A DNA stretch of 64,000 bases, taken from Lentisphaeria bacterium (GTDB lineage: Bacteria; Verrucomicrobiota; Lentisphaeria; Victivallales; Victivallaceae). Location of the stretch: positions 1 to 64,000 of the forward strand of contig JAFSTC010000018.1 of the NCBI GenBank assembly GCA_017450705.1, written 5' to 3'. Under the pieces are notes generated by a model. The model saw only the letters and a list, made by a program, of their open reading frames with translations, had not been told where the DNA came from and did not search any database. Below, piece by piece: positions 1-64,000 of this stretch (position 1 is its first letter; each line of letters starts with the position of its first letter). Made by a program: the position numbers and the translations under genes.

Positions 1-80
1 AGGGCTTCGGCCATGACGCTGCAGAGGATTCCGCCGCCGCCGGTGACGACGGCCACTTTTCCGGTAAGATCGACTTTCAT
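1..80 (-). CDS. Short-chain dehydrogenase/reductase, N-terminal fragment
   Basis: Only the first 26 codons lie in the window; the gene runs off the left edge. The translation begins MKVDLTGKVAVVTGGGG and continues ILCSVMAEA, which is the start of a Rossmann fold with the TGGxGxxx dinucleotide-binding turn of classical SDR enzymes. The start is supported by an AGGAAAG ribosome site just upstream on the minus strand and by a strong promoter at 170-198. The substrate cannot be told from this fragment. A sugar or sugar-acid oxidoreductase would fit the content of the window, but that is inference. Confidence 0.75.
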   Translation of the reverse strand, partial: MKVDLTGKVAVVTGGGGILCSVMAEA

Positions 81-169
81 GATGACTTTCCTGTGTTGTT
101 TATGATTTTTTACCGCGGACCCCGGATAACTCTTCCGGCGTCCGGCGGAGCATAATACTGCCGACAGAT

Positions 170-198
170 AAGATATACCGTGATGGCCTTATTGTCAA
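170..198 (-). promoter_or_regulatory. Sigma70-type promoter for the left-edge SDR gene
   Basis: On the minus strand a perfect -35 TTGACA is followed after 17 bases by a -10 TATCTT. Transcription would start near 163 and give a leader of about 80 bases before the SDR start codon. The remainder of the 81-347 gap holds the divergent efp promoter and nothing else that I recognise. Confidence 0.7.
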
Positions 199-270
199 GC
201 AGTTTTTCGTTAAATCTCCCGCTGTTTTTCTCCCCGGAAACGGATTTCCCGGCGATCCGGCAAAGGCGGC

Positions 271-299
271 TTGCAAAAAAGACGTTGAGGATGTATAGT
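271..299 (+). promoter_or_regulatory. Promoter for efp-epmA
   Basis: TTGCAA, a 17-base spacer and TATAGT lie about 50 bases upstream of the efp start codon. The -10 region overlaps a short symmetric sequence GTATAGTATAC at 293-303. Confidence 0.6.
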
Positions 300-347
300 A
301 TACAATAACATTCTGCGCGTACACTCAACACATACAGGAGAAAAAAC

Positions 348-914
348 ATGTACAGTGCTTCAGATCTCAAGAAGGGGCTCAAGATCGAAATCGACGGCGC
401 TCCGTGGCAGATCACCGAATTCGAGTTCTGCAAACCGGGCAAGGGGACCGCGCTCTACCGCTGCCGCATGAAGAACCTCATCACCGGCATCGGCATGGAA
501 AAGACCTACCGGCCCACCGACAAGATCGACGAACCCAACATCGAAGAGCGCGAGATGTATTACTCCTACTTCGACGGGCACCACTACGTGTTCAGCGATC
601 CCAACACCTACGAAGAGATGTCCGTCGACGCCTCCGTGCTGGGCGACAAGGCCTATTTCCTCATCGAGAACAGCCTCTGCAACTTCGTCATCTACAACGA
701 CGAGCCCATCGAGATCACCCTGCCGACCTTCATCGAGAAGGAGATCGTCGAGACCGAGCCCGGCGTCCGCGGCGACACCGCCACCAACGTCACCAAGCCG
801 GCCAAGATCGACAACGGCTACGAGATCCAGGTCCCGCTTTTCATCAATCAGGGCGACATCGTCAAGATCGACACCCGTACCGGTGCCTACGCCGAGCGCG
901 TCAGTAAGGCGTAA
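348..914 (+). CDS. efp: Translation elongation factor P
   Basis: EF-P binds between the P and E sites of ribosomes stalled at polyproline stretches and promotes peptide bond formation. The 188-residue protein has the usual length and three beta-barrel domains. The loop CKPGKGTALYRC in domain I carries the modification lysine, K32 here, equivalent to K34 of E. coli EF-P. An AGGAG site lies before the ATG. The next gene, 24 bases downstream, encodes the EpmA-type ligase that attaches beta-lysine to this residue in other bacteria. The two therefore form a modification pair. Confidence 0.95.
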   Translation: MYSASDLKKGLKIEIDGAPWQITEFEFCKPGKGTALYRCRMKNLITGIGMEKTYRPTDKIDEPNIEEREMYYSYFDGHHYVFSDPNTYEEMSVDASVLGDKAYFLIENSLCNFVIYNDEPIEITLPTFIEKEIVETEPGVRGDTATNVTKPAKIDNGYEIQVPLFINQGDIVKIDTRTGAYAERVSKA

Positions 915-938
915 TGCAGGACGGGCGTTCAGGCGAAA

Positions 939-1835
939 ATGACTGAAACGCTTCTGAAAAATCTCCGCACCCGCTCCGCGCTTCTGCGGACGGTGCGGGA
1001 TTTTTTTTATGCGGCGGATTTTTTCGAGGTCGAGACCCCGGTCATGATCCCCGCGCCCGCGCCGGAGGAGTACATCGAATCCGTCCCGGCGGGGCAGGGG
1101 AAGTTTCTGCGCACCAGTCCCGAACTTGCCATGAAGGAGCTGCTCTCTTTCGGCGCGGGAAGGATCTTCCAGATCGGCAGCGCCTTCCGGGCCGGGGAGT
1201 TCGGGCGCAAACACCGCGAGGAGTTCACCATCCTCGAATACTACGCCGCGGGCTGGGACTACGAAAAACTTGCCGCCTTCACGGCGGAGATGATCCTCCG
1301 CGCGGCGGAAGCCGTGACGGGAGGAAGCCGGCTTTCCCTCCATGGGAAGACCGTCGATCTCGCAAACGTCGAGTACATCACGGTGGACGAGGCTTTCCGC
1401 CGGTATGCGGGCGTCTCGGCCTTCGAGGTATCCGCCGCCGACAAATTCGACGAGCTGATGGTTCTCAAAGTCGAGCCGGAGCTGGGCCGGAACGGGATCA
1501 CCTTTCTCTGCGATTATCCGGCCGACCGGGCCTCTCTGGCCCGGCTTTCCCCGGCGGATCCCCAAGTGGCGGAACGCTGGGAGGTCTACATCGACGGCAT
1601 GGAGCTGGGCAACGCCTTCGGGGAACTCACCGACGGCTTCGAGCAGAAGAAGCGCTTTGCCGCGGCGCAGGCCTTCCGCCGGGCGCACGGCATGCTGGAA
1701 TATCCCGAGCCAGAGGCCTTTTACCGGGCACTTGACAGGGGACTGCCTGACGCCAGCGGCTGCGCCGTGGGATTCGACCGGCTGACCATGCTGCTGACGG
1801 GTGCCGAGGACATTTCCCAGGTGCGCTTCTGCTGA
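939..1835 (+). CDS. epmA: EF-P--(R)-beta-lysine ligase (EpmA/PoxA/GenX)
   Basis: This is a paralogue of the class II lysyl-tRNA synthetase catalytic core that lacks the anticodon-binding domain, 298 residues against about 325 in E. coli. It activates (R)-beta-lysine and ligates it to the conserved EF-P lysine. Visible class II motifs are motif 2 (FRAGEFGRKHREEFTILEYY), the MELGNAFGELTD strand and motif 3 (GFDRLTMLL) near the C-terminus. It lies in an operon with efp and ends at a bidirectional terminator. The partner aminomutase EpmB, which makes beta-lysine, is not in this window. Confidence 0.93.
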   Translation: MTETLLKNLRTRSALLRTVRDFFYAADFFEVETPVMIPAPAPEEYIESVPAGQGKFLRTSPELAMKELLSFGAGRIFQIGSAFRAGEFGRKHREEFTILEYYAAGWDYEKLAAFTAEMILRAAEAVTGGSRLSLHGKTVDLANVEYITVDEAFRRYAGVSAFEVSAADKFDELMVLKVEPELGRNGITFLCDYPADRASLARLSPADPQVAERWEVYIDGMELGNAFGELTDGFEQKKRFAAAQAFRRAHGMLEYPEPEAFYRALDRGLPDASGCAVGFDRLTMLLTGAEDISQVRFC

Positions 1836-1844
1836 ATGACGCCG

Positions 1845-1893
1845 AAAAAAAAAGGGGCTGCCGGTCAAGGTGACGGCAGCCCCTCTTTTTTTT
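1845..1893. terminator. Bidirectional terminator between epmA and the aldolase-SDR gene
   Basis: A 10-bp perfect stem GGGGCTGCCG/CGGCAGCCCC (1854-1863 with 1874-1883) is flanked by an A-run on the left and a T-run on the right. It can therefore terminate both convergent transcription units. Confidence 0.85.
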
Positions 1894-1905
1894 CCGGACG
1901 GAGGA

Positions 1906-3789
1906 TCAGTTCATCATGACCTGACCGCCGGTGACCGGGATGGCCTGTCCCGTTTCGTACTTCTGCGTGACGGCATAGACGATGGCCCGGGCCACGTCGG
2001 CGGGGAAGCACCCCCGGCCCATGGGGACAAGGCCCTCGTAGTGGGCGCGCACGTCCTCAACGGTCTTGGCTCCCGGGACCTTCCCGGCGTTGAGGTACTG
2101 GACGAAGAGGCCCTTCACGGGATCGCTCCACAGCGGACCGTCGAGATAGTTGCCGGGACACACGGCGTTGACTTTGATCTTGTCTTTGGTGAGTTCGAGG
2201 GCGAAACTCTGCACGAGGCCGATGGTCCCGAACTTGCTCCCTGCATAGGCTCCGTTGTTTTTTGAACCCACCAGACCGCTCTTGGAGTTGACCTGGACGA
2301 TGTCGGTCCAGAGCCCCGTGGCGGCGTTCTGACGGGACATGACCCGGGAGAAGTGTTTGGAGCAGAGGAAGAAGCCGTTGTAGTTGATGTCGGTGACGAA
2401 CTTCCAGTCCTTGAACTCGAAATCCTTGACGGAACCGGCGCGGACGACGCCCGCGTTGGCGACCAGCAGATCCACGCCGCCGTAGGAGGCAACGACCTCC
2501 CTGACGAGAGCCTCCACCGTGACTTCATCGGAAATGTTGACGGCGAAGCCGCTCGCGCCCGGCCCCAGTTCGGCGGCGGCCTTGCGCGCGCCTTCCACGT
2601 TCATGTCGGCGATGACCACGTCGGCGCCGAGCTTGTTCAGTTCCTTGGCGATGCCGTAGCCGAAGCCCTGGGCGCCGCCGGTGACGACGGCGACCAGTCC
2701 CGTCAGCTGGGCCGCATTGCCCGCGGCGACTTTGGAGCGGTAGGACTCGACTTCCCAGTTCTCGATGAAACTCCTCTGGGCGTCGGTCAGGTAGTGGACG
2801 CCGCCGAAGGCGTTCGCCAGCTGTTCGACGAGAGCGCCGTTGCGGGCGAGGGCGAGAACGGTGTCGGCCGCGGCCTTTTTGGCTCCGGCGCAGAACACGG
2901 CCTTGTCGGGAATTTCGACCATGCGCGGAAGATAACCGCGGGCGGCCTTGAAGGCGTCGATTTCGGCCTTTTCGGGAGAAGAAGAGACCAGGCCGAAGGC
3001 TCTGGCGTAGACCAGGTGATCGGGGGTGAGGGGACCGCGGGGAATGGCGAAAGGCGCGGAAGAGGTCACCGTGACCGCCTTGCCCTGTTCCGCCAGATAG
3101 CCGCGCAGAACGGGGGCAAAGGCCATGACGGCGTCGCCGTCCGCGTTCGTTCCGGCGAGTTCCAGGGCGACGCCCGCCTCTTGGCAGCGGGCGGCGAGTT
3201 TATCCATGATGGAAGAGTAGGTGCTCTTGATCTCCTCCTCGCTGTTGCCGCCGACAAAGACGCCGTGGTTCTGGAGAAAGATCACATTGGCATCCCGTCC
3301 GTGAGCCTGTTTGTAGGCTTTGCAGGTCTCGAAGACCTGTTTCGCGAGAAAGAAGCCGGGGTCGCAGTAATCCACCCAGATGGCTTCCGGGAAGAGTTTC
3401 GCGCACCAGGCCTTGCCGTCGTTGGCACACGTCATGCCGTTGACGAGGGCGGGGTGGAGATGCACGACGAAAGTGAAGGGCAGGATCTCGTGCATGGGCG
3501 CTTCCACGGAGGGGCGTTTCCCGCCGTTGACGACGGCGAAAGCCATCATGCGCTTGACGGTATCTTCACGTTCTTCGGCCGAGGCGAACTCCTTCGCGAA
3601 GCAGTCGCGGATGACCGAGCGGTCCATCTTGACGAAATCCTCTTCCGTGATGCCGGCGAGGGTGACGCCGCTGGGCTTGACGTAGAGATATTTGTCATCC
3701 TTGAAGGAGGTGTTGCCGCCTCCCGCGAGGATGTACGCCGGGTTTGCACCGTAAAACCGGGATATCTCCGTGATTTTCTGCAGTGACAT
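1906..3789 (-). CDS. Bifunctional class II aldolase / short-chain dehydrogenase
   Basis: The protein has 627 residues and two domains. Residues 1 to about 350 are a class II (zinc) aldolase domain with the metal histidines in HLHPALVNG and QNHGVFVGG. Residues from about 380 are an SDR domain with VAVVTGGAQGFGYGIA, the catalytic YAGSKFG and a C-terminal PVTGGQVMMN. This is the architecture of RhaD/RhaE-type fusions, which cleave rhamnulose-1-phosphate and oxidise lactaldehyde, so rhamnose or a related deoxy sugar is the likely substrate. A strong AGGAGGA site precedes the ATG, and a promoter lies at 3834-3862. The precise substrate is inferred from the family. Confidence 0.88.
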   Translation of the reverse strand: MSLQKITEISRFYGANPAYILAGGGNTSFKDDKYLYVKPSGVTLAGITEEDFVKMDRSVIRDCFAKEFASAEEREDTVKRMMAFAVVNGGKRPSVEAPMHEILPFTFVVHLHPALVNGMTCANDGKAWCAKLFPEAIWVDYCDPGFFLAKQVFETCKAYKQAHGRDANVIFLQNHGVFVGGNSEEEIKSTYSSIMDKLAARCQEAGVALELAGTNADGDAVMAFAPVLRGYLAEQGKAVTVTSSAPFAIPRGPLTPDHLVYARAFGLVSSSPEKAEIDAFKAARGYLPRMVEIPDKAVFCAGAKKAAADTVLALARNGALVEQLANAFGGVHYLTDAQRSFIENWEVESYRSKVAAGNAAQLTGLVAVVTGGAQGFGYGIAKELNKLGADVVIADMNVEGARKAAAELGPGASGFAVNISDEVTVEALVREVVASYGGVDLLVANAGVVRAGSVKDFEFKDWKFVTDINYNGFFLCSKHFSRVMSRQNAATGLWTDIVQVNSKSGLVGSKNNGAYAGSKFGTIGLVQSFALELTKDKIKVNAVCPGNYLDGPLWSDPVKGLFVQYLNAGKVPGAKTVEDVRAHYEGLVPMGRGCFPADVARAIVYAVTQKYETGQAIPVTGGQVMMN

Positions 3790-3833
3790 GATAAAGATCC
3801 TCCTGATTGGTGAAAGGTTTTCTGCCGTGCTTA

Positions 3834-3862
3834 AACATACACCTTGAACGGGCGTGAATCAA
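3834..3862 (-). promoter_or_regulatory. Promoter for the aldolase-SDR gene
   Basis: On the minus strand TTGATT, a 17-base spacer and TATGTT lie about 45 bases upstream of the start codon. The end of the spacer, GTTCAAGGTGTAT, closely resembles that of the serC promoter (GTTCAGGGTGTAT). The -35 overlaps the stop of the upstream PHP gene. Confidence 0.7.
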
Positions 3863-4752
3863 GACGGTTTGCGAATATATTTCTCTCTTTTTTCCCGGAG
3901 GCCCGTCAGCAGGGACGCGGGGACCCGCAGTCCGCCCATGCCGGAACCGATGGCGATGGCGGGGGAATTGGCTCCGTGATAGTCGCTGCCGCCGGAGAGG
4001 GCCAGATCGTTGACGGCGGCCGTCTCCGTGACGAGGGCGGTCTCCGGCGGGCCGAAAAGGCTGTAGTAGCCTTCGATGCCGTCCAGTCCGGCGTGGGCGA
4101 AGTGCCGGGCCGCCCGGCGGAGCCAGGCCGCTTCGTTCCGCTCCCGGCAGATGGGATGGGCCCACACGGCAACGCCGCCCGCCGCGTGGACGGCGTCGAT
4201 CGCTTCGCGGCATGCCGGCAGTTTCCGGGGCACGTAGGCCGGACGGCGGTGTCCCAGCAGTTTTGAGAAGGCCTGCCGGGAGTCGGCGAACCCGTGTCTG
4301 AGGCAGAGATGTCGGGCGAAATGAGGCCGTCCGATGGTGGCCGGATCCCGTCCTTCGAAGGCTTCGTCGCCCCAGTTGGTGGGGTAGCCGAGGATGTTGA
4401 GTTTCAGTCGGATCTCCTCGTTGCGGCGGCGGCGGAACTCCCGCTGCCGGTCAAGGTACGCCGCAAGAACGGGACTTTCCCAGTCGATGAAGAGACCGAC
4501 GACGTGGATCTCCCGGCTGCCGTAAAGGGAAGCCAGCTCGACGCCGGGGATCGTTTCCACTCCGGGAAAGGCTTTCCCGGCTTCGAGAAAACCGGGAATG
4601 CCCGCCACGGTGTCGTGATCGGTGAGGGCCACGGCGGCGAGTCCGGCCGCCGCCGCCAACTCCGGCAGCGCGGCGGGCGCGTCGCTTCCGTCGGAGGCGG
4701 TGCTGTGGATGTGCAGATCGATGCGGTCCGCCGTGTTTTGTCCGCTGTTCAT
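3859..4752 (-). CDS. PHP-domain phosphoesterase (TrpH/YciV-like)
   Basis: The 297-residue protein carries the metal-binding motifs of the PHP superfamily in order: DLHIHSTASDGS near the N-terminus, LTDHDT, PGVE, a WAHP histidine in the middle and a C-terminal GSDYHG. This arrangement is that of the TrpH/YciV group, whose members hydrolyse 3',5'-nucleoside bisphosphates or trim short RNAs in other bacteria. The start at MNSGQN is chosen because its ATG overlaps the stop of the upstream NUDIX gene (ATGA), so the two are translationally coupled. A longer open frame upstream only shadows the NUDIX gene. Confidence 0.87.
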   Translation of the reverse strand: MNSGQNTADRIDLHIHSTASDGSDAPAALPELAAAAGLAAVALTDHDTVAGIPGFLEAGKAFPGVETIPGVELASLYGSREIHVVGLFIDWESPVLAAYLDRQREFRRRRNEEIRLKLNILGYPTNWGDEAFEGRDPATIGRPHFARHLCLRHGFADSRQAFSKLLGHRRPAYVPRKLPACREAIDAVHAAGGVAVWAHPICRERNEAAWLRRAARHFAHAGLDGIEGYYSLFGPPETALVTETAAVNDLALSGGSDYHGANSPAIAIGSGMGGLRVPASLLTGLREKREKYIRKPS

Positions 4753-5303
4753 GACATGGCCGCGAAAACGGCGATCCTCGCGTCGACGCCGTCGCCCCGG
4801 GCGATGGCTCTTTCGACGAAGGCCGGAAGCTCGGACTGACGGACGATGAGAGGCTCGATGTCCTCGGAGTCCTCCTGATGGATCTCCGGCCTCTCTGGAT
4901 ACGCGGTCCCGTCGATGGTCATCAGCACCATCGTGACGGTCTCGCCCGACATGCCCGGTGAGTTGTAGGAGGGAGGAATGACCCGGTCGATCTTCCCCCT
5001 GTATCCCGTCTCCTCGTAGAGTTCCCGGACCGCTGTCTCCTCGACGGACTCTCCGGGTTCGATGAGACCCGCCGGAAATTCGATCATGAACCGTCCCGCG
5101 GGAGGACGGAACTGACGCACCAGAACGAAATCGCCTCCGGGGGCGATGCGGGGGATGATGACGGCCGCGCCCGAGGTGTTGAGGCGGTTGACGCACTCCC
5201 AAACGCCCGTTTTTCCCCGGCTGTTGGTGAAGGTTATCGCATCCAGCGCCAAGTATTTCCCCGAGGCGATCCGCTTTTTTTCGTGAACGGCGGCTTCCGG
5301 CAT
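4749..5303 (-). CDS. NUDIX hydrolase, ADP-ribose pyrophosphatase-like
   Basis: The 184-residue protein has a full NUDIX box, GLIEPGESVEETAVREL followed by YEETGY, with the spacing GX5EX7REUXEEXGU. The preceding strands (FVLVRQFRPPAGRFMIEFP) match the ADP-ribose pyrophosphatase subgroup, so it probably hydrolyses ADP-ribose or nucleotide sugars. I start it at the second methionine (MPEAAV) because a GGGAGGG ribosome site sits 5-10 bases upstream of it; that site lies inside codons 2-4 of the longer form beginning at 5318. It is coupled to the PHP gene by an ATGA overlap. Confidence 0.88.
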   Translation of the reverse strand: MPEAAVHEKKRIASGKYLALDAITFTNSRGKTGVWECVNRLNTSGAAVIIPRIAPGGDFVLVRQFRPPAGRFMIEFPAGLIEPGESVEETAVRELYEETGYRGKIDRVIPPSYNSPGMSGETVTMVLMTIDGTAYPERPEIHQEDSEDIEPLIVRQSELPAFVERAIARGDGVDARIAVFAAMS

Positions 5304-5328
5304 ACTTCCCTCCCGCATTGCTGATTTG

Positions 5329-5367
5329 AAAAAAAGGCCCGAAGACGACGCTGCATCGCTTCGGGCC
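5329..5367 (-). terminator. Terminator downstream of serC
   Basis: On the minus strand a 9-bp stem GGCCCGAAG/CTTCGGGCC (5359-5367 with 5336-5344) is followed by seven U residues. It separates serC from the NUDIX gene. Confidence 0.85.
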
Positions 5368-5387
5368 GGACGTGCTTCTTTCGACCG

Positions 5388-6467
5388 TCAGCGGTTGGCA
5401 ACCTCGAATTTCTTCATGAATTCGATCAGCGCCTCAACGCCTTCCATGGGCATGGCGTTGTAGATGCTGGCGCGGCAGCCGCCCACGAGGCGGTGGCCCT
5501 TGAGCTCGGTGAGCCCGTTGGCTTTGGCTTCGGCGATGAATTTCGCATCCAGCTCGTCGCTGGGGGTGCGGAAGACCACGTTCATCCGCGAACGGTCGGC
5601 CTTGGCCACCGTGCTCTTGTAGAAGCTGCTGTCGTCAAGGAATGCGTACAGCTTCGCGGCCTTGGCATTGTTGATCTGTTCGATGCCGGCAATGCCGCCC
5701 TGTTCCTTGAGCCAGTCGGTGACCAGCGCCAGCATGTAGACGGAGTAGGTCGGCGGCGTGTTGAACATGGAGCCTTCGTCGATGTAGGTGCTGTACCGCA
5801 GCATGGTGGGCACGTTGTCCCGGGTACGCGCGGCCAGAGACTTCTTCATCACGACCAGCGTGACGCCGCTGGGCCCCAGGTTCTTCTGGGCGCCGGCATA
5901 GATCATATCGAACTTGGAGGCGTCGAAGACCCGCGACATGATGTCGCTGGACATGTCGGCGATGAGGGGGACGCCCGCGGGGGCGACCGGGAGTTTCTGA
6001 TACTGGGTCCCCGCGATGGTGTTGTTGCTGGTGATGTGCATGTAGGCCGCGCCGGGGGTCAGCTTCCACTGGTTCTCGGCGGGGATGTGGTCGTATTTCG
6101 TCTCGGCGCTGGAGGCGGCGATGTTGACCGTACCGAAAAGTTTGGCCTCTTTTGCGGCCTTTTTGCTCCAGACGCCCGTCTCGATCACGTCGGCGGTGCC
6201 GCCGTTGAGCAGGTTCATCGGGATCATGGCGAACTGCATGCTGGCGCCGCCCTGGATGAAGAGCACGGCGTACTCGTCGGAGAGGTTGAGCAGTTCACGC
6301 ACGTTCGCTTCGGCGCGCTCGATCACGGGTTTGAAATATTTGCCGCGGTGGGAGAGCTCCATGAGGCCGCTTCCGCTGTCCTGATAGGCGCAGAATTCCG
6401 CCTGGGCTTTTTTCATGACGTCCGCCGGGAGCATGGCCGGACCCGCCGCAAAATTGTAGATCTTCAT
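5388..6467 (-). CDS. serC: Phosphoserine aminotransferase
   Basis: SerC converts 3-phosphohydroxypyruvate and glutamate to phosphoserine in serine synthesis, and also acts in PLP synthesis in some bacteria. The 359 residues match the family length. The protein starts with YNFAAGPAMLP, a signature of the family, and contains the PLP-binding lysine in YAGAQKNLGPSG and the C-terminal GGCRASIYNAMP. A GGAGG site lies upstream of the ATG. It has its own promoter at 6509-6537 overlapping the end of plsY, and its own terminator, so it can be transcribed alone. Confidence 0.96.
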   Translation of the reverse strand: MKIYNFAAGPAMLPADVMKKAQAEFCAYQDSGSGLMELSHRGKYFKPVIERAEANVRELLNLSDEYAVLFIQGGASMQFAMIPMNLLNGGTADVIETGVWSKKAAKEAKLFGTVNIAASSAETKYDHIPAENQWKLTPGAAYMHITSNNTIAGTQYQKLPVAPAGVPLIADMSSDIMSRVFDASKFDMIYAGAQKNLGPSGVTLVVMKKSLAARTRDNVPTMLRYSTYIDEGSMFNTPPTYSVYMLALVTDWLKEQGGIAGIEQINNAKAAKLYAFLDDSSFYKSTVAKADRSRMNVVFRTPSDELDAKFIAEAKANGLTELKGHRLVGGCRASIYNAMPMEGVEALIEFMKKFEVANR

Positions 6468-6508
6468 TGTACAGTACCTCCAGATACGGTTGGTTGCGAC
6501 ATGCGCAT

Positions 6509-6537
6509 AAGATACACCCTGAACCGGGTTTTTTCAA
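6509..6537 (-). promoter_or_regulatory. Promoter for serC
   Basis: On the minus strand TTGAAA, a 17-base spacer and TATCTT lie about 45 bases upstream of the serC start. The -35 overlaps the plsY stop codon. Confidence 0.75.
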
Positions 6538-7160
6538 TTCTTTTTTTCAAAACGATTTTCCGTACCGTCCAGCAGACGTCTGATGTTCGACCTGTGCCGG
6601 TAGACGGTGACCGCGGCGATGATGCAGAAGAAGCCCAGCACGGGGAGACTTTTCGCTGCGGCGCCGCCCACGCCTGCGATGCGGAAGAGCAGCGTGAAAA
6701 CGGGGAGCGCTGCCGCGGCGACGATGCTGGCTACGGAAACATAGCGCGTCACGAGGAAAAGTCCGGCCCACAGCGCCAGGGCGCAGAGCAGGGGAAACGG
6801 GGCCAGCGCCAGAGCCACGCCCGCGCCGGTGCTCACCCCTTTGCCGCCCTTGAACTTCAGATAGACGGGGAACATGTGGCCGACGATGGCGACGGCGCCC
6901 GCGGCCAGGGCCATCCAGGGGGATCCGGGCATCGCCAGCTGGGCGATGAGGACCGGGATCGTTCCCTTGAGCAGATCGAGGACGAAGCAGATTTTACCGT
7001 GGATCGGTCCCACGGCCCGGGTCACGTTGGTGGCGCCCACGTTCCCGGAGCCGACCTTCCGGATGTCCACGCCGTGGAGTTTGCCGATGATGAGCGCAAA
7101 GGGGATCGCCCCGAAAAGGTAGGAAAAGAGCAGGATCGCGGCAACGGTCACGAAAGGCAT
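6534..7160 (-). CDS. plsY: Glycerol-3-phosphate acyltransferase PlsY
   Basis: PlsY is an inner-membrane enzyme that transfers acyl groups from acyl-phosphate to glycerol-3-phosphate, the first step of phospholipid synthesis. The 208-residue protein shows the family motifs GSGNVGATNVTR, the glycine-rich LKFKGGKGVSTGAGV and several hydrophobic spans. It follows metG by 12 bases and so is probably cotranscribed with it. Confidence 0.95.
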   Translation of the reverse strand: MPFVTVAAILLFSYLFGAIPFALIIGKLHGVDIRKVGSGNVGATNVTRAVGPIHGKICFVLDLLKGTIPVLIAQLAMPGSPWMALAAGAVAIVGHMFPVYLKFKGGKGVSTGAGVALALAPFPLLCALALWAGLFLVTRYVSVASIVAAAALPVFTLLFRIAGVGGAAAKSLPVLGFFCIIAAVTVYRHRSNIRRLLDGTENRFEKKN

Positions 7161-7172
7161 GAAAAAAACTCC

Positions 7173-9098
7173 TTATCCCACGCTGGCCCCGGAGGCGATC
7201 TCGCCGTCCACGGTCACCAGTTTCAATTCTTTTCCCGATTTCGCCGCGAGAAGCATACCGCAGGACTCGATCCCGCGGATCTTCGCCGGCTGGAGATTGG
7301 CGACGATGACGATGGTGCGGCCGATCAGCGACTCCGGCGTGTAGCTTTTGGCGATGCCCGCAACGATCTGCCGTGGTTTCCCGCCCACGTCGATCTGCAG
7401 TTTGAGCAGTTTGTCCGCGCCGGGAACGGCTTCCGCCGCGAGGATCTTCGCCGTCTTGAGTTCCGCTTTGAAAAAGTCGTCGATGCCGATGAGGTTGACG
7501 GGCTTCTCTTCGGCTTTCGTCTGTTTCTGCGGTGCGGGCGCGGGCGCGGCGCAGACCTTCTCCTCGACGAGGATCCGCGGGAAAAGCGGCGCGGTCTCCT
7601 TCATGATCCGTCCGGCGAGATCGCCGGGTTTGACGGCGAGATCGCCGATGGTGCCGATCTCCCCCGGGGCGTAACCCAGCGCGGCGCTCAGAAGCGCCAT
7701 TTTTTCGGGCATGACGGGCGCCAGCAGCACCGCCGTCTGCCGCAGCAGTTCCGCGGAACAGTACAGCACGGTGTGCAGTCTTTCGGTCTTGCCCTCCTTG
7801 GCCAGAGCCCATGGTGCGCATTTTTCCATATAACGGTTACCGGCTCTGACGGCGTTGAGGACGGCGGCGATGCCCTGATCCAGCTTCATGCTCTCGAGGC
7901 ACGACGCCATGGTTTGCGCGGCCTTGGTGACGGCGTCGAGAAGCTCCGTATCCTCCAGTTCCAGTTTTCCCGGCGCGGGGATCGGTCCGGAGGTGGCCCG
8001 AAGAACGAGCTTGTTCACCCGGGAGACGAAGTTGCCCAGATCGTTGGCCAGATCGCTGTTGTAGCGCGCGATGAAGCCTTCCTCGCTGAAATTCGCGTCG
8101 TTGCCGAGGGTCATTTCGGCCATGAGGAAATACCTGAAGGCGTCGACCCCGGCCCGGTCGATCATGGCCATCGGATCCACCACGTTGCCGAGGGACTTGC
8201 TCATTTTTGTGTTGCCGGTGAGCCACCAGCCGTGGGCGAAGATGGTTTTGGGCATGGGCAGTCCGATGGCCTTGAGCATGGTGGGCCAGTAGACTGAGTG
8301 GGTGGTGAGGATGTCCTTGCCGATCAGCTGGCAGCTGGCGGGCCACCAGCGGGCGAAGGTCTTTTCGTCCTGAAGATAGCCGACGCCCGAGACGTAGTTG
8401 AGAAGCGCGTCGAACCAGACGTAGCAGACGTAATCCCGGTCGAAAGGCAGCTCGATGCCCCAGGCCAGCCGGGATTTGGGCCGGCTGATGCAGAGATCGC
8501 CCAGCTCCTGCCGCAGGAAACCCAGGGTCTCGTTGGCCCGGAATTCCGGCAGGATGAAGTCGGGGTGGGTCTTGATGTAGTCCACCAGCCAGTCCCGGTA
8601 CTTCCCCATGCGGAAGAAGTAGTTCGATTCCTGGATGGCGGTGACTTCCCGTCCGCACTCGGGGCACTTGCCGTCGACGAGGTCCTTCTCTGTGAAGAAG
8701 CGTTCGTCGCCGACGCAGTACCAGCCGGTGTACTCGGCGCGGTAGATCTCCCCGCGGTCGTAAAGATCCTGCAGGACGGCCTGAACGACCTTCTTGTGAA
8801 AGTCCTGCGTCGTGCGGAGAAAGCGGTCGTTGGTGATACCCAGCCGCTTCCAGAGGTCCTGGAAGCGAACCACCGTTTCGTCGCAGTGGGCCAGGGGGAG
8901 CATGTTGTTTTTGGCCGCCGCCTTCTCCACCTTCTGGCCGTGCTCGTCGGTCCCCGTGAGGAAGAAGGTGTCGTCCCCGAGGGAACGGTGGAAACGGGCC
9001 AGCACATCGGCGAGGATCGTCGTGTAGGCGTGACCGATGTGGGGACGGTCGTTGACGTAGTAGATAGGCGTTGTGATGTAGAATTTCCCTGTGCTCAT
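7173..9098 (-). CDS. metG: Methionyl-tRNA synthetase with C-terminal tRNA-binding domain
   Basis: The 641-residue protein charges tRNA-Met. Its class I signatures are the HIGH-like HIGHAYTTI near residue 21 and KMSKS near residue 297. A cysteine-bearing knuckle lies at about residues 128-150 (YCVGDERFF and KCPECGREV). From about residue 530 to the end there is an EMAP/Arc1-like tRNA-binding (OB-fold) domain, preceded by a proline/alanine/lysine linker. It follows the carboxypeptidase gene by 24 bases within an apparent operon. Confidence 0.96.
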   Translation of the reverse strand: MSTGKFYITTPIYYVNDRPHIGHAYTTILADVLARFHRSLGDDTFFLTGTDEHGQKVEKAAAKNNMLPLAHCDETVVRFQDLWKRLGITNDRFLRTTQDFHKKVVQAVLQDLYDRGEIYRAEYTGWYCVGDERFFTEKDLVDGKCPECGREVTAIQESNYFFRMGKYRDWLVDYIKTHPDFILPEFRANETLGFLRQELGDLCISRPKSRLAWGIELPFDRDYVCYVWFDALLNYVSGVGYLQDEKTFARWWPASCQLIGKDILTTHSVYWPTMLKAIGLPMPKTIFAHGWWLTGNTKMSKSLGNVVDPMAMIDRAGVDAFRYFLMAEMTLGNDANFSEEGFIARYNSDLANDLGNFVSRVNKLVLRATSGPIPAPGKLELEDTELLDAVTKAAQTMASCLESMKLDQGIAAVLNAVRAGNRYMEKCAPWALAKEGKTERLHTVLYCSAELLRQTAVLLAPVMPEKMALLSAALGYAPGEIGTIGDLAVKPGDLAGRIMKETAPLFPRILVEEKVCAAPAPAPQKQTKAEEKPVNLIGIDDFFKAELKTAKILAAEAVPGADKLLKLQIDVGGKPRQIVAGIAKSYTPESLIGRTIVIVANLQPAKIRGIESCGMLLAAKSGKELKLVTVDGEIASGASVG

Positions 9099-9122
9099 TG
9101 CCAGTTTTCCTTTACGATATCG

Positions 9123-10346
9123 TCACGCTCCGGCCTTTTTTTGCGTTTTTTTGGCGTTTTTGCCCGGAGCGGCCGGACGGACGTTTTTCTTTTTTCCCTG
9201 TTTCACGACCGACTTCCCCGCCGGAGCCGAGGGGCATCCGGCGAAGGCCCAGTCCACGATGTTCTTGCAGAAATTGTCCCGCTCCCGGGCGGTCGGGAAT
9301 CCCGTGACGCAGCCCATGATGCGACGACCGTCGCGCCTGACGCTGAAGGTCAGACAGAAGCCGGCTCTGCGGGTGAACCCGGTCTTCATCCCCTCCGCAC
9401 TGGCGTAGTTTTTGAGGATCAGCCGGTTGGTGTTCTTGAGGATCAGTTTCTTGTCGCCCTCGCGGATCGACGAGGACAATGTCCCGAAGTTCCGCATGAG
9501 ATCAGGGTACTCCAGCATGCGCTCTCCGAGCAGGACCATATCGCGGGCGCTGGAGAGGGACTGGTTTTTCGCCTTGTCCGGCAGGCCGTGGGCGTTGACG
9601 AATTTCGTGTTCTTCATGCCGATCTGGGCTGCTCTGGCGTTCATCATCGCCACGAAACGCTCCTCGGTCCCGGCCACCGTCAGGGCCAGCTGGAGCGCCG
9701 CGTCGTTGGCGCTCTTGATCGCCGCGCACTTGACGAGATCGGCGATGGGGAAGGTCTCCCGGGGATCCAGCCAGACGATGCCTTCGCGGCTGGGCAGACG
9801 CAGCACGTCCTTGGAGATGCTGACCGGGGTCTCGAGGGAGAGCTCGGGGTGTTTGTCAAGATGCTCCATTGTCAGCAGCAGGGTCATCATCTTGCTCATG
9901 GAGGCGACGGGAACGGGTTTCGTGCAGTCCTTTTCCCAGAGGACCCGCCGGGTGTCCATGTCGACGAGGATGCCCGTGCGCGAAGCGTCCCCCGGAACGA
10001 GCCGTGCCGGAAACACCCCGCGCCGCGCGTAGATGTGGTTGAACGCTTTCCCGAAACCGGGCGAAGGGGAGGGGTGGCGGTAACGGCCCCTGACCGGCGG
10101 GGGAGCCGCCGCGGGGGAGCCGCCGCCCGGTTTCTTCTGACCGCTTCCGGGAACGGCTGTCCCTCCGGGAAGCTCTTTCGCAGGCTCTTTCGCGCCCGCG
10201 GGGGCGTCCGGCGCCGTTCCCGGCTCCGTCGGAGAGGTCCCCCCCGACGAACTGACGACAAGGGCGATGACGATCGCGTGCAGAGCCACGATCGCCCCGA
10301 AGATGGCGAGGAAGAACTTGAGTCTGGCCGCGCTGGTGGGGGTCAT
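9123..10346 (-). CDS. D-alanyl-D-alanine carboxypeptidase (peptidase S11)
   Basis: This is a membrane-anchored penicillin-binding protein that trims peptidoglycan stem peptides. Of 407 residues, the first 30 form a membrane anchor and about 30-90 a low-complexity Pro/Gly/Ala linker; the rest is the catalytic domain. The active-site motifs are SMSK (SxxK), SAN in IKSANDA, and KTG in GMKTGF. The C-terminus is a lysine/alanine-rich tail, which could bind the cell wall. Its ATG overlaps the leuA stop (ATGA), so translation is coupled. Confidence 0.92.
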   Translation of the reverse strand: MTPTSAARLKFFLAIFGAIVALHAIVIALVVSSSGGTSPTEPGTAPDAPAGAKEPAKELPGGTAVPGSGQKKPGGGSPAAAPPPVRGRYRHPSPSPGFGKAFNHIYARRGVFPARLVPGDASRTGILVDMDTRRVLWEKDCTKPVPVASMSKMMTLLLTMEHLDKHPELSLETPVSISKDVLRLPSREGIVWLDPRETFPIADLVKCAAIKSANDAALQLALTVAGTEERFVAMMNARAAQIGMKNTKFVNAHGLPDKAKNQSLSSARDMVLLGERMLEYPDLMRNFGTLSSSIREGDKKLILKNTNRLILKNYASAEGMKTGFTRRAGFCLTFSVRRDGRRIMGCVTGFPTARERDNFCKNIVDWAFAGCPSAPAGKSVVKQGKKKNVRPAAPGKNAKKTQKKAGA

Positions 10347-12052
10347 TTTGACTGCGCTCCGAAAACACCGAGGGCATGGGCCTTGTTGAAGGCACTGACC
10401 ATGGCCATGATCGCCGCCCTGTCGATGTTGGTGTCTTCGCCCGCCCCGTAGATGAGCTTTTTGCCGTCCTGGGAACAGCGGAGCCCGACGAAGGCCATGG
10501 CTCTTGCGTCGGCGTCGGTGCCCAGGGTCCTCTCGGAGAAGTCCTCCACCTTGAAGAAGGGCATGAGTCCGGAGTTTTTGAGCGCGTGGACCACTGCAGA
10601 GAGCGGTCCGTTGCCTTCGCCCGTGAGGTGGTGGCAGGCATTGTTGATGTGCCAGTCGAAAGCGGCGCCCGAGGTGTCGCCGGTCCCCGGGGTCCGGTGA
10701 TAGTCCGTCATGCGGTACCGGCCCTCGATGTTCACAAAGGTGTCGTAGAAGATCTCCCGCAGTTTCGCCGAATCGATCTCGCCGCCGATGGCGTCGATGT
10801 AATTCTGCACGGCGATGCCGATGTCGGGATGCATGCTCTTGGGCGGATAGATGCCGAATTCATGCTCCAGCACATAGACGACGCCGCCTTTGCCCGACTG
10901 GCTGTTGATGCGGATGAGCCGCTCGTACTGCCGCCCGACGTCCGCCGGGTCCAGATGCAGGTAGGGGACCTTCCAGCCCTGGTGGAAAAACGCGCTGATC
11001 TCCTCGCGCTTTTCCATGCCTTTCCGGATGGCGTCCTGATGGGAGCCGGAGAAAGCCGTGAACGCCAGCGCGCCCGCGTAGGGGTGGCGGGGGTGCACTT
11101 CGATGCCCGAGTTGCGTTCGACGATGCGGACGATCTCCGGCATATTTTTGAAGGAGAGGCCGGTGGCGATCCCCCGGGACTCCATGTTGAGCGCGAGGAC
11201 GGAAATATCCAGATTGCCGGTGCGTTCCCCGTGACCGAAGATGGTCCCTTCCACCCGGGTGGCTCCGGCGAGGAGCGCCATTTCCGTCGCCGCCACGGCG
11301 CAGCCCTGATCGTTGTGGGCATGGAGACTGATCCGCGTCTCCGCCATGTACGGGTATTTGCGGCAGAAGAGCTCGATCATGTCCGCGTACTGGTAGGGCG
11401 GACGGCGCTCGACCGTCGCCGGCAGATTGAGGATGAACGTCTCCGGCGTGGAGGGCCCCCATTCCTGTTTCACCCGGCAGCAGATGTCGAGGACGAAATC
11501 CATGTCGCTGTCGGTGAATTCCTCGGGAGAGAACTCGTAGCTGACCCGGTCGGCGAGCCCGGCTTCCTTCAGACCGTCGCGGATGAGGCGCGTTCCCTGA
11601 ACGGCCAGCTCCGTGATGTGCTCGCGGCTGTCGCCGAGAACGAATTTGCTGTGCAGATCGCTGGTGGCCACGTAGCAGTGGGCGATGGCCTTGCCCTTGA
11701 GACCCTTCAGGGACTCGATCGTCTTTTTGATGAGGTGCTCCCGGGCCTGGGTGAGGACCGAGATGCGCACGTCATCGGGAATGAGGTCCTGCTCGATGAG
11801 CATGCGGACAAAGTTGAAATCGTCCTCCGACGCGGAGGGGAACGAGACCTCGATCTCCTTGAACCCGATCTCGCAGAGCATCCTGAAATACTCCAGCTTC
11901 TGCTTCGGGTTCATCGGGACCGGGAGGGCCTGATTGCCGTCCCGCAGATCCACGGAGGCCCACACGGGCGGGACTGTGATGACTCTGTCGGGCCACCGGC
12001 GGTTCTCTATTTTCACGGGCTCCGGATAAACGTATTTAGGCTGCTGTATCAT
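10343..12052 (-). CDS. leuA: 2-isopropylmalate synthase
   Basis: LeuA condenses acetyl-CoA with 2-oxoisovalerate, the first step of leucine synthesis. The protein starts MIQQPKYVYPEP and has 569 residues, the length of the longer LeuA type with a C-terminal regulatory domain. Motifs are DLRDGNQAL near residue 33 and the metal-binding LHAHNDQG in the TIM barrel. The last 150 residues look like the leucine-binding domain. The start is set by the ATGA overlap with the upstream larB-like gene; a longer open frame upstream is only a shadow of that gene. Confidence 0.95.
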   Translation of the reverse strand: MIQQPKYVYPEPVKIENRRWPDRVITVPPVWASVDLRDGNQALPVPMNPKQKLEYFRMLCEIGFKEIEVSFPSASEDDFNFVRMLIEQDLIPDDVRISVLTQAREHLIKKTIESLKGLKGKAIAHCYVATSDLHSKFVLGDSREHITELAVQGTRLIRDGLKEAGLADRVSYEFSPEEFTDSDMDFVLDICCRVKQEWGPSTPETFILNLPATVERRPPYQYADMIELFCRKYPYMAETRISLHAHNDQGCAVAATEMALLAGATRVEGTIFGHGERTGNLDISVLALNMESRGIATGLSFKNMPEIVRIVERNSGIEVHPRHPYAGALAFTAFSGSHQDAIRKGMEKREEISAFFHQGWKVPYLHLDPADVGRQYERLIRINSQSGKGGVVYVLEHEFGIYPPKSMHPDIGIAVQNYIDAIGGEIDSAKLREIFYDTFVNIEGRYRMTDYHRTPGTGDTSGAAFDWHINNACHHLTGEGNGPLSAVVHALKNSGLMPFFKVEDFSERTLGTDADARAMAFVGLRCSQDGKKLIYGAGEDTNIDRAAIMAMVSAFNKAHALGVFGAQSK

Positions 12053-12777
12053 ATCTTCTGTTCCTGTATGTTGTTTTCTTCTGCTTTTGTTCCTTGCTCC
12101 GCTTGTTCGCGGCTGACGATCCGCGCGGCTGCGAAACCGGCGCCCGCTCCGTCGCCGGGGGCGACCACCGCAAGTCCGGGCGCTCCGGATCCGAGGATCC
12201 CGGGCAGGACGGCCCATCCGCCGAGAAATCCGCCTCGCGGGAGGTTTGCCGGCAGTGCGATGACCGGAGCTTTCACCAATCCCGCGACGGCGCCGGGCAG
12301 GGCGCTGTCCGTTCCCGCGACTGCGATGCACGCAGCCGCGCAACTAAGTCGGCCGCTCAGCCCGGCGAGGGAGAGCGGATCGGATGTCCCCGCTGTCCGG
12401 ACCAGCGTTCCGGCCGCGCCGCAGGCGGCCAGTGCATATCTTGCTTCGAGCGCCGCGGGCAGATCCTCATCTCCCGCGGTCACGATGAAAACGCCGCTGT
12501 CGGCCGACGCGGCCGGCGGCATGAGAAAAACCCGGGCGCAGGGATCGTATTCCCCGCCGGGAAAAGCCGTGACGAGCGCCGCTCCCGCGCTTTCCTCCAC
12601 GCCTGTCGCGATGACGGACTCATGCTCCGTCAGCAGGCGGCGGAGCGTTCTTTTGAGTTCTTCCGCGCTCTTTCCGTCTCCCCGGATCCGTCCGGGAAAA
12701 AGACGAAAACAGCCCCCGGCTCCGGCGTTCTCAGCCGGCGCCTGAGCAGCGGACGTGGTCTGGGTATCGTTTTCCAT
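12049..12777 (-). CDS. LarB-like protein (nickel-pincer cofactor carboxylase family) lacking the catalytic cysteine
   Basis: The 242 residues follow the LarB plan. An N-terminal FPGRIRGDGKSAEE segment and SVIATGV match the LarB N-domain. From about residue 95 a PurE-like domain follows (VFIVTAGDEDLP, VAGTDSALPGAVAGLV, PVIALP). LarB carboxylates the pyridinium ring of NaAD in making the nickel-pincer cofactor of lactate racemase. In characterised LarB a cysteine in an NSCA-type segment attacks the ring (C221 in L. plantarum, from memory). Here that segment reads GSGA, with G198 at the cysteine position, and the TSVGYGA loop is also changed. Function is therefore uncertain. No larC or larE is visible, and the gene heads the leuA operon by an ATGA overlap. 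Confidence 0.72.
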   Translation of the reverse strand: MENDTQTTSAAQAPAENAGAGGCFRLFPGRIRGDGKSAEELKRTLRRLLTEHESVIATGVEESAGAALVTAFPGGEYDPCARVFLMPPAASADSGVFIVTAGDEDLPAALEARYALAACGAAGTLVRTAGTSDPLSLAGLSGRLSCAAACIAVAGTDSALPGAVAGLVKAPVIALPANLPRGGFLGGWAVLPGILGSGAPGLAVVAPGDGAGAGFAAARIVSREQAEQGTKAEENNIQEQKI

Positions 12778-12783
12778 ATGGTA

Positions 12784-12812
12784 AATATAGCCCTGCCGGG
12801 CCCCGATATCAA
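12784..12812 (-). promoter_or_regulatory. Promoter for the larB-like/leuA operon
   Basis: On the minus strand TTGATA, a 17-base spacer and TATATT end only six bases before the assigned start codon. The expected transcription start falls at or next to the A of the ATG at 12777, which implies a leaderless message unless translation starts further inside. Confidence 0.7.
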
Positions 12813-12843
12813 GTTTTTACGGGAGATTTTCGCGTAAAAAATT

Positions 12844-12871
12844 TTGCTTTTGGCAAAAGCGGCGCTATATT
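12844..12871 (+). promoter_or_regulatory. Promoter and palindromic operator before the tagaturonate epimerase gene
   Basis: TTGCTT, a 16-base spacer and TATATT lie about 70 bases upstream of the epimerase start. A perfect 15-base palindrome GCTTTTGGCAAAAGC (12847-12861) overlaps the -35 and fills the spacer, as expected for a repressor operator. Confidence 0.5.
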
Positions 12872-12940
12872 ATTGAAATCGTATTCGATCCGGTCGTGTG
12901 TCCGTTCTGAACAGTAAGATGAAAATATGGAGAACTTGAA

Positions 12941-14464
12941 ATGAAAACCATCGCCGAAAGCATCCTGAAACTGATCGGGAAAAGCGAGGAGCAGATCAAA
13001 GCCGGCCTCGTCGGAAGTTCCGGGAACATCTCGGTCTATCCCGAATCCGTCCACAAGCTGGGAACCTCCGTCGTCATGATGGCCCGGGACGATGAGAAAC
13101 GCTTCATCGCCGTCGTTGCCGACTGCGAAAAGAACATGCCGAAGGGGTTCGAGGGCGATGTCGTCCGGCTTTCCGACGGCGGCGGGCTCCTGACCGGGCC
13201 TCTCTCCGCGGCCAATGCCGCCGCGCTCCGCCGCTACTTCCCGTGGTGCGCGCCCCGGAGTCTCCGCAAGGAACGCACCACCGTGGGCTGCGGCGACCGG
13301 CTGGGACTGGCCACCTACGGCCATCTCCTCGCCGCCCGGCAGTTCAAACTCAGTCCGGTGCTCGCCCAGCAGTCCATGCGCGAGCTGGCCATGACCGACC
13401 GCACCTTCCGGCAGGTCGTGGATGACGCCGTGTTCAACGTGTTCCGAGCCGACTACCGGGAGGGCTACGGCGCCGACGGGGATCACCTCAAGAAGATGGA
13501 GGACATCGACGTGGCCCTGGCCGCCGAGATGCCCATGATCACGCTGGACCTCTCCGAGGTGATGAATGCCTCCGCCGGCGACTGGAGCGCCGGGAAAATC
13601 GAGGAGGCTTTTGCCGCTCTGCCCGCCGCCGACAGGGAGCGCGTCGCCTCCGAAGACGCCGACAAGACCTTTATCGTCGGAAGCTGCGAGGTCAAGGTCG
13701 ACGCCCTGACGGCGAAGCGCTGTGCGGTCATGTACGACGCGGCGCTCGCCTTCGCGCTCAAAGTCTACGAGCATCTCCGCGCCAAACGCGGCGATGAGTT
13801 CGATCTCGAAGTCTCCATCGACGAGACCACGTCGCCCACGCTGCCCTCGCATCACCTCTACATCGCCCGGGAACTGCGCCGGCTGGGCATCGAGTTCTCC
13901 TCGCTGGCCCCGCGTTTCGTCGGCGAGTTCCAGAAGGCCGTGGACTACATCGGCGACGTGAAGGAGTTCGACCGGCAGTTCGTCGTGCACGCGCAGATCG
14001 CCAAGACCTTCGGCAACTACAAGGTCTCGGTCCACTCCGGCAGCGACAAGTTCTCCGTCTATCCCACCGTCGGCCGCGAAACCGGCGGATATCTCCACCT
14101 CAAGACCGCCGGGACCAGCTGGCTGGTCGCCGTGGAGGTCATCGCCCGCTGCGAACCGCAGCTCTACCGCGACATGCACAAGTGCGCGCTCGAACACTTC
14201 AACGATATGCTCAAACTCTACCACATCACCGCCGATCTTTCGAGGATCCCCGCGCTGGATTCCCTCAGCGACGCCGAACTGCCCGGACTCATGTCCATGG
14301 CCGACGCCCGCCAGCTGCTCCACATCACCTACGGGCCCATCCTCACGGGCGGACTGCGGGAGCGTTTCTTCAAGGCGATGCACAAGTTCGAGAACGAGTA
14401 CGACGAGGCCCTCAAACGCCATTTCGAGAAACACATCTCCCTGCTCGGCGTTCCCAAGAAGTGA
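12941..14464 (+). CDS. uxaE: Tagaturonate epimerase family protein (UxaE-like)
   Basis: UxaE-type enzymes interconvert D-tagaturonate and D-fructuronate in hexuronate breakdown, as described for Thermotoga. The 507 residues fit this family, and the segments VGCGDRLGLAT, SIDETTSPT and SVHSGSDKFSVYP are typical; the histidines and acidic residues in them are likely metal ligands. GGAG lies nine bases before the ATG. The gene has its own promoter and operator-like palindrome, which fits control by sugar acid. It precedes yajC by 47 bases, so read-through into the Sec genes is possible. Confidence 0.85.
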   Translation: MKTIAESILKLIGKSEEQIKAGLVGSSGNISVYPESVHKLGTSVVMMARDDEKRFIAVVADCEKNMPKGFEGDVVRLSDGGGLLTGPLSAANAAALRRYFPWCAPRSLRKERTTVGCGDRLGLATYGHLLAARQFKLSPVLAQQSMRELAMTDRTFRQVVDDAVFNVFRADYREGYGADGDHLKKMEDIDVALAAEMPMITLDLSEVMNASAGDWSAGKIEEAFAALPAADRERVASEDADKTFIVGSCEVKVDALTAKRCAVMYDAALAFALKVYEHLRAKRGDEFDLEVSIDETTSPTLPSHHLYIARELRRLGIEFSSLAPRFVGEFQKAVDYIGDVKEFDRQFVVHAQIAKTFGNYKVSVHSGSDKFSVYPTVGRETGGYLHLKTAGTSWLVAVEVIARCEPQLYRDMHKCALEHFNDMLKLYHITADLSRIPALDSLSDAELPGLMSMADARQLLHITYGPILTGGLRERFFKAMHKFENEYDEALKRHFEKHISLLGVPKK

Positions 14465-14511
14465 CGATCTGCGACCGTTAAAATAAAAACTTTTCAAGGA
14501 GAAACGAAAAA

Positions 14512-14862
14512 ATGTTCATTTCAATGCTCGCCGATGCCGCCGCCCAGACGGCGCAGGAGGCCTCGAAGCAGCCTCAGGGCAGTCCGCTGATGAGCTTCAT
14601 GCCGATCATCATCATCATGGTCGTGTTCATGTTCTTCATGAGCCGTTCCCAGAAAAGGCAGCAGCAGAAGAGACAGGAGATGATCGACCGCATCGCCAAG
14701 GGAACGAAGGTGCTTCTTGCCGGCGGTGTCCGGGGCGTCATCGACGAGGTCAGGGAAGACGAATTCGTCGTCGAGATCGCCTCCGGCGTGAAGATCCGCG
14801 TCGTCAAGAACGGCGTCGCCGAGGTCGAAGTCGAAGAAGCCAAGGCAGAGGAAAAGAAGTAA
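14512..14862 (+). CDS. yajC: Sec translocon accessory subunit YajC
   Basis: This is a small 116-residue membrane protein with one transmembrane helix (about residues 26-43, MPIIIIMVVFMFFMSRSQ). It is followed by a basic KRQQQKRQE stretch and the YajC-type beta domain with GTKVLLAGGVRGVI. YajC associates with SecDF in the inner membrane. AAGGAG precedes the ATG. The next gene is secDF, one base after the stop, the classical arrangement. Confidence 0.93.
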   Translation: MFISMLADAAAQTAQEASKQPQGSPLMSFMPIIIIMVVFMFFMSRSQKRQQQKRQEMIDRIAKGTKVLLAGGVRGVIDEVREDEFVVEIASGVKIRVVKNGVAEVEVEEAKAEEKK

Positions 14863-14863
14863 C

Positions 14864-17446
14864 ATGGAACAGCGTCCCTTACTCCTCAGGACCATTGTCG
14901 TCATCTTCGTGATGGTGCTCTTCGTGCTGGCGATGTATCCGCTGCGCGAACGCGACTACTATCAGGTCTTCGGCGAGATGCTCAAAGACAAAAACGATCC
15001 CGCCATGAAGGCGCTGGTCGACTCGGCCAAAGACCTGCAGAAGAAGGATCCCCAGCTCTTCCAGTCGCAGGCGCTGCTCCAGGCGGCCGACGCGAAGGGG
15101 ATCGATCTGACCGGCAAGGTCAAGGGCAGCGATCTTCAGGACAACCGCGACGTCATGAGTCTCATCCGCAAGAACGCCTCCGGGACCATCCGTCTCGGAC
15201 TGGACCTTGCCGGCGGCGTTGAGTTCTATCTTGAACTCGTTCCCGACGAGGAGCTTCTGGCGAAAATGAAAAAATCCGCCGGCGGCAGCGGCGAGAGCAG
15301 TGAAGAACTCAAAAGCCGGATGGCCAACGAGTTCGACCGCTACCGCGACGTCGCTATCGAGATCCTCCGCAAACGTCTGGAAGGTCAGAAGATCTTCGAG
15401 GCGGAGATCGCTCCCTCCGGCGGATCCTACGTCGCGCTCCGCGCGCCTGTCGTCGCCCGCGACGAAAAACTCAAGCTGCTCGACCTGATCAAGATGAGCG
15501 CCAAGCTCAACTTCCGGCTCGTCCACGAAAACAACAACGCGCTGATCCAGCGTTACCTCGCTGATCCTGCGAACTTCAAAGTGCCCCTCGGTTATGAACT
15601 GATGTCCACCAGCGAATTCCGTCCCGGCCGCGAGCCCCAGCAGAACTTCTTCCTCGTGGCCCGCCGTTCCGAGATGGACGGCAAGGGCGTCACCATGGCC
15701 ATGGCCACCAAGGATGAATTCGGTCAGCGCAAGATCGTGCTGCGGTTCAACCAGCAGGGCGCGGAGGATTTCGGCCGCGTCACCAGCGCCAACGTGGGAA
15801 GAATGCTGGCCATCGTGCTGGACGGCAAACTCTACTGCGCCCCCAACATCAATCAGGCCATCACGGGCAATGCCGAGATCTCCGGACACTTCTCCGAAGA
15901 GGAGGCCAAGAACATCGCCGACGCCCTCGTCAGCGGCAGTTTCCCCTTCCAGATCAAGGTCAACGCCGTGTTCGACACCGATCCCAAGCTCGGCGCGGCC
16001 AACGTGGCCAACGGCATCTGGGTGGGGATCCTCTCCATGGTCTGCGTCGCCATCTTCATGATCATCTACTACCGCCTCAGCGGCCTGATCGCCGTCGCGG
16101 CGCTGTGCCTCAACATCGTCCTCATTTTGGGCGCCATGGCGGCGTTCAACTGCACCCTGACGCTGCCGGGCATCGCCGGTATCGTGCTCACCATCGGTAT
16201 GGCGGTCGACGCCAACGTGCTGGTGTACGAACGGATCCGTGAGGAACTGGAACAGGGCAAGAAGCTCGTCCACGCGGTGAATCTGGGCTTCGAGCGGGCG
16301 CTTCCCGCCGTGCTCGACGCCAACATCACCACGCTGGTCACCTCCATCATCCTCATGAACGTGGGAACGGGCGCGATCAAGGGTTTTGCCGTTACGCTGA
16401 GCATCGGTATCCTCTCCAGTCTCTTCACCGCGCTTTTCGTGACCCGGCTCCTTTACGACTACCTTTTCCGGTTCACCGGATTCAATCACATCTACATGCT
16501 CGAGATCTTCCGCCGGACCAGCTGGAACTTCTTCGGCATGTGGAAGCGCAGTCTCATCGTCTCCGCCGCGTTCTGCCTGCTGGCCGTCTTTCTGCTGATC
16601 TACCGCGGGACGGGGGTCCTGGGCGTCGACTTCACCGGCGGCACGGTGGTCACGTTCAATTACGAAAAGCAGATCCCCCAGGAGAAGGTCGAGGCGGTCC
16701 TGCGGCAGGCTGGTTACAAGGAGCCCAGCGCCGTCTACAAGTTCAACATCGCCTCCCGCGATCAGGAGCGCAAACTCGAGATCCTCATCCGCGGCGATCT
16801 GACGAAGGGCAGCGTCAGCCAGAGCCCCAAGGACGCTCTTGCCGCCCTGCTCAACCAAAAGTTCCCCGAAGCCAAGCTGAGCGGCGGTCTTGAGAGCAGC
16901 ATCGGCGGTCTCATCGGCTGGGAGTTCACCAAGGCGGCCATCCGGGCGATCGTGCTCTCCATGATCGGCATCGGCATTTACATCGCGCTGCGCTACGAGT
17001 ACACCTACGCCGTCACGGGCGTGCTGGCTCTGGTGCACGACGTGCTGGTCGTGCTGGGCATCTACCTGCTCATGGGCCGGACCATTTCGCTCACCGTGGT
17101 CGCCGCGCTGCTGACGGTCATCGGGTACTCCATCAACGACAAGGTCGTCATCTTCGACCGCATCCGCGAGAACATCAAGCTCAAGAAGGCGCCGACCTTC
17201 CCGGAGATCATCAATCTCTCCGTCAACCAGACCCTCAGTCGGACCATGCTGACCAGTATCACCACGTTCATCGTGGTGCTGATCCTCTATCTCGGCGGCG
17301 GCGTGGCGATCAACGACTTCGTTCTCATCATGATGCTGGGCGTCGTTTTCGGAACGCTCTCCTCGATCTTCGTCGTCGCGCCGACGGTGGCCTGGCTTCA
17401 GGATGTCCGGGCCCGGCGTGCTTCACGCAGAGCGAAGAAAGCCTGA
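14864..17446 (+). CDS. secDF: SecDF protein-export membrane protein (fused SecD and SecF)
   Basis: SecD and SecF use the proton gradient to help pull exported proteins through SecYEG. Here both are one 860-residue chain. The SecD half has LGLDLAGGVEF near residue 110, a large periplasmic P1 region and six helices. The SecF half begins near residue 550, with GVDFTGGTVVTFN near residue 587, and ends in another set of helices and a basic tail. Fusion of SecD and SecF is known in several phyla. The start directly follows the yajC stop. Confidence 0.95.
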   Translation: MEQRPLLLRTIVVIFVMVLFVLAMYPLRERDYYQVFGEMLKDKNDPAMKALVDSAKDLQKKDPQLFQSQALLQAADAKGIDLTGKVKGSDLQDNRDVMSLIRKNASGTIRLGLDLAGGVEFYLELVPDEELLAKMKKSAGGSGESSEELKSRMANEFDRYRDVAIEILRKRLEGQKIFEAEIAPSGGSYVALRAPVVARDEKLKLLDLIKMSAKLNFRLVHENNNALIQRYLADPANFKVPLGYELMSTSEFRPGREPQQNFFLVARRSEMDGKGVTMAMATKDEFGQRKIVLRFNQQGAEDFGRVTSANVGRMLAIVLDGKLYCAPNINQAITGNAEISGHFSEEEAKNIADALVSGSFPFQIKVNAVFDTDPKLGAANVANGIWVGILSMVCVAIFMIIYYRLSGLIAVAALCLNIVLILGAMAAFNCTLTLPGIAGIVLTIGMAVDANVLVYERIREELEQGKKLVHAVNLGFERALPAVLDANITTLVTSIILMNVGTGAIKGFAVTLSIGILSSLFTALFVTRLLYDYLFRFTGFNHIYMLEIFRRTSWNFFGMWKRSLIVSAAFCLLAVFLLIYRGTGVLGVDFTGGTVVTFNYEKQIPQEKVEAVLRQAGYKEPSAVYKFNIASRDQERKLEILIRGDLTKGSVSQSPKDALAALLNQKFPEAKLSGGLESSIGGLIGWEFTKAAIRAIVLSMIGIGIYIALRYEYTYAVTGVLALVHDVLVVLGIYLLMGRTISLTVVAALLTVIGYSINDKVVIFDRIRENIKLKKAPTFPEIINLSVNQTLSRTMLTSITTFIVVLILYLGGGVAINDFVLIMMLGVVFGTLSSIFVVAPTVAWLQDVRARRASRRAKKA

Positions 17447-17453
17447 GGTGGAT

Positions 17454-17771
17454 ATGTTCGGCAATCTGGGTGAAATGGCCAAGATGATGTCCAAAGTCAA
17501 GGACATCCAGAGCGGGATCAAAAAACTCAAGAGCGAACTGGGGACTCTGGAGTTCTCCGCCACTTCCGCAGGCGGGCTCGTCAAAGCGACGGTTTCCGGC
17601 GATTTCACGGTGAAATCCATCGAGATCGCTTCCGCGGCGATGACTTCGGACTGCAACGTGGCCGCCGCGGTGACCGAGGCGGTCAATTCCGCCGTGGCCG
17701 CCGCGAAAATGACGATCCAGACGAAGATGGCCGAGATCTCCGGCGGCATTGACCTGCCGGGGCTTTTCTGA
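17454..17771 (+). CDS. ebfC: Nucleoid-associated protein of the YbaB/EbfC family
   Basis: The 105-residue protein starts MFGNLGEMAKMMSKVKDIQ, the usual amphipathic N-terminal helix, and has the family features GLVKATVSGDFTVKSIEI and a long C-terminal helix. These dimers bind DNA and are often encoded next to recR, as here. The start at 17454 is preferred because GAGGTG lies upstream of it; the open frame continues upstream only as overlap with the end of secDF. Confidence 0.92.
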   Translation: MFGNLGEMAKMMSKVKDIQSGIKKLKSELGTLEFSATSAGGLVKATVSGDFTVKSIEIASAAMTSDCNVAAAVTEAVNSAVAAAKMTIQTKMAEISGGIDLPGLF

Positions 17772-17785
17772 CGGGACGCGCGGTC

Positions 17786-18397
17786 ATGGGCGGTGGTTAC
17801 CCCGCAGCGTTGGAGTCTCTCATCGGCGAGCTGAAACAGCTCCCCGGCGTCGGGCGCCGGGGCGCGGAGCGGATGGCTCTGGCTCTTCTGGCCCGCCCCG
17901 CCGCGGAACTGGAGGCGCTGGGCGCGCTGATCGGGACTCTCCCCCGGACCGTGGGGCGCTGTCCCCGGTGCGGCGGGCTCTCCGAGGCCGACGCCGTGTG
18001 CGGCATCTGCGGCGATCCCCGCCGGGACGACTCTCTGCTGTGCGTGGTGGAAAACATGCCCCAGCTTTTCGCCGTCGAGGCCAGCGGCCACTTCCGCGGG
18101 CGTTATCTCGTCCTCGGCGGCAAGATATCTCCCCTGGATTCGGAGAACGGCGAGGGGCTCAATCTCCGCGGTCTCTGCGATTTGGTCGAGGCCGGAAACG
18201 TCCGGGAGGTCATTCTCGCCCTGAGCAGCGACGTGGAGGGCCGCGCCACCGCCGTCTTTCTGGCGGAACTTCTGGAAAAATATCCTGTCCGGGTGTCACG
18301 TCCCGCGCTGGGACTGCCCGCCGGAGCCAACCTGTCCTTCGCCGACGCCGCCACGATCGGTGCCGCGCTCCGGGGCAGGGTGGGCGTTCAGGACTGA
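17786..18397 (+). CDS. recR: Recombination mediator protein RecR
   Basis: RecR works with RecF and RecO to load RecA at gaps. The 203 residues have the right order: a helix-hairpin-helix with LKQLPGVGRRGAERMA, a four-cysteine zinc finger (C59, C62, C72, C75) and a TOPRIM domain (LCVVE, then the acidic LSSDVEGRATA). It lies 14 bases downstream of ebfC. Confidence 0.95.
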   Translation: MGGGYPAALESLIGELKQLPGVGRRGAERMALALLARPAAELEALGALIGTLPRTVGRCPRCGGLSEADAVCGICGDPRRDDSLLCVVENMPQLFAVEASGHFRGRYLVLGGKISPLDSENGEGLNLRGLCDLVEAGNVREVILALSSDVEGRATAVFLAELLEKYPVRVSRPALGLPAGANLSFADAATIGAALRGRVGVQD

Positions 18398-18423
18398 AAG
18401 AGCAAGGAACGGAAATCGGAAAA

Positions 18424-19884
18424 ATGAGCTGTATGAGTGGAAAAAAGGTGAGGACCCGCTTCGCGCCGAGTCCTACGGGATTCATGCACGTCGGAAATCT
18501 GCGTACGGCGCTGTACGCCTATCTGCTGGCCAAGTCGCAGGGCGGCGACTTCGTGCTGCGGATCGAAGATACCGACCGGGCCCGTTACGTCGAGGGCGCC
18601 GTCCAGGTGATCTACGACACGCTGGCCCGTGCCGGTCTGCGTCACGACGAAGGTCCCGACAGGCCGGGCGATTGCGGCCCCTACGTTCAGAGCGAACGCA
18701 GGGAGATCTACGGCAAGTACGCCGAAGAGCTCGTCCGGAAGGGCAGCGCCTACTACTGCTTCTGCGGCAAGCAGGAGCCTGCGGAGGAGGGGGATGAGTC
18801 CGTCACTGACGCCTCCGAGGTCTGTCCCTGCTGCGGCATGGATCCGGTGGAAGCGGCGAAACGCGCCTCATCCGGGGAGCCCTTCGTGATCCGGCAGAAG
18901 ATCGACCGGAGCGGCGTCTCCGTCTTCACGGACGCCGTTTTCGGCGAGATCACCATCGAGAACAAGGTGCTGGACGACCAGATTTTGCTCAAGAGCGACG
19001 GCATGCCCACCTACAACTTCGCCAACGTGGTGGACGATCATCTGATGGGCATCACTCACGTCGTCCGGGGGTCCGAATACCTTTCGTCCACGCCCAAGTA
19101 CAATCTGCTGTACCGGGCTTTCGGATGGGAGCTGCCGGTCTACGTGCATCTGCCGCTCATCATGGGCCGCAACGCGGAGGGGGAGATCTCCAAACTCTCC
19201 AAGCGGCACGGTTCCGTGAGCTTCGAGAATCTGCTGGCCGAGGGATATCTGCCGGAGGCCGTCGTCAACTATATCGCCCTGCTGGGCTGGTCGCCCAAGT
19301 CCGATCAGGAACTGTTTTCCCTCGAAGAGCTGGTGGAGCGGTTCGACGTCTCGGGGCTCAACAAATCCCCGGCCGTGTTCGACTACGGCAAGCTGCGCTG
19401 GATGAACTCCGAATATATAAAAAGACTGTCGCCCGAAGAATTTGCCGCGGCGGCGCATCCCTTTGCGGCCCTTCCGGAAAAGCTGGAGCCGGTGTGGGGA
19501 AAGATCGCGTCTCTGCTGCATCAGCGCACCGAGCTGCTCTCGGAGATCCCTCAAAAAATCGCGTTTCTCGCCGAACTGCCTTCCTACGAAACGGATCTCT
19601 TTTTCAACAAGAAAAGCAAGAGCTCGCCCGAGACGGCCAAAGCTGTCCTGGCGGAGCTTCTGCCCCGGTTCGAGGCGCTGGAGGAGATGGCCCGTGAGGC
19701 CGTGGGGAAGCTTATCGAGGACTATGCCGAGGCGCACGGCGTCAAACTGGGACAGCCCATGTGGGCGGTCCGGATCGCCCTATCCGGGCTTCCCGTCACG
19801 CCCGGCGGGCCCGGCGAGATCATGGAGATCCTCGGCCGCGAAGAGTCCCTGAAACGGCTCAGAGCGGCTCTCGAACGGCTGTAA
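18424..19884 (+). CDS. gltX: Glutamyl-tRNA synthetase
   Basis: The 486-residue protein charges tRNA-Glu, and perhaps tRNA-Gln if the organism uses the amidotransferase route. Class I motifs are FAPSPTGFMHVGNLRTAL (HIGH motif as HVGN) at residues 13-30 and KLSKRHG (KMSKS motif) near residue 258. Cysteine pairs YCFCGKQ and CPCCGMD between residues 115 and 140 resemble the zinc-binding insert of some GluRS enzymes. The start is the first ATG after recR; MSGKKV three codons later (18433) is an alternative. Confidence 0.95.
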   Translation: MSCMSGKKVRTRFAPSPTGFMHVGNLRTALYAYLLAKSQGGDFVLRIEDTDRARYVEGAVQVIYDTLARAGLRHDEGPDRPGDCGPYVQSERREIYGKYAEELVRKGSAYYCFCGKQEPAEEGDESVTDASEVCPCCGMDPVEAAKRASSGEPFVIRQKIDRSGVSVFTDAVFGEITIENKVLDDQILLKSDGMPTYNFANVVDDHLMGITHVVRGSEYLSSTPKYNLLYRAFGWELPVYVHLPLIMGRNAEGEISKLSKRHGSVSFENLLAEGYLPEAVVNYIALLGWSPKSDQELFSLEELVERFDVSGLNKSPAVFDYGKLRWMNSEYIKRLSPEEFAAAAHPFAALPEKLEPVWGKIASLLHQRTELLSEIPQKIAFLAELPSYETDLFFNKKSKSSPETAKAVLAELLPRFEALEEMAREAVGKLIEDYAEAHGVKLGQPMWAVRIALSGLPVTPGGPGEIMEILGREESLKRLRAALERL

Positions 19885-19912
19885 CGCGTTTTTTTTCGCA
19901 AAAAATCGGAAA

Positions 19913-19957
19913 AATATCGATATTCGGTTTGACTTTTCGCAAAACAGTCGTTAAAGT
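19913..19957 (+). promoter_or_regulatory. Promoter with upstream palindrome for the 251-residue protein
   Basis: TTGACT (19929-19934), a 17-base spacer and TAAAGT (19952-19957) form a good promoter. A perfect 12-base palindrome AATATCGATATT at 19913-19924 lies immediately upstream of the -35 and could be an activator or repressor site. Confidence 0.6.
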
Positions 19958-20025
19958 ATGTAACGGTGCAGGTTTATTTGTATCTGTGCCTGAAGCCAAA
20001 ATCCATATTTCAGGGAGGTATAAAA

Positions 20026-20781
20026 ATGGTAGCATTGTGGGTCATCGTTATGGCGGTCGGTCTTGTCGGAATGATCGTCTGCAGCAAGAAGCAGAAAACC
20101 AATCCGGCGATGCAGCCCGTCGGCATCCTTCTCTTCATCGTCGTTCTGATCGGCGCCGTCATGCTTCTCAAGTCCATGGACGTCTTCGGCGGCGGCAGCT
20201 CCTCGGTCCTCAACAGCGAGATGAGATTCGCCGAGTCCCGCGGCGTCAAGATCGCCAAGTACGTGGCCGGTATCGCCGGCGGCAAGGAAGTCCTCTTCAT
20301 CGTCGACAAGAACTACGAGCAGGGTGATCTGGGCAAGCGTGTCGTCGAGGCTCTCAAGAAGAACTGCGGCGGCACCCTCGTTCTCGACAGCATCCCCGTC
20401 CCGGCCGATGCCGAGGCCAACGGTACGCCCATCGAGGAATTCATGAAGGCTTCCCACATGGACGCCCTTCTGGCCAAGCACCCCAACGCCGCTGTCATCG
20501 TCAGCAACATCGGTCTGCCCCAGGATGCGGCCAAGATGGCTTATTTCAAGGCTCCCGCCGCGGCCCGTCCCAAGATGGTCCTGATGAACGCCGGTTTCGT
20601 CACCAATTTCGATTTCCTCAAGGCTCTGCAGAAGGGTGACATCGAGGCCGTCATCGTGACCAGCCCCAGCGCCAAGTATGACATCAAGGCCCCCGGCGAT
20701 CTGGACAAGGCCTTCGATATCCGCTACGTCCTGGTCACCAAGGCCAACGCCGACCAGTACAAGGATCAGCTTCCCCGTTAA
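20026..20781 (+). CDS. Unknown membrane-anchored protein, probably highly expressed
   Basis: I do not recognise this 251-residue protein. Two hydrophobic helices occupy about residues 2-19 and 31-48, separated by a short lysine-rich loop (SKKQKTNPAM). The remaining 200 residues form an alternating alpha/beta-looking soluble domain (KEVLFIVDKNYEQG, AAVIVSNIGLPQDA, PKMVLMNAGF, DIEAVIVTSP), reminiscent of Rossmann-like or periplasmic-binding folds. The start is chosen for an excellent AGGGAGGT site; an upstream in-frame start at 19966 has none. The gene has its own promoter and strong terminator. CGT, GTC and AAG codons are frequent, unlike the CGG-rich neighbours, which suggests high expression. 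Confidence 0.7.
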   Translation: MVALWVIVMAVGLVGMIVCSKKQKTNPAMQPVGILLFIVVLIGAVMLLKSMDVFGGGSSSVLNSEMRFAESRGVKIAKYVAGIAGGKEVLFIVDKNYEQGDLGKRVVEALKKNCGGTLVLDSIPVPADAEANGTPIEEFMKASHMDALLAKHPNAAVIVSNIGLPQDAAKMAYFKAPAAARPKMVLMNAGFVTNFDFLKALQKGDIEAVIVTSPSAKYDIKAPGDLDKAFDIRYVLVTKANADQYKDQLPR

Positions 20782-20811
20782 GCTGATTTCCCGAATACAG
20801 CGGAATGCGAG

Positions 20812-20840
20812 AAACTCCCGGTTCGTCCGGGAGTTTTTTT
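20812..20840 (+). terminator. Terminator of the 251-residue protein gene
   Basis: A 10-bp perfect stem AAACTCCCGG/CCGGGAGTTT (20812-20821 with 20827-20836), a five-base loop and a T-run make a standard intrinsic terminator. Confidence 0.9.
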
Positions 20841-20861
20841 TGACTTTTTTTCGTTTGCGCA

Positions 20862-20890
20862 TTGACTTCCCGCCGGAAACGGTATATAGT
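20862..20890 (+). promoter_or_regulatory. Promoter of the candidate small RNA / M20 leader
   Basis: TTGACT, a 17-base spacer and TATAGT predict transcription from about 20897-20898. That is exactly where the 5' strand of the long stem of the candidate RNA begins. Confidence 0.75.
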
Positions 20891-20897
20891 TTATACC

Positions 20898-20993
20898 AGA
20901 AAGCAGGTCGATCTCGGAACAAGATTATCATCGGGCTCTCTTTTGAGCTTATTGTTTTGTGTTTGCGCGAGATGTCAATCCTGCTTTCTTTTT
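20898..20993 (+). ncRNA. Candidate structured small RNA or attenuating leader
   Basis: The ends form a perfect 10-bp stem AGAAAGCAGG/CCTGCTTTCT (20898-20907 with 20980-20989). Inside it are ATCTCG/CGAGAT (20911-20916 with 20968-20973), AACAA/TTGTT (20918-20922 with 20952-20956) and an apical GGCTC/GAGCT hairpin around 20934-20949. A T-run follows the closing strand. A promoter places the start at the first stem base, so the predicted transcript is a rod of about 96 bases. No SRP RNA or tmRNA signature is present, and it is shorter than typical 6S RNA. It may be a free RNA or an attenuator for the amidohydrolase gene 54 bases downstream. Confidence 0.55.
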
Positions 20994-21046
20994 ATTGAGG
21001 ATCAGCGCCCGGATCGGGGCGTCTTTCATATCTGCCGGAGGTGAAC

Positions 21047-22195
21047 ATGCTTGATGTGGAAAATATTTTCGACGGTGTGACGGCTCTCCGTCATAAGCTG
21101 CACACGATCCCCGAGATCGCGGGGAAGGAGTTTCAGACCCAGAAGGCGATCCGCGCGTATATCAGCGATCTGCCGCTGGAAGTCCTGCCGCCTTTTCTCG
21201 AGACCGACACCGTCGCCTTTCTGCGCGGCGGAAGGGGGGAGGGGCCCAATGTGACCCTGCGGGCGGATATCGACGCCCTGCCGGTCACCGAGCAGACCGG
21301 AGCCGCTTTCGCTTCGCAGACCTGCGGCATGATGCACGCCTGCGGCCATGACGTCCACACTTCCATGCTGGCCGGCGCCGCGCGGATCCTGGCCTCCTGC
21401 CGTGAGGAACTCTGCGGGAGCGTCCGTTTCGTGTGGCAGCCGGGGGAGGAATGCGTGGCCATGGGCAAACAGCTGGTCGAAGCCGGCGCCATCGACGATC
21501 CTCTTCCGGACAGGATGACCGCGATCCATGTTGCGCCGGGAATCCCGCTGGGGACACTGGCGGTCAAATACGGGCCCATCATGGCGTCCAGCACCCACTT
21601 CAAGGTCATCGTGACCGGCAGGAGCGGCCACGGGAGCACCCCCTTCAAGGCGGCAAGTCCGATTTTGGCCGCCGCGGCGATGATCACCGATCTCCAGCAG
21701 ATCATTCCCAACAGGATCGATCCGCAGAACACCGCCGTTCTGAGTTTCGGCGTCTTCAAGGCCGGCGAGATCGAGAACGTCATCCCGGATCAGGCGGTCT
21801 TCGCCGGGACCATCCGGGCGCTGGATATGGAGACCGCGCGGACCGTGATGGAGTCCGTTCAGTCCATCTGCCGGAGCATGGCGGAGGCCTATCAGGTCAA
21901 AGCCGATTTCGACATCCATTACGCCTACCGGGTGACCTCCAACGACAAGGCTCAGACCGACATGGCGGTACAGGCCGCCGGGGAGGCGGGCGTTCCCGTG
22001 CAGTGGCTCGAGAAGGCCTCCATGGGCGCGGAGGATTTCAGTTATTTCCTCGACCGGGCCCCCGGGGTTTACGTCCGGCTCGGCGTCGGCGATGCGCCCC
22101 CGCTGCACAACAGCCGTCTTCTGCCTCCCGACGAGGTGATGAAGAACGGGATCAGGTATCTGGTCGCCTTCGCGCTGGACGCGCTGAAAAAATAG
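21047..22195 (+). CDS. M20-family metallo-amidohydrolase
   Basis: The 382-residue protein belongs to the M20 group of aminoacylases, hippurate hydrolases and N-acetyl-diaminopimelate deacetylases. Motifs are LRADIDALPV, the metal-binding MMHACGHDVHTSM, WQPGEECVAMG with the catalytic glutamate, GRSGHGSTP in the dimerisation domain and MGAEDFSYF near the C-terminus. The start is the ATG at 21047 because GGAGGT lies six bases upstream; a GTG at 21041 falls inside that site. It follows the candidate small RNA and converges on the channel gene with 15 bases between the stops. Confidence 0.9.
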   Translation: MLDVENIFDGVTALRHKLHTIPEIAGKEFQTQKAIRAYISDLPLEVLPPFLETDTVAFLRGGRGEGPNVTLRADIDALPVTEQTGAAFASQTCGMMHACGHDVHTSMLAGAARILASCREELCGSVRFVWQPGEECVAMGKQLVEAGAIDDPLPDRMTAIHVAPGIPLGTLAVKYGPIMASSTHFKVIVTGRSGHGSTPFKAASPILAAAAMITDLQQIIPNRIDPQNTAVLSFGVFKAGEIENVIPDQAVFAGTIRALDMETARTVMESVQSICRSMAEAYQVKADFDIHYAYRVTSNDKAQTDMAVQAAGEAGVPVQWLEKASMGAEDFSYFLDRAPGVYVRLGVGDAPPLHNSRLLPPDEVMKNGIRYLVAFALDALKK

Positions 22196-22210
22196 TCCAT
22201 TTCCGCAGGA

Positions 22211-23032
22211 CTACAGTTTTTTGCCGCAGTGGGGGCAGTAGGTCGGTTTTTCCTTGTCCCCGTCGTTTCCGGGGGCTGCCGTTTTCTTCTCCAGCAGTTC
22301 CATGAAGCCGGAACTCAAAATGCTGGTCGGCACGGCGACCATGCCGATGCCCATGATGGCGATGACCGCCCCGAGAAGCCGCCCGATGGCGGTGATGGGG
22401 TAGATATCGCCGTAACCCACCGTCGTCAGCGTCGCGACGGCCCACCACAGTCCCGAAAAGGCATTGGGGAATTTATCCGGCTGGGCGTCGTGTTCTGCGT
22501 AATAGATCAGCAATGAGGCGATGACCAGCAGAATGAGGACGAAAAAGACGGAGACGAGGATCTCCCTGTACTTCTTTTTGAAGACCTCTCCGATGGAGAC
22601 CAGCGCTTCGGAGTAGCGGTTGAGTTTGAAGACCCGGAGCAGCCGCACCAGACGGATGGCCCGGAGCCCCACCAGATCGATGGGCAGGAACATGGGCAGA
22701 TAGAAGGGTAATATGGCGACGAGGTCGATGACGGCCATGCCGGAGGTGACGTACTTCAGCCGGGCGCGGACCGGAGAGAGCTCCGGGTACAGCAGATTCG
22801 CCGTCCAGATGCGCAGAAGATATTCCGCCGTGAAAACGATGATCGACGCCCTCTCGAGCCCGTTCAGAAACCCTGTGGTCTCCCGCGAGATGTCGAAGGT
22901 CATGATGAAGACCGAGGCGATGCTGACGAAGATCAGCCCCATGATGAAGACGTCGAAAATCTTGCTGGCGACGTTTCCTTTCTCGGCCGGCTGGATGACG
23001 GAAAAGACGGTTTGTTTGATGCGAAGATACAT
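22211..23032 (-). CDS. Voltage-gated-type potassium channel
   Basis: The 273-residue membrane protein has a six-helix Kv-like layout. The S4 segment LRAIRLVRLLRVFKLNR carries arginines at three-residue steps. The pore loop has the selectivity filter TTVGYGDIYP near residues 202-211, followed by S6. The C-terminal tail ends PTYCPHCGKKL, a single CxxC knuckle that could bind zinc as a tetramer; that is inference. It has its own promoter at 23065-23093. Confidence 0.9.
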   Translation of the reverse strand: MYLRIKQTVFSVIQPAEKGNVASKIFDVFIMGLIFVSIASVFIMTFDISRETTGFLNGLERASIIVFTAEYLLRIWTANLLYPELSPVRARLKYVTSGMAVIDLVAILPFYLPMFLPIDLVGLRAIRLVRLLRVFKLNRYSEALVSIGEVFKKKYREILVSVFFVLILLVIASLLIYYAEHDAQPDKFPNAFSGLWWAVATLTTVGYGDIYPITAIGRLLGAVIAIMGIGMVAVPTSILSSGFMELLEKKTAAPGNDGDKEKPTYCPHCGKKL

Positions 23033-23064
23033 GGCGTGACGCTCCCCCTGTGTGTTCTGCCTAA

Positions 23065-23093
23065 AATATACCGCGGGAGAGAGGGAAATGCAA
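23065..23093 (-). promoter_or_regulatory. Promoter for the potassium channel gene
   Basis: On the minus strand TTGCAT, a 17-base spacer and TATATT lie just over 30 bases upstream of the start codon. Confidence 0.7.
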
Positions 23094-23104
23094 GAGGTGC
23101 GGTG

Positions 23105-24619
23105 TCACAGAAAGTCGACGGGCAGTTTCCCCAGCTTCCGCGCGAATTCCGGGAGCATGGCCAGCAGCAGGGGCAGACGGCCCGTTGCCACGTGACAGAT
23201 CGCCTGAGGATCGCCTCCCCGTTTGCCGCCGGAAAGGACGAGCACGGGATTTTTCCCCGCGTTGACCTTGCGGAGTTCGAGGTGGTCCCAGTCCGCGATG
23301 GAAACGGCGTTTTCGAGCGGCTTCTCCTGTGCGGAAGTCCGGACGCGGCAGAGCTTTTTCTCCTGAAGATCGATCACCGTTTTTTTCGACAGGAACAGAG
23401 GGATCAGGAAGAACAGCGCAAAAACGAGAAGCAACAGTCCGGAGGCGTTCCTGACGAAAAACAGGAAGACCAGAGAGAAGATTACGTGCAGGGAAAAGAC
23501 GATCACGAGCGCGGCGTTCCCTCCGTTGGGGAGGACGCAGTAACGGTCGAGCCGGTACTCCGGCATTTTGCCCAACGTCGTGCCGAAATCGGCCTTTGCG
23601 CTTTTTCTTTGCGTCGTCGTCTTCTTCAGGACGATCTGCGGTTTCTCCGGGAGTGACTCGAGGTAATCCGACAGCTCCCGGGGGATCCCGATTTTCCCGG
23701 AAGGAAGATTGCGGAAGGCCGTGAATCCAAAAATGCCGCCGATGACGAGAAAGAAGGCGGCGGGGAGGTAGCGGATCAGGCCCCAGGACCCGCGGTAAGT
23801 CACGATGGCAGCGGATTCCCGCGGGGCCTCCGGGTTGACGAGGATGCGCCTTTTGTCTCCGGGCTTGACCTGCCGGGGGAAGGTGTCGTCCCCGTAAAGG
23901 ATCCTGCTGCCGCGGAAGGTTTCTCCCTTGTAAGTGTAGCGGTACTCGATGTCCGAGACGGTTTTCGATCCTTTGCCGGAACGGACGCGTTTTGTCTGGT
24001 TTTTGAGGATCGTTCCCTCCACGACGGTCCATGTCCGGACCCTTCTGTTCCAGTTGAGCTGATTGCCGAACGTGATCGCACCGCCCAGCAGGAAGCCGGC
24101 CGAGACGAGAGAGAGGATGATTTTTTCCGCGCGGGTGTTCGTGACCCGGCGGACCCACTGCTGGAGATTTTTGTCGCAGGAAGACGCTTTTTCCCCGGAT
24201 GCGGGGGAGGGGGGCCTGACGCGGTTCTCAAGTTCGCATTTGATCTCTTTCCGGGCCTCCGCGGAAAAGAACTTCAGCTCCCAGCGGCGGTGTTTCCCGT
24301 CTTTGAGGTCGAAATCGACGGCGGCAGGCGACTCGGGAGCCCGCATGTCGGGCGTCTGAAAGCGGAGCCCGGCGATTTCGGACAAGGTGACGGGGAAGGG
24401 GATGACGCCGATGAAAAGGACGGCCTTCTTTTCCCCGAACCGGACGAAGCGGATGAGCGGGGCCGCAAAAAGAAGGCCGACAAGCGGGAAATACAGCCAG
24501 TCTCCCGGCCGTTCCGCCGTCAGCGCGAGGATCGTGACGAAGCAGAATGCCCCGAAGAGGACGATGCCGAAATGCGGGTTGCCGAAGAAGGTTTTTCCCT
24601 GACCTGTCGTGCTGTCCAT
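23105..24619 (-). CDS. DUF3592-like membrane protein of unknown function
   Basis: The 504-residue protein has about six hydrophobic segments in pairs: near residues 16-55, 170-190, 280-300 and 370-410. Between the second and third lies a DUF3592-like region: WTVVEGTIL, then YRYTYKGETFRGSRI and ILVNPEAPRESAA. Its role is not known; such domains resemble processing or sensor modules in membrane proteins. A large C-terminal soluble region has nothing that I recognise. It is divergent from the lipoprotein gene and has its own promoter. Confidence 0.75.
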   Translation of the reverse strand: MDSTTGQGKTFFGNPHFGIVLFGAFCFVTILALTAERPGDWLYFPLVGLLFAAPLIRFVRFGEKKAVLFIGVIPFPVTLSEIAGLRFQTPDMRAPESPAAVDFDLKDGKHRRWELKFFSAEARKEIKCELENRVRPPSPASGEKASSCDKNLQQWVRRVTNTRAEKIILSLVSAGFLLGGAITFGNQLNWNRRVRTWTVVEGTILKNQTKRVRSGKGSKTVSDIEYRYTYKGETFRGSRILYGDDTFPRQVKPGDKRRILVNPEAPRESAAIVTYRGSWGLIRYLPAAFFLVIGGIFGFTAFRNLPSGKIGIPRELSDYLESLPEKPQIVLKKTTTQRKSAKADFGTTLGKMPEYRLDRYCVLPNGGNAALVIVFSLHVIFSLVFLFFVRNASGLLLLVFALFFLIPLFLSKKTVIDLQEKKLCRVRTSAQEKPLENAVSIADWDHLELRKVNAGKNPVLVLSGGKRGGDPQAICHVATGRLPLLLAMLPEFARKLGKLPVDFL

Positions 24620-24637
24620 GTTTCCCTCCCGGGGTCT

Positions 24638-24665
24638 AATATAGCACGATTTCCCGTCCGCGCAA
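24638..24665 (-). promoter_or_regulatory. Promoter for the DUF3592-like gene
   Basis: On the minus strand TTGCGC, a 16-base spacer and TATATT lie about 20 bases upstream of the start codon. Its -35 is about a dozen bases from that of the divergent lipoprotein promoter, so the two may share regulation. Confidence 0.55.
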
Positions 24666-24676
24666 GATGCTTCCGC

Positions 24677-24705
24677 TTGAAATCCCCGTCCGGGGGCGTT
24701 ATATT
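24677..24705 (+). promoter_or_regulatory. Promoter for the flavin-fold lipoprotein gene
   Basis: TTGAAA, a 17-base spacer and TATATT lie about 55 bases upstream of the start codon, divergent from the DUF3592-like promoter. Confidence 0.75.
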
Positions 24706-24758
24706 GGATGTCATGTCCGGGGCCGGACTTTCAACCGTAACGGAAAGGATTTTGTCTT

Positions 24759-25265
24759 ATGACCGGAAAACATTTGATCCCGTTGTGCGCCGTCATGCTG
24801 GCCGTTGTCTGCGGATGCGCGACCGCTCAGGAAAAGGCTTCTGGAAAAGCGCCGGAAAAGATGCCCTCCACCGTTGCCGATGTCCGCGACTTTCTGAAAA
24901 AGACCCATGTCTACTATCTGGCCACCGTGGACGGCGATCAGCCCCGGGTGCGTCCCTTCGGAACGGTCTTGCTCTACGAGGGAAAACTCTACATCCAGAC
25001 CGGGCGGAAGAAGAACGTCTCCAAGCAGATCGCCCGCAACGGCAAGGTGGAGCTGTGCGCCTACGACGGTTCCTGCTGGCTGCGCCTCACGGGGACGCTG
25101 GTGGACGATGACCGCCGCGCGCCCAAAGCCGCCATGCTGGAGGCCCATCCCGGTTTGAAAAAGATGTACAGCCCCGACGACGCCAATACGCAGGTGCTTT
25201 ACTTCAAGGACGCGACGGCCGTGTTCAACTTCTTCGGCCGTCCGCCGGTCACGGTCAAGTTTTGA
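24759..25265 (+). CDS. Exported pyridoxamine-phosphate-oxidase-fold protein, probable lipoprotein
   Basis: Residues 1-20 form a signal peptide ending in VCGC, a plausible lipobox with Cys20 as the lipidated residue. After a short Lys/Ala linker, residues 35-168 form a split-barrel flavin-binding fold: VYYLATVDGDQPRVRPFG, LYIQTGRKKNVSKQI and WLRLTGTLV. Such proteins bind FMN or F420 and reduce or bind small ligands, normally in the cytoplasm. Export of this fold is unusual, and the ligand is unknown. The 3' end overlaps the convergent sfsA gene by 11 bases. Confidence 0.8.
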   Translation: MTGKHLIPLCAVMLAVVCGCATAQEKASGKAPEKMPSTVADVRDFLKKTHVYYLATVDGDQPRVRPFGTVLLYEGKLYIQTGRKKNVSKQIARNGKVELCAYDGSCWLRLTGTLVDDDRRAPKAAMLEAHPGLKKMYSPDDANTQVLYFKDATAVFNFFGRPPVTVKF

Positions 25266-25962
25266 ATTTAAGATCGGCTTCGACCGGTCCGTCTATTTCG
25301 ATCGAGTCCGGGGTGACGCGGCAGTCCCGAACGAGGAGTTTTACCCCGGCGCGGACGGCGCGGCGCAGGGCGTTGCCGAACCCGGGATGCAGGGCGTCGT
25401 TGGGGCCGAAACGGCGGACGCCCTTCATCTGGATGACGAAGAAGATGTACGCCTCGAACCCTTTCCTGACGCAGTCGGCAAGTTCGTTGAGGTGCTTGAC
25501 GCCCCGTTCCGTCGGCGCATCGGGGAAGAGCGCGATCCCCCCGTCCTCCAGCGTCACCCCCTTGACTTCGATGAAGGCGCGGCGCTCCCCGTCCTCGGCG
25601 AAAATGTCGAAGCGGGAGCTCCCGAAGGTGACCTCGCGTCTGAAAACCGTCCGGGGCGAAAAGAGGCCCGACGCGGGCAGCCACTCGAGGGCCGCAGCAT
25701 TGGGGACCTGGGAATCCATGTTGATCAGCAGCGCCTCCTTTCCGGGGCGTTTTTTTTCGACGGCGATCAGGTCGAAAGGCGTCTTCCGCGCGGGATTTTC
25801 GGCTTTTTCGAGATAGACGCGGGCTCCCGGCATCAGCAGTTCCCGGCACCGGCCCGTGTTTTTGACGTGGACCGTTTCGATCCCGTTCGCGAGCTCCACC
25901 TCCGCGATGAAGCGGTTGCGCCGGACGAGGAAGCGGCCCGGAACGACGTTTTTGTAGCGCAT
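25255..25962 (-). CDS. sfsA: SfsA-family DNA/RNA nuclease-like protein
   Basis: SfsA was first described as a stimulator of maltose use and later as a DNA-binding or nuclease protein. The 235 residues fit the family (about 230-240). Motifs are FLVRRNRFIAEVEL, VHVKNTGRCRELLMPGA, a nuclease-like SRFDIF followed by AFIEVKGVTL, and LHPGFGNALRRA near the end. The start at MRYKNV is chosen because GGGAAAAGG lies before it and a promoter just upstream; the open frame extends further without support. Confidence 0.93.
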   Translation of the reverse strand: MRYKNVVPGRFLVRRNRFIAEVELANGIETVHVKNTGRCRELLMPGARVYLEKAENPARKTPFDLIAVEKKRPGKEALLINMDSQVPNAAALEWLPASGLFSPRTVFRREVTFGSSRFDIFAEDGERRAFIEVKGVTLEDGGIALFPDAPTERGVKHLNELADCVRKGFEAYIFFVIQMKGVRRFGPNDALHPGFGNALRRAVRAGVKLLVRDCRVTPDSIEIDGPVEADLKFKT

Positions 25963-25993
25963 GACGCCTTTTCCCTTCTTCCGATTTTCGGGT

Positions 25994-26022
25994 ACTATAG
26001 CTTGCCGCACCGGGAAATGCAA
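25994..26022 (-). promoter_or_regulatory. Promoter for sfsA
   Basis: On the minus strand TTGCAT, a 17-base spacer and TATAGT lie about 30 bases upstream of the chosen start codon. This supports the shorter SfsA form, because the longer open frame would begin upstream of this promoter. Confidence 0.7.
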
Positions 26023-26054
26023 GGGGAAAACGCTGTGTTTTCTTCGTTTCGGAC

Positions 26055-26083
26055 TGTAAAAAAGCACGGACCGGGCTTATATT
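26055..26083 (+). promoter_or_regulatory. Possible promoter for the arylamine N-acetyltransferase gene
   Basis: A good -10 TATATT (26078-26083) has only a weak -35, TGTAAA, 17 bases upstream. It is the best candidate in this gap. Confidence 0.4.
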
Positions 26084-26129
26084 ATGGCGGAGCGCGGCGG
26101 GGGACCGCGCGGAATTTCGGGGGTCGTTC

Positions 26130-26936
26130 ATGACGCTTGACATCGAAAAATATCTGGCCCGCATCGGCATCGCAGGGCGTGAATCGCCCACGGCGGAATT
26201 CCTCGCCCGTCTTCAGGAGGCCCACCTGCGGACCGTGCCTTACGAGAATTGCGAGATCTTTTTCGGGAAGCGCGTTCCCTCCCTCGAACCGGAGAAACTG
26301 TACGGCAAGATCGTCGACCGCCGCCGGGGCGGGTACTGCTTCGAACTCAACGGCGCTTTTGCCCTTCTTCTGGCCGGATGCGGCTTCACCTTCACGGAGA
26401 GCTTCGCCCGCTGGTGTTTCGGCGAAACGGCGGTCCTGCCGCCCCGGCGGCACCGGGTCCTCCTCGTCCGCATCGGCAAAGAGACCTGGATCGCCGACGC
26501 CGGCATCGGCTCCCCCTGTCCCCTGACCCCTCTGCGCCTGGAGACGGACGTGATCCAGGAGCGCAACGGATTGAAGTTCCGGATCCTCCGTGACCCGCTC
26601 CACGGCTTCCTCGTCCAGCGGGAGACGTCCGAGGGGTTCGTCAACTATTTTTCCTTCTGGGAGACGCCCCACTTCCCGCAGGATTTCCTCTACGTCAACC
26701 ACTATTGTGCGACGGAGGAAAACTCCTTTTTCCGTACGCATCTTCTGGTCAATCTCGCCGCCGCAGACGGCCGCCGCAGCGTTTTCATGGATCCCGGCGA
26801 CCCCGGGGGAAAAGATTTCATCTTCCGCCGGGAGCGGCCCGGTCTGCCGCCGCTGGAACGGAAGATCCCCCGCTCCGATGAAAAAGTCCTTGCCGCCGTG
26901 CTGGCGGAAAATTTCGGCATCGATCCTGCGGACTGA
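26130..26936 (+). CDS. Arylamine N-acetyltransferase
   Basis: The enzyme transfers acetyl groups from acetyl-CoA to arylamines, hydrazines or amide-forming substrates. The 268-residue protein has the Cys-His-Asp triad: C70 in RRGGYCFELNGAF, H108 in RRHRVLLV and D123 in IADAGIGSP. Family members lie around 260-280 residues. It stands alone, between sfsA (divergent) and the symporter gene. Confidence 0.92.
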   Translation: MTLDIEKYLARIGIAGRESPTAEFLARLQEAHLRTVPYENCEIFFGKRVPSLEPEKLYGKIVDRRRGGYCFELNGAFALLLAGCGFTFTESFARWCFGETAVLPPRRHRVLLVRIGKETWIADAGIGSPCPLTPLRLETDVIQERNGLKFRILRDPLHGFLVQRETSEGFVNYFSFWETPHFPQDFLYVNHYCATEENSFFRTHLLVNLAAADGRRSVFMDPGDPGGKDFIFRRERPGLPPLERKIPRSDEKVLAAVLAENFGIDPAD

Positions 26937-26962
26937 AGATTGCCTCCCGGCAATGTGCGGAC

Positions 26963-26991
26963 TTGCTTTTTCCGCCGTAAGATGCTATTTT
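26963..26991 (+). promoter_or_regulatory. Promoter for the sodium:solute symporter gene
   Basis: TTGCTT, a 17-base spacer and TATTTT lie about 32 bases upstream of the start codon. Confidence 0.65.
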
Positions 26992-27023
26992 AAGGGAATC
27001 ATTTTTTTACCGGAGGTTTTTTT

Positions 27024-29039
27024 ATGGTTCTTTCCTGGATCGACTGGAGCATCGTCATCTTCGTCGTTGCTTTGATGTTCGGATCGGCCTGGTACGCCAA
27101 GCGGTATGTCCGCGGCACGACGGATTTTCTCGCCGCCAACCGGCTGGCCGGCAAATACCTGCTGACCGTTTCCGAGGGCGGCACGGGGGCCGTGGGGACC
27201 GTTGCCACCTGGCAGATGATCTTCTGCGCCGGACTCTCCACCCAGTGGTGGGGCATGATGTCCATGCCGCTGGGTCTTTTCATCGCCCTGACGGGATACG
27301 TCACTTTCCGTCTGCGTGAAACGCGGGCGCTGACGCTCGCGCAGTTTTTCGAGATGCGCTACAGCCGTTCCTTCCGCCGTTTCAGCGGGGCGCTCTGCTG
27401 GCTTTCCGGATTGCTGAATTACGGTGCGTTCCCCGCCGTCGCCGGCAAGCTTTTCGTGGCGCTTCTCGGTCTGCCCGAGTTCGTGATGGTCGCCGGATTC
27501 CGGGTGCCGACCTATGCGCTCACCATGCTCGTTTATCTCATCATCGCCATTTACATCGCCTGCGCCGGGGGACAGATCGCGCTCATCATCTCCGACTTCC
27601 TGCAGGAGAGCTTCTGCAAGATCGTGCTGATCGGACTGGTCGTTTTCCTGCTGATGAAATTCTCCTGGACGGACATCGCCAACGGACTTTTCAACTCGCC
27701 TCCGGGACAGTCCATGATCGATCCCTTTGACAGCTCCAAGGTCAAGGGCTTCAACATCTGGTACTTCCTGATCGGTCTCTACGGCAGCATCTACAGCTGC
27801 CGCGCCTGGCAGGGCAACAGCGGATACAACGCCGCGGCCAAGACGCCTCACGACGCCCAGATGGCCAACATTTTCAGCCGCTGGCGCAATCTGCTCAAGG
27901 ATATCAGCGTCATCCTGCCGCCCGTTGTGGCCTACGTCATCCTGACCTCTCCCGTTTTCCGCGAGACGGCCGCGCCCATCATCGAACGGCTGAATCAGAT
28001 TGGGGATCCTCAGGTCAGGACCCAGCTGAGCACCCCCATCGCCATCGGCTACATCCTGCCCGTCGGATTTCTGGGCATGCTGGCGGCCATGTTCATTTCG
28101 GGCGTCATCAGCGTCGACGACACCTATATCCACGCGTGGGGAAGCATCTTCATCCAGGACGTGGTGATGCCGTGGCGCAAGGAGCCCTTTTCGCCTAAGA
28201 CACACATGCTGCTTCTGCGTCTGGCCATGGTCGGCGTGGCGCTTTTCGGGTTCATCTTCGGACTGGTGTTCCCCTTCAAGGACGCGATCCTCATGTTCTT
28301 CGCGCTGACGGGGGCGATCTATCTCGGCGGCGCGGGCGCCACCATCGTCGGCGGCCTGTACTGGAAGCGCGGCACGACCGCCGGGGCCTTTGCCGCGATG
28401 ATCGTCGGCACGATCCTCGCCTTCGGCGGCATGCTTGTCGAGCAGAGCTGGGCCGGGTGGCTCTGTCCCAAACTGCTCGAGATCTTCCCGCAGAATCCCC
28501 TTCTGCTGGCCCATCAGGAGAAATTTTTCCTCAACGGTCAGATGGTCTACTTCGTCGCCATGGTGACGGCGACGCTCACCTATATCATCGTGTCTCTGCT
28601 CACAGGACGCGGAAAGGTCTACGATCTCGACAAACTGCTGCACCGCGGCAAGTACGCCATCGTCGAGGAGAAGCCGGCCGAAAAGAGCGAACCGGAGTTC
28701 ACCGGCATGCGCAAATTCCTTGCCAAGATCGGCATGGGCAGGAATTTCACCCGGATCGACAAGATCATTTTCATCGCGAGTTTCCTGTGGACAATGAGCT
28801 GGTGGCTGGTCTTCGTCTCCGTCACCTTGTACGGGACGATGTTCAAGATCGAAAAGACCTTCTGGTCGGCCTTCTGGCACTTCAAGATCTGGCTGTGGGT
28901 CGTCGTCGGCATCGCCATCACCGTCTGGCTGGTCGCAGGCGGCTTCCACGACCTGATTCTGATGTTCCGGGATCTGCGCAAGTCCCAGCTCAGCGAGAGC
29001 GACGACGGGTTCGTTCCGGAAGAGGAGCGGAAGCCGTGA
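27024..29039 (+). CDS. Sodium:solute symporter (SSS family)
   Basis: The 671-residue protein has the many hydrophobic helices of the SSS/SGLT fold (LeuT-like core), beginning WSIVIFVVALMFGSAWYAKR. It also shows FSEGGTG-like unwound helix residues (TVSEGGTGAVGTVATWQ) and a C-terminal extension of about 100 residues with further helices. It probably imports a sugar or organic acid with sodium. GGAGG lies seven bases before the ATG. It is the first gene before the pseudopilin/carbohydrate-enzyme block, so its substrate may come from that breakdown; this is inference. Confidence 0.9.
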   Translation: MVLSWIDWSIVIFVVALMFGSAWYAKRYVRGTTDFLAANRLAGKYLLTVSEGGTGAVGTVATWQMIFCAGLSTQWWGMMSMPLGLFIALTGYVTFRLRETRALTLAQFFEMRYSRSFRRFSGALCWLSGLLNYGAFPAVAGKLFVALLGLPEFVMVAGFRVPTYALTMLVYLIIAIYIACAGGQIALIISDFLQESFCKIVLIGLVVFLLMKFSWTDIANGLFNSPPGQSMIDPFDSSKVKGFNIWYFLIGLYGSIYSCRAWQGNSGYNAAAKTPHDAQMANIFSRWRNLLKDISVILPPVVAYVILTSPVFRETAAPIIERLNQIGDPQVRTQLSTPIAIGYILPVGFLGMLAAMFISGVISVDDTYIHAWGSIFIQDVVMPWRKEPFSPKTHMLLLRLAMVGVALFGFIFGLVFPFKDAILMFFALTGAIYLGGAGATIVGGLYWKRGTTAGAFAAMIVGTILAFGGMLVEQSWAGWLCPKLLEIFPQNPLLLAHQEKFFLNGQMVYFVAMVTATLTYIIVSLLTGRGKVYDLDKLLHRGKYAIVEEKPAEKSEPEFTGMRKFLAKIGMGRNFTRIDKIIFIASFLWTMSWWLVFVSVTLYGTMFKIEKTFWSAFWHFKIWLWVVVGIAITVWLVAGGFHDLILMFRDLRKSQLSESDDGFVPEEERKP

Positions 29040-29069
29040 AACTTTTTGGATGAAAATTCGGGACAGGTC

Positions 29070-29098
29070 TTGACTTTTGCCTTGATTTGTGCTAAAAT
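29070..29098 (+). promoter_or_regulatory. Promoter for the first pseudopilin pair
   Basis: TTGACT, a 17-base spacer and TAAAAT lie about 90 bases upstream of the start codon, after the symporter stop. Confidence 0.75.
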
Positions 29099-29189
29099 AT
29101 CCAAATGAAGTCAGGTGTGCCGATCCCGCCCGGCGCTGCCGGGGGATCGCGGAAAAGAAGAACTCGACCGGGATAAGGAGAACAAAGGA

Positions 29190-29987
29190 ATGACAGAGAA
29201 CAAGTCCGCTCGGCGCGGTATCGGGAGGGCCTTGCGTCGTTTCACGCTCATAGAGCTGCTGGTGGTGATCGCGATCATCGCGATCCTGGCCGCTATGCTG
29301 ATGCCTGCCCTTCAGCAGGCGCGGGAGCGGGGCAAGGATGCCAGCTGCAAGAGCAATCTCAAGACCTACGGGACGGCCATCGCCTTTTACGCCGACTCGC
29401 AGGACGGCTGGTGTCTCCCCCAGCGGACGAATCTCACCGGCAACAAAAAGATCTTTCTGCTGGCCAACGAGTGGCTTCACAAAAACATGAGCACGGCGTC
29501 CGAGGATGCCTGGCGCGCCGGAAAGTCCTTCAACGGCTGTCCCTCCCGGACCCGGGATCTCAAGACGGATGCCGAGGCCAAGAGTCATGCCGATCTTGCC
29601 ACCGTGTCGACGCCGGACCGCAAGGGCCTGAGTTACGGTCACTGCTCCGCGGTGCTGGGCGCCATCTGCGACAATCCCATGGACAGCAGCCGGAGACAGA
29701 CCCGCCAGAGAAAACTCAGCGTCTTCAAGAAGCCCTCGCTGTACTGGGGCTTCGTGGACAGCGAGATCTATCAGGTCCAGATCACCCAGCTCACCTACAC
29801 CCGGGAGAGCTCCGAGAAGGCGGACGGCATTTCCTTCCGCCACAACGAGTCCCTCAACGCCGTGCATCTGGACGGACACGGCAGCAGCCTCAAGTACAAC
29901 GCCCTTTACAGGCAGAACGTCACCGCCAATCCCGTGCGCGTCTGGGTCAATCCGAAAGCGTTGAGCAGTACCGCAGAAAATTTTTGA
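29190..29987 (+). CDS. Pseudopilin-like secreted/anchored protein 1
   Basis: The 265-residue protein has a type II/IV pseudopilin N-terminus: a basic leader, then [16 protein letters not shown] with Glu at +5. The residue before the predicted mature Phe is Arg, not the usual Gly. The helix is followed by [16 protein letters not shown] and a mainly beta C-domain with FNGCPSRT and the C-terminal DGH motif (HLDGHGSS). This matches the H-X9-DG type common in Lentisphaerae and Planctomycetes. Its role is unknown; anchoring, fibre formation or secretion of a partner are possibilities. AAGGAG precedes the ATG. A similar gene follows 17 bases downstream. Confidence 0.88.
29310..29372 (+). repeat. 63-base near-identical block, copy 1
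   Basis: This stretch in pseudopilin 1 matches 30104-30166 in pseudopilin 2 with only two mismatches. The bases coding the [13 protein letters not shown] segment just before it are much less similar, so this is local sequence sharing within a tandem pair. Confidence 0.85.
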
Positions 29988-30004
29988 GTTGAAAGGTTTT
30001 TCGT

Positions 30005-30736
30005 ATGAGTCACGCCCGGAAGAGAACATCCCGTTTCACGTTGATCGAGCTCCTCGTCGTGATCGCCATCATCGCGATCCTGGCGGCGATGCTGATGCCC
30101 GCGCTTCAGCAGGCGCGGGAGCGGGGCAAGGATGCCAGCTGCAAGAACAATCTCAAGACTTACGGGCTGGCCATCGCCACCTATGCCGACAGCTATCACG
30201 GCTACTGTCTGCCCCAGGCCACGTGTTACTCCGGAAAACGGTATCAGTGGGAGGTCGACGGCGAATGGCTGCACAAGGTCATGGCCGGCTGTTCCGATGC
30301 GGCGTGGCAGAACGGTCAGGCCTTCAACGGCTGTCCGTCGCGGACGCCGGCCCGGGGAGACACTTTGGCCGGAGGTCTCAAGTCTTCCCGCGCGCTGAGT
30401 TATGCCCATGCGACCGATGTGCTGGGCACCTGGCACGCGTTCGGGACCCACACCAAGGCCAAGAAACTGGCCAAATTCCGCAAGCCCTCCTCCTATTTTG
30501 CCTTTTTCGACAGCGATATTTACAGCTGTCAGCTCAGCCACGTGGACAGACGGCGGGAGGGCGAAAAGGGCGTCGACGGTCTGGCCTTCAGGCACAACAA
30601 TCAAATGAACATCTGTTTTCTGGATGGGCACGGCGGCGTGCTCAAATATGACACAAATTGTTTCATCAACAACAGTCAGACCAAAAATCCCATCGGCTAT
30701 CAGATCCGGCCCAGCGCCACGTACGAGATGTATTGA
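30005..30736 (+). CDS. Pseudopilin-like secreted/anchored protein 2
   Basis: The 243 residues have the same plan as the preceding gene: a short basic leader, Arg before [13 protein letters not shown], then a helix ending [18 protein letters not shown], and a C-terminal [15 protein letters not shown]. The two are tandem paralogues with different C-domains. AAAGG lies upstream of the ATG. A strong terminator follows at 30764-30800, so the pair can be its own transcription unit ahead of the esterase gene. Confidence 0.88.
30104..30166 (+). repeat. 63-base near-identical block, copy 2
   Basis: Second copy of the block at 29310-29372, with two mismatches, both near its 3' end. Confidence 0.85.
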
Positions 30737-30763
30737 TTTTCGATCGGGTCGTGTGCAGTGGAC

Positions 30764-30800
30764 GGAGAAGTTCCCATGGGGAGGAACTTCTCCTTTTTTT
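30764..30800 (+). terminator. Terminator after the pseudopilin pair
   Basis: An 11-bp perfect stem GGAGAAGTTCC/GGAACTTCTCC (30764-30774 with 30783-30793) with an eight-base loop is followed by seven T residues. Confidence 0.9.
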
Positions 30801-30802
30801 GC

Positions 30803-30830
30803 TTGACAAAGCGATAGTTGCGTATCAGAT
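30803..30830 (+). promoter_or_regulatory. Possible promoter for the CE7-like esterase gene
   Basis: A perfect -35 TTGACA directly follows the terminator, but the best -10 at 16 bases (TCAGAT, 30825-30830) is weak. This suggests a promoter that needs an activator. Confidence 0.4.
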
Positions 30831-30880
30831 CATCCCCGGGGGGGTCCCGGCAGTCTGCAAGTAGAGAAAGGTTGAAAGCC

Positions 30881-32188
30881 ATGAAAAAGTTTTCCGCAGT
30901 CATCGTCGCGCTGCTGACGGTCCTCGGCGTCCTCACCGCCGCCGAGTTCGAGATCAGAGTGGAGAGTTCGAGCAAAACCGGCTGGGTCAAGTCCGGCGAA
31001 AAGGTTCGGGTCCGGGCCGCCGCGTTTCTCGACGGTCAGCCGCTGCCCGAAGGCTATGTCATGCGGGTCGCGCTGTGGAAGGACGGCGGTTCCTACAAAA
31101 AACTGACGGTCCCCGCCGAAAAGGGGTACGTCACCGAGCTGTCTCTCGACAAGCCGGGCTGGGCTTCCGTTTCTTTTGCGCTCCGCGATCCGAAAAAGGA
31201 GAAGGAGGAGATCCTTCTGAAGAAAAAGCAGAGGATGGTCGGGACCGGCATCGTTCTCGATCCCTCCGAACTGCAGGTCGTCCGGCCTGAGCCCGCGGAC
31301 TTCGACGCCTTTTGGAACGCCAACAAAAAAGAGCTTGCGGGCGTTCCCCTCAAGGTCCTCGAAAAAAAGGAGGTCCCGCTTCCGGGCAGGATCGGTGAGC
31401 TGGTCGCCTGTTACGACGTGAAACTGGCCTGTGTCGGTCCCAAACCCGTCTCCGGCTATCTGTGCGTCCCCCGGAAGGCGGGCAAAAAGTACCCCGTTAT
31501 CCTCGGCGTGGACGGCGCGGGCGTGCGCAATTCGTGGAAATCGCCGAACCCCGATGCCGTCACCTTTTACATCAACGCCCACGGCATCCTCAACGGTCAG
31601 GCTCCGGAGTACTACAAAAAACTCGCGGGAAAGGAACTCCGCGGCTACCCCTATTTCGGCGCGGACGCCCGGGAGACGATCTACTTCAAATACATGTTCC
31701 TCCGGGTCCTGCGGGCGCTGGAGTATGTGAAAAGCCTGCCGGAGTGGAACGGGCGGGACATCATCGTCCGCGGCAGCAGTCAGGGCGGAGCGCAGACGCT
31801 CTTCGCCGCGGCCATGGACAAGGACGTGACGCTGGCCGTGGCGAGCGTCCCGGCCATGTGCGATTTTGCCGGCTGCCTCGCCGCGCCCGTCCGTCAGAGC
31901 GGCTGGCCCCGGCCCTACCGCAGGCTGGAGAAAGACTCGCCGAAACCGGCCGCGTGGGATTACTACGACGGTGTCAATTTCGCCCGGCGCATCACCTGTC
32001 CCGTCTATATTTCGACGGGATTCATGGATATGACCTGTGTTCCGACGAGCGTTTTCTGCATGTTCAACCAACTGGCGTCCAAAGAAAAGCACATGGAAAC
32101 CCACAGGGACATGGGCCACTCGGGCCGGAACGATGCCGGCAACGCCGCCATCATGAAGATCCTCGGACAGGGCGGAAAGAAGAATTGA
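30881..32188 (+). CDS. Secreted acetylxylan esterase-like hydrolase (CE7 type)
   Basis: The 435-residue protein starts with a signal peptide (about residues 1-21). It has a beta-rich domain to about residue 115, and then an alpha/beta-hydrolase domain of the acetylxylan esterase/cephalosporin-C deacetylase type. The nucleophile is S300 in VRGSSQGGAQ, and the likely catalytic His is in MGHSGRN near the C-terminus. The start at MKKFSAV is chosen for the signal peptide. Such enzymes remove acetyl groups from plant polysaccharides. It lies directly upstream of a large glycosidase-like gene. Confidence 0.87.
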   Translation: MKKFSAVIVALLTVLGVLTAAEFEIRVESSSKTGWVKSGEKVRVRAAAFLDGQPLPEGYVMRVALWKDGGSYKKLTVPAEKGYVTELSLDKPGWASVSFALRDPKKEKEEILLKKKQRMVGTGIVLDPSELQVVRPEPADFDAFWNANKKELAGVPLKVLEKKEVPLPGRIGELVACYDVKLACVGPKPVSGYLCVPRKAGKKYPVILGVDGAGVRNSWKSPNPDAVTFYINAHGILNGQAPEYYKKLAGKELRGYPYFGADARETIYFKYMFLRVLRALEYVKSLPEWNGRDIIVRGSSQGGAQTLFAAAMDKDVTLAVASVPAMCDFAGCLAAPVRQSGWPRPYRRLEKDSPKPAAWDYYDGVNFARRITCPVYISTGFMDMTCVPTSVFCMFNQLASKEKHMETHRDMGHSGRNDAGNAAIMKILGQGGKKN

Positions 32189-32222
32189 GCGAGAGAACCT
32201 GCGGCTGCAGGGAAAGGACGGG

Positions 32223-35200
32223 ATGAGAGCATTTCTTCTGATCATCGCCTGTGCGCTCTCCGCGACATGCGCCTTTGCCGCCGGAACGGTCCTTCATTGC
32301 GATTTCGAAGACGGGGACGCGCCCGGCATCAGCGGAAAGGGTTTTTCGACGGGGACGGGCCCGGAGAAGCGGCCGGGCCGGGCGCTTCCGGCGGAGGTCT
32401 TTTCCCCCGCGGCGGGCAGCTGCTGTTTCTGGGTGAAGCCCGTCGACTGGACGGGCGGCGATGCGCCCTTCTGCCTCTTTTTCACGGCGCAGGGCAAAGA
32501 CTACCGCTTCATGGTCTACAAGCAGGCCCGGGGAACGCTCCTCGTCCTGACGCAGTTCCGGGGGAAGACGTTCAAGACCACCGCCAACATCTCCGGCTGG
32601 CGCAAAAAAGAGTGGCACCACGTCGCCGTCGTCTGGGGAGCGGGGGCGCTGCATCTGTACGTGGACGGCCGATTGAACAACTCCGGCGCGTACCCCGCCG
32701 TTCCCCCCGATCTCCGCGCGGCCAAAGTGACCGCCGGGGCTCTGGGCTGGAAGACCGAGAAAGGCCTGTCCGTTCTGGATGAACTGAAACTCTTTTCCGC
32801 GCCGCTTGCGGAGCGGGAGATCCTCGACGGTTTTCTGGAGTTTTCCGGTCTGCGGAACGCCTCTTTCGAACCTTTCGAGATCGCGGCGTGTCCCGGTCCC
32901 GTCCGGCGGGACGGACGTTTTTCCGACGGGGAGTACCCCGCCGTTTTCACCGGGTGGTATCAGCCTGGCGGCGGCTTCATCGACGACCGGGGCCGGATCG
33001 GGCTTGCCGCGGAGATGGGGCGTCTTGCCGTTGCCGTGGAATTCCCCGATGCTTCCCGTCCGCAGGTCTCCGTGGTCCGCAAAGACGGCAAGGTCTTGCC
33101 CGTCGAAAAGTTGTCTGTCGAAGGGAAACTTCCGGGAACGGTCGAGTTCGATTTACCCTTCGGCGAGGCGGATGAGGGGATCGTTCTCGAATTGACCGGG
33201 AAAGACGGCGAGACGCGGCGCATCGTCCCCGATGAGGCCGGATTCCTGAAGATCGTGCGCAGGAAAAGTATCCCTGCGTTTTCCATTTCGAAGCTGGGCG
33301 ATATCAACGGGGGAAGACCCGATTTCCACCTCGCCTGTGCCGGAGAAGATCCCGCTGTCGAGCTCACCTTTGCCGACGACAGAAAACTCTCCTTCGGCAG
33401 CCGGATGAAGCTTGCTGAGGGAAAACTGCGTTTCACCCGGGTCTTCGCTCCCGACGGCCGCTTCGGCCTTGCGCTTTTCTGCGGCGGCGAGACCTTGTTC
33501 AAGGCTGTGATCCCGGCCGAGCGCACGTCGCACGTCACCGTGTCGGACTTCCACACGGACACGTCGGCGCGGCGGCTTGCGATCTCTTTCGGCAAATTCC
33601 GGCGCGGCACGACGGGGCGCATGGAACTTTGTCTCAAAAACCTCAAGGACGGCAGCCGGCATCTGCGCACGGTCCCTGTTCCCGGCGAAAAGATGATGTT
33701 CTCCTGCACATGGCCTCTGCAAGACGTGCCCGAGGGGGAGTACCTCTTTACGGCGCAGTTCGTCGATGCGCGGGGGAAGGCCGGTCAGCCTTGGGAGCGG
33801 CTTTACGCCGTCTTCGGCGACCGGGCTCCCTGGCAGGGGAACCGCATCGGCGTCTATCCCGGCGAGGTCCCGGCCCCGTGGACGCCTTTGGAGAAACTCG
33901 GCGGCGGTCTCCGGACCCGCATGCAGGAATACCGCTTCGGAGAGGGGCTCTTCTTCGACTCCGTCAAGTCTCTGGGACGGGAACTGCTGGCCTCTCCGGT
34001 CGAGGTTTGGCTGAACGGGCAGAAGATCGCCGGAGCCACGGGGCGTTTTGTCTCCTTTTCCCCCGACACCGCTTTGTTCCGGAGCCGGGCGCGGGCAGGG
34101 GCGTTCGACGTGGAGCTCGATACTTGCGCGGAATACGACGGCTTGCTCAAACACACGCTGCGCATCAAAGGGCAGGGGGAGATCGGCTCCTTGAGCGTGA
34201 GGTTGCCGCTCAAGCCCGAATTTGCCCGTCTCGTTTACGCCAATGACCGCAAGGGGGCGGTAAAGGGCCCCGGCGCCGCGGGGCGTGTCCCGGTCGAGGG
34301 CTGGAGCCGGGACGTGTACGATCTGCCCGCGGTCTGGGTCGGCGGCGGCTCGGCCGGGATCTCCTGGTGCGCGGAAACCCTCAAAAATTGGAGCAATGCA
34401 AAGAAAGAGAGGACGGTGGAGATCCGGACCGGAGAAAAAAGTTCCCTCTTCATCCTCAATCTGGCGGATCGTCCCGTGAAGGTGTCGGGGGAAAGGGTCT
34501 ACGAGTTTTATTTTCAGGCGACGCCGGTGCGGCCTTACGTCCCCGGCCTCGCGCTCAAGCGGTTCAACCGCGAGTTCCGCATCGTCCGCGGGGAAAAATA
34601 TTTCAATTACCTGCGGGGAGGGGAGGCGTTTTTCGACGCCGCCATGCTCCGGCGGAACATCGAAAGGGGGAAAAAAGAGGGGGCGGAGAGGTTTTTCTAC
34701 TATGTCAATACCGCGGCGATCGGCACCTTCACGCCGGAGTGGCCCTGGTGGGCGGAACATTGGAACGCCCGGGGCGTCGGCCGTCAGGTCATCGAACACA
34801 GGATCCCCGATCAGGCTTTCCGCAACCGGCGGGTCTATTCGGACTGCTGTCTCAACAGCAGAAGTTTTCTGGACTTCATGGTCTGGCAGGTCTCGCGGTT
34901 TTACTCGGACCCCCGCTTCATGACTCATGACATCTACTTCGACTCCTGCGGTCCCCGGCAGTGCCGTCAGTCGGCCCACGGTTGCTCGTGGCGGGACGAC
35001 GAAGGCAAGATCCATCCGACGCTGGTGATTTCCGCCACCCGGGAGTTTTTCAAGAGGGTCAACCATGTCCGCAGCAAGCACGCGCCCGGCGCCCTGAGCT
35101 TTCAGCACGCGACGGACATGGCCGGGATCACCCCCTGCCGCGCCTTTGCCGACGGGTTTGTCGGCGGTGAAAATATGTATCGGGGAGAAGTCGTCCGGAA

Positions 35201-35738
35201 CGGCAGTTACATCGGCATTTTCGATCACGACTATTTTTCCGCCGCCTTCTCGGGAGAAAAATGGGGATATCCCGTTTACTTCATTCCCCAGCAGGTTCGG
35301 GCGGCCCTCATGTTCCGTCCACAAGAGGCCGCCTTGTGGAACAAAATCCCTCTGGGGGCGCGGCAGTACCGTTCCATGCGGCACATCACAGGCTTTCTCC
35401 TCGCTCACGGGACGGGCATCTGGGTCCGGGATCCCGCCGTCGCCCAGATCCAGCAGCCGGTTCAGGAGCTGATGCTGCGGGAGTTTCCCTCTCCGGAAAA
35501 TGTGGAATTTCTCCCGCCGTCTTCCGGCCGCCGACCCTTTGCCGTGAAGTGTGACTCCCGGGCTCTGCAGTGCGGCGCTTATTCCGACGGCAAAAAGTGT
35601 CTTGCCGTCCTGTTCAACGACAGCGACGCGGAAGTCGTCTGCACCCTCGTTTCCGGAAACACGAAAAAGGATGTCAAGGTTCCTTCAAGGGATTTCGTCA
35701 TAGAGGCTTTTGCGATCCAACAAAATCGAAAGGAGTAA
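32223..35738 (+). CDS. Large secreted LamG / glycoside-hydrolase-like protein
   Basis: The 1171-residue protein has a signal peptide (residues 1-20). A LamG/concanavalin-like domain follows to about residue 205 ([29 protein letters not shown]). Then come several beta domains, and from about residue 770 a domain that looks like an (alpha/beta)8 glycosidase: [29 protein letters not shown] and [13 protein letters not shown] (Y905-C912). I cannot place it in a numbered GH family; it resembles uncharacterised glycosidase-like proteins of Lentisphaerae. D907 is a possible active-site acid; this is inference. The stop lies inside the ribosome site of the next pseudopilin gene. Confidence 0.75.
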
Positions 35739-35742
35739 GGTT

Positions 35743-36501
35743 ATGCAAAAAGTCGTCAAAAATGCTTCCTGTGTCCGTTGTTCGTTCCCGTCCGCGCCGC
35801 GTCGGCAGTTCACGTTGATCGAGCTGCTGGTCGTGATCGCCATCATCGCCATTTTGGCCGCGATGCTGATGCCGGCCTTGAGTCAGGCCCGGAACCGGGC
35901 GAAGGCCAGCGGGTGCATGAGCAACCTCAAGACCTACGGTCTGGGGCTCTCTTTTTACGCGGACAGATACGACGGTTTCTTCCCGCCCCAGCAGATGGGC
36001 AAGATCAGCGGGACCGGTCTCACCAACGCGCTCCACTGGAATTCGGCCTGGCGTCAGCTCATCGATCCGGGCTCGGATGAGGCAAAATGGAACAGCGGTA
36101 TGTGCATCAACGGCTGTCCCGCCATGAGCAACGGCACCCGCCGCAGGACCTTCGACAGTTCGGGAAATCCCGTTTACTCCAATCCCGGGAATACCCGCTT
36201 CTACAGTTACGGGCAGAACACCAGTCTGCTGGGGACCATGGCCGATCCCAAGAAGATGGCCCGGCTGAAAAAAGCCTCCAAGTACATCGCCTTCCTCGAT
36301 GCCAACGAACTCAACATCACCAAGGACAATTACTACATCGGCGGCTACCGGCGCGTGGAGCAGCGGCATCCCGACGGTTCCGGACTCAACATCACCTACG
36401 CCGACGGACACGTCAATCTCGTCATCGACGAGAGTTTTCTGGTCAAGACGACGGAACACGCGAAACTGTACAGTCCCAAGCAGGACGGACAGGCGTGGTA
36501 A
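35743..36501 (+). CDS. Pseudopilin-like secreted/anchored protein 3
   Basis: The 252-residue protein has a 23-residue leader with two cysteines, then Gln (not Gly) before [13 protein letters not shown], the helix end [14 protein letters not shown], the shared INGCPAMS and a C-terminal NITYADGH. It starts four bases after the stop of the large glycosidase-like gene, whose final bases provide the AAGGAG site. It is therefore translationally coupled to a secreted enzyme. Confidence 0.88.
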
Positions 36502-36520
36502 GCGGGGCGAGGCGTTTTTC

Positions 36521-37819
36521 ATGGCGGAAAAGAAAGTGAAACGCTACGCGCTCTGCGGGGTCTCGGCGCGGGGGATCCACATGTTCCTCCAGCCCATGTA
36601 CCGGACTTTTGCCGCGTACGCCCGCCCTGTCGCCCTGCTGGACATCGATCCCCTGCGCTTCGAGGTCTGCAAAAGCGAGACGCCCGAAAGCGCGGATCTG
36701 CCGACGTATCAGCCCTGCGAGTTTGGGAAGATGCTGGAGGAGACCCGGCCCGATGCTGTCATCGTGGCCGGTGTGGACCGGACGCACGCCGAGTACATCC
36801 TTGCCGCGCTGGCTCATGACATCGACGTCATCTCCGAAAAGCCGATGGCCACCACGAGCGAGGACTGCCGGAAGATCGTCGAAGCCGAAAAAAGATCCCG
36901 CGGCAAGGTCGTCTGCACCTTCAATTTCCGCTATCCTCCGGCCCACCGCCGGATGCGGGAGCTCATCCTCGAGGGCCGGGTCGGGCGCATCACCAACATG
37001 GATCTCACGTGGTACGTGGATACGAAGCACGGCTCCAGCTACTTCAACCGCTGGAACAGGATGCGGTGCAATTCGGGCGGCCTCTCCATCCACAAGTCCA
37101 GTCATCACTTCGACCTCGTCAACTGGCTCTGCGGCGGGAGCCCCGAGAGCGTTCACGCCTTCGGCGGCCGGTATTATTACGGGGCCGACAGTCCCTACAA
37201 CCCCAGTCCCAAGGCGGGGCGGGTCTGCGAGACCTGCGAAGAGCGGCTCAAATGCGCCTATTTCCGCCGCTGGGCCACCCGGCAGGACGCCATCGAGGTC
37301 CCCGACGATCACATCGGTTCCTTCACCGTGGGCCGGAAAAACCAGTACACCGATTACCGTCCCGACCGCTGCATCTTCGATCCCGAGATCGACATCGAGG
37401 ACACCTACATCGCCAATGTCCGCTACGCCGACGGGGCTCTGCTCAATTATTCCTGCAATTTCTCCATGCCTTTCGAGGGCTACCGTCTGGCCGTCAACGG
37501 CACGAAGGGACGGCTGGAGACTCAGGAGTGGCACGCCCCCGCGAGAACGCCGTTTCCCGTCGAGGAGCAGCAGTACATCGACTATTTCCCGCTGTTCGGC
37601 TCGAGAGAACGCCTCTGGTCCGTTCCCGGCACGGGCAGTCACAACGGCGGCGATCCGCTGATCCGCGAGGATCTTTTCATCGGCCCCGATCCCGACCGGC
37701 CGTACAAAATCCTTTCGGGAGCGCTGGAGGCCTGGTACTCCGTCGCCGTCGGCGAGGCCGTGTGGCGTTCCATCAAAGAGGAGCGGATCGTCAGACTGGA
37801 CTTTTCCGCGGCGGATTGA
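36521..37819 (+). CDS. Gfo/Idh/MocA-family oxidoreductase with a cysteine-cluster insert
   Basis: The 432-residue protein has an N-terminal NAD(P)-binding Rossmann domain (YALCGVSARGIHMF), the catalytic EKPMA lysine motif and the IHKSSHHFDLVNW metal/active-site histidines of the C-domain. Between about residues 230 and 245 lies a C-x2-C-x5-C cluster (CETCEERLKC), also present with the same spacing in the Gfo/Idh at 50961-52169. Such enzymes oxidise or epimerise sugars and inositols. It follows pseudopilin 3 in the same unit. Confidence 0.88.
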   Translation: MAEKKVKRYALCGVSARGIHMFLQPMYRTFAAYARPVALLDIDPLRFEVCKSETPESADLPTYQPCEFGKMLEETRPDAVIVAGVDRTHAEYILAALAHDIDVISEKPMATTSEDCRKIVEAEKRSRGKVVCTFNFRYPPAHRRMRELILEGRVGRITNMDLTWYVDTKHGSSYFNRWNRMRCNSGGLSIHKSSHHFDLVNWLCGGSPESVHAFGGRYYYGADSPYNPSPKAGRVCETCEERLKCAYFRRWATRQDAIEVPDDHIGSFTVGRKNQYTDYRPDRCIFDPEIDIEDTYIANVRYADGALLNYSCNFSMPFEGYRLAVNGTKGRLETQEWHAPARTPFPVEEQQYIDYFPLFGSRERLWSVPGTGSHNGGDPLIREDLFIGPDPDRPYKILSGALEAWYSVAVGEAVWRSIKEERIVRLDFSAAD

Positions 37820-37853
37820 AAAACTGCCGCCCGCCGGCGCTTTTGCGGAGAAC

Positions 37854-37881
37854 TTGAAAAGTCTCCGAAGGGTGCTATGTT
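37854..37881 (+). promoter_or_regulatory. Promoter for the PcRGLX-like lyase gene
   Basis: TTGAAA, a 16-base spacer and TATGTT lie about 75 bases upstream of the start codon. Confidence 0.65.
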
Positions 37882-37955
37882 AAGGGGGAAGTCGTTTTCC
37901 CGGTGCCCGAGGGAACCGGGATCATTCATGGGGCAGCTGGGAGAAGGGGGTTTTC

Positions 37956-40900
37956 ATGGGCAGGTTTTCCGTCGTCGGCGCGGCTGTTTTCGCCGCGGGA
38001 CTCACGGCGCTTTTCGCGGCGCCGCCGCATTCATGGGATAAGAAGCCGGACAGTTATTTCTGGTACGTCAAAGACAACGTCCGCTATCTGCCGCCGCAGG
38101 ACCGGGGGTGGTCCTATGAGGACGTCAAAAAGAAGAGCGCCAAAGTCGCGCTGCCGCGGCCCATTCCCCGCGTGTCCTTCGGGACCGGGTACGAATATCC
38201 CGGCTACGGCACGATCGATCAGGCCGAGATCCCCCTCGAACTCCTCGAGGAGTCCGGTTATCCCCGGAATTTTACCGAAGTCCGCGTGGGGATCCCGTTC
38301 CCCCGCTACGGCCTTTACAGTCTCCGCAATCTGTGCGTGAAAAACGCTGCGGGCAGGGAAGTCCCCGCCCAGTTCGCGGAGCTCTCCCGCTGGCCCGACG
38401 GTTCCCTGCGCTTCGTTCTGGCCAGTTTCGGCGCCTACCTCAAAGCCGGTGAAAAGGCCGTCTGGAAACTGGAGGCCGGCAAAAAAGTCCGCAACACGAC
38501 TGTCCGGAAAGGCATCCAGGTCGGGGAGAGTGCGGAGAAGGTCGTCGTCGACACGGGGCTCATCACCGCCGAGATCGGCAAAAAGGATTTCCAGCTGCCG
38601 GTCAACCTGACCTGCCGGGGCAAAAAAGCCGGGGCATTCCGGGGGATCACCCTCGTCCTGCCCGACGGCAAAAAGCTCCGCTCCCAGGGTGCTCCCGAAC
38701 GCATCGTCGTCGAGGAGCAAGGACCCGAACACGTCACGATCCTGAGCGAGGGCGGCATTCTGCCCGGCGGGGAGCACGGCTCCTTCAAGTATCAGGTGCG
38801 CATGCGCTTCCGCCGCGGCAGCGCCGTCATCAAAATGGATGTCGCGCTCATCGACGCCGATCTCGATCGCGAATACTTCGATCTGCGGGAGGCCTACTGC
38901 GAGTTCGTGCCGGCCTTCCAGCCCGGCGTCATTTCCGCCGGGATCGCTCCGAAGGACGGCGCGAAGAAGGTCTCCATCCACGGGAAGGCGATCCGCCAGA
39001 TGACGTGGGACACGTTCTATCACAACGCGGCGAAGCGTCAGGGCACGCTGGAGAGCTGGTTCGCCCTGACCTCCATGGACCGCAAGACCCGGGTCTCCGT
39101 CGCCATTTCCGACGCCGCCAAACGCTGGCCCAAGGGACTGAGCATGACAGAGGACGCTTTCCGCATCGAACTTCTGCCGCCCCTGCCGGACAAAAAGTTC
39201 GGCCTTGACTTCCCCCAGCACCTGGCCTACTGCTTCTGCGCGGGCAATCACCGGATGAAGTGGGGCATGAAATTCAACACGCCGATCCTCGTGGATCTCC
39301 TCGGCGGTTCCCTGCCGATCCTCGCCGCCGACGCCGACTTGCCGGTCGTCGCGGTCCTGCCTCCCGCATGGTATGAAAAGTGCGGCGTCATGCCCGGCGC
39401 CAACGCGACCGTGCCCGGCGTGGACCACCGCATCGACGAGATGCTCAAATACAACGACCTCGGCGCCGCTTCCGATGTCGAAAGCGGTTATCTCAACTAC
39501 GGCGACTGGTTCGGCGAACGCCGCCGCAACTGGGGCAACAACGAATACGACACGCCCTACAGTTATTTCTCGCAGTTCGTCCGCACGGGCAACCGCAAGC
39601 TCTTCCGTCTGGGACTTGCCGGAGCGCAGCATCAGGCCGACACCGATATTGCCCACGCAGCGGTCAATCCCCGGATCCTCGGCGGCATGTCCTATCACGG
39701 CATCGGCCACACGGGGAGCGCCGACTACGCCGTCGGCTACTGGAGCCCCACCAATGCGAGCTTCACCGGGTTCCCCAACAACGGCCACACCTGGGTGCGC
39801 GGCATGCTTCACGCCTGGCTGCTGGCCGGCGACGCCCGCTGCATGGACAGCGCTCTGCTCTGCGGCGAACAGCTCTACCGCCAGTCGTGGATGCAGACGG
39901 CCATGGCCAGCGCCCCCCGGGTCACCGGCTGGATGCTGGTCGCCCTCTCCGCGTTGTACGAGGCAAAGCCCGATCCCGCGTACATGACCGGCGCGGCCAA
40001 CCTCTTCGAGACCCAGTTCCGGGAACAGGACTTCGAACATGGCGGCGTCTGGGCCCGGCGCAAGAAACGCCTCGGCGACGACAAGAAGGGACAGACCACC
40101 TTCATGCTCGGTGTCATCGGCATCAGCATGATGCAGTATCACCGCATCTCCGGCGATCCCCGCGCCCTCAAGTCCCTGCGGTACATCTGCGACTGGCTGG
40201 TCGGCAATTTCCATCCCGGCGAGGTGGGGTACTACTATGACGCCGAGTGGAACCACAAGGCCCATACCTTCGTCGTCTGCTTTGTCGGCGCCTACACGGG
40301 GTCCGTGCTCATGTACACCGCCAACGCCACCGGTGAGAAAAAGTATGTGCAGGTCGCAGACCAGCTGCTCAAAATGCACCTCTCCCGGGGATTCGGTGTG
40401 AAAAAAGACATGTCCATGGCCATGCTCCACCTCAACGAGTGGCTCGGCGAGCGCAAGATCTGGGCAGAAAATCACCCCGGCGACGTCTTCACCTATGCGA
40501 CCGACGCCTGGTACCGCGAGTACATGGCCCGGCAGACCCCCGCGTTTCAGGCCCGCAGTCAGCAGCCGATCACTTTCCGGCTCACCCTCAAAAAGGATTC
40601 CGGCAGCGTGCTCCTCCGGCGGACCCAGCTCAATGTCCGGGAGGCGGAGATCAAACTGGCCTCTTCCGACGGCAAAGTCCTGTTCGAGACGAAGACAGGG
40701 CGGGACGCGAAACTCAACGCGTGGGACATCCCCTTCAAAGGCAAGGCGGGAGACATCCTCACGCTGACCGTCGCCGACAACGACAACGCCTTCTGGGATC
40801 TGCTCCCGAGCGATGATTACTTCGCCGAGGCTTTCCTGTCGCCGCTGTACATCCTGCGGCGGCCCAACATCCGGCGGTACTACTTCAGGGTCCCCGCGGG

Positions 40901-41192
40901 GACGAAGGATTTCACGGTGAAGCTCTTCCCGCGCAACTGCGGTTTCGTCAACGGCCTCGTCCGCCGTCCAGACGGCAGCACCGCGGGATTTGCCGAGGGG
41001 TGCAATTACACCGTCAACGGCAAGTTGCCCTCCGACCCGGACGCGGCGAAGTGGTGGGTGAAGATCCCCGTTTCTCCGAAGCCGGAGGAGGTGAAGACCG
41101 ACGCCGTCTGGAGCATCGACTACGCCGCGTGCATCGACGGCGGACTGGCTCTCGAGGGCGTTCCGCCGTACATTTCCATCGTGCCTCGGTGA
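37956..41192 (+). CDS. Secreted PcRGLX/YetA-like polysaccharide lyase-like protein
   Basis: The 1078-residue protein starts with a signal peptide (residues 1-22). An N-terminal RIFT-barrel-like domain follows (GIPFPRYGLYSLRNL, then PAQFAELSRWPDGSLRFV), as in the PcRGLX/YetA group, which includes exo-rhamnogalacturonan lyases. The middle, from about residue 480 to 850, is helix-rich with repeated histidines and tyrosines, like an (alpha/alpha)6 barrel. The C-terminus is beta. It probably acts on a rhamnose- or uronate-containing polysaccharide, in keeping with the rhamnulose-aldolase-like and tagaturonate genes of the window; this is inference. Confidence 0.78.
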   Translation: MGRFSVVGAAVFAAGLTALFAAPPHSWDKKPDSYFWYVKDNVRYLPPQDRGWSYEDVKKKSAKVALPRPIPRVSFGTGYEYPGYGTIDQAEIPLELLEESGYPRNFTEVRVGIPFPRYGLYSLRNLCVKNAAGREVPAQFAELSRWPDGSLRFVLASFGAYLKAGEKAVWKLEAGKKVRNTTVRKGIQVGESAEKVVVDTGLITAEIGKKDFQLPVNLTCRGKKAGAFRGITLVLPDGKKLRSQGAPERIVVEEQGPEHVTILSEGGILPGGEHGSFKYQVRMRFRRGSAVIKMDVALIDADLDREYFDLREAYCEFVPAFQPGVISAGIAPKDGAKKVSIHGKAIRQMTWDTFYHNAAKRQGTLESWFALTSMDRKTRVSVAISDAAKRWPKGLSMTEDAFRIELLPPLPDKKFGLDFPQHLAYCFCAGNHRMKWGMKFNTPILVDLLGGSLPILAADADLPVVAVLPPAWYEKCGVMPGANATVPGVDHRIDEMLKYNDLGAASDVESGYLNYGDWFGERRRNWGNNEYDTPYSYFSQFVRTGNRKLFRLGLAGAQHQADTDIAHAAVNPRILGGMSYHGIGHTGSADYAVGYWSPTNASFTGFPNNGHTWVRGMLHAWLLAGDARCMDSALLCGEQLYRQSWMQTAMASAPRVTGWMLVALSALYEAKPDPAYMTGAANLFETQFREQDFEHGGVWARRKKRLGDDKKGQTTFMLGVIGISMMQYHRISGDPRALKSLRYICDWLVGNFHPGEVGYYYDAEWNHKAHTFVVCFVGAYTGSVLMYTANATGEKKYVQVADQLLKMHLSRGFGVKKDMSMAMLHLNEWLGERKIWAENHPGDVFTYATDAWYREYMARQTPAFQARSQQPITFRLTLKKDSGSVLLRRTQLNVREAEIKLASSDGKVLFETKTGRDAKLNAWDIPFKGKAGDILTLTVADNDNAFWDLLPSDDYFAEAFLSPLYILRRPNIRRYYFRVPAGTKDFTVKLFPRNCGFVNGLVRRPDGSTAGFAEGCNYTVNGKLPSDPDAAKWWVKIPVSPKPEEVKTDAVWSIDYAACIDGGLALEGVPPYISIVPR

Positions 41193-41223
41193 CGGCGTCG
41201 GCGTTTCCGCCCGGGGAGGACTT

Positions 41224-42081
41224 GTGAAAATACGGGTGATAACGGGACCCACCGCCTCCGGCAAGAGCGCTCTGGCCCTGAAGGAGGCGGAGCAGCTCGG
41301 CGGCGAGATCGTCTCCGCCGACTCCATGCAGCTGTACCGGGGCCTTGAGATCGGAACGGCTCAGCCCACGGCCGAAGAGCGCGGACGGGTGCCCCATCAT
41401 CTTATCGGTATCTGGGATTTTTCCGTCCGGGCCGAGGTCTTCACCTACTGCCGTCTTGCGGAACAGGCGATCCGTGAGATCCGGGGCAGGGGGCACGTTC
41501 CCGTGGTCGTCGGCGGGACGGGGTTTTATTTGAAAGCCCTCTTCGGCGGATTGGACGATCTGCCCGCCGATCCCGCCCTGCGGAGCGAATTGGACGCCCG
41601 CTACGATTCCGAGGCGGGGGAGATCGAACTTTGCGCCCGTATGGCGGAACTCGACCCCTGTGCGCTGGCACGTTGGAAGAACTGCCGCCGCCGCCTCATC
41701 CGGGCGCTTGAGGTGAAACTGCTTTCGGGCAAGTCCATCCTCGAACTGCAGTCGGGCCGTCCGGAAAAGTGCCGCTATCCCGAGGTGGAGACGACCATCC
41801 TCATGCCGGAACCCGGAGAACTCAAGACGCGGATCTCCCGCCGCTGCGACGCCATGTTTGCCGCGGGCTGGCTGGAGGAGGCGCGGCAGGCCATTGCCGA
41901 CGGACTGCTTGCGTCTCCCACGGCGCATCAGGCGCTGGGGTATGCCCTCATCGCCCGGTTTTTCGCGGGGGAATTTGATTTCGACGCCCTCCGGGAACGG
42001 ATCAAAACAGCCACGTGGCAGTTTGCCCGGCGGCAGAGGACTTTTTTCAGACATCAGCTGGATTTTCTCGGGAGGAAGTGA
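41224..42081 (+). CDS. miaA: tRNA dimethylallyltransferase
   Basis: MiaA adds an isopentenyl group to A37 of tRNAs that read UNN codons. The 285-residue protein begins with the P-loop TGPTASGKSALA, has SADSMQLYRGLEIGTAQP and VVVGGTGFYLKAL, and ends with the family's RTFFRHQ motif. Its start is GTG, supported by GGGGAGG upstream. It is a housekeeping gene placed among carbohydrate genes, 31 bases after the lyase. Confidence 0.95.
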   Translation: MKIRVITGPTASGKSALALKEAEQLGGEIVSADSMQLYRGLEIGTAQPTAEERGRVPHHLIGIWDFSVRAEVFTYCRLAEQAIREIRGRGHVPVVVGGTGFYLKALFGGLDDLPADPALRSELDARYDSEAGEIELCARMAELDPCALARWKNCRRRLIRALEVKLLSGKSILELQSGRPEKCRYPEVETTILMPEPGELKTRISRRCDAMFAAGWLEEARQAIADGLLASPTAHQALGYALIARFFAGEFDFDALRERIKTATWQFARRQRTFFRHQLDFLGRK

Positions 42082-42135
42082 TTTTTTCCCGCTTTTCCCG
42101 TTGCTTTTTACATTATCCTGCGAGGGAGGAACATC

Positions 42136-42939
42136 ATGAAGATACCGGAGCTGCGCCAGGGTGACGTCCGGCTGTGTTACTGGGGATACGCCGAGGGCAG
42201 GGACCGCGTCCCGCCCCATGCACACGACTTCTGGCAGGCGGAGTTCACACTCTCCGGACGCTGTCTGATGCACACGGATCAGGGGGATTTCACGCTTCAG
42301 GATCACGATCTGATCATCCTGGCCCCCGGTGTGAGGCATTCGCTGGTCTATCTCGATCCCTATTTGTGTTACACGTGCAAATTCCACGCCGAACTGCCGG
42401 ATCTGCCCCGGGTTGTCCACCGGCCGGGGAGTCCTTTCACCCGCGGCGTGATCCAGGCGGCGAAAGTGATCCTCGAGACCACTTTCCCGGCCCGTTTTTT
42501 CGGTGTGCCCGAGGGCGCCATCATTTTGCCCCAGGACCGGTATCAGATCCTGATGGAGCATTTTCTCTCGGGCGTGCTGGCCGCTTTCCGTCAGGAGCGG
42601 TACGGCAGTTCCCCCCTGCTGGAGCGTTTCTATCAGGAGCAGGAACAGCGGGGACGGCCCTTCTTTTCGGTGGCCGAGGCGGCCGAGGCCTGCGGTTACT
42701 CCCGCAACCACTTTTCCCTTCTGATCCGGCGGGGGACGGGGATGTGCGCCAAGGATTTTCTCAACCGGCTCCGGCTGGAAAGCGCCCGGCAGTATCTGCG
42801 TTACTCCGACCGGAGCATCGTCTCCATCGCCGCCCTGCTGGGATTTTCGTCGCAGTTCCACTTCTCCGACTTCTTCAAACGCATGACCGGCGTTTCGCCC
42901 CTCCGCTACCGCAAGGGAAAATCGGGCAAAAACGGATAA
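42136..42939 (+). CDS. AraC-family transcriptional regulator
   Basis: Of the 267 residues, 1-140 form a cupin-like ligand domain (PPHAHDFWQAEFTLSGRC, LIILAPGVRHSLVY). From about residue 175 follow the two helix-turn-helix units of AraC proteins, ending DFFKRMTGVSPLRYRKGK. Such regulators activate genes in response to sugars. The genes downstream, starting with an esterase 83 bases away, are likely targets. A T-rich run at 42083-42088 may end the miaA transcript. Confidence 0.92.
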   Translation: MKIPELRQGDVRLCYWGYAEGRDRVPPHAHDFWQAEFTLSGRCLMHTDQGDFTLQDHDLIILAPGVRHSLVYLDPYLCYTCKFHAELPDLPRVVHRPGSPFTRGVIQAAKVILETTFPARFFGVPEGAIILPQDRYQILMEHFLSGVLAAFRQERYGSSPLLERFYQEQEQRGRPFFSVAEAAEACGYSRNHFSLLIRRGTGMCAKDFLNRLRLESARQYLRYSDRSIVSIAALLGFSSQFHFSDFFKRMTGVSPLRYRKGKSGKNG

Positions 42940-43022
42940 TTTCGTGCTTTTACAGATGGTTTTTTCAGAAAAAAACGTATATATTACCTGAAGACTCAAG
43001 AGAATCGCAGAAAGGACGGAAA

Positions 43023-43823
43023 ATGGATCGCTGCTTTACGTCATATTATCTGGATACGCCGCTGGTCAAGGGGCGGGTGTTCGATGTTTTCGAGGCGGAG
43101 GGGCCGCTGCGCGACGCCGCCGTGTTTTTCGTGCACGGCGGCGGCTGGACCGGCGGGACCCGCGTGATCTTCCACAAGATCATGGAGGCGCTGAACAAGA
43201 GGGGATACCTGACCGCTTCGACCGATTACCGGCTGGGCGGCGTCTCTGCGCTGGATCAGCTGAAGGATGTCCGGGAGGCCTACGACCGCTTCGTCACCTT
43301 GCTCAAACGGCGGAACCGGCCCCTCAAAATTTTCGTTCACGGCAGTTCCGCCGGGGCGCACCTGGCCTCTTTGCTCCTCTGCGCCGATCCGGGGGAATGC
43401 GGGGAAAAATGCGAACTTGAAAACGAGTGGGTGAAGCCTGCGGGGGGAACGCTTCAGGCGACGCCCTCCGACTTTCTGCACCGCGAGTGGATGATGCCCC
43501 AGATGTGGTCCACGATGCAGTCCGTCGCGGGCGTCCCGTACGACCGGGATCCCGGGCTGTACGAACGGCTGTCGCTCTCGCACTATATCCGGCGCGGCAA
43601 TCCGCCGCTGTTCTTCCTCGAGGCGGAACTCGAGTATCTGTTCCTTTCGGAATATACCCTCGAGATCGTGAAAAAACACCGGGAGCTGGGGATCCCCTCC
43701 CACTGGAAGGTGTACGAAAAAATGGAACACGGCTTTTTCTACGAACTGGTCAGAAAAGCCCAGCTGGAGGCCTTCGAAGACGTCTGCGCGTTTTACGAAG
43801 GCGATTTGAAAACAACCCTTTAA
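43023..43823 (+). CDS. Alpha/beta hydrolase (HSL-like esterase)
   Basis: The 266-residue protein has the oxyanion motif VFFVHGGGWTGG and nucleophile elbow HGSSAGAHLAS of the hormone-sensitive-lipase/carboxylesterase group, with a likely catalytic His in KMEHGFFYE. No signal peptide is visible, so it is probably cytoplasmic and may deacetylate an imported sugar. The start MDRCFTSYY is chosen because GAAAGGA lies upstream; a longer open frame to 42174 is only a shadow of the AraC gene. The -10-like TATATT at 42980 has no good -35. Confidence 0.85.
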   Translation: MDRCFTSYYLDTPLVKGRVFDVFEAEGPLRDAAVFFVHGGGWTGGTRVIFHKIMEALNKRGYLTASTDYRLGGVSALDQLKDVREAYDRFVTLLKRRNRPLKIFVHGSSAGAHLASLLLCADPGECGEKCELENEWVKPAGGTLQATPSDFLHREWMMPQMWSTMQSVAGVPYDRDPGLYERLSLSHYIRRGNPPLFFLEAELEYLFLSEYTLEIVKKHRELGIPSHWKVYEKMEHGFFYELVRKAQLEAFEDVCAFYEGDLKTTL

Positions 43824-43845
43824 CTGCATAAGGAAGATATTCTCT

Positions 43846-45015
43846 ATGAAGACAGACAGACTCGTCGCGGCCCAGATCGGCTGCGGAAAATTCGCCTGGC
43901 AGCAGGACTTGAAAAACCTCTCCACCCGGTCCGACGTGATGCTGAAGTGGGTGTGCGACGTGGATCCCGACGCCGCCCGGCGCGCCGCCGAACACTTCAA
44001 GGCGCCCTGTCAGACGACGGATTTCATGGAGATCATGAAGGATCCCGAGGTCGATTTCATCAAGATCGCCACCTCCCACGAGGTGCATCTGCCGATCATC
44101 GAGGCCGCCGCCCGGGCCGGGAAGCACATCTTCTGCGAAAAACCCATGGCGATGACCAACGAGGAGGGCTGGAAGATCATCAGCGCCGTCCGCCGGGGGG
44201 GCGTCAAGATATGCGTCGATCTCAACCGCCGCATGTCCCCCGCCATACAGGCCTTGCGCCGTCAGTGGCTCGCCCAGGCCGCCGATCCGAAACATCAGGC
44301 CTGGCGCTACATCGAAAAACAGCGGGAGCCTCTGCCCGAGGAAAATCTGCCCCATCTGCTGATCCGCATTCAGGACGAAAGCTCCTCCTATGGCCTCGGC
44401 CATCTCAATCCGCTTTCCGGCGGCGGCGAGATCATCGGCGAAAGCGTTCACTGGCTGGATCTCGCCTGCTGGTTTTTTGCGCCGCAGCTGCCCTGCGAGA
44501 TCACCGCATGGGGCTCCTCCCGGCTCTCCCACGGCATCTTTCTGCGGTTCGACCGCGGCGCCGGCATGACGCTGGATTTCTCCTGCACCGGGACCTTCGA
44601 TTTTCCGAAGGAACTTTACGAGGTCACCGACAACGCCGCGCTGTTCCGCTCCCACGGTTTTGTCGAAAACACCTATTACGGAATCCCCGGCCTGGAGCCG
44701 GAATACTTCCCGCTCCAGAGCGATCCCTATCCGGAAATGGGGCAGGGCGTCGATGCCCTTATGCGCCGGTACCTGACCCGGGTGCAGGGCTGCACCAACG
44801 CCAAGAAGCTGGAGACCACCGTGCCGATGATCGTGGACAAGGGCCACATTCACATGCTCAATGCATTTCTTGACGCCATCCGCAAGGATTTGCCGTCGCC
44901 CTGCGACGAACTGGCCGGATTCCGGGCGACCTATCTTGCCCAGCGGGCCATCGAGGCGCTGGAATCCAAGAGCACGCTGCCCATCCCCATCGAAAAGATA
45001 ACTCCCTGCATCTGA
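43846..45015 (+). CDS. Gfo/Idh/MocA-family oxidoreductase
   Basis: The 389-residue protein has the Rossmann start VAAQIGCGKFAWQQ, the EKPMAMT lysine motif and the GGGEIIGESVHWLDLACW segment with the active-site His-Asp. It lacks the cysteine cluster of the other Gfo/Idh proteins in the window. It follows the esterase by 22 bases and precedes the M55 gene by 13. Confidence 0.88.
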   Translation: MKTDRLVAAQIGCGKFAWQQDLKNLSTRSDVMLKWVCDVDPDAARRAAEHFKAPCQTTDFMEIMKDPEVDFIKIATSHEVHLPIIEAAARAGKHIFCEKPMAMTNEEGWKIISAVRRGGVKICVDLNRRMSPAIQALRRQWLAQAADPKHQAWRYIEKQREPLPEENLPHLLIRIQDESSSYGLGHLNPLSGGGEIIGESVHWLDLACWFFAPQLPCEITAWGSSRLSHGIFLRFDRGAGMTLDFSCTGTFDFPKELYEVTDNAALFRSHGFVENTYYGIPGLEPEYFPLQSDPYPEMGQGVDALMRRYLTRVQGCTNAKKLETTVPMIVDKGHIHMLNAFLDAIRKDLPSPCDELAGFRATYLAQRAIEALESKSTLPIPIEKITPCI

Positions 45016-45028
45016 GGCGAGACAGACG

Positions 45029-45862
45029 GTGAAAGTCTATATCCAAACCGACATCGAGGGCGTCGCAGGGTTCTGTTTTTTCGAGGACCGCGCGAACGGT
45101 TCCTCCGAAAATATCGAACATCGCATGCGCATGCGCCGTCTGCTGACGCACGAGGTCGACGCGGCGGTGAAGGCTTCCTTTGCCGCCGGAGCCGACGAGG
45201 TGCTGGTCAACGACAGCCACGGTTCGGGCTACAACATCCTCTTCGAGGAGCTCGATCCCCGCTGCCGGATCATTCACGGACGCAACTGCTCCGGACCCCA
45301 CTGGCTGCCTCTGCTGGAAGGAAGCGACGCGCTGGTGCTCATCGGCATGCACGCCATGGGCGGCACGCCCGTCTCCATCACGCCCCACAGCCTGTGGAAG
45401 ATCGACGGCGGGCGGATCTGTCTCGGCGAGGGCACCATGGCCGCCGCCATCGCGGGCGATCTCGGGATCCCGACCGTCTTCGTTTCGGGCGACGACAAGG
45501 TCACGGCCGAATTCCGGGAAAAGATCCCCGCCGTCGAGGCGCTGGCCGTCAAGCAGGCCCTGTCGCCTTATCAGGCCTGTTCGCTGATCCCTTCAAAAGC
45601 GTGCGAGCTCATCGGGCAGGGCGTCCGCCGCGCACTGGAGCGCCGGGGGGAGATCGCCCCCTATGTGATCCCCGGTCCGGTGACGCTTTCGCTGTTCGAT
45701 TCCGACGGACATGTTCCGCCGCTGCGGGAGATCATGCCCCCCGTCACGGCCGGGACCGTCGGAGAGGCCTTTCTTGAATATGAAAAAAAGATGCCGTGGA
45801 CCACGTTCGATCTGCGGGATCCCGACGGTTTCGTTTATCCGGGACCCGCTGCGGGGAGGTGA
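45029..45862 (+). CDS. M55-family D-aminopeptidase-like metalloenzyme (DppA-like)
   Basis: The 277-residue protein begins VYIQTDIEGVAG and keeps the residues of B. subtilis DppA: zinc ligands D8, E10, H64 (NDSHGSG), H108 (GMHAMGG) and E134 (LGEG), with H120 in TPHS at the place of the catalytic His. DppA acts on short D-alanine peptides. Its location among sugar oxidoreductases and an enolase-superfamily enzyme suggests a different amide substrate, such as an N-acylated sugar or a small lactam; this is inference. The start is GTG. Confidence 0.87.
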   Translation: MKVYIQTDIEGVAGFCFFEDRANGSSENIEHRMRMRRLLTHEVDAAVKASFAAGADEVLVNDSHGSGYNILFEELDPRCRIIHGRNCSGPHWLPLLEGSDALVLIGMHAMGGTPVSITPHSLWKIDGGRICLGEGTMAAAIAGDLGIPTVFVSGDDKVTAEFREKIPAVEALAVKQALSPYQACSLIPSKACELIGQGVRRALERRGEIAPYVIPGPVTLSLFDSDGHVPPLREIMPPVTAGTVGEAFLEYEKKMPWTTFDLRDPDGFVYPGPAAGR

Positions 45863-45865
45863 CAG

Positions 45866-47149
45866 ATGATACGTGTCGACTTTATTGCCGTTCCCATGCG
45901 TTTGCCGCTGAAATTCGGTGCGGAAACCATCGGCTCCATCCAGATCGCCCATGTCGAAATGACGTGTTTCGGCGCGTCGGGGATCGGGGAGACGCCGCTC
46001 TCCGCCGGATGGGCCTGGCCCTCGGCGGAACTCTCCTTCTCCTTCAGGGAGGAGACCATGTGCGACTTCTGCCGCTTCCTCGCGGATCATTACCCCGCGC
46101 CGGGATCCGATCCGATGACTTCCGGATACGATTTTCTGTGCCGCGTTCTGCCGGAACTCCGCCAGCGCTTCAACTGCGAAAAAAAGACGACTCTTCCGCA
46201 CCTGGCCGCGCTGATCTGCGCGTCGGCCTTCGACATCGCGGTGCACGACGCTTTCGGGAAGTCCCTCGGTCTGCCTGTGTACCGGACTTACGGGCCGCAG
46301 CATCTCGAAAACGATCTTGCGCACTTTTTCGGGGACGACCGCTTCGCTGGAAAATATCCCTGCGATTACTTCGTTCCGGAGCCGCCGCAGGTTTTGCCCG
46401 TGTGGCATCTCGTGGGCGGCAAGGATCTCCTGTACGAATCGGAGCGCACTGGGGCGGAACCGGAGGACGGATACCCCGTTTCCCTGGAGAAGTGGATCGA
46501 ACGCGACGGCCTGAAGTGCCTCAAAATAAAACTTACCGGCCGGGATGCCGCGTGGGATTTCGACCGTCTCCTCGGGGTCGGCCGGATCGCGAAAAAGTAC
46601 GGCTGCGATGCCCTGTCGCCGGATTTCAACTGTCTGGTGCGGGATCCGGCCTATGTGAACGACATCCTCGACCGGCTGAAGGAACGCGACCGGGAGACCT
46701 GGGAACGGCTCCTCTATGTGGAGCAGCCTTTCCCCTACGATCTGGAAACCAACCGGATCGATGTGCACAGCTGTTCGGAACGCAAGCCGCTCTTCATGGA
46801 CGAGAGCGCTCACGACTGGAAATTTGTCCGGCTCGGGCGGGAGCTGGGCTGGACCGGCGTCGCGCTCAAGGTCTGCAAGACCCAGACGGGCGCGCTGCTC
46901 TCCGCCTGCTGGGCGAAGGAGCACGGCATGAAGCTCATGGTGCAGGACTTGACCAATCCGATGCTGGCGATGATGCCCCATGTGCTGCTGGCGCAGCACG
47001 TCGGGACGATCCGCGGCGTGGAATGCAACGCGCCGCAGTTCTATCCGGAGGTCTCTCTGCCCTTCGAACGGAAGCATCCCGGACTCTATGAGCGCCGGGG
47101 CGGCGTTGTCGATTTGAGTTCCATTCGCGGCCCCGGGTTCGGTTACTGA
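45866..47149 (+). CDS. Enolase-superfamily sugar-acid dehydratase-like protein
   Basis: The 427-residue protein has the capping domain and (beta/alpha)7-beta barrel of the mandelate racemase/muconate lactonising group. Likely active-site residues are K220 and K222 in the KxK motif (CLKIKL), the metal acids D253 (SPDFN), E286 (YVEQP) and D312/E313 (MDES), and K335 (VALKVCKT). With a Lys at the end of the barrel it resembles the muconate lactonising subgroup more than mandelate racemase. It probably dehydrates or epimerises an acid sugar. It begins three bases after the M55 gene. Confidence 0.85.
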   Translation: MIRVDFIAVPMRLPLKFGAETIGSIQIAHVEMTCFGASGIGETPLSAGWAWPSAELSFSFREETMCDFCRFLADHYPAPGSDPMTSGYDFLCRVLPELRQRFNCEKKTTLPHLAALICASAFDIAVHDAFGKSLGLPVYRTYGPQHLENDLAHFFGDDRFAGKYPCDYFVPEPPQVLPVWHLVGGKDLLYESERTGAEPEDGYPVSLEKWIERDGLKCLKIKLTGRDAAWDFDRLLGVGRIAKKYGCDALSPDFNCLVRDPAYVNDILDRLKERDRETWERLLYVEQPFPYDLETNRIDVHSCSERKPLFMDESAHDWKFVRLGRELGWTGVALKVCKTQTGALLSACWAKEHGMKLMVQDLTNPMLAMMPHVLLAQHVGTIRGVECNAPQFYPEVSLPFERKHPGLYERRGGVVDLSSIRGPGFGY

Positions 47150-47193
47150 GCTTTTGGATTTTGAAAAAACGCTAACTTGGAAAGGAAACGAAA

Positions 47194-48240
47194 ATGACGG
47201 GAAAAGTCGGATTCGGGATCATCGGCGCGGGAATGATCGCCGAATTGCACGGACGGACGATCCGCGAGCTGGACAATACCGAGCTGATCGGTTTTTACGA
47301 CACCAACTTCGAGGCCGCGCAGAAGCGGGCCGAAGAGTTCGGCTGCCGGGCGTACGAGCGTTTCGATGACTTTCTGGCCGACCCCGCCATCGAGGCCGTG
47401 ACCATCGCCACGCCCTCGGGGATGCACGGCCGCGTGGCCATTCCCGCGGCCAAGGCGGGGAAACACATCCTCTGCGAAAAGCCGCTGGAGATCACCCTCG
47501 ATAAGGTCGATGCCATCATCGCCGCCTGCGACGAGAACAACGTTCTGCTCTCGCCCGTTTTCCAGAGCCGTTTCGCCCGGCCCGTCCAGCTGGTGCGCGA
47601 GGCGATGCGGTCGGGGCGGTTCGGACGCATGGTCCTGGCCAGCGCCCAGATGCGCTGGTACCGTCAGGCCTCGTATTACAGCGGCTCCAACTGGCGCGGC
47701 ACATGGAAGATGGATGGCGGTGGCGCACTGATGAACCAGGCGATCCACATGATCGACCTTCTGATCTACATCAACGGCGCCCCCGAGGAGGTCTTTTCCT
47801 TCGCCGGGACGCTGACCCACAGCATCGAAGTCGAGGACAATCTCTGCGCCGCAGTCAAATACCGCAACGGCTCCTTCGGGACGATCGAAGTCAGCACCTC
47901 CTGCGCGCCCGGCTTCCCCCGGCGGCTGGAGTTTTCCGGCAGCGAGGGGACCGTGGCCTTCGAAGAGGACAAGATCACCCGGTGGGAATTCGCCAGGCCG
48001 CTGCCCGAGGACGAGGAGATTTTACAGCAGCTCTCGGGAAAGGCCAACGCCTGCGGCGGCAGCGCGCCGATGAATATCGACAACAGCGGTCACGCAAGTC
48101 AGATCTCCGACCTGGCCAATGCGATCATGACCGGCGGGAAGCCCTTCCTCGACGGCCGCGAGGGACGCCGGGCGATCGAACTCATCACCGGCATCTACGA
48201 ATCCGCCCGGACGGGAAAACCCTACGTGTTCCAGCGCTGA
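47194..48240 (+). CDS. Gfo/Idh/MocA-family oxidoreductase
   Basis: The 348-residue protein has the Rossmann start GFGIIGAGMIAEL, the CEKPLEIT lysine motif and the GGGALMNQAIHMIDLLIY active-site segment. It is the last gene of the operon that starts with the esterase, and it converges on the tautomerase gene with 15 bases between. Two Gfo/Idh enzymes in one operon suggest paired oxidation and reduction at different carbons of the same sugar; this is inference. Confidence 0.88.
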   Translation: MTGKVGFGIIGAGMIAELHGRTIRELDNTELIGFYDTNFEAAQKRAEEFGCRAYERFDDFLADPAIEAVTIATPSGMHGRVAIPAAKAGKHILCEKPLEITLDKVDAIIAACDENNVLLSPVFQSRFARPVQLVREAMRSGRFGRMVLASAQMRWYRQASYYSGSNWRGTWKMDGGGALMNQAIHMIDLLIYINGAPEEVFSFAGTLTHSIEVEDNLCAAVKYRNGSFGTIEVSTSCAPGFPRRLEFSGSEGTVAFEEDKITRWEFARPLPEDEEILQQLSGKANACGGSAPMNIDNSGHASQISDLANAIMTGGKPFLDGREGRRAIELITGIYESARTGKPYVFQR

Positions 48241-48255
48241 GGAGAGGGCGATCCG

Positions 48256-48591
48256 TCAGATCCAGCCCCAGGCGTCGGCGTCCGTTTCCGTGTAGTTGAG
48301 GAAGACTTTCCGGGGATCGACGCCGTACCGGGCGAGGAGGGTCGTGAACCTCTGCGGCAGCAGCGGACGTTTTTCCTGCGCGATCTTGCCGATCAGAGCG
48401 ATGGAGATGTACGCCGAATCGTCGGCGATCTCCCCGCCGAAGGCCATGGTGAGACTGCTCGCGACGCGCACCTGGATGACCGGCAGCGGCTTGTTGAGCA
48501 GTTCGGATACGATCTTGCCCGCTTCGATGGCGAGGGCCTGTTCCTGGGCTTTGGAGAGAACGACGGAACTTTCGATCCTGATCGACGGCAT
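48256..48591 (-). CDS. MIF-type tautomerase
   Basis: The 111-residue protein belongs to the macrophage-migration-inhibitory-factor/phenylpyruvate tautomerase family, in which Pro1 after removal of Met is the catalytic base. The start is set at ATG 48591 so that the protein begins MPSIRIESSV with the proline at position 1. The longer open frame begins with GTG at 48600, only a few bases from AAAGG, which fits the ATG better. Family segments are RVASSLTMAFGG and SIALIGKI, and YTETDADAWGW at the end. A strong promoter lies upstream. Confidence 0.85.
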   Translation of the reverse strand: MPSIRIESSVVLSKAQEQALAIEAGKIVSELLNKPLPVIQVRVASSLTMAFGGEIADDSAYISIALIGKIAQEKRPLLPQRFTTLLARYGVDPRKVFLNYTETDADAWGWI

Positions 48592-48632
48592 TTGAGGCAC
48601 CCTTTCTTTTTTTTTGAACTCCCGGAAAACAC

Positions 48633-48661
48633 AATATAAACCGCCGTCCGGGCTTTTTCAA
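48633..48661 (-). promoter_or_regulatory. Promoter for the tautomerase gene
   Basis: On the minus strand TTGAAA, a 17-base spacer and TATATT lie about 40 bases upstream of the chosen start codon. Confidence 0.75.
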
Positions 48662-48687
48662 CGGCGGGCGGGGGATCTTGCGGAAAT

Positions 48688-49803
48688 TCAGGCAAGATCC
48701 TCTTCGATCTTTTTCAGAAGATCCTCTGCTGCGTCGGGCTTTGCCAGTTTTTTCGCATTTTCCCCGCGTTTTTTCCAGAGATCTCCATCGGTGAGGAATC
48801 CTGCCAGCAGCTCCCGGCTGCGGTCGGGGGAAAGGTCGTAGTTGTCGACGAGGATACCCGCGTCGGCGTCCGCGAGGTACTGGGCATTGGCCCTCTGGTG
48901 ATCCTCCGCCGCGAAGGGGAAGGGGATCAATACGGCCGGACGCCCGAAAAGCGCGAGTTCCGCGATGGAACTGCCGCCCGAACGGCTGAAAACGATATCC
49001 GCCGCGCTGAGGAAGAGCTCCATGCGTTCGGTTTTCTCGATGACGAGACGCTTGAAGGAGGCGTCTTTGTAGGAGGCGAGGGTGGACTCCAGCTTGTCTT
49101 TCCCCGTCAGGTGCAGGACTTGAAGATCGGTTCTGTTGAGCTGAAGCAGGCCTTCCGGCAGCGCGGCGTTGACCACCGCGGCGCCCTGGCTCCCGCCGAA
49201 GATCAGGATGGTCGGCAGTTCGGGATCGAGATCTGTTTCGTACAGACGGTTCAGTTCCGCGACGGCGGAGGTTTTTTCGAGGGTCTTTGCCGCGTCGATC
49301 AGCGCCTGTCTCACGGGCATGCCGGTGACGAAAACGGGGCAACGGATCCTGCCGGGATTGACCACGGGAAAAGCTCCGGCCAGAAAGCGTGCGAAACGCG
49401 AAAACATGCGGTTGGCCCGTCCGACCCTGGCGTTGCCGTCGTGGAGATAGAGCGGGAGTCCCGCCGATTTCGCGGCCAGGATGGCCGGAAGGGAAGTGAA
49501 GGAGCCCATACCCAGAAGAGCCTGCGGTTTGAATGCTTTGATCTCCCTGCGGCAGATGAAGAATCCCCGGACGAGTCCGATGAGGAAACGCACCGGCGAT
49601 TTTTTCGGGACCGGCACGACCGGAAGGATGAGAGAGCCGACGCCCTGATCGAGCGCGATCCTGGCCTGATTTTCCGCGTGGACTCCGGCCAGAAGCAGTT
49701 TCACCTCTCCCCCGCGTTTCTGCATGGCTTTGGCGATGGCAAGGCCCGGGTAAAAGTGGCCGCCCGTGCCCCCGCAGGTGATGAGCAGTCTTTCGAATTT
49801 CAT
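48688..49803 (-). CDS. murG: UDP-GlcNAc:lipid I GlcNAc transferase MurG
   Basis: MurG adds GlcNAc to lipid I on the inner face of the membrane, the last cytoplasmic step of peptidoglycan synthesis. The 371-residue protein has the N-terminal ITCGGTGGHFYPGLAIA loop, LLGMGSFTSLPA, LIFGGSQGAAVVN and the donor-site SRSGGSSIAELALFGRPAVLIPFP, with DHQRANA downstream. The start at MKFERLL matches the family; the frame extends nine codons further without support. The gene stands outside the usual mur/fts cluster and has its own promoter. Confidence 0.93.
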   Translation of the reverse strand: MKFERLLITCGGTGGHFYPGLAIAKAMQKRGGEVKLLLAGVHAENQARIALDQGVGSLILPVVPVPKKSPVRFLIGLVRGFFICRREIKAFKPQALLGMGSFTSLPAILAAKSAGLPLYLHDGNARVGRANRMFSRFARFLAGAFPVVNPGRIRCPVFVTGMPVRQALIDAAKTLEKTSAVAELNRLYETDLDPELPTILIFGGSQGAAVVNAALPEGLLQLNRTDLQVLHLTGKDKLESTLASYKDASFKRLVIEKTERMELFLSAADIVFSRSGGSSIAELALFGRPAVLIPFPFAAEDHQRANAQYLADADAGILVDNYDLSPDRSRELLAGFLTDGDLWKKRGENAKKLAKPDAAEDLLKKIEEDLA

Positions 49804-49894
49804 ATCCAGTTCCGACTCCCTGAAAAGCATGCCGTCCGGAAAGCGCGCAAGACGTCTGCGCGAAAGAAGAGGACGACCCTCCGGACGATGTCAT

Positions 49895-49923
49895 AAGATA
49901 TTACATTTCCTTCCGAAAGTCAA
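49895..49923 (-). promoter_or_regulatory. Promoter for murG
   Basis: On the minus strand TTGACT, a 17-base spacer and TATCTT predict a leader of about 85 bases. The 49804-50049 gap also holds the nagA terminator and nothing else I recognise. Confidence 0.75.
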
Positions 49924-49987
49924 GTCTTTCCGCTTCTTTTTTCCGCTTGCACTTATTGCCGAAACGGGACATCTCGGGTCCTGCGCC

Positions 49988-50023
49988 GAAAAAAAACTCC
50001 CGGCGGGGCGCGCCGGGAGTTTT
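49988..50023 (-). terminator. Terminator of the amino-sugar operon
   Basis: A 13-bp perfect stem (49993-50005 with 50011-50023, AAAACTCCCGGCG on the plus strand) with a five-base loop is followed on the minus strand by eight or more U residues. Confidence 0.9.
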
Positions 50024-50049
50024 CGGGAGCTTGCACCGAAGCAGAGTGC

Positions 50050-50964
50050 TTACGGGGCTTTTTCTCCGATCATTTTGAGCGGATTGGTGATGGTCATCCT
50101 GTCGATGTCCTCCTCGCTGTATCCGAGACTTGCGAGGAACTCCGCGCACTGGCGCACGCAGAAGGTCGAGCCGATGAGACACCCCTTCACGGGATTGTGG
50201 AACCTGCCGTTGGGTTCGAGCACGGCGTCGTTGTCCCAGCAGGGATAACGCCCCGGAGGCAGTCCCGCGACGGAGACGGCATCGCTGGTGACGATGACCC
50301 TGTCCACGCCCTTGCACCGGATGATGCACTTGATGAGCTCCTTCGGGAGATGCTGACCGTCGGTGATGATCATGGCGGTGAGGTCGTCGCAGGCCATGCC
50401 CGCCCAGATCATGTTGTTGTGACGGTTGATGAGATTGGGACAGCCGTTGCCCAGATGGGTGAGCAGTTTCGCACCGGCCTTGACGGCGCGGTCGAGGTCC
50501 TCGGCTCCCGCCAGCTGGTGGCCGCAGGAGACCACCACGCCCTTGGCGGAGGCGTGGGAGATGAGCTCATCCATACCCGGCACTTCCGGCGCCACGGTGA
50601 GGAGCTTGACGTAATTTCCGCAGCTTTCCATGATCTCGTCGAAGAACCCGCAGTCCGGCTCGCGGACGCAGGAGGGCCTGTGGGCGCCGACGGCTCCCGG
50701 CTTGGGGGAGATGAAGGGCCCCTCCAGATGGAGTCCCGGGATGTGCTTCAGGAGCCCGTGGCTCTCCGCCGCGTGACGGATGAGCGCCGGATTGCGCATG
50801 TAGACCTCCCGGGGACTGGTGACGATCGTCGGCAGAAACAGAGCCGTTCCCGAATTGAGAATGTGCTCCGCCGTGGTCAGGAACTGATCTTCCGTCAGCG
50901 CGGGATCGGAGAAATCGATCCCCTTGTAGCCGTTGATCTGAAGATCGACATAGGGTTTGCTCAT
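50050..50964 (-). CDS. nagA: N-acetylglucosamine-6-phosphate deacetylase-like amidohydrolase, short form
   Basis: NagA removes the acetyl group from GlcNAc-6-phosphate. The 304-residue protein has the barrel motifs VDLQINGYKGIDFSD, GLHLEGPFISP, the metal His in SCGH, LTHLGNG and VTSDAVS. Typical NagA is about 380 residues, with a beta-sandwich made of the N- and C-terminal segments. Here the protein starts at the barrel and ends soon after it, so the sandwich appears to be missing. It overlaps the upstream Gfo/Idh gene by four bases and ends the operon at a strong terminator. Confidence 0.85.
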   Translation of the reverse strand: MSKPYVDLQINGYKGIDFSDPALTEDQFLTTAEHILNSGTALFLPTIVTSPREVYMRNPALIRHAAESHGLLKHIPGLHLEGPFISPKPGAVGAHRPSCVREPDCGFFDEIMESCGNYVKLLTVAPEVPGMDELISHASAKGVVVSCGHQLAGAEDLDRAVKAGAKLLTHLGNGCPNLINRHNNMIWAGMACDDLTAMIITDGQHLPKELIKCIIRCKGVDRVIVTSDAVSVAGLPPGRYPCWDNDAVLEPNGRFHNPVKGCLIGSTFCVRQCAEFLASLGYSEEDIDRMTITNPLKMIGEKAP

Positions 50965-52169
50965 GACAGCACCTCGCTCATTTCAACCATTCTGTGCTGG
51001 CGTCTCGACATTTCCGCAGCCTGTCCGAGAGCGGTGGCCAGCAGACCGTGCTCCGCCGTGGACGTGGACTGCTCCTCACCCCGGACGATCCGGCAGAAGG
51101 TGTCCACGAGACTGGGATCGGCGCCGCCGTGCCCGCCTTCGGGGATCTCCACGTGATAGGTCACCACGTCTCCGCCCCAGCGGGGGGTGACCGTGATGGT
51201 GCGGTTCGTCAGACTCACCTCTGCGACGGCCTTGTCGCCTGCGATGGTGTAGATGCGGTCGCTCGTGTTGCAGATGAAGGTCTCGAAAAGGCTGACCTTG
51301 ATGCCGCCTTCATACTCGACCATCGCCAGCCCGTTGTCGTGATTGTCCTTATCGGAAAGATACATACAGACGTTTTTGACATATCCGTCCGCCGCGACGG
51401 CCTCGTCGCCCCACAGCTTGAGGGCGTCGCCCGAGAGCACGTAGCTGTCTTTGCATTTTTTCTGATAGTGGCAGTGATTGCAGTCGGGGCCCGGCTTGAT
51501 GTTCCGCTCCAGTTTGAAGGGCAGATGGTCCTTGTCCAGCACGTTCACCGCGGCGAAAGAGCTGACGCGGAGGGGCTTGGGGAAGCCCAGAAGCCAGTTG
51601 AAGATGTCGAAATCGTGACTGGCCTTGTGGATCCACAGGCCGCCGGTCTTGGCGAAGGAACGGTTCCAGCGCGACATGTAGGTCCTGCCGCCGCCGTAGA
51701 ACTCCCGGTTCTCCGCGATGAACACCCGGCCGAGAACGCCGTCGTCGATCAGCTTCTTCAGACGCTTGAGCACCTCGCTGTGACGCAGATTGAATCCGAT
51801 CATCAGCGATTTGCCGCTCTTTTTCGCCTGCCGGATCAGGGCCTTGCCGTCCTTTGCGTTGGTGGCAAGAGGCTTGTCGATCAGGACGTTCCAGCCCGTT
51901 TTCAGGGCTTTCATGGCGCAGGCGTAGTGCTCGCAGTCGGGCGTGGTGATGATGACGCCGTCGAGGGTCTCCTTTTTCGCCATTTCGTCGATGGAGCCGT
52001 AGAACCGGGGGGAGATGTTGAGAAGCTCCGCCGCGGCCCTGACCCGGACGGGATTGGTGTCGCACAGGGCGACGAGATCCACGTCATCCCGTTTGCTGAG
52101 GAGCTGCCCGAAGCAGCCGAAGCCCCGGGAACCGGTCCCCACGATGGCGAGTTTGATTTTTTTCTTCAT
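50961..52169 (-). CDS. Gfo/Idh/MocA-family oxidoreductase with a cysteine-cluster insert
   Basis: The 402-residue protein has AIVGTGSRGFGCF, the DKPLATN lysine motif and IHKASHDFDIFNW. A C-x2-C-x5-C cluster (CNHCHYQKKC) near residue 230 matches the one in the Gfo/Idh at 36521-37819. It is encoded between nagB and nagA and overlaps nagA. It may therefore modify an N-acetylated sugar, or a glycosidic bond by an oxidation-elimination route as in the GH109/GH4-like chemistry known for some Gfo/Idh enzymes; this is inference. Confidence 0.87.
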   Translation of the reverse strand: MKKKIKLAIVGTGSRGFGCFGQLLSKRDDVDLVALCDTNPVRVRAAAELLNISPRFYGSIDEMAKKETLDGVIITTPDCEHYACAMKALKTGWNVLIDKPLATNAKDGKALIRQAKKSGKSLMIGFNLRHSEVLKRLKKLIDDGVLGRVFIAENREFYGGGRTYMSRWNRSFAKTGGLWIHKASHDFDIFNWLLGFPKPLRVSSFAAVNVLDKDHLPFKLERNIKPGPDCNHCHYQKKCKDSYVLSGDALKLWGDEAVAADGYVKNVCMYLSDKDNHDNGLAMVEYEGGIKVSLFETFICNTSDRIYTIAGDKAVAEVSLTNRTITVTPRWGGDVVTYHVEIPEGGHGGADPSLVDTFCRIVRGEEQSTSTAEHGLLATALGQAAEMSRRQHRMVEMSEVLS

Positions 52170-52191
52170 GCCGTATTCAGCCTTTTCCCGG

Positions 52192-52962
52192 TTACTTGAG
52201 TGTGCAGAGGTCGCGGGTGAACTTGCTCAGCTGGGCCGCGGCCGGGATGTCGCAGAAGGTGCGGCAGTCCGGATGCAGACGGATGACCGACGCCGGATGC
52301 ATGGGGGAGAGCTCCTCCTCGAAGGTGATCTTCATGGCGTAGGCCTTGCGGCTGTCGGGCACAGTGTTGACGATGCAGCGGCTCTTCATGATCTGCCGGA
52401 CGCTCATGGAGACGGCCTGCTTCGGGACCGCATCGAAATTCGGGAACCAGCCTTCGCCCAGCTGCTGATTGCGGCAGACGTCGTCCAGATTGACGATGAG
52501 GTAGGGGGTCTCGGTGTCGAAGTCGGCCGGGGGATCGTTGAAGGCGATGTGCCCGTTTTCGCCGATGCCGATGAAGCAGACGTCGATGGGTTTCTCCTGG
52601 ATCTTCCTGCCCAGCTTTTCGCAGAAGGCCTTGACGTCGGGCGCATCGCCTTCGACGAGATTGACTTCCTTCATCTTGACGGGGAGCTTCTGGACGAAAC
52701 GCTCCATCAGGTATTTGCGGAAGCTGGCCGGATGGCTGTAGGGAAGTCCCACGTACTCGTCGAGGTGGAACATGGTGACCTTGCTCCAGTCGATGCCTTC
52801 CTCCTTGAGCAGAGCGGAGAGCATCTCGAACTGGCTGGCGCCGGTGGCCAGGATGATGCGGCACTCGCCCTGAGCGGCGATGGCGGCGCGGATCTTGGCC
52901 GCTCCGAATTTCGCGGCTTCCGCGCCGCAGGTCTGCTTGTCCTTGCAGATGACGAGATTCAT
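52192..52962 (-). CDS. nagB: Glucosamine-6-phosphate deaminase
   Basis: NagB converts glucosamine-6-phosphate to fructose-6-phosphate and ammonia. The 256 residues match the family. Motifs are ILATGASQFEML, FHLDEYVGLPYSHPASF, GIGENGHIAFNDPPADF with the catalytic His, and the C-terminal SVIRLHPDC. AAGGAG precedes the ATG. It is the second gene of the ROK-nagB-Gfo/Idh-nagA unit. Confidence 0.93.
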   Translation of the reverse strand: MNLVICKDKQTCGAEAAKFGAAKIRAAIAAQGECRIILATGASQFEMLSALLKEEGIDWSKVTMFHLDEYVGLPYSHPASFRKYLMERFVQKLPVKMKEVNLVEGDAPDVKAFCEKLGRKIQEKPIDVCFIGIGENGHIAFNDPPADFDTETPYLIVNLDDVCRNQQLGEGWFPNFDAVPKQAVSMSVRQIMKSRCIVNTVPDSRKAYAMKITFEEELSPMHPASVIRLHPDCRTFCDIPAAAQLSKFTRDLCTLK

Positions 52963-52994
52963 TTTTCTTTCTCCTTTTTATTTTTTTGGGAAAT

Positions 52995-53027
52995 CCCCCT
53001 CTCCGGCATCCCCGCCGGTCGAGGGGG
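52995..53027 (-). other. Intercistronic hairpin between the ROK gene and nagB
   Basis: CCCCCTC (52995-53001) pairs with GAGGGGG (53021-53027), and inside it CCGGC (53003-53007) pairs with GCCGG (53014-53018) over a six-base loop. No U-run follows on the minus strand, so it is not a standard terminator. It may stabilise or separate the nagB message. Confidence 0.6.
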
Positions 53028-53037
53028 CGTTCCGGGT

Positions 53038-54030
53038 TTATGGACAGGGAATGAAGATTTCTCCCATTCTGAACGCGCTGCCCCGGGCGGCGCTGAAGCG
53101 GCCGAAACGGGCGGGCCTGACCCGGGCCGGACGGCCCGCGGCGACCAGACGCTCTTCCAGCGCGGCCGAAAAACCCTCACCGAAATCGGCGAACCGGCCG
53201 GAGAGGATCAGCAGGTTGAGATCCATGATGTCGATGACCTGACTTAAGGCGTCGGTGCAGATATCCAATATTTCCTCCCGGCGGGCGTCGGCCGTTTTTT
53301 CCGGGGCGAGAACCTGTTCGAGGCGCTCGCCCGAGGCGGTCCGAAGGTTGCGGATCTCGCCCGCCGCCGCGCCGGAACCGCGGAAAAGTTTTCCGCCGCA
53401 CCAGAAAGCCGCGCCCACGCTTTTTCCCAGCGAGATCAGCGCGAAGTCCTCCTCCTGGTCGGCGGCGCCGCCGAAGGCCTCCGAAATGGCCGCCGCCCGG
53501 GAGCGGTTCGCTGTGAAGACCGGACAGGCAAGGTTTTTCTCCAGCAGATCTCCGATCCCGCCGTCCCGGAAGAGGGGATTGACGCTGCTCGTGACAGCCC
53601 CCGTCTTCTCGTCGATGATGGCCGAAAGCGCCACGGCGACGCCCAGGATCTTTTTCCCGGCGCTCAGGGACTGCACCAGCTTCTTCGTATTTTCTGCGAT
53701 GCTTTGCAGATCCTGCGGGTCGAAGGTACGCTCTTTTCGGTCGACGATATCGCCCGCGCTGTTCAGCAGGACCGCCGACATCCTGTCGGTGTATCCGAGG
53801 TCGATGCCGACGCATCCGGCAAGTTCCGCCGCGGCGGAGAGCAGGATCGGGGCCGTGCCGCCTGTGGATTTGCCCTTGCCGCACTCCCGGATGAGGCCCA
53901 TTTTGAGGAGCCCCTCCGCCGCCGTGGACGCCGTGGGACGGCTGACGCCCAGTTTGCGGGCCAGCTCCGCCCGCGAACGGGCGCTTCCCCGCCGGATCAG
54001 CGTGTACGCGGCCTTTTCCAGATCGGTCAT
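53038..54030 (-). CDS. ROK-family transcriptional regulator (NagC-like)
   Basis: Of 330 residues, 1-70 form a winged helix-turn-helix (RAELARKLGVSRPTASTAAEGLLKMGLI). The rest is a ROK sugar-binding domain with GCVGIDLGYTDRMSAVLLN and RGSGAAAGEIRN. The CxCGxxGCxE zinc motif of many ROK proteins is absent. By position it probably controls nagB, the Gfo/Idh gene and nagA in response to an amino sugar. Its own leader carries two palindromes, which suggests autoregulation. Confidence 0.88.
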   Translation of the reverse strand: MTDLEKAAYTLIRRGSARSRAELARKLGVSRPTASTAAEGLLKMGLIRECGKGKSTGGTAPILLSAAAELAGCVGIDLGYTDRMSAVLLNSAGDIVDRKERTFDPQDLQSIAENTKKLVQSLSAGKKILGVAVALSAIIDEKTGAVTSSVNPLFRDGGIGDLLEKNLACPVFTANRSRAAAISEAFGGAADQEEDFALISLGKSVGAAFWCGGKLFRGSGAAAGEIRNLRTASGERLEQVLAPEKTADARREEILDICTDALSQVIDIMDLNLLILSGRFADFGEGFSAALEERLVAAGRPARVRPARFGRFSAARGSAFRMGEIFIPCP

Positions 54031-54040
54031 GACGATGGAT

Positions 54041-54073
54041 GTTTCCCGGGAAACCCTTTGTAAAAAATTTTAC
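54041..54073 (-). promoter_or_regulatory. Two palindromes in the ROK gene leader
   Basis: GTTTCCCGGGAAAC (54041-54054) is a perfect 14-base palindrome. GTAAAA-AA-TTTTAC (54060-54073) is a gapped one with two central bases. Both lie between the promoter and the start codon and are suitable operators for a dimeric repressor. Confidence 0.55.
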
Positions 54074-54081
54074 TAAGGACT

Positions 54082-54109
54082 AATATAGCACATTTCCCCG
54101 TGAAGTCAA
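54082..54109 (-). promoter_or_regulatory. Promoter of the ROK-nagB-Gfo/Idh-nagA operon
   Basis: On the minus strand TTGACT, a 16-base spacer and TATATT predict a start near 54075, just upstream of the two palindromes. Confidence 0.75.
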
Positions 54110-54133
54110 GGGGAAAATGTTCAGGCGGGACAG

Positions 54134-56233
54134 TTATTTGCCGGAGGGCTTCACCGAGGCCCGGAGCTTCCCGTCGGCGAAGGCCGCCGTCAGGACGGAC
54201 CCGTCCTTGAAGGTCACCTCCGCGCCGTCGATGCCCTGCTGGCGGATGGCGGCCAGAGGATTGGCTTCCCGGGCCCCCAGCGGGATGAAGAGCGTGAGGA
54301 AGCGCTGCTCGCCCCGTCCCGAACGTTCGTGGAGGATCGTCGTCGTCTTCCTGTGGGGATTCTGCGCATAAAAGCCGCCGAGGGTGTCCCATTCGCCTTC
54401 CAGTCGCCCGCTGACGGCGGAAACGGTCACGTCTTTCGTGAAGAGCGGGGCGACGATGAGGCGGGCCCGCAGGGCGGGATCGGGCCGCACGCGTTCCCGG
54501 GGACCGGCGGAACTTTTCTCCGTCGTGACAACGGCGGGGTGGCCGGGCAGGGCCGGAAGCAGTTCGAGGGCGTCCACGTGCCACCGGGCCTGATAACGGT
54601 GGGGCGAATCGGCGGCTTTCCCCTTCGGGATCAGCCGGTCGAGGACGATGAAGAGACGGGGGCGGATGAACATCACTTCCCGCTCGTGACGGACGATGTC
54701 GTTGCCGATTTTGTTCCATCCCTGATCGTAGACGGCTTTGGCGTAATCGGTTTTGCCGTCGCTGGAGAAATCCCCCGTCAGCGGGGACTGCGTCACCCGG
54801 TCTTCGGTCTTCCAGCGGTCCCGGAACTGGCCGAGGCCGTCGACGGTGACGAGATTGTGGCCGAGACTGGAGGTCGCGTATTTGCGGAACTTGCTGTGGG
54901 CGTAACTGCCGCCGCCGTCGTCGTAAAGGAGCTGGTCCTGTCCCTTCCAGATGGAGATGTTGAGTTTGTCCTGATGCATGTGCCACATGCCCAGCGGACC
55001 GATGTCGAAGGCCAGATAATTGGCCTCGGGCTCCCACGACTCCCGCATGATGACGAACCCCGTCCACGGCATCACGCAGGAGAGGAACTCCGGCGCTTTG
55101 CCCTTTTTGCGCTGTGTCTTCACCCAGAGGAAATCCTTCCTCGCGGGAAACAGCCGAACGGCGTTTTCGAAATTCTGCCACAGCCGCGCGTGGACCGTGT
55201 CGTTGCCCATGGGCATGTCGAAGGCCGGGGTCATCATTTTGAGCTGGGCCTCGAAGGCCCGCTCCAGCGGCGCGGTGAAATCTGCGGGGATCTCGTCGGC
55301 GAAACCGCAGTCACGGGCGATCTTCGTGATGAGGACGAGATTGCCGACGACGCTGTTGTGATAGCTGTTGGTGAGCTCGTTGAGAAATCCGTCCGGCAGG
55401 AACATGCTCCCGACCCGGGCCGCGAGCAGATCCAGCGCCAGCCTGCGCGCCCGGGAGGCGTCCTTGAATTCCGGGAACATGGCGCTGAAGGTGTAGATGC
55501 CGTGCATTTCCATGATGAAGATGTTGCCGGTGGTGGGGTTGCGCTCAAGGAACCGCCGCTGGATCAGCGACAGGTAACAGTACATGATCACGTCGTCGTC
55601 GGTGAATTCGGGCGCGGTGATGAAGGCCGTGTACGCCGAGGCCCAGAAGCGCGACAGGCGCAGACCGCATTCGATGGTCCGCCACGTGGAGCCCGGCACG
55701 TTCCGCCGCTTTGCCGGCATGGGGCAGGCCAGCGCCCAGGAGCGGAGCTGCCGCACGAAGGTCTCTGCATACCGGGGATCCTTTTTTTTCGAGTACATCC
55801 CGGCCATGTCGACGAACCAGCCCATGCGGTTCAATTGCCACTGCCACTCGTTGTCCAGCATGCCGGGGATCTTGGCCGTCATGTTGTAGTGCCAGTCGAT
55901 CTTCCGGTCGGGGAATGTGTAAACATGCGGGGGCCGCCGCCAGGTGTAGGCGAGACCGTCTTTGGCGCTCTGCGCGTTGGGGCGCTTCAGCGGCTCCCTG
56001 ATGACGGCGGGCTGTTTCTTGGCGCGGAGATAGGCGACGAAGGCTTTCGCTGCCGCCTTTTTGTCTCCCGCCATGTAAAAATTCTTTGCCTGTTCCAGAC
56101 CGGGATAGTCCCAATTGAGGGAAGACAGCACTTCGTCGCGCCATTCCTCCTTGAGCACGGGCCTGTCCAGTTCGTCGGCGGGGAGGACCGCCGTCAGCAG
56201 ACAGGCGGCAAAGAGACAGACAAGGGCTTTCAT
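54134..56233 (-). CDS. Secreted heparinase II/III-like polysaccharide lyase
   Basis: The 699-residue protein starts with a signal peptide (MKALVCLFAACLLTAVLPA). The N-terminal half is a helical toroid (MLDNEWQWQLNRMGWF, WRTIECGLRLSRFWASAY, MEMHGIYTFSAMFPEF). The C-terminal half is a beta-sandwich lyase domain with MWHMHQDKLNISIW and LLYDDGGGSY. This is the layout of heparinase II/III and alginate or ulvan lyases. The substrate cannot be told. It follows a pseudopilin gene by 17 bases and is the last gene of the LacI-pseudopilin-lyase unit. Confidence 0.88.
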   Translation of the reverse strand: MKALVCLFAACLLTAVLPADELDRPVLKEEWRDEVLSSLNWDYPGLEQAKNFYMAGDKKAAAKAFVAYLRAKKQPAVIREPLKRPNAQSAKDGLAYTWRRPPHVYTFPDRKIDWHYNMTAKIPGMLDNEWQWQLNRMGWFVDMAGMYSKKKDPRYAETFVRQLRSWALACPMPAKRRNVPGSTWRTIECGLRLSRFWASAYTAFITAPEFTDDDVIMYCYLSLIQRRFLERNPTTGNIFIMEMHGIYTFSAMFPEFKDASRARRLALDLLAARVGSMFLPDGFLNELTNSYHNSVVGNLVLITKIARDCGFADEIPADFTAPLERAFEAQLKMMTPAFDMPMGNDTVHARLWQNFENAVRLFPARKDFLWVKTQRKKGKAPEFLSCVMPWTGFVIMRESWEPEANYLAFDIGPLGMWHMHQDKLNISIWKGQDQLLYDDGGGSYAHSKFRKYATSSLGHNLVTVDGLGQFRDRWKTEDRVTQSPLTGDFSSDGKTDYAKAVYDQGWNKIGNDIVRHEREVMFIRPRLFIVLDRLIPKGKAADSPHRYQARWHVDALELLPALPGHPAVVTTEKSSAGPRERVRPDPALRARLIVAPLFTKDVTVSAVSGRLEGEWDTLGGFYAQNPHRKTTTILHERSGRGEQRFLTLFIPLGAREANPLAAIRQQGIDGAEVTFKDGSVLTAAFADGKLRASVKPSGK

Positions 56234-56250
56234 GCGGTTTTCCCCCGGGA

Positions 56251-57015
56251 TCAGAAGAACGGCCGCCAGAAGCGGGATTTGGCGGAATAGATTTCCAGCC
56301 CCATGCCGGCGAGATACGGATTATTGGTCGCGGTATAGGAATCGGGGTCGATGGTGCAGTTGTTTTTCATGGGGGCGGCGTGTCCGTCGAAGTAGACGAA
56401 GTTGACGGTCCCGCTGTGCCGCACCGCGACGGAGCCGATGTCGCTGCTGACGCTTCCCCAGCCCTGCGCCACCAGACTGTTGCCCTTTCTCTTGCCCACG
56501 GTGGCGCATTCGGAAAAGACCATGCTGACCGAGGGAGACTTCACTTTGGTGACCTTGTAGGGGGCCTTGATGACGGCGAAGGCCGCCATGCGGTTCATGC
56601 CGTAGTCGATGTAGTCGGTGTAGAGATAGGCGCTGGTATCCCGGTTGATCCGGTAGTCGTTCCATTGCGTCCGCGCCTCCCTGTTGGTGGAGGTGGGGCA
56701 GATGACCGTGTTCTGCTCCAGCATTTTGACGGACCACATGATCCCCGCCCACGAGATCTTTCCGCCGCCCGCGTTCAGCCCGTTGTGGGGCGGGATCATG
56801 TCTTCATAGGCCCCGGCGTACATGAGCAGATTGCTGCCCAGCTGTTTGCAGTTGGCCAGACAGGTGGCTGCTCTTCCCCGTTCCCGGGCCTGCTGAAGGG
56901 CCGGCATGAGCATGCTGGCGAGGATGGCGATGATGGCGATCACGACCAGCAGCTCGATCAGGGTGAAGCGGAGGGAGGGGGTGGAGACAGGGAGGTGATG
57001 ACGACGTTTCTGCAT
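56251..57015 (-). CDS. Pseudopilin-like secreted/anchored protein 4
   Basis: The 254-residue protein has Arg before [13 protein letters not shown], then the helix end [25 protein letters not shown] in place of NGCP, and the C-terminal [20 protein letters not shown] lies ten bases upstream of the ATG. It sits between a LacI regulator and a heparinase-like lyase on the same strand, with gaps of 11 and 17 bases, so all three are probably one operon. Confidence 0.88.
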
Positions 57016-57026
57016 GATGGAGACTC

Positions 57027-58061
57027 CTATTGTTTTCGTTTGATACGGGTAGATGCTTTTGGGGAAACGGCGGCGGGCTCCAGGGGCTCTTCGCCGCGGA
57101 CGCTGCCGCGGAGGACGAGCCGGGGCTGGACGCTGAGTCGGAGATGGGGCAGATCGGGGTTACAGATCCTTTCGTGGAGCCGCCGCATGGCGAGGCGGCC
57201 CATCTCCATCAGGTCGAAGTCCACCGAGGAGAGGAAGGGAGCCGCCGCGAACTGGTCCAGATTGTTGAAGCCGATCACCTGGATGTCCTCCGGGACGCGC
57301 AGATGGTTTTCGTCGAGGACGCGCCGCAGTTCCGGGTAGTAGGAGTCGTGGCAGAGCACGGCGTCGGGCAGACCGTCCCGCAGACGGAACTCCTCGAAAC
57401 TTTTGCGGAACGCCTCCTCCTGATCCTCCGGATGATTGTAGCGGATCTGGTGGACCCGGAACCAGCGGTCGGAGAAGCCGTACTGCTCGCAGAGCATCAG
57501 GAAGATGCTGCGCTGCTCCATGAGGTTCCGGTGGAGATATCCCCGCCGCTCGAAGGCGAAGTAGGCGATTTTGGTGTATCCCCTGTCCAGCAGGTATTTG
57601 ACGGGCAGATAAACGATGGCCATGCAGTCGGGCATGACGGCGTCCAGCGAGGAATCGGGCAGGGCACGGTTGAGCAGGACCGTGGGCAGACCGAAATAGT
57701 CCTGGGGCATGTCGGTGAAATCGGGCGAAGCGATGACGCCGTCGAATTTGCGGCGCTTGAGCTGGGAACCGAGGGCGCGGGTCGGCATGAAGACGAGGGA
57801 GTAGTCCAGTTCGGAGGCGACCTGCTGCGCGCCGAGGAACATTTGGTGGAAAAAGGCCAGTTCCCGGAAATTTTCAGGCGCGGCGAAGGCGATGTCGAAG
57901 GTATGATTGGCGTTGAGCTGTTCCGGTGCGGAGGCGCGGCAGTAGGCAAGGACCGCCCGGCGCAGCTCCCGACTGAATTTCGTACTGTCCGGGTGTTTCA
58001 GGATCCGCGACACCGTCGATTGCGAGATGTCGAAGCGTCTGGCGATCTCCGCTTGCGTCAT
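57027..58061 (-). CDS. LacI-family transcriptional regulator
   Basis: The 344-residue protein begins [20 protein letters not shown], a LacI-type helix-turn-helix. It is followed by a periplasmic-binding-like effector domain ([41 protein letters not shown]). The start is chosen at this motif; the open frame extends 43 codons upstream without sense. GGGGGGAA precedes the ATG. It probably controls the pseudopilin and lyase that follow in the same operon. Confidence 0.9.
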
Positions 58062-58085
58062 GCCTGTTCCCCCCTGTTTGGGATA

Positions 58086-58113
58086 AATATATCCGGACGC
58101 AGGGAAAAAGCAA
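58086..58113 (-). promoter_or_regulatory. Promoter of the LacI-pseudopilin-lyase operon
   Basis: On the minus strand TTGCTT, a 16-base spacer and TATATT lie about 25 bases upstream of the LacI start codon. The rest of the 58062-58199 gap has GC-rich inverted segments (GGCGG/CCGCC) that could terminate the upstream operon, with only a short U-run. Confidence 0.65.
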
Positions 58114-58199
58114 GAAAAAAACGCATGAAACGGGGCATATTTGAAGCCATAAAACGGCGGGCAATCGGCCCTCCCGGGGCCTCCGTTCACCGCCGGCCG

Positions 58200-59945
58200 T
58201 CAGGCCTTGAAGAAGGGATTGGCGACAAGGTGGGTGCGGCGCCCTTTCACTTCGACGCGGAGGAAACGGCGGCAGGCCATTTCGGGCACGTCGAAGCGGA
58301 GGTCGGCTTCGCGGCAGTCCGGCGGGAGCGTTTCCGTTTTCGCCGGACGGTCGTCCGCGTACAGTTCCACGGCTGTGAGCGGGTCGGCGGAGGTAACTTT
58401 GACCGTGATGACGCCCCTCTGCTCCGCAGGAGGGATCGTGTCGCCGGGCAGGTATTTCCCGAACCGGATGTCGGCGCTCTCCGCCCCGAAGCCCGGGATC
58501 ACGTGGCCCTTCTTTATCGCGGCAACCAGATTTTCCGCCGTGGGCGGGCCGTCGAACCAGATGAGATCGAACACGGGATTCCGGCGCAGACGGGTGATGC
58601 CCCACATGTCCACCGAGGCCATGAGGGTGATATGCGAACCGGCCAGCCACGCCTTTTCCTGTTCGGAGCCCCGGAAGGGGTGTTTCTCCAGCACGTCCGG
58701 ATCGATGCCCGTCCGCTCGAAGCCGTAGGTATCCACGGCGTCGAAATCGTAGTTGCGCCAGTAGCCGTTCACGGGGTGCGTGGCGCAGGCGACGCCGCCC
58801 TGACTGTGGATGTAGTCGATGGCGCTGCGCGCGTACTCGTCCACGTCCCGGTCGTCGAAGAGGGAGCGCGTGAAGGTGTTGCGGCACGACGTGACGCCCA
58901 TGGCGAGGATATGATAGGCGCTGGTGTACTTTTCGCTTTCGTTGTAGTTGAAAGGGTGGTACTCCATGCCCGGCAGAAGGGTCACTTTTTCGTCGCAGTA
59001 TTTCGCGTAATCCGGCGCGTCGTGATAGCTCAAGGCATCCTTGAAACCGAGGACGCCCACGTCGTACCCGAAGGCCCGCATGGCCGCGTTGAGGCCGCCG
59101 AAGGAGTTGTCGGCGGCGTACCAGTCGAGACTGTGCAGATGGGTGATGGTCTTCCGCCAGCCCGGCGCCCCGTCCGCCTTGCCCCGGGGCGGAGCGGGGG
59201 GCAGGGCCTCTCCTGCCTTGAAGCACCGGAAATAGGTCAGCAGATTTTCCAGACAGCGCTCCCAGAAGCGGAGGACCCGGCCCGAGGGATCCTCCTTCGT
59301 CTCGGGGAAGAGCAGCTGGATCCAGAAATAGAGCCCTTTCCCGTAACGGGCCTGCATGATGAGGGCGCTGCCCTCGGGCATGGAGGGATCCATGTAGCTG
59401 CCGAGGACCTCCCACTTTTCCACGTCGGTCAGCGCCGACTGCGCGCAGGTGAAAAGGGTCTCGGGCTCGAGATTTCCCTTGGCGGCGGTGAAGGTGTTGC
59501 CCTTGAGCTCCCAGCCGACGAACTCGTCGGGCGTGATGACGTTGGGACTGGAGAAGATGGCCCGTCCCGCGTCCTCGATCCACGGCATCAGGTAACTCAT
59601 GCAGTCGTTGGAGCCGTCGCCCAGCGTCTGATAGTAACGGCTGACCAGCAGGGGCCGCCCCAGCTCCGCGGGGAGGAAACAGGGATTGCAGCGGAAGGCG
59701 TCCTGATGGGTGACAAGACAGATGCCGCCCGCCGCAACGAAATGGTGGATGCGGTCCCGGTCGTTCTCCAGGTCGTCGTTGACCGCGCCCTGACCGACGA
59801 TGAGGACGTCGAGATCGTCGAGATAGTCCCGGCGCGTATAGTCCACTTTGCGGACGGGCACGCCTTTCTCCCGGAGGAAATCGCCGATGTTCCAGGCGGT
59901 TTTGAACCAGTGTTCCCACAGACCGAGGCGCAGAGGACTTTGCAT
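58200..59945 (-). CDS. Two-domain protein: amidotransferase-like N-domain and PHP-like C-domain
   Basis: The 581-residue protein has no signal peptide. Residues 1-240 look like a class I glutamine-amidotransferase/ThuA-like fold (VLIVGQGAVNDDL, IHHFVAAGGICLVTHQDA, MQARYGKGLYFWIQ). From about residue 265 it has THLHSLDWY, LLPGMEYHPFN, ACATHPVNGYW and GHVIPGF, spaced like the metal motifs of PHP phosphoesterases. The C-terminal 80 residues form a beta domain. I know of no characterised protein of this arrangement. It is the last gene of the right-edge operon. Confidence 0.65.
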   Translation of the reverse strand: MQSPLRLGLWEHWFKTAWNIGDFLREKGVPVRKVDYTRRDYLDDLDVLIVGQGAVNDDLENDRDRIHHFVAAGGICLVTHQDAFRCNPCFLPAELGRPLLVSRYYQTLGDGSNDCMSYLMPWIEDAGRAIFSSPNVITPDEFVGWELKGNTFTAAKGNLEPETLFTCAQSALTDVEKWEVLGSYMDPSMPEGSALIMQARYGKGLYFWIQLLFPETKEDPSGRVLRFWERCLENLLTYFRCFKAGEALPPAPPRGKADGAPGWRKTITHLHSLDWYAADNSFGGLNAAMRAFGYDVGVLGFKDALSYHDAPDYAKYCDEKVTLLPGMEYHPFNYNESEKYTSAYHILAMGVTSCRNTFTRSLFDDRDVDEYARSAIDYIHSQGGVACATHPVNGYWRNYDFDAVDTYGFERTGIDPDVLEKHPFRGSEQEKAWLAGSHITLMASVDMWGITRLRRNPVFDLIWFDGPPTAENLVAAIKKGHVIPGFGAESADIRFGKYLPGDTIPPAEQRGVITVKVTSADPLTAVELYADDRPAKTETLPPDCREADLRFDVPEMACRRFLRVEVKGRRTHLVANPFFKA

Positions 59946-59966
59946 GTCAGGACGTCTCCCGGAACT

Positions 59967-60815
59967 TTATTTGCCGCTCACGTAGGGGTAGTTGATCGTG
60001 CCCCACAGCGGTTCGGAGATGCCTCCGCCGAGGACGGAGGCCCGGATCAGGATCTCGTTGCGCTTGAAGTCTGTCCTCTTGCGGACGGGACCGAGGGTCT
60101 TCACTTCGAACTCCGCGCTCCAGATCTTCTGGGTGTCGTCGGTCGGCTTCAGCTGGAGCTTGTCCATGCCGTTGAGTTTGGCGGCAAACAGCAGATCCGG
60201 GTGGATCAGCCGCACGGAGACGTCTTCCGCCGGCTCCTTCAGCGTCACGGTGAAGCGGATCTTGTCCCCGGGGCCGAAGGCTTTTTTCTCTTTGAACGCG
60301 GGGGAGTCGGCCGTGATGAAATTATCGGGCCGTTTGACCATTTTGAATTCGGAGAAGGTCACCTTCAGCGTGTAGTTGTAAATGAAGAGCTCGGCGGACT
60401 TCGGGATATCCTTGAGTTTCGCGCCCTCCCAGACGTTGAAGGCGAAAAATCCCGGTTCCTGGGTGTTGATCTGACCGGCGTTGAAGGCGTCCAGCGCCCG
60501 GATCCTGACGTTCCACGTGCGGTATCCGGGATTGGCTTTGACGGAGTCGATCTTGAAGACGAGCCATGGGTATTCCGGCGAGACGGGGACGCGGATGAAA
60601 TCCCTGTGCCCGGTGTTGCCCCGCTGGGTGCACTCGAAGGAGAAGGTCTTGCCGTCGGAGGTGCGGGTGTGCTGACCCTTGATCCCCTCCCGCCAGTTCT
60701 TTTCGACGTTGCGGCAGTCCTCCTTCCAGAGGGTGTTGGGATCGGGGTTTTTGACGATGTCGGCCCAAAGCAGCGCGGAGCCGCCCAGAAGCAGGGTTAA
60801 AGCGATTTTTTTCAT
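59967..60815 (-). CDS. Unknown secreted protein of 282 residues
   Basis: I do not recognise this protein. It has a signal peptide (residues 1-18, ending LLWA). Residues 19-170 are predicted beta-rich with many tryptophans and tyrosines (WKEDCRNVEKNWREG, EYPWLVFKIDSVK, PGFFAFNVWEG), like carbohydrate-binding modules. A second beta domain follows from about 180 (DKIRFTVTLKEPAEDVSVRLI). Its ATG directly abuts the stop of the upstream CBM9/glycosidase-like gene (TAA then ATG), so the two are probably made together. A sugar-binding partner is plausible but unproven. Confidence 0.65.
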   Translation of the reverse strand: MKKIALTLLLGGSALLWADIVKNPDPNTLWKEDCRNVEKNWREGIKGQHTRTSDGKTFSFECTQRGNTGHRDFIRVPVSPEYPWLVFKIDSVKANPGYRTWNVRIRALDAFNAGQINTQEPGFFAFNVWEGAKLKDIPKSAELFIYNYTLKVTFSEFKMVKRPDNFITADSPAFKEKKAFGPGDKIRFTVTLKEPAEDVSVRLIHPDLLFAAKLNGMDKLQLKPTDDTQKIWSAEFEVKTLGPVRKRTDFKRNEILIRASVLGGGISEPLWGTINYPYVSGK

Positions 60816-63599
60816 TTACTTCACCAGTTCGATTTCATAGAGTTCGATATTCTTTTCCTTGTCCGACCCCGGGAAGTCGAAGCGGACCTTGACGGTTCTC
60901 TGAGGCTTTGCGAGTTTCCACTCCCAGCCGTACTCGCCGGACTTGACCGGCTTGACGTCGATGTTCTTCCATTCGCCGAACTTCCAGATCTTCACCGTCG
61001 CGCCGTCGATGTTGTACCCGTGCAGACGGATGCTGCCGAAAGTGGGGACGAATTTCGGGAAACTGATCTCGAACCAGCCCGGCTTGTCGCCCTTGGGGTG
61101 GTTCCAGGCCCAGATGTCGACCGTGCCGTCGAACATCTTGCCCTGCTGCCAGAGATTGTTGCGTCCGGCGGGGTTGCTGGAGTCGATCTCGATCTCGTAG
61201 CCCCGGCCGTGGAGGACGTTGCCCCGGGCGCTCCGGAGCCTCTCCATTTTTCCGATCATGGCGGTCACTTCCGCGCGGGACTTGACGCCGGACGCGGCGC
61301 GGGTGCTGTAAAGCAGCACTTCATAGGGTTTGAATGTCCGCCTGACGCCGTTCCCCGCGGGGAGTTTCCCGGGGCCGCGGAACTCGGTCAATGCGGGGAA
61401 TTCTTCAGGACTTTTCAGCTCGCCCTCCACGGCGTTCTCCGAGACGTTGCAGATGACCAGCAGATACTCCTTCCCCAGGGTGAACAGGGCACCCTCCAGC
61501 ATTTTGTCGCTGCTCTCAAGGGGTGTGGACCGGCCCAGGCAGATGATGTCTTCCAGCAGGCCGATGCTCTGGTAGAAATAACGCAGGCCCTCGTAGAGGG
61601 TGGGACGGTCGCCCAGATCGTGGTAGGCGTAGGCCCAGAGGAGACGTCCGCCGTTGACGATGGCGCTCCAGATGGTGCACTCCAGTTCGTCGAAGGTGAG
61701 GTAGTCCGAGAGGCGGTTGGTTCCGTTGCCGTAGCTGAAGAACTGCGGCGTGAGGCCCGTGGCCTTGTCGGCACGTTTCAGCTTCGAGATGTCGCGGACA
61801 TAGTCGCGTGTTTTGAAGATGGGGTTGTTCATCAGGCGTTTCGTGCGCTTGTCGCTGTCGAAGAAGGGCCCGGGGTAGGGATGCGTCGAAAAGACGTCAG
61901 CGCAGTCCACATAGGCCCCGCAGGAACGGCTGCAGATCAGCACGGGATGCAGCGGATCCAGTTCCTTCACATAGTCATAGAGGTACTTGAGGTAGATGGG
62001 CGAGATCTCCCGGCATTCCGGTTCGTCCGAGAGGTAGTAGAAGACGAACTCCCTGTCGCGGAAGCGCTCGATGCGGCGCTTGACCGCGTCGAAGAGCTTT
62101 TGCGAGGGCCGCCTGTCTTTGGTCGTCTCGGGCTCGATGCCCCGCCCCAGCAGGCGGAAGGGTTCCAGGATGCAGATGCTGAAACGGTTCAAAAAGAGGT
62201 CGTCGGCGTCGAATTTCTTTTTGAACGCCTCGCCGCCCTTGAAGTATTTTGCGTAGACGTCTCTGGGAAAGAATGGTTTACCGTTTTTTAGGACGCAGCC
62301 GTTCTCGACCCGGTAATAGACTTTCCCCCCGGCGTCGGGCCGGCGGATGACGATGGACGACGAGGCCGTTTTTGTGCCGTTGTCGAATATCTCCGCCGTG
62401 ACCGTCGTGCGGCCGTGCTTCATGCCCGGCGTGGCGAAGGAGAAGGGGACCTTGCCGCGGACGCCGTCGAAGACTTTTTTCTCTTCGGGAACGCCGTCGC
62501 CGGCGATGGTGACTTCGGCCCTGACGGGCTTATCAGAGTTGATTTTCAGGTGTCCGGCGACCTTTGAGCAGTCCTGATCGGGGAAGAAGGTGTTGGCGTA
62601 GCAGGGCGTTTCCGCGACGATGGCGACGGGATTGTAGGAAATGGCGACGGGATACACTCTCCCCAGGTCGGCCAGTCCGCTCTTCCACTCGATCCTGACC
62701 GGGATCTTGCCGGTCCGGGGGTAGGACGTGTTGGGGACGGCGATCCTGTTCAGCCCCGGCTCCAGCGCGGTCTTGAGACGGACGGGCTTCCCGCCGGGCA
62801 CCGTCACGACGATCTGGCCTTTCCCCGCGGACTTCTCCGTCGCCTGGATCTCGAGGAGCGTAGAGGCCCGGAAGCCCTTGCCCATGGCGGTCACGGCCTC
62901 GACCGAGGCGTTCTGGATGAAGATGTCTTCCTCGGGCTTGCGCACGGGGAAGCCGGAGAGCGACCTGAAGAGTTTGGATTCCTGCGACTTGTAGCGCATG
63001 GGCGACCATGTGGCGCTTTCGATGACGGGCCGCCGGGTGCGGGTGACGTTGAAAAGCCAGGTGGTGTTCCAGTTCCGGTTGCGGGTCATGTAGAAGCCCG
63101 ACAGGGGGAACTTCATTTCGACCGACCAGAAATCCTTGCCCTTGCAGACTTGTGACTCCCACAGCGGTTCGTAGGGATCCGGGTGGATGACGCCGCCTTC
63201 GCCGTACCACTGGCTCCAGCGGATGTTGCTCGCGGTCACGAGAAACTGATAGAATTCGTCGGGATTGCCCGTGGGGGCCATGAAGACCTCCACGCCGTCC
63301 ATGCCCCAGATGGCGCCCGATTCGGGGGCCTTGAGTTTGGACATGAGGGGTTCTTCGCAGCGCACGCCGACATAGAGGGCGCCGCCGCGGAACAGCACCT
63401 GAAACTGCGTTTTGGCCTTGAGGCTCTTTTTGCCGGAGTTGGCGAAGGGGCGGAAATCTGCGTGGACCTCGGCCTCCTTCCAGGCCGGATCATCCAGTTT
63501 GCCGTCCAGAACGATGTCTGTTTTGGCCGTCGGGATATCTGCCGCAAGACACAGAGAGGCGCATACGGCGGAGAGGAGCGCGTATCTTTTAGTCATCAT
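60816..63599 (-). CDS. Secreted CBM9-like / glycosidase-like protein
   Basis: The 927-residue protein starts with a signal peptide (about residues 1-19). A CBM9-like beta-sandwich follows, with IVLDGKLDDPAWKEAEVH, ALYVGVRCEEP and WSVEMKFPLSGF. After further beta domains, a likely TIM barrel spans about residues 450-720 (FFPRDVYAKYF, FVFYYLSDEPE, VFSTHPYPGPF, LLWAYAYHDLGDRP). The acidic EPE pair is a candidate catalytic site, but no numbered GH family is assigned. A C-terminal beta domain closes the protein. AAAGGAAAG precedes the ATG. It follows the edge pseudopilin by 30 bases. Confidence 0.78.
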   Translation of the reverse strand: MMTKRYALLSAVCASLCLAADIPTAKTDIVLDGKLDDPAWKEAEVHADFRPFANSGKKSLKAKTQFQVLFRGGALYVGVRCEEPLMSKLKAPESGAIWGMDGVEVFMAPTGNPDEFYQFLVTASNIRWSQWYGEGGVIHPDPYEPLWESQVCKGKDFWSVEMKFPLSGFYMTRNRNWNTTWLFNVTRTRRPVIESATWSPMRYKSQESKLFRSLSGFPVRKPEEDIFIQNASVEAVTAMGKGFRASTLLEIQATEKSAGKGQIVVTVPGGKPVRLKTALEPGLNRIAVPNTSYPRTGKIPVRIEWKSGLADLGRVYPVAISYNPVAIVAETPCYANTFFPDQDCSKVAGHLKINSDKPVRAEVTIAGDGVPEEKKVFDGVRGKVPFSFATPGMKHGRTTVTAEIFDNGTKTASSSIVIRRPDAGGKVYYRVENGCVLKNGKPFFPRDVYAKYFKGGEAFKKKFDADDLFLNRFSICILEPFRLLGRGIEPETTKDRRPSQKLFDAVKRRIERFRDREFVFYYLSDEPECREISPIYLKYLYDYVKELDPLHPVLICSRSCGAYVDCADVFSTHPYPGPFFDSDKRTKRLMNNPIFKTRDYVRDISKLKRADKATGLTPQFFSYGNGTNRLSDYLTFDELECTIWSAIVNGGRLLWAYAYHDLGDRPTLYEGLRYFYQSIGLLEDIICLGRSTPLESSDKMLEGALFTLGKEYLLVICNVSENAVEGELKSPEEFPALTEFRGPGKLPAGNGVRRTFKPYEVLLYSTRAASGVKSRAEVTAMIGKMERLRSARGNVLHGRGYEIEIDSSNPAGRNNLWQQGKMFDGTVDIWAWNHPKGDKPGWFEISFPKFVPTFGSIRLHGYNIDGATVKIWKFGEWKNIDVKPVKSGEYGWEWKLAKPQRTVKVRFDFPGSDKEKNIELYEIELVK

Positions 63600-63629
63600 G
63601 AGAACTTTCCTTTGCCGTTTTGAGGTACG

Positions 63630-64000
63630 TTATTTCACTTCCCGCCAGCAGTAGGTGCAGGAGGGGATGCACTTGAAGCCGTAGCGCATCGGTCCCATGT
63701 AGGTGTCGGGGACGTTGCACTGGGCGGGCGAATAGGTGCCCGTATGTCCGTCGGCGAAGACCAGATTGATCCTTTCCTTGTGGCGGTAGGGCAGATAACT
63801 CACGTATTTGAGCGTCTCGTAACCGTATTTGGCGTCGGCATGCAGGATCGCCCGCGAGGGGTGGGTGATGCTGGTCGTCTTCCTGTAGATGGGACCTGCC
63901 TGATGGTTTTCGCCCGTGAGCCACGTGTTGATGCCGTAATTCGGCGAGAAGGCGTTGGCCTCGGCGGGAGAGTCGGCGCTCGGGCAGTAGAAGAATCCCG
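63630..64000 (-). CDS. Pseudopilin-like protein 5, C-terminal fragment
   Basis: The gene enters from beyond the right edge; about 123 C-terminal residues are visible. In frame, they read GFFYCPSADSPAEAN, then a beta domain with THPSRAILHADAKYGY, and HKERINLVFADGHTG, the H-X9-DG motif seen at the same place in the other pseudopilins. The end CIPSCTYCWREVK is cysteine-rich. The N-terminus, with the expected FTLIE segment, is not in the window. It is the first visible gene of the operon with the CBM9/glycosidase-like protein. Confidence 0.85.
   Translation of the reverse strand, partial: GFFYCPSADSPAEANAFSPNYGINTWLTGENHQAGPIYRKTTSITHPSRAILHADAKYGYETLKYVSYLPYRHKERINLVFADGHTGTYSPAQCNVPDTYMGPMRYGFKCIPSCTYCWREVK

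Follow-up and report, generated by a model that had tools for sequence, protein, structure and literature searches.

The 64,000-nucleotide stretch of Lentisphaeria DNA analysed here (the window) carries, between two protein-coding genes, an RNA gene of about 96 nt (20898-20993, on the + strand like all features of the window given below), which matches both of our covariance models over its full length (105.3 bits for R1 and 90.6 bits for R2). The gene upstream (20026-20781), encoding a 251-aa protein with weak Peripla_BP_6 similarity, lies outside the RNA unit and has its own terminator at 20809-20839; downstream lies a gene for an M20 amidohydrolase/peptidase (21047-22195), unlinked to the RNA in other genomes. 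A sigma70-type promoter, TTGACT-17-TATAGT (20862-20890), precedes the RNA gene, matches the consensus at 10 of 12 positions and is found with the same placement in homologues. Its -10 box ends 7 nt 5' of a closing stem, such that the predicted start coincides with the 5' end of that stem at 20898. The earlier note, made from this DNA alone, had let the predicted start fall precisely on the 5' strand of a closing stem of 10 bp whose 3' strand leads into a T-run, and was right in both coordinates and anatomy. The interval from the RNA to the M20 gene contains another GC hairpin, small and accompanied by a weak T-run (21005-21022), possibly a back-up terminator or a piece of the M20 5' UTR.

The closing stem, P1, comprises 10 bp, AGAAAGCAGG/CCTGCTTTCT, pairing 20898-20907 with 20980-20989, and is followed by the T-run TTTTT (20990-20994), read as a signal for intrinsic termination; the 3' strand of P1 doubles as the terminator stem, and most homologues possess a T-rich tail. 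A second helix, P2, forms the base of a central bubble and consists of CTCGG (20913-20917; class consensus CUCUG), assigned from covariation, conservation and likeness to 6S RNA, and CGCGAG (20966-20971), assigned from covariation and conservation. The 5' strand of the bubble (20918-20932) begins with a conserved AAC, and its 3' strand (20951-20965) was delimited by parsing 88 members of the family. The rod is capped by a 6-bp apical hairpin, P4, of the form GGGCUC-UCUUUU-GAGCUU (20933-20950). Straddling the junction of P4 and the 3' bubble strand is a -10-like element, UAUUGU (20950-20955), of which U-12 is paired in P4 and A-11 is the first unpaired base. The minimum free energy of the 96-mer is -33.2 kcal/mol compared to a mean of -20.8 for dinucleotide shuffles (z = -3.9), with only 1 of 200 shuffles folding as well.

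Class-wide comparison of 88 distinct rows, aligned by fitting to the covariance model and with one stray opposite-strand row excluded from the parsing counts, revealed changes on both sides in 19 of 23 pairs, including 10 of 10 in P1 and 4 of 6 in P4, with 96.8% of cells able to pair. None of 500 shuffles reached any of five covariation measures, and every slid control collapsed. An independent MAFFT alignment of close relatives recovered the same helices with compensatory changes, the two strands of the closing stem changing together (A-U to G-C, A-U to U-A) and those of the apical stem likewise; in these relatives the -35 and -10 boxes are also conserved at a fixed distance. The rod structure of the RNA is proven by this covariation.

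The layout that emerges from the 88 members is P1 (~10 bp, variable in sequence), a small internal loop, P2, the bubble and P4. P2 reads CUCUG/CNGAG across the members, its 5' side being nearly invariant, and a conserved CUCUGAAC lies on the 5' strand at and beside this helix. The 5' bubble strand, mostly of 14-16 nt, opens with AAC and closes with (G)CAUC, while P4 has 6 bp and a loop that differs between clades in both sequence and length (GCAA, UCUUUU, AUCUUC, UCAC, UAUAU). The 3' bubble strand, mostly of 13-17 nt, opens with U-A-N-N-(G)-U, and its best conserved positions are U-12 (84/88, 95%), A-11 (88/88, 100%) and U-7 (81/88, 92%), positions between and beyond being less conserved. P4 ends with U-12, and A-11 follows as the first base left unpaired, with U-7 four bases further on. 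Positions -12, -11 and -7 are the three most conserved positions of the sigma70 -10 element, and the TANNNU pattern resembles such an element at the upstream fork of an open promoter, with -12 paired and -11 open, although this likeness is one of sequence pattern only. Pairing of G-8 and U-7 with the 5' strand is also possible (P3, in 83% of cells), such that their conservation may be partly structural.

The covariance search for homologues proposed in the earlier note found them across Lentisphaeria, with compensatory base changes. A DNA search identified a homologue in 41 of 100 relatives, one per genome, and model R1 detected the RNA in 88 of 137 genomes of the order. Model R2, built from 56 members, extended the family to 163 of 197 Lentisphaeria genomes (71/81 among those of high quality), compared to none of 256 genomes from other classes in a sample of the phylum. 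Named records bearing the RNA fall in Lentisphaeria/Victivallales, among them Victivallis vadensis DSM 14823, whose copy occupies 49190-49287 of contig G057:C21, and weak matches in further Lentisphaeria genomes (e.g. G189) carry the core motifs as judged by eye. Most of these genomes are metagenome-assembled and E-values are rough; furthermore, a covariance model may miss members lacking its consensus, or favour those that keep it. Opposite-strand matches to R1 and R2 were excluded because they merely mirror the stems, and a 31-nt match in locus L133 was excluded as a terminator-like hairpin. Members are nearly always single-copy and in nearly all cases 85-105 nt long. Tandem copies were observed in G130 (L094, 2009-2105 and 2188-2283, each with promoter-like sequence) and in G141 (L149, 1485-1580 and 1591-1685), and recall the 6S-1/6S-2 pairs. 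Three Victivallaceae loci alone have a longer or different apical hairpin, namely L112 (933-1065, 133 nt), L117 (2059-2184, 126 nt) and L116 (2071-2172, 102 nt); in these, a 6S-like upstream arm may have been partly regained or may persist as a remnant. Promoters were predicted in homologues with a best site of at least 9/12 at 58% of the 88 loci, compared to 6% in shuffles, typically with a gap of 7 nt and a spacer of 16-17. The suggestion of a free small RNA possessing a promoter and terminator of its own is borne out by covariation, by conservation throughout the class and by the recurrent position of the promoter, and 20898-20993 (+) is confirmed as a discrete, independent RNA gene running from its own promoter to its own terminator stem, albeit without transcript evidence.

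At gathering scores, Rfam 15 yielded no match to the RNA in the window, nor was any Rfam match of worth found around the site at E<=10, in agreement with the initial impression that no known RNA family fits. A cmscan of the window and 20 homologous loci returned only nearby tRNAs, with Acido-Lenti-1 (RF01687) and every other Rfam 15 family unmatched. Bacterial SRP RNA (RF00169) was rejected as an identity, the SRP RNA of this genome being located elsewhere (G000:C18:76666-76763). Our search of the literature, which was incomplete, found no description of this RNA. It is a class-wide conserved RNA family absent from Rfam 15, even if the reading developed below should fail.

A remark in the earlier note that the RNA resembled a 6S rod in shape but was shorter proved a productive lead, in that the architecture of the 96-nt RNA is 6S-like; a 6S function is inferred. 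6S RNA mimics an open promoter and thereby switches off RNA polymerase. Canonical 6S (RF00013) was found in 192 of 256 genomes outside Lentisphaeria and in none of 131 inside, whereas in the same sets the new RNA occurs in 107 of 131 genomes inside the class and none of 256 outside. This complementary distribution amounts essentially to one clade-level event and not to many independent trials. A phylum-tuned 6S model, R3, was built from 30 6S RNAs of other classes and picks up divergent 6S RNAs withheld from its construction, at E-values of about 1e-10 or better; among 197 Lentisphaeria genomes it gave five matches at E<=0.1, which is below chance expectation, and none at the new RNA. With RF00013 and R3 yielding nothing above chance in Lentisphaeria, no canonical 6S can be recognised in the class, nor can the new RNA be recognised as belonging to that family; since R3 gives the locus no score, direct homology to 6S is not claimed as shown. 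Outside the class, 64 of 256 genomes had neither canonical 6S (RF00013, E<=0.001) nor the new RNA, and further 6S variants may remain undetected among them.

The two RNAs nevertheless share a rod with a closing stem, a central bubble of about open-complex size and an apical helix, as well as a -10-like element in the 3' bubble strand, which in the new RNA is known as a motif alone. The helix at the base of the bubble, CUCUG/CAGAG (UCUCUGACC/UUCAGAGA), is also common to the 6S RNAs of the phylum, where it appears as UCUCUGA.../...UCAGAGA, and an A opens the 3' bubble strand in both (within a near-invariant CCCAC in 6S), as inferred from the alignment. Both are standalone, nearly always single-copy genes with their own promoter, and the new RNA occupies the part of the phylogeny from which 6S is missing. 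Conversely, known 6S RNAs measure ~160-200 nt, about twice the length of the new RNA, the shortest cited being ~160 nt (PMC9130861, PMC11077062), and possess an extended "-35" arm in place of which the new RNA has its 6-bp apical hairpin. The new RNA is furthermore unmatched by Rfam or by the phylum-tuned 6S model, and its binding to polymerase has not been shown.

We consider it probable, though by no means settled, that the RNA is a minimal 6S-like decoy for the housekeeping RNA polymerase holoenzyme, which replaces the lost canonical 6S throughout Lentisphaeria; binding, sequestration and pRNA synthesis are all inferred. In Bacillus subtilis 6S-1, the 3' bubble strand contains the -10-like region and the apical arm the -35-like region; pRNA synthesis starts in the 5' bubble strand beside P2 and unwinds that helix (PMC8876501). 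By analogy, the orientation of the new RNA would agree with that of 6S, with the -10-like element in the 3' bubble strand and the putative pRNA start in the 5' strand beside P2 (PMC8876501). The proposal also rests on 6S78, an artificial derivative of B. subtilis 6S-1 (78 nt, without the -35 arm): it has ~10-fold lower affinity for RNA polymerase than the full-length RNA, yet retains pRNA templating and release (PMC8876501); the Lentisphaeria RNA nearly has this design, which works in vitro. Against the decoy proposal stand the lack of a match to any 6S model, the short length, the missing -35 arm and the absence of expression data. Classification as 6S should await proof of polymerase binding; our claim is that the RNA works like 6S.

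Under the proposed mechanism, the RNA would bind the primary holoenzyme through its bubble and downstream helix and so sequester the enzyme. Sigma region 2 would capture A-11 and U-7 in the bubble, and P2 and P1 would occupy the downstream DNA channel, with P2 where the downstream duplex would begin. The contact of sigma region 4 with the long apical (-35) arm of ordinary 6S is predicted to be absent or nearly so. The 5' bubble strand might then serve as template for a short pRNA starting near the C of GAAC, 5'-GUUC[A/C]GAG..., antisense to CUCUGAAC; in the window, synthesis is inferred to start opposite C20920 with 5'-GUUCCGAGAUCGACC..., the window form of the antisense product being 5'-GUUCCGAGAUCG.... 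The third position of GAAY is C or U in 77 of 88 members by simple count, and a pyrimidine opposite the pRNA start implies initiation with a purine. Invasion of P2 by the growing pRNA could finally release the enzyme. The test for pRNA-induced refolding or a release hairpin gave no signal beyond that of shuffled bubble strands, the 3' strand of P2 re-pairing in 43 of 88 members compared to 32-45 of 88 in the shuffles.

Among other explanations for the locus, a chance hairpin or repeat that is no gene at all is refuted by the compensatory changes and class-wide conservation, and we regard it as practically untenable. The earlier note had also offered a leader controlling the M20 amidohydrolase, and a cis-acting leader or attenuator might be supposed from the position of the M20 gene, ~55 nt downstream on the same strand. 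However, of 64 loci only those of the window and its closest relative (L003) have the M20 gene next after the RNA, neighbouring genes and their orientation vary, and the closing stem with its T-run probably acts as a terminator. Any one neighbouring reading-frame family is shared by at most 9 of the 64 loci, and these are near relatives. With linkage to a regulated gene not kept across loci, an M20 leader or riboswitch was rejected, and this idea retains only the slightest plausibility. Inspection of neighbourhoods also revealed, in Victivallis-type genomes, a tRNA gene on the opposite strand ~165-240 nt upstream of the RNA (L006 1277-1349, L094 1771-1843, L058 951-1023).

A trans-acting antisense sRNA, pairing with mRNAs through its bubble or loop, would account for the independent promoter and terminator and for the conserved unpaired GAACA. 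This explanation appears improbable, in that the apical loop varies in sequence and length, contrary to what a loop seed for mRNA pairing would require, the conserved letters lie inside a closed rod, and conservation throughout a class is unusual for an mRNA-pairing sRNA. A dependence on Hfq was specifically rejected, as the RNA's own genome (G000, 97% complete) has no match to Hfq (PF17209). A less easily set aside, though still unlikely, alternative is a class-specific housekeeping structured RNA that serves as a scaffold or binds a protein other than RNA polymerase, the -10 and P2 matches being coincidental. That no 6S model recognises the RNA would be consistent with this, and the conserved internal loop sequences could form a protein site; conversely, the -12/-11/-7 pattern at the fork, the 6S orientation, the shared P2 sequence and the complementary distribution all speak against it.

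Returning to the polymerase decoy, several reference systems offer partial parallels. The B. subtilis 6S-1 constructs 6S78 and 6S82cp likewise place a central bubble between two short helices without a -35 arm in 78-82 nt (PMC8876501), but are artificial, whereas the Lentisphaeria RNA is natural and conserved. Ms1 and CoRP of Actinobacteria are also lineage-specific polymerase-binding RNAs where ordinary 6S long went undetected, but are ~300 and 516 nt long, mainly bind the core enzyme and have no known sequence relation to the RNA described here (PMC9130861, PMC11077062). A further short RNA (~85 nt), scr0792 of Streptomyces coelicolor, co-purifies with the transcription machinery (PMC11077062), but has been reported from one species. 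We tentatively raise, as a rather doubtful variant, that the new RNA did not arise by shrinkage of 6S and is instead a promoter mimic of independent evolutionary origin, which replaced 6S at the root of Lentisphaeria and relies on -10 and bubble contacts alone.

Such an independent origin, if true, would represent a further natural RNA solution to the sequestering of RNA polymerase, beside 6S and Ms1/CoRP. If the decoy proposal holds, the RNA would be the shortest 6S-type RNA in nature, and a phylum-scale gap in the spread of a near-universal regulator would be filled. It would also indicate that the -35 arm is dispensable in nature, as hitherto seen only with truncated constructs. With its small size, strict conservation at -12, -11 and -7, and natural variants, the family would then provide a compact system for elucidating which contacts suffice in open-promoter mimicry.
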